A stretch of 8,794 nucleotides of DNA from an uncultured Phascolarctobacterium sp. GTDB lineage: Bacteria > Bacillota > Negativicutes > Acidaminococcales > Acidaminococcaceae. The stretch spans positions 1 through 8,794 of the forward strand of contig CASEGD010000036.1 of NCBI GenBank assembly GCA_949287345.1, in the 5' to 3' direction. Numbering within the stretch: the first letter of the stretch is position 1; every line of letters starts with the position of its first letter. This document shows, in pieces, positions 1 to 8,794 of this stretch. Both the position numbers and the translations under genes were made by a program. A model generated the notes under the pieces. The model had not been told where the DNA came from, ran no database searches, and saw nothing but the letters and a program-made list of their open reading frames with translations.

Positions 1-19
1 AGAGTAAGGCGGCGCGCAA

Positions 20-451
20 ATGAGAAAGTTTTTGTGGCTGCTTTTGCTGGTGCTGTTCACCGGTTTTATCTTCTTTAACTCGTCCATGTCTGCGGAAACC
101 TCGCACAACGCCAGCAGCCTGCTTGCCCAGTGGCTGGACAGCTTTTACAGCGCCATCGGCGACCCGATGCCGGTGGACCGTTTGGAAGCACGCCTGCGCA
201 AGCTGGCACACTTAGCAGAATTTGCCATGCTGGCGGTGATAATGGTTAATACCTTTATCGCGTGGCGCATTTCCAACCGCGTGGCTTCCGGCTACATCCT
301 GTTTTTAGGTTTAGCCGTCGCCGTGGCGGATGAATACATCCAGCTTTCCGTGCCCGGGCGCAACGCGCAGATTACGGACATCGTGCTTGACTTCTGCGGC
401 ATCTTCATCATCTGGTGCTGCCGCCAGATATGGCTGTGGAGCAAGAAATAA
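20..451 (+). CDS. VanZ-like family membrane protein
   Basis: A 143-residue integral membrane protein of the VanZ-like family, named after the teicoplanin-resistance accessory protein VanZ; most chromosomal members have no proven function. Visible family signatures are an N-terminal hydrophobic segment (about 4-19) ending in F-N-S-S (19-22), the R-K-x-A-H-x-x-E-F block (60-68, with H64 and E67), D-E-x-x-Q (104-108), P-G-R (112-114) and D-x-x-x-D-x-x-G (120-127). Further helices lie at about 66-82, 90-106 and 122-140. The length fits the short, single-domain members. The ATG follows TAAGG at bases 5-9, whose TAA could also be the stop of a gene lying upstream of the window. The gene faces the DedA/aldolase unit tail to tail and shares its terminator. 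Family assignment is confident; a role in glycopeptide resistance should not be assumed. Confidence 0.88.
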   Translation: MRKFLWLLLLVLFTGFIFFNSSMSAETSHNASSLLAQWLDSFYSAIGDPMPVDRLEARLRKLAHLAEFAMLAVIMVNTFIAWRISNRVASGYILFLGLAVAVADEYIQLSVPGRNAQITDIVLDFCGIFIIWCCRQIWLWSKK

Positions 452-468
452 TTGAATAAAGGCAATAA

Positions 469-498
469 AAAAACACCTGCTTTACGGCAGGTGTTTTT
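469..498. terminator. Bidirectional intrinsic terminator between VanZ-like gene and aldolase gene
   Basis: The arms AAAAACACCTGC (469-480) and GCAGGTGTTTTT (487-498) form a perfect 12-bp stem with a 6-base loop and have A/T runs on both sides, so the hairpin can stop transcription from either strand. It sits just past the VanZ-like stop and just past the ancestral end of the aldolase reading frame (507). The core CACCTGC/GCAGGTG recurs in the terminator at 5135-5163. Confidence 0.9.
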
Positions 499-506
499 GT
501 TTTATC

Positions 507-548
507 TTACATTTCTTTTATAAACTTGCAGAATTTATCAACGGCTTC
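507..548 (-). pseudogene. Stranded C-terminal end of the threonine aldolase
   Basis: Directly after the aldolase's TAG (549-551), the same frame stays open for 13 codons (E-A-V-D-K-F-C-K-F-I-K-E-M) and then ends in TAA at 507-509. Seen in sequence: this matches the usual last residues of Firmicutes threonine aldolases, which end in a helix of the type E-E-A-V-D-x-F-I-x-D/E-L. From memory of the family, roughly 25-30 residues that normally lie between the E-V-Y-E-E-I-C-K helix and this tail (the strand with W-E-x-x-D-E and R-x-x-T-S-W-A-T) are missing. The simplest reading is an internal deletion that also left a stop at the join. This segment is probably no longer translated. Confidence 0.7.
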
Positions 549-1466
549 CTAGTGCTTGCAGATTTCTTCGTAAACTTCCCGCGGCACGATGACAAACTGC
601 TGGTTGGTGGAGGAATCTACCAGAAATTCAAAGCCTTTTTGCTGCAATGCGGCTTTAATCTGCATGGCGGTGTCGATGCCCTGTTGGCAAACTTTGTAAT
701 ACAGACCGTTGGTGAACATGGCTTCAAACTGGATGCCGAGCAGCCTGCCTTTGGCAAGGATGGAACCGCACTGTTTTGCCAGCGGGATGAAGTCTTCTTT
801 AATGGCGGGGTTTAAAATAACGGCAGCTTCGCCGAACAGCAGGCCGCATTTGGTGCCGCCGATGTAGAATACATCGCACAAATTGGCAAGGTCGGCCATG
901 GTAAAATCGCAGGCGGGGCTGGTTAAGCCGTAGCCCAAACGCGCGCCGTCGATGTACAGATACAAACCGTACTGTTTGCAGACAGCGTACAGATCTTCCA
1001 GCTCCTGTTTGCTGTACAGCGTACCGATTTCCGTCGGCTGTGAGATGTACACCATTTTAGGCATTACAATGTGTTCGCGGCTGGGGTCGTGCAGGTATTT
1101 TTCCTGCTCTGCGGCAATCTGCGCCGCGGTAAGTTTGCCGTCAGTATCCGGCAGGGAAATTACTTTATGCCCGCCGCGTTCAATCGCGCCTGCTTCGTGC
1201 GTGTTGATGTGGCTGCGCACGGTGCCGTACACGCCGTGGAAGGGGCGCAGCGCAGCCGCGATAATGGTCAGGTTGGTCTGCGTGCCCGCCATTAAAAAGT
1301 AAACATCGGCGTCGGGGCGTCCGCATTCCTTCTGAATCAGCGCCTTCGCAGCCTCACAGTAAACGTCTTCGCCGTAGCCCGGCGTTTCTTCAAGGTTCGT
1401 GGCGCTCAAAGCCTCTAAAATTTCCGGCGTGCAGCCGGTGGTGTAGTCGCTGGTAAAATAATGCAT
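549..1466 (-). CDS. ltaE: Low-specificity L-threonine aldolase, C-terminally truncated
   Basis: PLP-dependent fold-type I enzyme that cleaves L-threonine or L-allo-threonine to glycine and acetaldehyde in the cytoplasm. Numbered from the start chosen here (305 residues): the N-terminal Y-F-x-S-D-Y-T-x-G block, the ring-stacking H90 in T-H-E-A-G, D173 and R176 in I-D-G-A-R-L-G, and the Schiff-base lysine K206 in G-G-T-K. Start choice: this ATG lies 7 bases behind AGAAGG, whereas an in-frame ATG six codons upstream (1484) overlaps the DedA stop (TAATG) and has no good ribosome site. The frame stops early at TAG 549-551; relatives are about 340 residues. About 25-30 residues of the small C-terminal domain are missing, and the last 13 residues survive beyond the stop. 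All catalytic residues seen are intact, but folding and activity are doubtful. Cotranscribed with the DedA gene. Confidence 0.85.
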   Translation of the reverse strand: MHYFTSDYTTGCTPEILEALSATNLEETPGYGEDVYCEAAKALIQKECGRPDADVYFLMAGTQTNLTIIAAALRPFHGVYGTVRSHINTHEAGAIERGGHKVISLPDTDGKLTAAQIAAEQEKYLHDPSREHIVMPKMVYISQPTEIGTLYSKQELEDLYAVCKQYGLYLYIDGARLGYGLTSPACDFTMADLANLCDVFYIGGTKCGLLFGEAAVILNPAIKEDFIPLAKQCGSILAKGRLLGIQFEAMFTNGLYYKVCQQGIDTAMQIKAALQQKGFEFLVDSSTNQQFVIVPREVYEEICKH

Positions 1467-1483
1467 GTCTAAACCTTCTTTCA

Positions 1484-2125
1484 TTAATTGCCGCGCCTGC
1501 TGCGGATAACTTCAAAAATAATCGGCGTCAGCGAAAAGAGCACGATGCCCATGGTAACGTACGAAAAATTTTGTTTGATGAACGGAATGTTGCCGAAAAA
1601 GTAGCCGCCGCCGAGGAAAATAAATACCCAGGTGCAGGCGCCGGTAACATTATAGGTGGCAAAGGTGCGGTAGTGCATGGTGCCGATGCCGGCCACAAAC
1701 GGCGCGAAGGTGCGCACAATCGGGGCAAAGCGCGCCAGAAAGATAGCTTTGTGCCCGTGCTTGGCGTAAAAATCTTCGGCTTTTTTTACGTATTCGGGCT
1801 TGATAAACCGCGAGTGCGCCTCAAGCATCTTATGCCCAAAGTGCTTGCCAATCTCGTAGTTGCAGGCATCGCCGCTAACGGCAGCCACTAAAAAGATAAC
1901 CGTCAAAAGCGGCAGGCTCAAGCCATCGGCGGTAGCCGCCAGAGCGCCGCAGGCAAACAAAAGCGAGTCGCCCGGCAGAAACGGCGTTACAACAAGCCCC
2001 GTTTCGCAAAAGACGATGATGAACAAAAAGGCGTAAATCCAGTGCCCGTAGGCTTCCATAACCACAGGCAGGTAACGGTCAAAGTGTAAAATAAAATCGG
2101 CAATATGGGAATAATAAGCTTCCAT
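1484..2125 (-). CDS. DedA family (SNARE-associated/VTT domain) membrane protein
   Basis: A 213-residue inner-membrane protein of the DedA family. Members are linked to undecaprenyl-phosphate or phospholipid translocation, membrane homeostasis and proton-dependent transport; the substrate here cannot be read from sequence. Family signatures: E41-T-G-L ... P-F-L-P-G-D-S (48-54), G-D-x-x-x-Y (85-90), and the hallmark R-F-A-P-I-V-R-T-F-A-P-F-V-A-G (132-146). Hydrophobic segments lie at about 30-46, 52-68, 72-86, 138-150, 160-178 and 186-204. The chosen ATG sits 5 bases behind AAGGAGG; the longer frame from TTG at 2143 would translate through that ribosome site, so it is rejected. The stop overlaps by one base an unused upstream ATG of the aldolase frame, indicating one transcript for both genes. 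Confidence 0.92.
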   Translation of the reverse strand: MEAYYSHIADFILHFDRYLPVVMEAYGHWIYAFLFIIVFCETGLVVTPFLPGDSLLFACGALAATADGLSLPLLTVIFLVAAVSGDACNYEIGKHFGHKMLEAHSRFIKPEYVKKAEDFYAKHGHKAIFLARFAPIVRTFAPFVAGIGTMHYRTFATYNVTGACTWVFIFLGGGYFFGNIPFIKQNFSYVTMGIVLFSLTPIIFEVIRSRRGN

Positions 2126-2154
2126 CGGCTCCTCCTTATACAAAAACTAACAAT

Positions 2155-2163
2155 ATTTTACCA
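2155..2163 (-). promoter_or_regulatory. Extended -10 promoter for the DedA-aldolase unit
   Basis: On the minus strand the element reads TGGTAAAAT, an extended -10 motif. Transcription would start near 2148, giving a leader of about 22 bases before the DedA start codon. I see no good -35 hexamer, as is common for extended -10 promoters. Confidence 0.55.
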
Positions 2164-2239
2164 CAAAGGCGCGCAAAAGAATAGAAAAAATAATTTTGTA
2201 AGCACTAACTAACTTTGGGCTGTATTAGCGCCCGTTATG

Positions 2240-2248
2240 TGTTATAAT
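2240..2248 (+). promoter_or_regulatory. Extended -10 promoter for map
   Basis: TGTTATAAT gives a consensus -10 with the TG extension. No convincing -35 is seen at 16-18 bases. The start would be near 2255, about 33 bases before the map ATG, and AAAGGGAG (2274-2281) is the ribosome site. It is divergent from the DedA promoter about 80 bases away. Confidence 0.65.
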
Positions 2249-2287
2249 ATCAGTGTTAAATTAAATCAGCGTTAAAGGGAGATTTAT

Positions 2288-3100
2288 ATGGATATTAAAC
2301 TGATACAGGAAAAAATTGCCGAATACAAAGCCAAAGGCTGTGAAGTGCCCGAGCCGGAAATGATTAAAACGCCGGAGCAGATTGAGGGCATCCGCGCGGC
2401 GGCGAAGATTAACAACGCCTGCCTTGATTTGATTGCTGAAAAAATTAAAACCGGCATGACGACTGAGGAAATTGACGCGCTGGCTTACGATTTTATCACC
2501 AAAAACGGCGGCATTCCCGCGTGCCTCGGTTTTTACGGCTTCCCCAAAAGCATCTGCACTTCAATAAACGACCAGGTTTGCCACGGCATTCCGGATAAGA
2601 CGGTGCTGAAAAGCGGCGACATTATCAACGTGGACGTTACGACGATTTATAACGGCTTTTACGCCGATGCTTCGCGTATGTTTATGATTGGCAAGGTCAG
2701 CAAGCCCAATCAGGATTTAGTGGCGATTACCAAAGAATGTATGCGCCGCGGCGTTGAAGCCTGCAAGCCGTGGGCCTTTATCGGCGATATCGGCGCTGCC
2801 ATTGCCCCGTTTGCGCGCAAGCATGGTTACAGCGTGGTGACGGAGTTCGGCGGGCACGGCGTCGGCGTGGATTTCCACGAAGAACCTTTTGTGTGCCACG
2901 ACAGCAAAAAGAATACCGGCATGCTGATGGTGCCGGGCATGGTATTTACGGTTGAGCCGATGATTAATGCCGGCCGCCGCAATGTGTTTATTGATTCTAC
3001 CAACGACTGGACGGTTTATACGCAGGATGGCAGCATGTCCGCCCAGTGGGAAAACACTGTGCTTATTACCGACACCGGTGTGGAAGTTCTGGCGTGGTAA
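2288..3100 (+). CDS. map: Type I methionine aminopeptidase
   Basis: Removes the initiator methionine from nascent proteins in the cytoplasm. The 270 residues show the full pita-bread metalloprotease signature: metal ligands D116 (I-N-V-D-V), D127 (Y-A-D-A-S-R), H190 (G-G-H-G-V-G), E223 (T-V-E-P-M) and E255 (Q-W-E-N-T-V), plus the substrate-site histidines H99 (V-C-H-G-I-P) and H197 (D-F-H-E-E-P). The catalytic domain starts near residue 25 (M-I-K-T-P-E-Q-I), so there is a charged N-terminal extension of about 24 residues compared with the Escherichia coli enzyme; no SEC-C zinc motif is seen in it. ATG is 6 bases behind GGGAG. There is no terminator directly after the stop; read-through would run into the short RNA at 3147 and end at the hairpin at 3191-3220. 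Confidence 0.96.
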   Translation: MDIKLIQEKIAEYKAKGCEVPEPEMIKTPEQIEGIRAAAKINNACLDLIAEKIKTGMTTEEIDALAYDFITKNGGIPACLGFYGFPKSICTSINDQVCHGIPDKTVLKSGDIINVDVTTIYNGFYADASRMFMIGKVSKPNQDLVAITKECMRRGVEACKPWAFIGDIGAAIAPFARKHGYSVVTEFGGHGVGVDFHEEPFVCHDSKKNTGMLMVPGMVFTVEPMINAGRRNVFIDSTNDWTVYTQDGSMSAQWENTVLITDTGVEVLAW

Positions 3101-3111
3101 AAGTGTTTTAT

Positions 3112-3140
3112 TTGACGTCGCTGAAAATTAGTGATACAAT
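3112..3140 (+). promoter_or_regulatory. Strong promoter for the short convergent RNA (putative antitoxin)
   Basis: TTGACG (3112-3117) and TACAAT (3135-3140) are separated by exactly 17 bases, the closest match to a sigma-70 consensus in the window. It begins 11 bases after the map stop. The predicted start is near 3147. No long open reading frame follows, only an RNA of about 75 bases ending at the hairpin at 3191-3220. Confidence 0.75.
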
Positions 3141-3152
3141 ATTTTTGGTAAG

Positions 3153-3179
3153 AAATGATACGAAGGAGTCAAGTGATAT
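3153..3179 (+). repeat. Two-part direct repeat, copy 1 (within short RNA)
   Basis: AAATGATACGAA (3153-3164), a 3-base spacer GGA, then GTCAAGTGA (3168-3176) followed by TAT. Copy 2 at 3336-3363 has the same two blocks with the unrelated 4-base spacer TTCC, then CAT. Two blocks of 12 and 9 identical bases in the same order, with different spacers, are far beyond chance in a 300-base region. Confidence 0.9.
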
Positions 3180-3190
3180 GATTCCAAACG

Positions 3191-3220
3191 AAAACCCCGG
3201 AGTGGCAGCTCCGGGGTTTT
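3191..3220. terminator. Bidirectional terminator shared by the two convergent small transcripts
   Basis: AAAACCCCGGAG (3191-3202) pairs perfectly with CTCCGGGGTTTT (3209-3220) around the 6-base loop TGGCAG. T runs exist on both strands. On the plus strand it ends the short RNA and any map read-through; on the minus strand it is the first terminator after the small peptide gene, ending a transcript of about 210 bases. The stem also gives the two RNAs a complementary, self-folding tail. Confidence 0.92.
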
Positions 3221-3272
3221 CTATTCCCATTTTACGCGGGAGGGCTTAACTCCGCAGGATAGTTACCGGTTG

Positions 3273-3356
3273 TTAATCGCCGTCTATCCATTTGATGATG
3301 TAGTGGCAGACTACACCAGCCGCGACGGCGATGATAAATGATACGAATTCCGTCAA
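3273..3356 (-). CDS. Small single-helix membrane peptide, putative type I toxin
   Basis: A 27-codon frame starting with TTG. The peptide has a short N-terminus (M-T-E-F-V-S), a hydrophobic stretch of about 16 residues (F-I-I-A-V-A-A-G-V-V-C-H-Y-I-I) and a polar end K-W-I-D-G-D: a single transmembrane helix with a Trp-containing charged tail, the general form of Fst-type toxins (about 30 residues, W-L plus charged tail). It lacks the proline found in many Fst peptides; similar tiny 'YxxKWLDG' peptides are, from memory, scattered and unannotated in Clostridia. The frame choice rests on codon content and on the G-rich ribosome site AAGGGGGGGG (3364-3373) 7 bases before TTG; the ATG at 3361-3363 opens an Arg-rich frame that looks spurious. 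Its own promoter, shared terminator and antisense repeats support a type I toxin. Toxicity is inferred. Confidence 0.62.
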   Translation of the reverse strand: MTEFVSFIIAVAAGVVCHYIIKWIDGD

Positions 3357-3363
3357 GTGACAT
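3336..3363 (+). repeat. Two-part direct repeat, copy 2 (over the peptide start codon)
   Basis: AAATGATACGAA (3336-3347), spacer TTCC, GTCAAGTGA (3352-3360), then CAT. Read on the minus strand, the 9-base block contains the TTG start codon (3354-3356) and borders the ribosome site; the 12-base block covers codons 4-7. Pairing with the short RNA would therefore mask translation start, leaving a small internal loop at the non-matching spacers. Confidence 0.9.
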
Positions 3364-3373
3364 CCCCCCCCTT
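3364..3373 (-). promoter_or_regulatory. G8 homopolymer ribosome binding site of the small peptide
   Basis: On the minus strand the Shine-Dalgarno region reads AAGGGGGGGG, an uninterrupted run of eight G (3364-3371 as C on the plus strand). It lies 7 bases from the TTG start. An upstream CCCC (complement of 3387-3390) could pair with it and hide it. Confidence 0.6.
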
Positions 3374-3403
3374 CCGTACCGGTTTAGGGGCGGTAACTTT
3401 AAT

Positions 3404-3412
3404 ATTATAGCA
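3404..3412 (-). promoter_or_regulatory. Extended -10 promoter of the small membrane peptide
   Basis: Minus strand TGCTATAAT, a consensus extended -10; only a weak AT-rich -35 region. Start near 3397 gives a leader of about 40 bases, and a total transcript of about 210 bases down to the hairpin at 3191-3220. The leader contains a 5-bp stem (TACCG 3377-3381 with CGGTA 3391-3395) whose loop exposes CCCC. Confidence 0.65.
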
Positions 3413-3438
3413 AATTTACAAAATATATAAAAGTGTGT

Positions 3439-3468
3439 TTTACTTTAAATACCGAATTATGTTAAAAT
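3439..3468 (+). promoter_or_regulatory. Candidate plus-strand promoter for a second short RNA
   Basis: TTTACT (3439-3444), 18 bases, then TAAAAT (3463-3468) preceded by TG (3460-3461), an extended -10. It is back to back with the small-peptide promoter. The only thing downstream before the hairpin at 3502-3542 is about 30 bases with a ribosome-site-like GGAAGG. Confidence 0.4.
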
Positions 3469-3474
3469 AAAAGT

Positions 3475-3542
3475 ACCTTTTCCGCTGGAAGGTGTGACAG
3501 TAAAACAGGACCGGAGCTTTTATCGGCTTCGGTCCTGTTTTT
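3475..3542 (+). ncRNA. Possible second short RNA, function unknown
   Basis: A predicted transcript of about 68 bases between the candidate promoter at 3439-3468 and the terminator at 3502-3542. Its 5' part can fold (ACCTT..CC with GGAAGGT, 3474-3493). GGAAGG precedes a GTG at 3494, whose frame runs into the terminator and then antisense to the DUF805 gene, so it is not a credible gene. It resembles the short RNA at 3147 in layout (promoter, ribosome-site-like motif, hairpin) but shares no clear repeat with the peptide mRNA. It could be an orphan antitoxin-type RNA or a chance pairing of promoter and terminator. Confidence 0.28.
3502..3542. terminator. Intrinsic terminator of the ttcA-like/DUF805 unit (bidirectional)
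   Basis: AAAACAGGACCG (3502-3513) pairs with CGGTCCTGTTTT (3530-3541); the stem extends inward through AGC (3515-3517) with GCT (3526-3528) around an 8-base loop. It lies 10 bases past the DUF805 stop on the minus strand; the T run on the plus strand would also stop the candidate short RNA starting near 3475. Confidence 0.88.
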
Positions 3543-3551
3543 GTAATTTAA

Positions 3552-4229
3552 TTATTTTGTTTCTTCTTTTTTATCCGCAGCTTCCTGCGCTGCTTTTTCT
3601 GCTTCCTGCTGGGCCTTCATTTCCATTTTGGCTTCGTAGCGGTCGTATTCGTCCCAATCGGGGTGCGCTTCGGCAATCCGGCGGTCCAGTTCCTCATCGG
3701 CGCGTTTGGCAGCTTCGGCAGCTTCCTTGCGTGCTTTGGCTTCGGCTTTCTGCTCGGCTTTGGTTTTCTTCTTTTCTTTTTCCGGTTCGGCTAAAAGGTC
3801 TTCGCCGTATTTATTGGGGCCTCTGGTGCCGCGGAAGAAGATTAAGAAGATGTTGAACATCTGGGCGATGTAGAACAAAATGCTTGCAGCCAGGTCAATG
3901 GCGCTGTTGCCGGTGTTAACGTTACTTAACATCGCACCGGTGCCTACCAGCATCCACCAGCCGCTCAGGTTCATATCGTGCAGGCGGCGCACACCCAGCG
4001 AAACGCTGGCGATAATCAGCGGAATGTAATAAACCCAGAAGGTCAGCGTTTTGCGCACGTTTTCGGCAAAATGCGCCGGGTCTTGCTTAAGGTGCTGTTC
4101 GGCGTTGATAACGATTAAAACAAAAAATATACTGAGCGCGCCCAGCATCATCAGGCGCATAAAAAACGGTTTGCGGTTCAGGCGGCCGCTGAAACAAAAA
4201 TAGCTTTGCTTAAACTCCTTGACTGTCAT
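3552..4229 (-). CDS. DUF805 family membrane protein with long charged C-terminal tail
   Basis: A 225-residue inner-membrane protein. Family signatures of DUF805: F-S-G-R-L-N-R (13-19), R-R-L-H-D-M-N-L-S-G-W-W (81-92) and G-T-R-G-P-N-K-Y-G-E-D (134-144). Hydrophobic helices lie at about 24-42, 62-80, 90-104 and 112-132. The core ends near 147, where most family members end; here a further tail of nearly 80 residues follows, almost all Lys, Glu, Ala, Arg and Gln (K-E-K-K-K-T-K-A-E-Q..., A-E-A-K-A-R-K-E-A), predicted as a long cytoplasmic helix or coiled coil. The family function is unknown. GGAGG lies 7 bases before the ATG. It follows the TtcA-like gene by 55 bases without a terminator, so it is probably cotranscribed with it. 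The charged tail suggests a protein or nucleic-acid contact, but that is inference. Confidence 0.88.
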   Translation of the reverse strand: MTVKEFKQSYFCFSGRLNRKPFFMRLMMLGALSIFFVLIVINAEQHLKQDPAHFAENVRKTLTFWVYYIPLIIASVSLGVRRLHDMNLSGWWMLVGTGAMLSNVNTGNSAIDLAASILFYIAQMFNIFLIFFRGTRGPNKYGEDLLAEPEKEKKKTKAEQKAEAKARKEAAEAAKRADEELDRRIAEAHPDWDEYDRYEAKMEMKAQQEAEKAAQEAADKKEETK

Positions 4230-4284
4230 TAAAAAACCTCCGGTCAGAATGTCATATAAAATTTATTATTCGCCGCAAGCGGTG

Positions 4285-5085
4285 TTATTCCTGCCTGCGG
4301 CTGCGCTTTTGCTGCCAAAAAGTGTGGAATTTGTCTGCCAGTTCCTGCTTGGTGCATTTGGCAGGCCAAAGCTCCTGCGGCGCGGTGCGCATGGCTGCCG
4401 CCAGATGGTCGTACGCTTCGGCGTTGAACTTCTGCAAGGCGGCGATAAGCTCCTTTGCTTCCTGCCTTTTGGTATGCCCGTCGTAAGGGCAGGGGTTTTT
4501 CAGCGGCGTTAAGCCGAGCTGCTGCACCATGCTGATGATTTCCGCCTCGCGGTAATACAAAAGCGGGCGTATCAGTGTCAGCCCCGTGCGGCTAAGCGGT
4601 GTTACCGGCAAAAAGGTTTTCAGCTGCCCGCTGGCGGCAAGGTTTAAAAAGAAGGTTTCCACAGCGTCGTCGTGGTGGTGCGCCCATGCTACCTTGTTAA
4701 AGCCAAGCTCCAGCGCCGTGCGGTTGGTGGCGGCGCGGCGGAAGTAAGCGCAGGTAAAGCACGGCGTGTTGGTGCGTTTGTTCCACGCTTCGGTAACGTC
4801 AACCTTGCTGCTGTAATGCTTAAGCCCGTACTGCGCGCAGAAGCTTTCCAGCTCATCTTTGGGAAAGTCCGGGCTGAACATCGTATCGACGGTGTAGCAC
4901 GCCAAATCAAACTTAAACGGAGCGTACTGCTGCAATTCTGCCAGCGCAGCGGTTAAAAACATGCTGTCCTTACCGCCGCTCAGGCCGATTAGCACGCGGT
5001 CGCCGTCCCTTAACATATCAAATTCAATTACGCAGCGCCACAGCTTGCCAAGCAAATCTGCGGGCACAAAAGGTTTGCGGCTCAT
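4285..5085 (-). CDS. TtcA-like PP-loop tRNA 2-thiolation protein
   Basis: A 266-residue cytoplasmic adenylating enzyme of the TtcA/TilS PP-loop superfamily. TtcA thiolates cytidine 32 of tRNAs using ATP activation and a [4Fe-4S] cluster. Seen here: the PP-loop S-G-G-K-D-S (36-41), the cluster-binding pair C109-F-T-C112 followed by F-R-R, H-H-H-D-D-A-V-E-T (136-144), and the third cluster cysteine C199 in N-P-C-P-Y-D. This three-cysteine pattern separates TtcA from TilS, which lacks it. It is shorter than E. coli TtcA (about 310), as are many anaerobe members. AAGGAG lies 5 bases before the ATG. The exact tRNA target cannot be read from sequence, so other TtcA-family roles remain possible. First gene of a two-gene unit with the DUF805 protein. 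Confidence 0.85.
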   Translation of the reverse strand: MSRKPFVPADLLGKLWRCVIEFDMLRDGDRVLIGLSGGKDSMFLTAALAELQQYAPFKFDLACYTVDTMFSPDFPKDELESFCAQYGLKHYSSKVDVTEAWNKRTNTPCFTCAYFRRAATNRTALELGFNKVAWAHHHDDAVETFFLNLAASGQLKTFLPVTPLSRTGLTLIRPLLYYREAEIISMVQQLGLTPLKNPCPYDGHTKRQEAKELIAALQKFNAEAYDHLAAAMRTAPQELWPAKCTKQELADKFHTFWQQKRSRRQE

Positions 5086-5112
5086 GGCATCTCCTTAAAA
5101 AATCATGCTGCT

Positions 5113-5121
5113 ATTATACCA
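5113..5121 (-). promoter_or_regulatory. Extended -10 promoter of the TtcA-like gene
   Basis: Minus strand TGGTATAAT, a perfect extended -10, placed between the upstream terminator (5135-5163) and the ribosome site. Start near 5106, leader about 21 bases. Its -35 region falls in the T-rich end of the terminator, with no clear hexamer. Confidence 0.68.
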
Positions 5122-5134
5122 TAACGCGCATAAA

Positions 5135-5163
5135 AAAGCACCTGCCGTTTCAGCAGGTGCTTT
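5135..5163. terminator. Intrinsic terminator of the aldo/keto reductase gene
   Basis: AAAGCACCTGC (5135-5145) and GCAGGTGCTTT (5153-5163) form a perfect 11-bp stem with a 7-base loop. On the minus strand it is followed by a T6 run (A at 5132-5137), 10 bases past the reductase stop. Its core is nearly identical to that of the terminator at 469-498. Confidence 0.92.
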
Positions 5164-5173
5164 GTGTTTTGTT

Positions 5174-6292
5174 TCAGCCCAGTGTTTCGCTTACTTTTAC
5201 CAGCTCATCGCGTATTTTAATATGCTGCGGGCAGGCTGCCTCGCACGCGCCGCACTTAATGCACTCGGCGGCTTTTTTCAGGCCGTGGCCTTTAACCAGC
5301 CAGTTTTCCTGGTGCTTCGCCGCGCCCAAATCCTTATACAGCGTGTAATAATTCATCGCTGTAAAGCTGCCGCTGATGCCGATATGCATCGGGCAGACCT
5401 TGGCGCAGTAATTGCAGGTGGTGCAGGGGATGAGCGGGATGCGCGCCAGTTCTTCCTGCGCTTGTTTCAGCGTCGCTTCTTCGTCAGCGCTTAAACCGTT
5501 AAAGCCCTTCATGTAGCTCAAATTGTCCTGCATTTGTTCAACGCTGCTCATGCCGCTTAAAACGGTAATAATGCCGTCAAGATGTGCGGCAAAGCGGATA
5601 GCCCAACTGGCGACGGACATTTCCGGTTCGGCGTCCTTCAAAATTTTCTGCACGCTTTCCGGCGGGTTGGCCAGCATGCCGCCCTTAACCGGCTCCATAA
5701 TGATGACGGGCTTATTGTGCTTACGCGCAACTTCGTAGCAGCGGCGCGACTGCACTGCCGGGTAATCCCAGTCGGCGTAGTTAATTTGCAGCTGCACAAA
5801 TTCCATTTCCGGGTGCGCCGTTAAAATAGCGTCCAGCTCCTCCGGCGTGGAGTGGAACGAAAAACCTACATGCTTAATCAGCCCCGCGGCTTTCTTTTCC
5901 TGCACAAAGCTCCACATGTCAAAGTCGTCAAAATATTTGGTACGGCTTTCGCCGAGGTTATGCAAAAGGTAAAAATCAAAATAGCCTGCGCCCGTCTGTT
6001 TCAGGCTGGTTTCAAACTGGCTGACTGCTTCTTCGCGCGTTTTGCAGTTAATCCACGCGGCATTTTTGGTTGCCAGCTGGAATTTTTCGCGCGGGTAACG
6101 CTCAACCAGCGCTTGCCTGATAGCGTCTTCGCTGCCGGGGTAAGCCCAGGCCGTATCAAAATAAGTAAAGCCGGCTTCCAAAAACATATCAACCATTTGT
6201 TTGGTTTGCTCAATATCGATAGCGCCGTCTTTCTGCGGCAGTCGCATCAGCCCAAAGCCCAGCTTTTTAATGTCTTCGCCAAGATATGCCAT
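5174..6292 (-). CDS. Aldo/keto reductase with C-terminal 2x[4Fe-4S] ferredoxin domain
   Basis: A 372-residue predicted oxidoreductase. Residues 1 to about 280 form an aldo/keto reductase barrel with the catalytic tetrad D46, Y51, K76 and H111 (F-D-T-A-W-A-Y, A-T-K-N, L-L-H-N), an early G-F-G-L-M-R-L-P strand and the I-I-M-E-P-V-K-G-G-M block (197-206) of this subfamily. The C-terminal part carries two cluster motifs: C290-x2-C293-x2-C296-x3-C300-P and C344-x2-C347-x2-C350-x3-C354-P, as in bacterial ferredoxins. This architecture is common in anaerobes; substrate and electron partner are unknown, and coupling of NAD(P)H chemistry to ferredoxin is inference. GAAGGGA lies 6 bases before the ATG. 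Monocistronic, with its own promoter (6324-6352) and terminator (5135-5163). Confidence 0.93.
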   Translation of the reverse strand: MAYLGEDIKKLGFGLMRLPQKDGAIDIEQTKQMVDMFLEAGFTYFDTAWAYPGSEDAIRQALVERYPREKFQLATKNAAWINCKTREEAVSQFETSLKQTGAGYFDFYLLHNLGESRTKYFDDFDMWSFVQEKKAAGLIKHVGFSFHSTPEELDAILTAHPEMEFVQLQINYADWDYPAVQSRRCYEVARKHNKPVIIMEPVKGGMLANPPESVQKILKDAEPEMSVASWAIRFAAHLDGIITVLSGMSSVEQMQDNLSYMKGFNGLSADEEATLKQAQEELARIPLIPCTTCNYCAKVCPMHIGISGSFTAMNYYTLYKDLGAAKHQENWLVKGHGLKKAAECIKCGACEAACPQHIKIRDELVKVSETLG

Positions 6293-6323
6293 AATATCCC
6301 TTCTTTCGTAAACTGCTAATTTA

Positions 6324-6352
6324 ATTATAAACCGCTTTTAAAAGGCTGTAAA
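6324..6352 (-). promoter_or_regulatory. Promoter of the aldo/keto reductase gene
   Basis: On the minus strand TTTACA (6347-6352) and TATAAT (6324-6329) are 17 bases apart, near consensus. The spacer holds a near-palindrome (GCTTTTAAAAGGC on the plus strand, 6334-6346) that could be an operator but may only be AT-rich spacer. Start near 6317, leader about 25 bases. Confidence 0.7.
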
Positions 6353-6370
6353 TTTGGAAGCCACTCCAAC

Positions 6371-7186
6371 TTAAATCGCCTTCAGGGCTTTTAAGCAATC
6401 CAGCGTAAGGCTTTCGCGCAGCGGCAAATCTTTAGCATTTTCTAAATCCATATTCAGCGCAAAAACGTAGGTGTTGCCTTCAGCTTCCACCCAGCCGACA
6501 AACCAGCCCACGGGCGTATCAATATTTTCCGTCGCCCAGCCGGTTTTGCCGTGCAGCGTGTAGTTTTTGTTCTGCTCTAAAACGGTAATGGCTGCCACCT
6601 GCGCTTGCGCAGATTTATCATAAGGCAGTTTCTGCTGCGCCAGATAAGTTAACAGCTGCACCTGTTCCAGCGCGCTGATTTTCAGCGGTCCTTGCAGCCA
6701 GAAGCTGTCAAGATGTTCGCCGATTTCCATATTGCCGTACTGCAAAAGGTTCAGGTTGGCCTGCATGGCGGGGCGGCCGATGCGGCGGGCAAGTTCCTTA
6801 TACGCAGGCACCTGCGAGCGCTTGATGGCTAAACGCAGGTTGGCGTCGTTCTGCCAGCTTTCAAGGTAAACGGTTTCGCCCATGTATTTGTAAAAATATT
6901 CGTCCACATTTTTAACGGCGTGTACGTTTAAACCGATGAGCGAGTTAAAAATTTTAAAGGTGCTGGCGGGGTAAAAACGCTGCGCCGCGCGTTCCGCGTT
7001 GTGGATGTAGCAGGCGTTGGCGTCAGCGTCGTACACAACAAGCGTGCCGTCAATATTGCCGCGCTCAAAAATTTCATCAACGGCGGCGGAATATTTTACT
7101 TCTGGCACTGCTTCGTCCGCGTAAGCGGCAAACGGCAGGCACACAAGTGCAATTAACAGGGCTATGGTTTGCAGTAATTTTTTCAT
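6371..7186 (-). CDS. Class D (OXA-type) serine beta-lactamase
   Basis: A periplasmic penicillin-hydrolysing enzyme of 271 residues, normal length for class D. Signal peptide 1-23, cleavage expected after A-Y-A; a Cys at 16 does not form a good lipobox. All class D landmarks are present: nucleophile motif S75-T-F-K78 (K78 is the lysine carboxylated in this class), S124-Q-V126, Y150-G-N152, the carbamate-contacting Trp in F-W-L-Q-G-P-L (W163), K214-T-G216 followed by W, and the G-W-F-V-G-W strand (227-232). The intact motifs argue for an active enzyme rather than a BlaR-type sensor, as there is no membrane sensor domain. Start: this ATG lies 6 bases behind AGGAGG; an ATG five codons upstream would translate through that site. 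It sits just behind the metQ terminator with no obvious promoter. Substrate range cannot be predicted. Confidence 0.93.
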   Translation of the reverse strand: MKKLLQTIALLIALVCLPFAAYADEAVPEVKYSAAVDEIFERGNIDGTLVVYDADANACYIHNAERAAQRFYPASTFKIFNSLIGLNVHAVKNVDEYFYKYMGETVYLESWQNDANLRLAIKRSQVPAYKELARRIGRPAMQANLNLLQYGNMEIGEHLDSFWLQGPLKISALEQVQLLTYLAQQKLPYDKSAQAQVAAITVLEQNKNYTLHGKTGWATENIDTPVGWFVGWVEAEGNTYVFALNMDLENAKDLPLRESLTLDCLKALKAI

Positions 7187-7203
7187 AAAGTTCCTCCTCA
7201 TGC

Positions 7204-7225
7204 AAAAAGCGCCCTTGCGGACGCT
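7204..7225 (-). terminator. Intrinsic terminator between metQ and the beta-lactamase gene
   Basis: On the minus strand AGCGTCC (7219-7225), a GCAA tetraloop (GNRA type) and GGGCGCT (7208-7214) form a 7-bp stem with one G-T pair, followed by a T5 run (7204-7208). The run ends only about 5 bases before the AGGAGG of the beta-lactamase gene. Confidence 0.75.
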
Positions 7226-7240
7226 TCAGCGTTAAAATTT

Positions 7241-8065
7241 TTATTTCCAGCCGATGGTAACGGCACCTTTAAAGTGGCCGTCGATAAATTTCTGCACATC
7301 GTCGGACTGGTAGATTTTTTGCAGCTGTTCGATGCGCGGGTCATCGGCGTGTTCTTTTTTGGTAACAAAAATGTTGATGTACGGGGAAGCCGCGCCTTCA
7401 ACCATCAGACTGTCCTTAACCGGGTTCAGCCCTGCGGGCAGCGCGTAGTTGGCGTTAATAACGGCTACGGTTACGTCCGGCAGGCTGCGGGGAATGGTGG
7501 CAGCGTCCAGCTCGAGGAATTTGTAGCCGTGCGGGTTGCCGGTAATATCTGCCACGGAAGTGGTAACGTCGGTAATATCCTTAACTTCAATCAGTTTCTG
7601 TTCTGCCAGCAGCAAAAGCGCCCTGCCGCCGTTGGAGGGGTCGTTCGGAATACCGATGGTAGCGCCGTCGGGGATAGCCTCGCCTTTTTTGATTTTATCG
7701 CTGTAAACAGCCATCGGGAAGTTTACGGTTTTAAAAACTTCGACCAAATCAAATTTGGGTTCTTTCTCCAAAGTAGCGTCAAGATAGGGTTTGTGCTGCA
7801 TGCAGTTGGCAAAAATTTCGCCCTGGTACAGCGCAATGTTGGGAGTTACAAAATCGTTGAACTCCACAACTTCAACATTCAGCCCTTCTTTGGCGGCAAG
7901 GCGTTTAACCTCGTCCATAATTTCGGCATGCGGGCCTGCTGTTACGCCAACCCTTACCGGTTCACCGGCAGCGGGAGCCTGTTTTTCATCGCCGCCGCAG
8001 CCAAAAACGCCAAGCGCTAAAGTGCCGATGGCAAGAGCCGCTAAAATTCTTTTTAATCTGGTCAT
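7241..8065 (-). CDS. metQ: Methionine ABC transporter substrate-binding lipoprotein
   Basis: The NlpA/MetQ-family binding protein that captures methionine outside the inner membrane and delivers it to MetNI. 274 residues. The N-terminus is a lipoprotein signal: K/R-rich start, hydrophobic core (about 7-20) and lipobox V-F-G-C with the lipidated cysteine at C23, followed by a flexible G-G-D-E-K-Q-A-P-A-A linker. Family blocks: V-R-V-G-V-T-A-G-P-H-A-E-I-M (37-50), F-A-N-C-M-Q-H-K-P-Y-L (84-94), I-G-I-P-N-D-P-S-N-G-G-R-A-L (137-150) and the Y-K-F-L-E-L-D-A-A-T-I-P-R-S-L segment. AGGAGG lies 8 bases before the ATG. It follows metI by 29 bases, and its transcript ends at the hairpin 7204-7225. Context fixes the MetNIQ assignment; related amino-acid or derivative ligands are possible. 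Confidence 0.94.
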   Translation of the reverse strand: MTRLKRILAALAIGTLALGVFGCGGDEKQAPAAGEPVRVGVTAGPHAEIMDEVKRLAAKEGLNVEVVEFNDFVTPNIALYQGEIFANCMQHKPYLDATLEKEPKFDLVEVFKTVNFPMAVYSDKIKKGEAIPDGATIGIPNDPSNGGRALLLLAEQKLIEVKDITDVTTSVADITGNPHGYKFLELDAATIPRSLPDVTVAVINANYALPAGLNPVKDSLMVEGAASPYINIFVTKKEHADDPRIEQLQKIYQSDDVQKFIDGHFKGAVTIGWK

Positions 8066-8094
8066 AGTTTTTACCTCCTCATTAAAACAACAAA

Positions 8095-8754
8095 TTATAA
8101 TTTATTTTTGTTCAGCTTTTTGCTGAGCGTATCGCCAAGGTACTGGATAATCTGCACCATGGCAATCAAAATAACAACGGTAACAATCATAACATCCGGC
8201 TGGAAGCGCTGATAACCGTAGCGGATGGCAAGGTCGCCGAGGCCGCCGCCGCCTAAAACGCCCGCCATGGCGGAATAACCGATAAGCGCGATAACCGCCA
8301 GCGTAATGCCCAGCACGATGGAGTGCAAAGCTTCCGGCAGCAGCACTTTGTAGATGATTTGCAGCGGGCTTGCACCCATGCTCTGCGCCGCTTCGATAAC
8401 GCCGTGGTCAATTTCCAGCAGTGAAGATTCAATAACGCGGGCGATGAACGGCGCTGCGGAAATCGTCAGCGGCACAATTGCCGCCGTAGTGCCGATGGAA
8501 GAACCAACCAGCACGCGCGTCAGCGGGATGATGGCTACCATTAAAATAATAAACGGGGTGGAACGGGTGGCGTTGACGATAACGCCCAGCACGGAATTAA
8601 CGGCTGCGTTCGGCAGAATGTGGTTGGCACGCGTAACCGTCAAAATAATCCCCAGAGGGATGCCGATAAGGCTGGCCAGCAGTGTGGAGGCCACAACCAT
8701 ATAGCTTGTTTCCCAAAAGGATTTTATTAAAAGTTCAATCATTTCATTTGACAT
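8095..8754 (-). CDS. metI: Methionine ABC transporter permease
   Basis: The inner-membrane channel subunit of the MetNIQ methionine importer. 219 residues, the normal MetI length, with five to six predicted helices (about 18-40, 54-80, 88-106, 145-168, 186-206). The ATPase-coupling EAA loop is clear: E-A-A-Q-S-M-G-A-S-P (121-130) through L-L-P-E-A (138-142). N-A-T-R-S-T-P-F (61-68) and the glycine-rich G-V-L-G-G-G-G-L-G-D-L-A (165-176) are further MetI-type blocks. The ATG at 8754 is 9 bases behind GGAGG; longer in-frame readings up to 8787 lie inside metN and are rejected. It overlaps the metN stop by 11 bases, indicating translational coupling. Confidence 0.95.
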   Translation of the reverse strand: MSNEMIELLIKSFWETSYMVVASTLLASLIGIPLGIILTVTRANHILPNAAVNSVLGVIVNATRSTPFIILMVAIIPLTRVLVGSSIGTTAAIVPLTISAAPFIARVIESSLLEIDHGVIEAAQSMGASPLQIIYKVLLPEALHSIVLGITLAVIALIGYSAMAGVLGGGGLGDLAIRYGYQRFQPDVMIVTVVILIAMVQIIQYLGDTLSKKLNKNKL

Positions 8755-8794
8755 AACCAAGCACCTCCACTTGCAGGTTCTGCGCACGCAGATA
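8744..8794 (-). CDS. metN: Methionine ABC transporter ATP-binding protein, 3' end only
   Basis: The last 16 codons of a gene that enters from beyond the window: Y-L-R-A-Q-N-L-Q-V-E-V-L-G-Y-V-K, then TGA at 8744-8746. The V-E-V-L-G-Y-V ending is characteristic of the C-terminal ACT-like (regulatory, methionine-sensing) domain of MetN. The frame overlaps the metI start by 11 bases and contains the metI ribosome site. Identification rests on this short tail plus the following metI and metQ. Confidence 0.8.
   Translation of the reverse strand, partial: YLRAQNLQVEVLGYVK

What the first reader, a model, noticed from the sequence alone, without database searches (positions are those of the whole stretch)
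3112..3412. Candidate par/Fst-like type I toxin-antitoxin locus with an unrecognised toxin peptide
Seen directly: a 27-codon single-helix membrane peptide on the minus strand with its own extended -10 promoter (3404-3412); a convergent, near-consensus promoter (3112-3140) driving a short plus-strand RNA; one perfect bidirectional terminator between them (3191-3220); and a two-part direct repeat (12 + 9 bases) shared by the short RNA and the peptide's translation start. Established: the pAD1 par locus has this plan (convergent RNA I and RNA II, shared terminator, repeats DRa and DRb mediating antisense control of Fst), with RNAs of about 210 and 65 bases; here the predicted sizes are about 210 and 75. 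Inference: this is a chromosomal par-like system whose toxin differs from known Fst peptides (no conserved proline, very short tail).
Basis: partly seen in the sequence, partly recalled or inferred. Interest (0 to 1): 0.93.

Follow-up and report, generated by a model that had tools for sequence, protein, structure and literature searches.

The report
RNA-silenced toxin peptide in gut bacterium
A gut bacterium's chromosome carries a 27-codon reading frame, likely for a membrane toxin, facing a short RNA gene that is predicted to silence it; most of the related loci examined keep their own matching repeats, so this is likely a largely unannotated branch of a known class of toxin-antitoxin systems.

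Summary
In detail: a 27-codon TTG-start ORF (3356-3273, minus), convergent promoter-like sites, a 13-bp perfect stem (3190-3221) and a two-part direct repeat (12/12, 11/12).

It looks like a pAD1 par-type system. In 39 non-redundant relatives found by RNA model, the repeat at the start codon matches its own antitoxin copy (mean 32.4) far better than others (13.3); own is best in 37 of 39. The genome (inferred Phascolarctobacterium) has five such loci with predicted separate specificities. The peptide belongs to a "...YYICKWLD..." clade found in 140 of 380 class genomes, on plasmids and on phages including inoviruses. It is related to Fst/Ldr by profile, but it misses the Fst models and has A at the usual P/D/S/T motif position.

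Unexpected: in 22 of 182 testable (overlapping) loci the repeats lie upstream, so the antitoxin is predicted to be divergent; several of these toxin mRNAs carry a hairpin complementary to the antitoxin terminator loop.

Transcription, toxicity and silencing are untested.

The parts
3112..3140 (+). predicted antitoxin promoter, TTGACG-17-TACAAT
   Evidence: consensus scan; an extended -10 matching at least 7 of 8 at this side in 36 of 39 non-redundant loci vs 10% of shuffles
3147..3224 (+). predicted short antitoxin RNA (about 78 nt)
   Evidence: ends inferred from the -10 and the stem; folds with z = -7.75; transcription not tested
3153..3164 (+). direct repeat 1, antitoxin copy (AAATGATACGAA)
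3168..3179 (+). direct repeat 2, antitoxin copy (GTCAAGTGATAT)
3190..3221 (.). predicted shared bidirectional terminator, 13-bp perfect stem, 6-nt loop
   Evidence: not listed by the terminator scan (short T run); perfect stem of at least 8 bp in 35 of 39 non-redundant loci vs 0.3% of shuffles
3181..3397 (-). predicted toxin mRNA (about 210 nt)
   Evidence: RF02442 match 3397-3181, E 4.7e-6, below its gathering score; 3397-3190 folds with z = -3.33
3273..3356 (-). predicted toxin ORF, 27 aa, one hydrophobic stretch
   Evidence: 93% identical peptide in a sister species, 9 DNA differences at codon positions 2/0/7
3336..3347 (+). direct repeat 1, toxin copy (codons 4-7 of the ORF on the other strand)
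3352..3363 (+). direct repeat 2, toxin copy, overlapping the TTG start
3364..3373 (-). Shine-Dalgarno run AAGGGGGGGG, 7 nt before the TTG
   Evidence: read; partly paired in the fold; unpaired probability 0.15 vs 0.33 with shuffled leader
3391..3397 (-). 5' upstream-helix arm (GUUACCG)
   Evidence: pairs with 3262-3268 in the minimum-energy fold
3262..3268 (-). partner arm of the upstream helix (CGGUAAC)
3404..3431 (-). predicted toxin promoter, TTTATA-16-TATAAT with TG
   Evidence: extended -10 matching at least 7 of 8 in 30 of 39 non-redundant loci vs 7.5% of shuffles
2288..3100 (+). flank: methionine aminopeptidase-like gene (Peptidase_M24)
3552..4229 (-). flank: DUF805 protein gene

Best explanation
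A TTG-start frame for a 27-residue peptide with one hydrophobic stretch and a convergent predicted short RNA gene share one perfect stem and a two-part direct repeat, and they likely form a par-type (type I) toxin-antitoxin pair in which the short RNA is predicted to cover the peptide's start codon and block its translation. Shown in sequence: the ORF, the repeats and the stem. Predicted: both promoters and the two leader structures. Inferred: the RNAs first touch at their complementary terminator loops and then zip at the two repeats; until then the leader hairpin hides the Shine-Dalgarno run and the upstream helix protects the mRNA 5' end; if the short RNA is lost, the peptide is made and damages the membrane or a membrane target. 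The five loci of this genome are predicted to act separately, because each antitoxin pairs best with its own mRNA. The window copy sits between map and a DUF805 gene and is absent from that spot in two sister species, so it was likely gained or lost as a unit.
For: Anatomy. Locus-specific repeats: 39 non-redundant loci from 24 genomes, own mean 32.4 vs cross 13.3, own strictly best in 37 of 39, no permutation of 2000 above 16.6; predicted duplex -41.3 vs -21.1 kcal/mol, cognate best in 33 of 39. Peptide-selected set of named genomes: 65 of 76 testable loci with a downstream repeat; viral contigs and phage records 47 of 47 testable, of 49 given. Five own-genome loci: cognate duplexes -35.8 to -46.3, non-cognate -13.8 to -30.6 kcal/mol. 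Upstream helix: own complement 4.97 nt vs 4.04 cross, none of 2000 permutations as high. Peptide: 66 of 70 RF02442 loci encode one, 65 of them of the KWLD kind or a close variant and one (L027) of the PXXXG kind. Relation to Fst/Ldr: sole solved-structure sequence hit LdrD, E 0.027; hhalign with an Fst alignment 94.6%, and without the shared row score 19.5 vs at most 14.4 in 200 column permutations; NF033608 (Fst) weakly matches 14 of 50 clade members at E up to 1. Pneumococcal F66 is a Northern-detected 239-nt RNA (PMC3395615, passages) whose Rfam consensus encodes a CKWLDG peptide.
Against: No transcript or toxicity data exist here. The window peptide fails Pfam and NCBIfam Fst models and has A where P is essential for Fst and Lpt toxicity (review PMC7472228, section read). 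The terminator scan did not list the shared stem. The Shine-Dalgarno hiding signal is weak across the family (below shuffled leaders in 25 of 39). No YUNR U-turn in the terminator loop (CUGCCA, read). 6 of 65 testable RF02442 loci show no clear repeat on either side; one locus keeps repeats with a broken frame (L029). In the own genome, locus C29 separates only narrowly by alignment score (21 own vs 18). The hhalign support falls to 47-50% once the PXXXG-type row is removed.
Confidence: 0.85

Rival explanations
1. The regulation is real but the peptide is not a toxin: a small membrane regulator (for example of a transporter) under antisense control.
For: The P residue needed for Fst and Lpt toxicity (PMC7472228) is S in 111 of 132 and A in 8 of 132 clade peptides, and the own-genome copies sit beside varied, apparently unrelated genes (by eye). 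Roles of chromosomal par loci are unsolved (PMC7472228).
Against: D/S/TXXXG clades are counted in the toxin superfamily (PMC7472228); similar modules lie on small plasmids and phages, inoviruses included, as expected of an addiction module; five copies with separate predicted specificities in one genome fit toxins better than one regulator.
Confidence: 0.13
2. The longer RNA is a regulatory sRNA (as Rfam files SpF66), and the ORF is incidental.
For: RF02442 is catalogued as an sRNA and matches the locus.
Against: Loci under 75% identical in DNA still encode the peptide, and it recurs in Clostridia; window vs sister species differs at codon positions 2/0/7; a purine run with GG precedes 65 of 66 ORFs, though starts were chosen to favour one.
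Confidence: 0.03
3. Chance ORF among ordinary promoters and a terminator.
For: Short ORFs and promoter-like sites are common; the window alone is one case.
Against: The permutation and shuffle tests over 39 non-redundant loci and two further loci sets.
Confidence: 0.01

Closest known systems
par locus of Enterococcus faecalis plasmid pAD1 (Fst, RNA I/RNA II) and its chromosomal homologues
   Same: Convergent RNAs, shared bidirectional terminator, two direct repeats over the translation start, upstream helix and leader hairpin (features from PMC7472228 sections; counterparts here). Three annotated Fst loci that I fetched show the same peptide register and layout by eye.
   Different: A instead of P in the helix motif, CHYIIKW instead of the Fst pattern, DGD tail, TTG start, no U-turn loop; host inferred to be a Negativicute; no call by the Fst models.
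Ldr toxins of enterobacteria (LdrD, PDB 5lbj)
   Same: Only solved-structure sequence found with the clade profile, aligned in register from the motif to the tryptophan.
   Different: Ldr regulation is hok/sok-like (PMC7472228); no shared-terminator layout (recalled).
SpF66 / F66 RNA of Streptococcus pneumoniae (Rfam RF02442)
   Same: Model matches the predicted toxin mRNA end to end; its printed consensus encodes MSLILELVLTIIADVIAGIILYFVCKWLDGKE, with the DXXXG motif that PMC7472228 gives for one pneumococcal clade. F66 (D39 1972860-1973100, PMC12323649) lies near srf-27 (1973172-1973570, coordinates marked uncertain), annotated as an Fst-family antitoxin (PMC6212727).
   Different: The window scores 32.5, below the gathering score 42; D at the motif position instead of A.
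Clostridioides difficile type I toxins (NF047374)
   Same: Short membrane peptides, convergent antitoxin (PMC6563280, passages); weak profile similarity for 25 of 50 clade members.
   Different: Best of ten members scanned singly scores 23.3 against a cut-off of 60; 50-53 aa for the first three toxins and a long antisense overlap, not two short repeats.

Membership tests
par/Fst type I toxin-antitoxin | convergent promoters for a ~200-230-nt toxin mRNA and a short antitoxin RNA | tested here: met
   sequence level only; family-wide -10 elements; transcription not testable
par/Fst type I toxin-antitoxin | shared bidirectional intrinsic terminator | tested here: met
   perfect 13-bp stem with AAAA/TTTT outer arms and stems in 35 of 39 non-redundant loci; the T run is short and the scan did not list it
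par/Fst type I toxin-antitoxin | two direct repeats (DRa, DRb) shared by the RNAs and covering the toxin start | tested here: met
par/Fst type I toxin-antitoxin | 5' upstream helix in the toxin mRNA | tested here: met
   7 bp in the fold, 8-nt exact complement and family permutation test
par/Fst type I toxin-antitoxin | leader stem-loop hiding the Shine-Dalgarno sequence | tested here: inconclusive
   present in the window fold; weak across the family, 25 of 39; anti-SD complement 4.97 nt vs 3.97 in shuffled and 4.28 in other leaders
par/Fst type I toxin-antitoxin | YUNR U-turn in the terminator loop (reported as not universal, PMC7472228) | tested here: not met
   loop CUGCCA, read
Fst/Ldr peptide superfamily | one TM helix, then a conserved tryptophan and a charged C-terminus | tested here: met
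   W23 followed by only IDGD; K, W and D at least 90% conserved in 50 peptides
Fst/Ldr peptide superfamily | P/D/S/TXXXG motif (majority of members, PMC7472228) | tested here: not met
   AXXXG in the window; clade: S at that position in 111 of 132; last position S 50, G 49, N 31
Fst/Ldr peptide superfamily | passes curated models (Pfam PF13955 or PF13940, NCBIfam NF033608) | tested here: not met
   no hit for the window; sister locus L027 passes NF033608, 28.5 vs 26
Fst/Ldr peptide superfamily | profile-level homology | tested here: met
   with controls
type I toxin-antitoxin | peptide toxic when over-expressed; RNA antitoxin prevents it | not testable with these tools
   no expression data or bench work
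Rfam RF02442 SpF66 | gathering score 42 | tested here: not met
   32.5 bits over the full model
C. difficile type I toxin (NF047374) | curated cut-off 60 | tested here: not met
   no hit for the window; best of ten relatives scanned singly 23.3

The most novel reading that the evidence does not exclude
The window is one of a large, mostly unannotated clade of RNA-silenced toxins (CKWLD clade) that exists in two gene orders. Most loci are convergent like par, but in many Selenomonadaceae-type loci the antitoxin gene lies upstream and runs divergently; there the shared terminator has split in two, the antitoxin keeping its own terminator and the toxin mRNA carrying a separate hairpin whose loop covaries to kiss it. 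The same modules ride on tiny plasmids and filamentous inoviruses, likely as addiction cassettes.
Probability: 0.6. Interest if true: 0.75.

Novelty: new member of a known kind. Interest (0 to 1): 0.6.

Why it matters
Type I toxins are short and varied, and the curated models miss this one. The RNA layout plus locus-specific repeats exposes a clade whose peptide profile matches 140 of 380 genomes of the class, with five copies of separate predicted specificity in one genome. That gives a natural set of antisense pairs for testing how two short repeats set specificity. The divergent loci would make the role of the terminator kissing loop directly testable, because there it would be separated from toxin-mRNA termination. 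It also suggests that the Rfam 'sRNA' SpF66 is better described as a toxin mRNA.

Tried and rejected
Ideas dropped: (1) that the ORF is incidental to an sRNA: peptide conservation speaks against it. (2) That the peptide is a holin or a C. difficile-type toxin: only weak hits, those with curated cut-offs below them. (3) That the window copy lies on a prophage or plasmid: the ten neighbouring genes scanned have ordinary families, and a distant-DNA search of plasmids gave one 48-base match. (4) That the leader-like stretch 3432-3541 is a decayed second locus: no informative relative; left open. (5) Search of the 5.8-billion protein set: not possible, query under 40 aa. (6) Structure prediction was not tried: the window peptide is under 30 aa.

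Counts to read with care. Sets A, B and C overlap (for example L107/L276 and L114/L291 give the same peptide and repeats), so the 182 testable loci are not independent. Set C (42 loci) was chosen by me from the listed part, largely from one family (f15), so its 15 divergent of 42 is no prevalence. The 70 loci are 70 of 76 RF02442 matches; six had no fetched DNA; one search used stricter filters. In one search, L151 'both' is an indexing artefact of mine and L126 'both' is a T-rich match. In one search, 6 of 22 divergent loci gave no callable antitoxin terminator and were left out. Of the 13 non-redundant rest, 8 have a loop complement of 6-7 nt: in L088, L275, L276, L286 and L291 it lies in a called toxin hairpin, in L293 in the hairpin predicted, in L263 in a hairpin that looks like the toxin's own terminator, and in L268 in none; the other 5 have 4-5 nt, the chance level. 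Plasmid and phage protein searches were run at E up to 10, so their record counts are not counts of true relatives.

Papers: PMC7472228, outline and four sections read; PMC6212727, PMC10903887, PMC6563280, PMC3395615, PMC12323649, PMC4387999, PMC7699646 and PMC8309996 seen as passages; others only as listings. PMC2887945 was not held. I saw no paper on this clade in Negativicutes or on a divergent par layout in the listings; subscription papers and the T1TAdb database itself were not searched.

Full report
OBSERVATION. The minus strand 3356-3273 reads LTEFVSFIIAVAAGVVCHYIIKWIDGD* with a TTG start behind AAGGGGGGGG. On the plus strand, AAATGATACGAA occurs at 3153-3164 and 3336-3347, and GTCAAGTGATAT at 3168-3179 matches 3352-3363 in 11 of 12. 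A perfect 13-bp inverted repeat lies between the two genes, 3190-3221; the terminator scan did not list it, because its T run is short. The promoter scan finds TTGACG-17-TACAAT at 3112-3140 (+) and TTTATA-16-TATAAT at 3431-3404 (-). The predicted toxin mRNA folds better than all 200 shuffles (z -3.33), with the 5' end paired to CGGUAAC after the stop codon and the leader CCCCU paired to part of the Shine-Dalgarno run. The short RNA folds at z -7.75.

RELATIVES. Rfam RF02442 (SpF66, a pneumococcal 'sRNA') matches 3397-3181 over its whole length at E 4.7e-6 but below its gathering score. It matches 35 of 200 genomes of the class (9 over the cut-off) and 0 of 14 control genomes. Of 76 matches I held DNA for 70. 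Of these 70, 66 encode a short hydrophobic peptide: 65 with the (Y/H)Y(I/V)CKWLD end or a close variant, and L027 of the PXXXG kind. Of the other four, L015 encodes it without a standard start codon, L029 has a broken frame, L031 reads as a PXXXG-type peptide on a short match, and L036 matched only at the terminator. RF02442's own consensus encodes a CKWLDG peptide, and F66 was seen on Northern blots as a 239-nt RNA (PMC3395615, passages).

LOCUS-SPECIFIC REPEATS. If the short RNA silences the peptide, the repeat around the start codon should match its own partner better than those of other loci. In 39 non-redundant loci (under 75% identity, 24 genomes) the own score averages 32.4 and the cross score 13.3; own is strictly best in 37 of 39; no permutation of 2000 exceeds 16.6; predicted duplex energies are -41.3 vs -21.1 kcal/mol and the cognate is best in 33 of 39. 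Loci picked by the peptide motif alone in named genomes, a search that does not use the RNA, show a downstream repeat in 65 of 76 testable cases. Viral contigs and phage records show a repeat above the 99th percentile of shuffles in 47 of 47 testable loci, 49 given. The upstream helix is also locus-specific (4.97 vs 4.04 nt). Hiding of the Shine-Dalgarno run is only weakly supported family-wide (25 of 39; 4.97 vs 3.97 nt in shuffled and 4.28 in other leaders).

OWN GENOME. A profile of 50 peptides (A1) finds five loci in the window's genome at E 1.7e-12 or better (a sixth hit at E 0.37 holds a stop). All five have a perfect stem of 12-14 bp and the repeat; each toxin start pairs best with its own antitoxin (-35.8 to -46.3 vs -13.8 to -30.6 kcal/mol), although locus C29 separates only narrowly by alignment score (21 vs 18). 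ORFs near the other four look varied and unrelated by eye; one lies near three tRNA genes. The host is inferred to be Phascolarctobacterium, because a same-genus genome carries a contig of the length and match place of Phascolarctobacterium sp. ET69 contig 2.

SITE. The window copy lies between map and DUF805. The species G005 has it beside map too, 87% identical. G001 and G003 have only about 70-100 bases with a terminator there, and G002 has some 4.4 kb of other genes. The spot thus looks like a place of gain and loss; the direction was not resolved.

SPREAD. Profile A1 matches 140 of 380 genomes of the class at E 1e-6 or better, including 6 of 6 of the window's genus with 3-6 copies. The motif scan of named genomes returns Lachnospiraceae, Ruminococcaceae, Selenomonas and Veillonella among others. 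Relatives occur on plasmids (three fetched, repeats scoring 36, 40 and 24 against 99th percentiles of 20-22) and phages. The best phage match to the window peptide is an inovirus, bajarodino virus 68 (55.6%, E 8e-5); it carries SD, ORF, a terminator-like hairpin and a repeat scoring 42 vs a 99th percentile of 20. Two more inoviruses show the repeat (L187, L188).

RELATION TO FST. The clade profile's only match among 177,635 solved-structure sequences is LdrD, E 0.027, in register from the motif to the tryptophan. hhalign with four Fst-type peptides gives 94.6%. One row was shared; without it the probability is 47.4% and the score 19.5, against at most 14.4 in 200 column permutations; the reversed full profile scores 12.0. 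The window gets no call from Pfam or NCBIfam Fst models; across 50 members Ldr_toxin is weakly matched by 10, Fst_toxin by 1 and NF033608 by 14, all at E up to 1. Sister locus L027 with the PXXXG motif passes NF033608 in the same layout. Across 132 clade peptides the residue four before the motif's G/S/N is S in 111, A in 8 and P in 2; the window has A. So it works like par by most sequence tests I could run and is related to the Fst/Ldr superfamily, but it does not meet the curated models or the usual motif.

LIMITS. No expression, toxicity or silencing data were available; many genomes are MAGs; repeats, promoters and stems are computed features.

Noticed in passing
L085, L088, L107, L114, L122, L263, L269, L274-L276, L286, L291-L293: CKWLD-type loci whose direct repeats lie upstream of the toxin promoter: antitoxin predicted divergent, with a toxin-mRNA hairpin complementary to the antitoxin terminator loop in several.
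   Followed up: partly
Rfam RF02442 consensus; window 3397-3181: The consensus of the pneumococcal 'sRNA' SpF66/F66 encodes a 32-residue CKWLDG peptide behind a purine-rich AGGAGGC run; likely an Fst-type toxin mRNA rather than a pure sRNA.
   Followed up: partly
L181 2040-2135; L187 around 4761; L188 around 1001: Three inovirus (filamentous phage) records from mouse feces carry the peptide with par-like repeats; the place is annotated only with an opposite-strand CDS (L181, L188) or with none (L187).
   Followed up: partly
L177 about 900-5250 (G002): The map-DUF805 site that holds the toxin locus in the window holds about 4.4 kb of other genes in G002, including an ORF with an ALFSGCG stretch that I recall as typical of cytosine methyltransferases.
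   Followed up: no
L015 1501-1732; L029 1501-1713: Two relatives keep strong repeats but lack a standard start codon (L015) or have a broken frame (L029).
   Followed up: partly
window 3432-3541: A promoter-like site, a short leader with CUUUUCCGCUGGAAGG resembling the leaders of the sister toxin loci, then at once a strong terminator; could be a decayed locus or an unrelated small RNA. No informative relatives.
   Followed up: partly
L035 and L062 (G179:C2, 5885 bases): The same toxin peptide and repeats occur twice, 4550 bases apart, on a 5.9-kb contig, as if a circular plasmid of about 4.5 kb had been assembled past its end.
   Followed up: no
window 3100-3147: No terminator-like site was listed between map and the antitoxin promoter, so map read-through could also end at the shared stem and carry the antitoxin sequence.
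   Followed up: no
A1 peptides: 25 of 50 clade peptides match PHROG 738, a phage protein family without a stated function (best E 5.7e-6).
   Followed up: no
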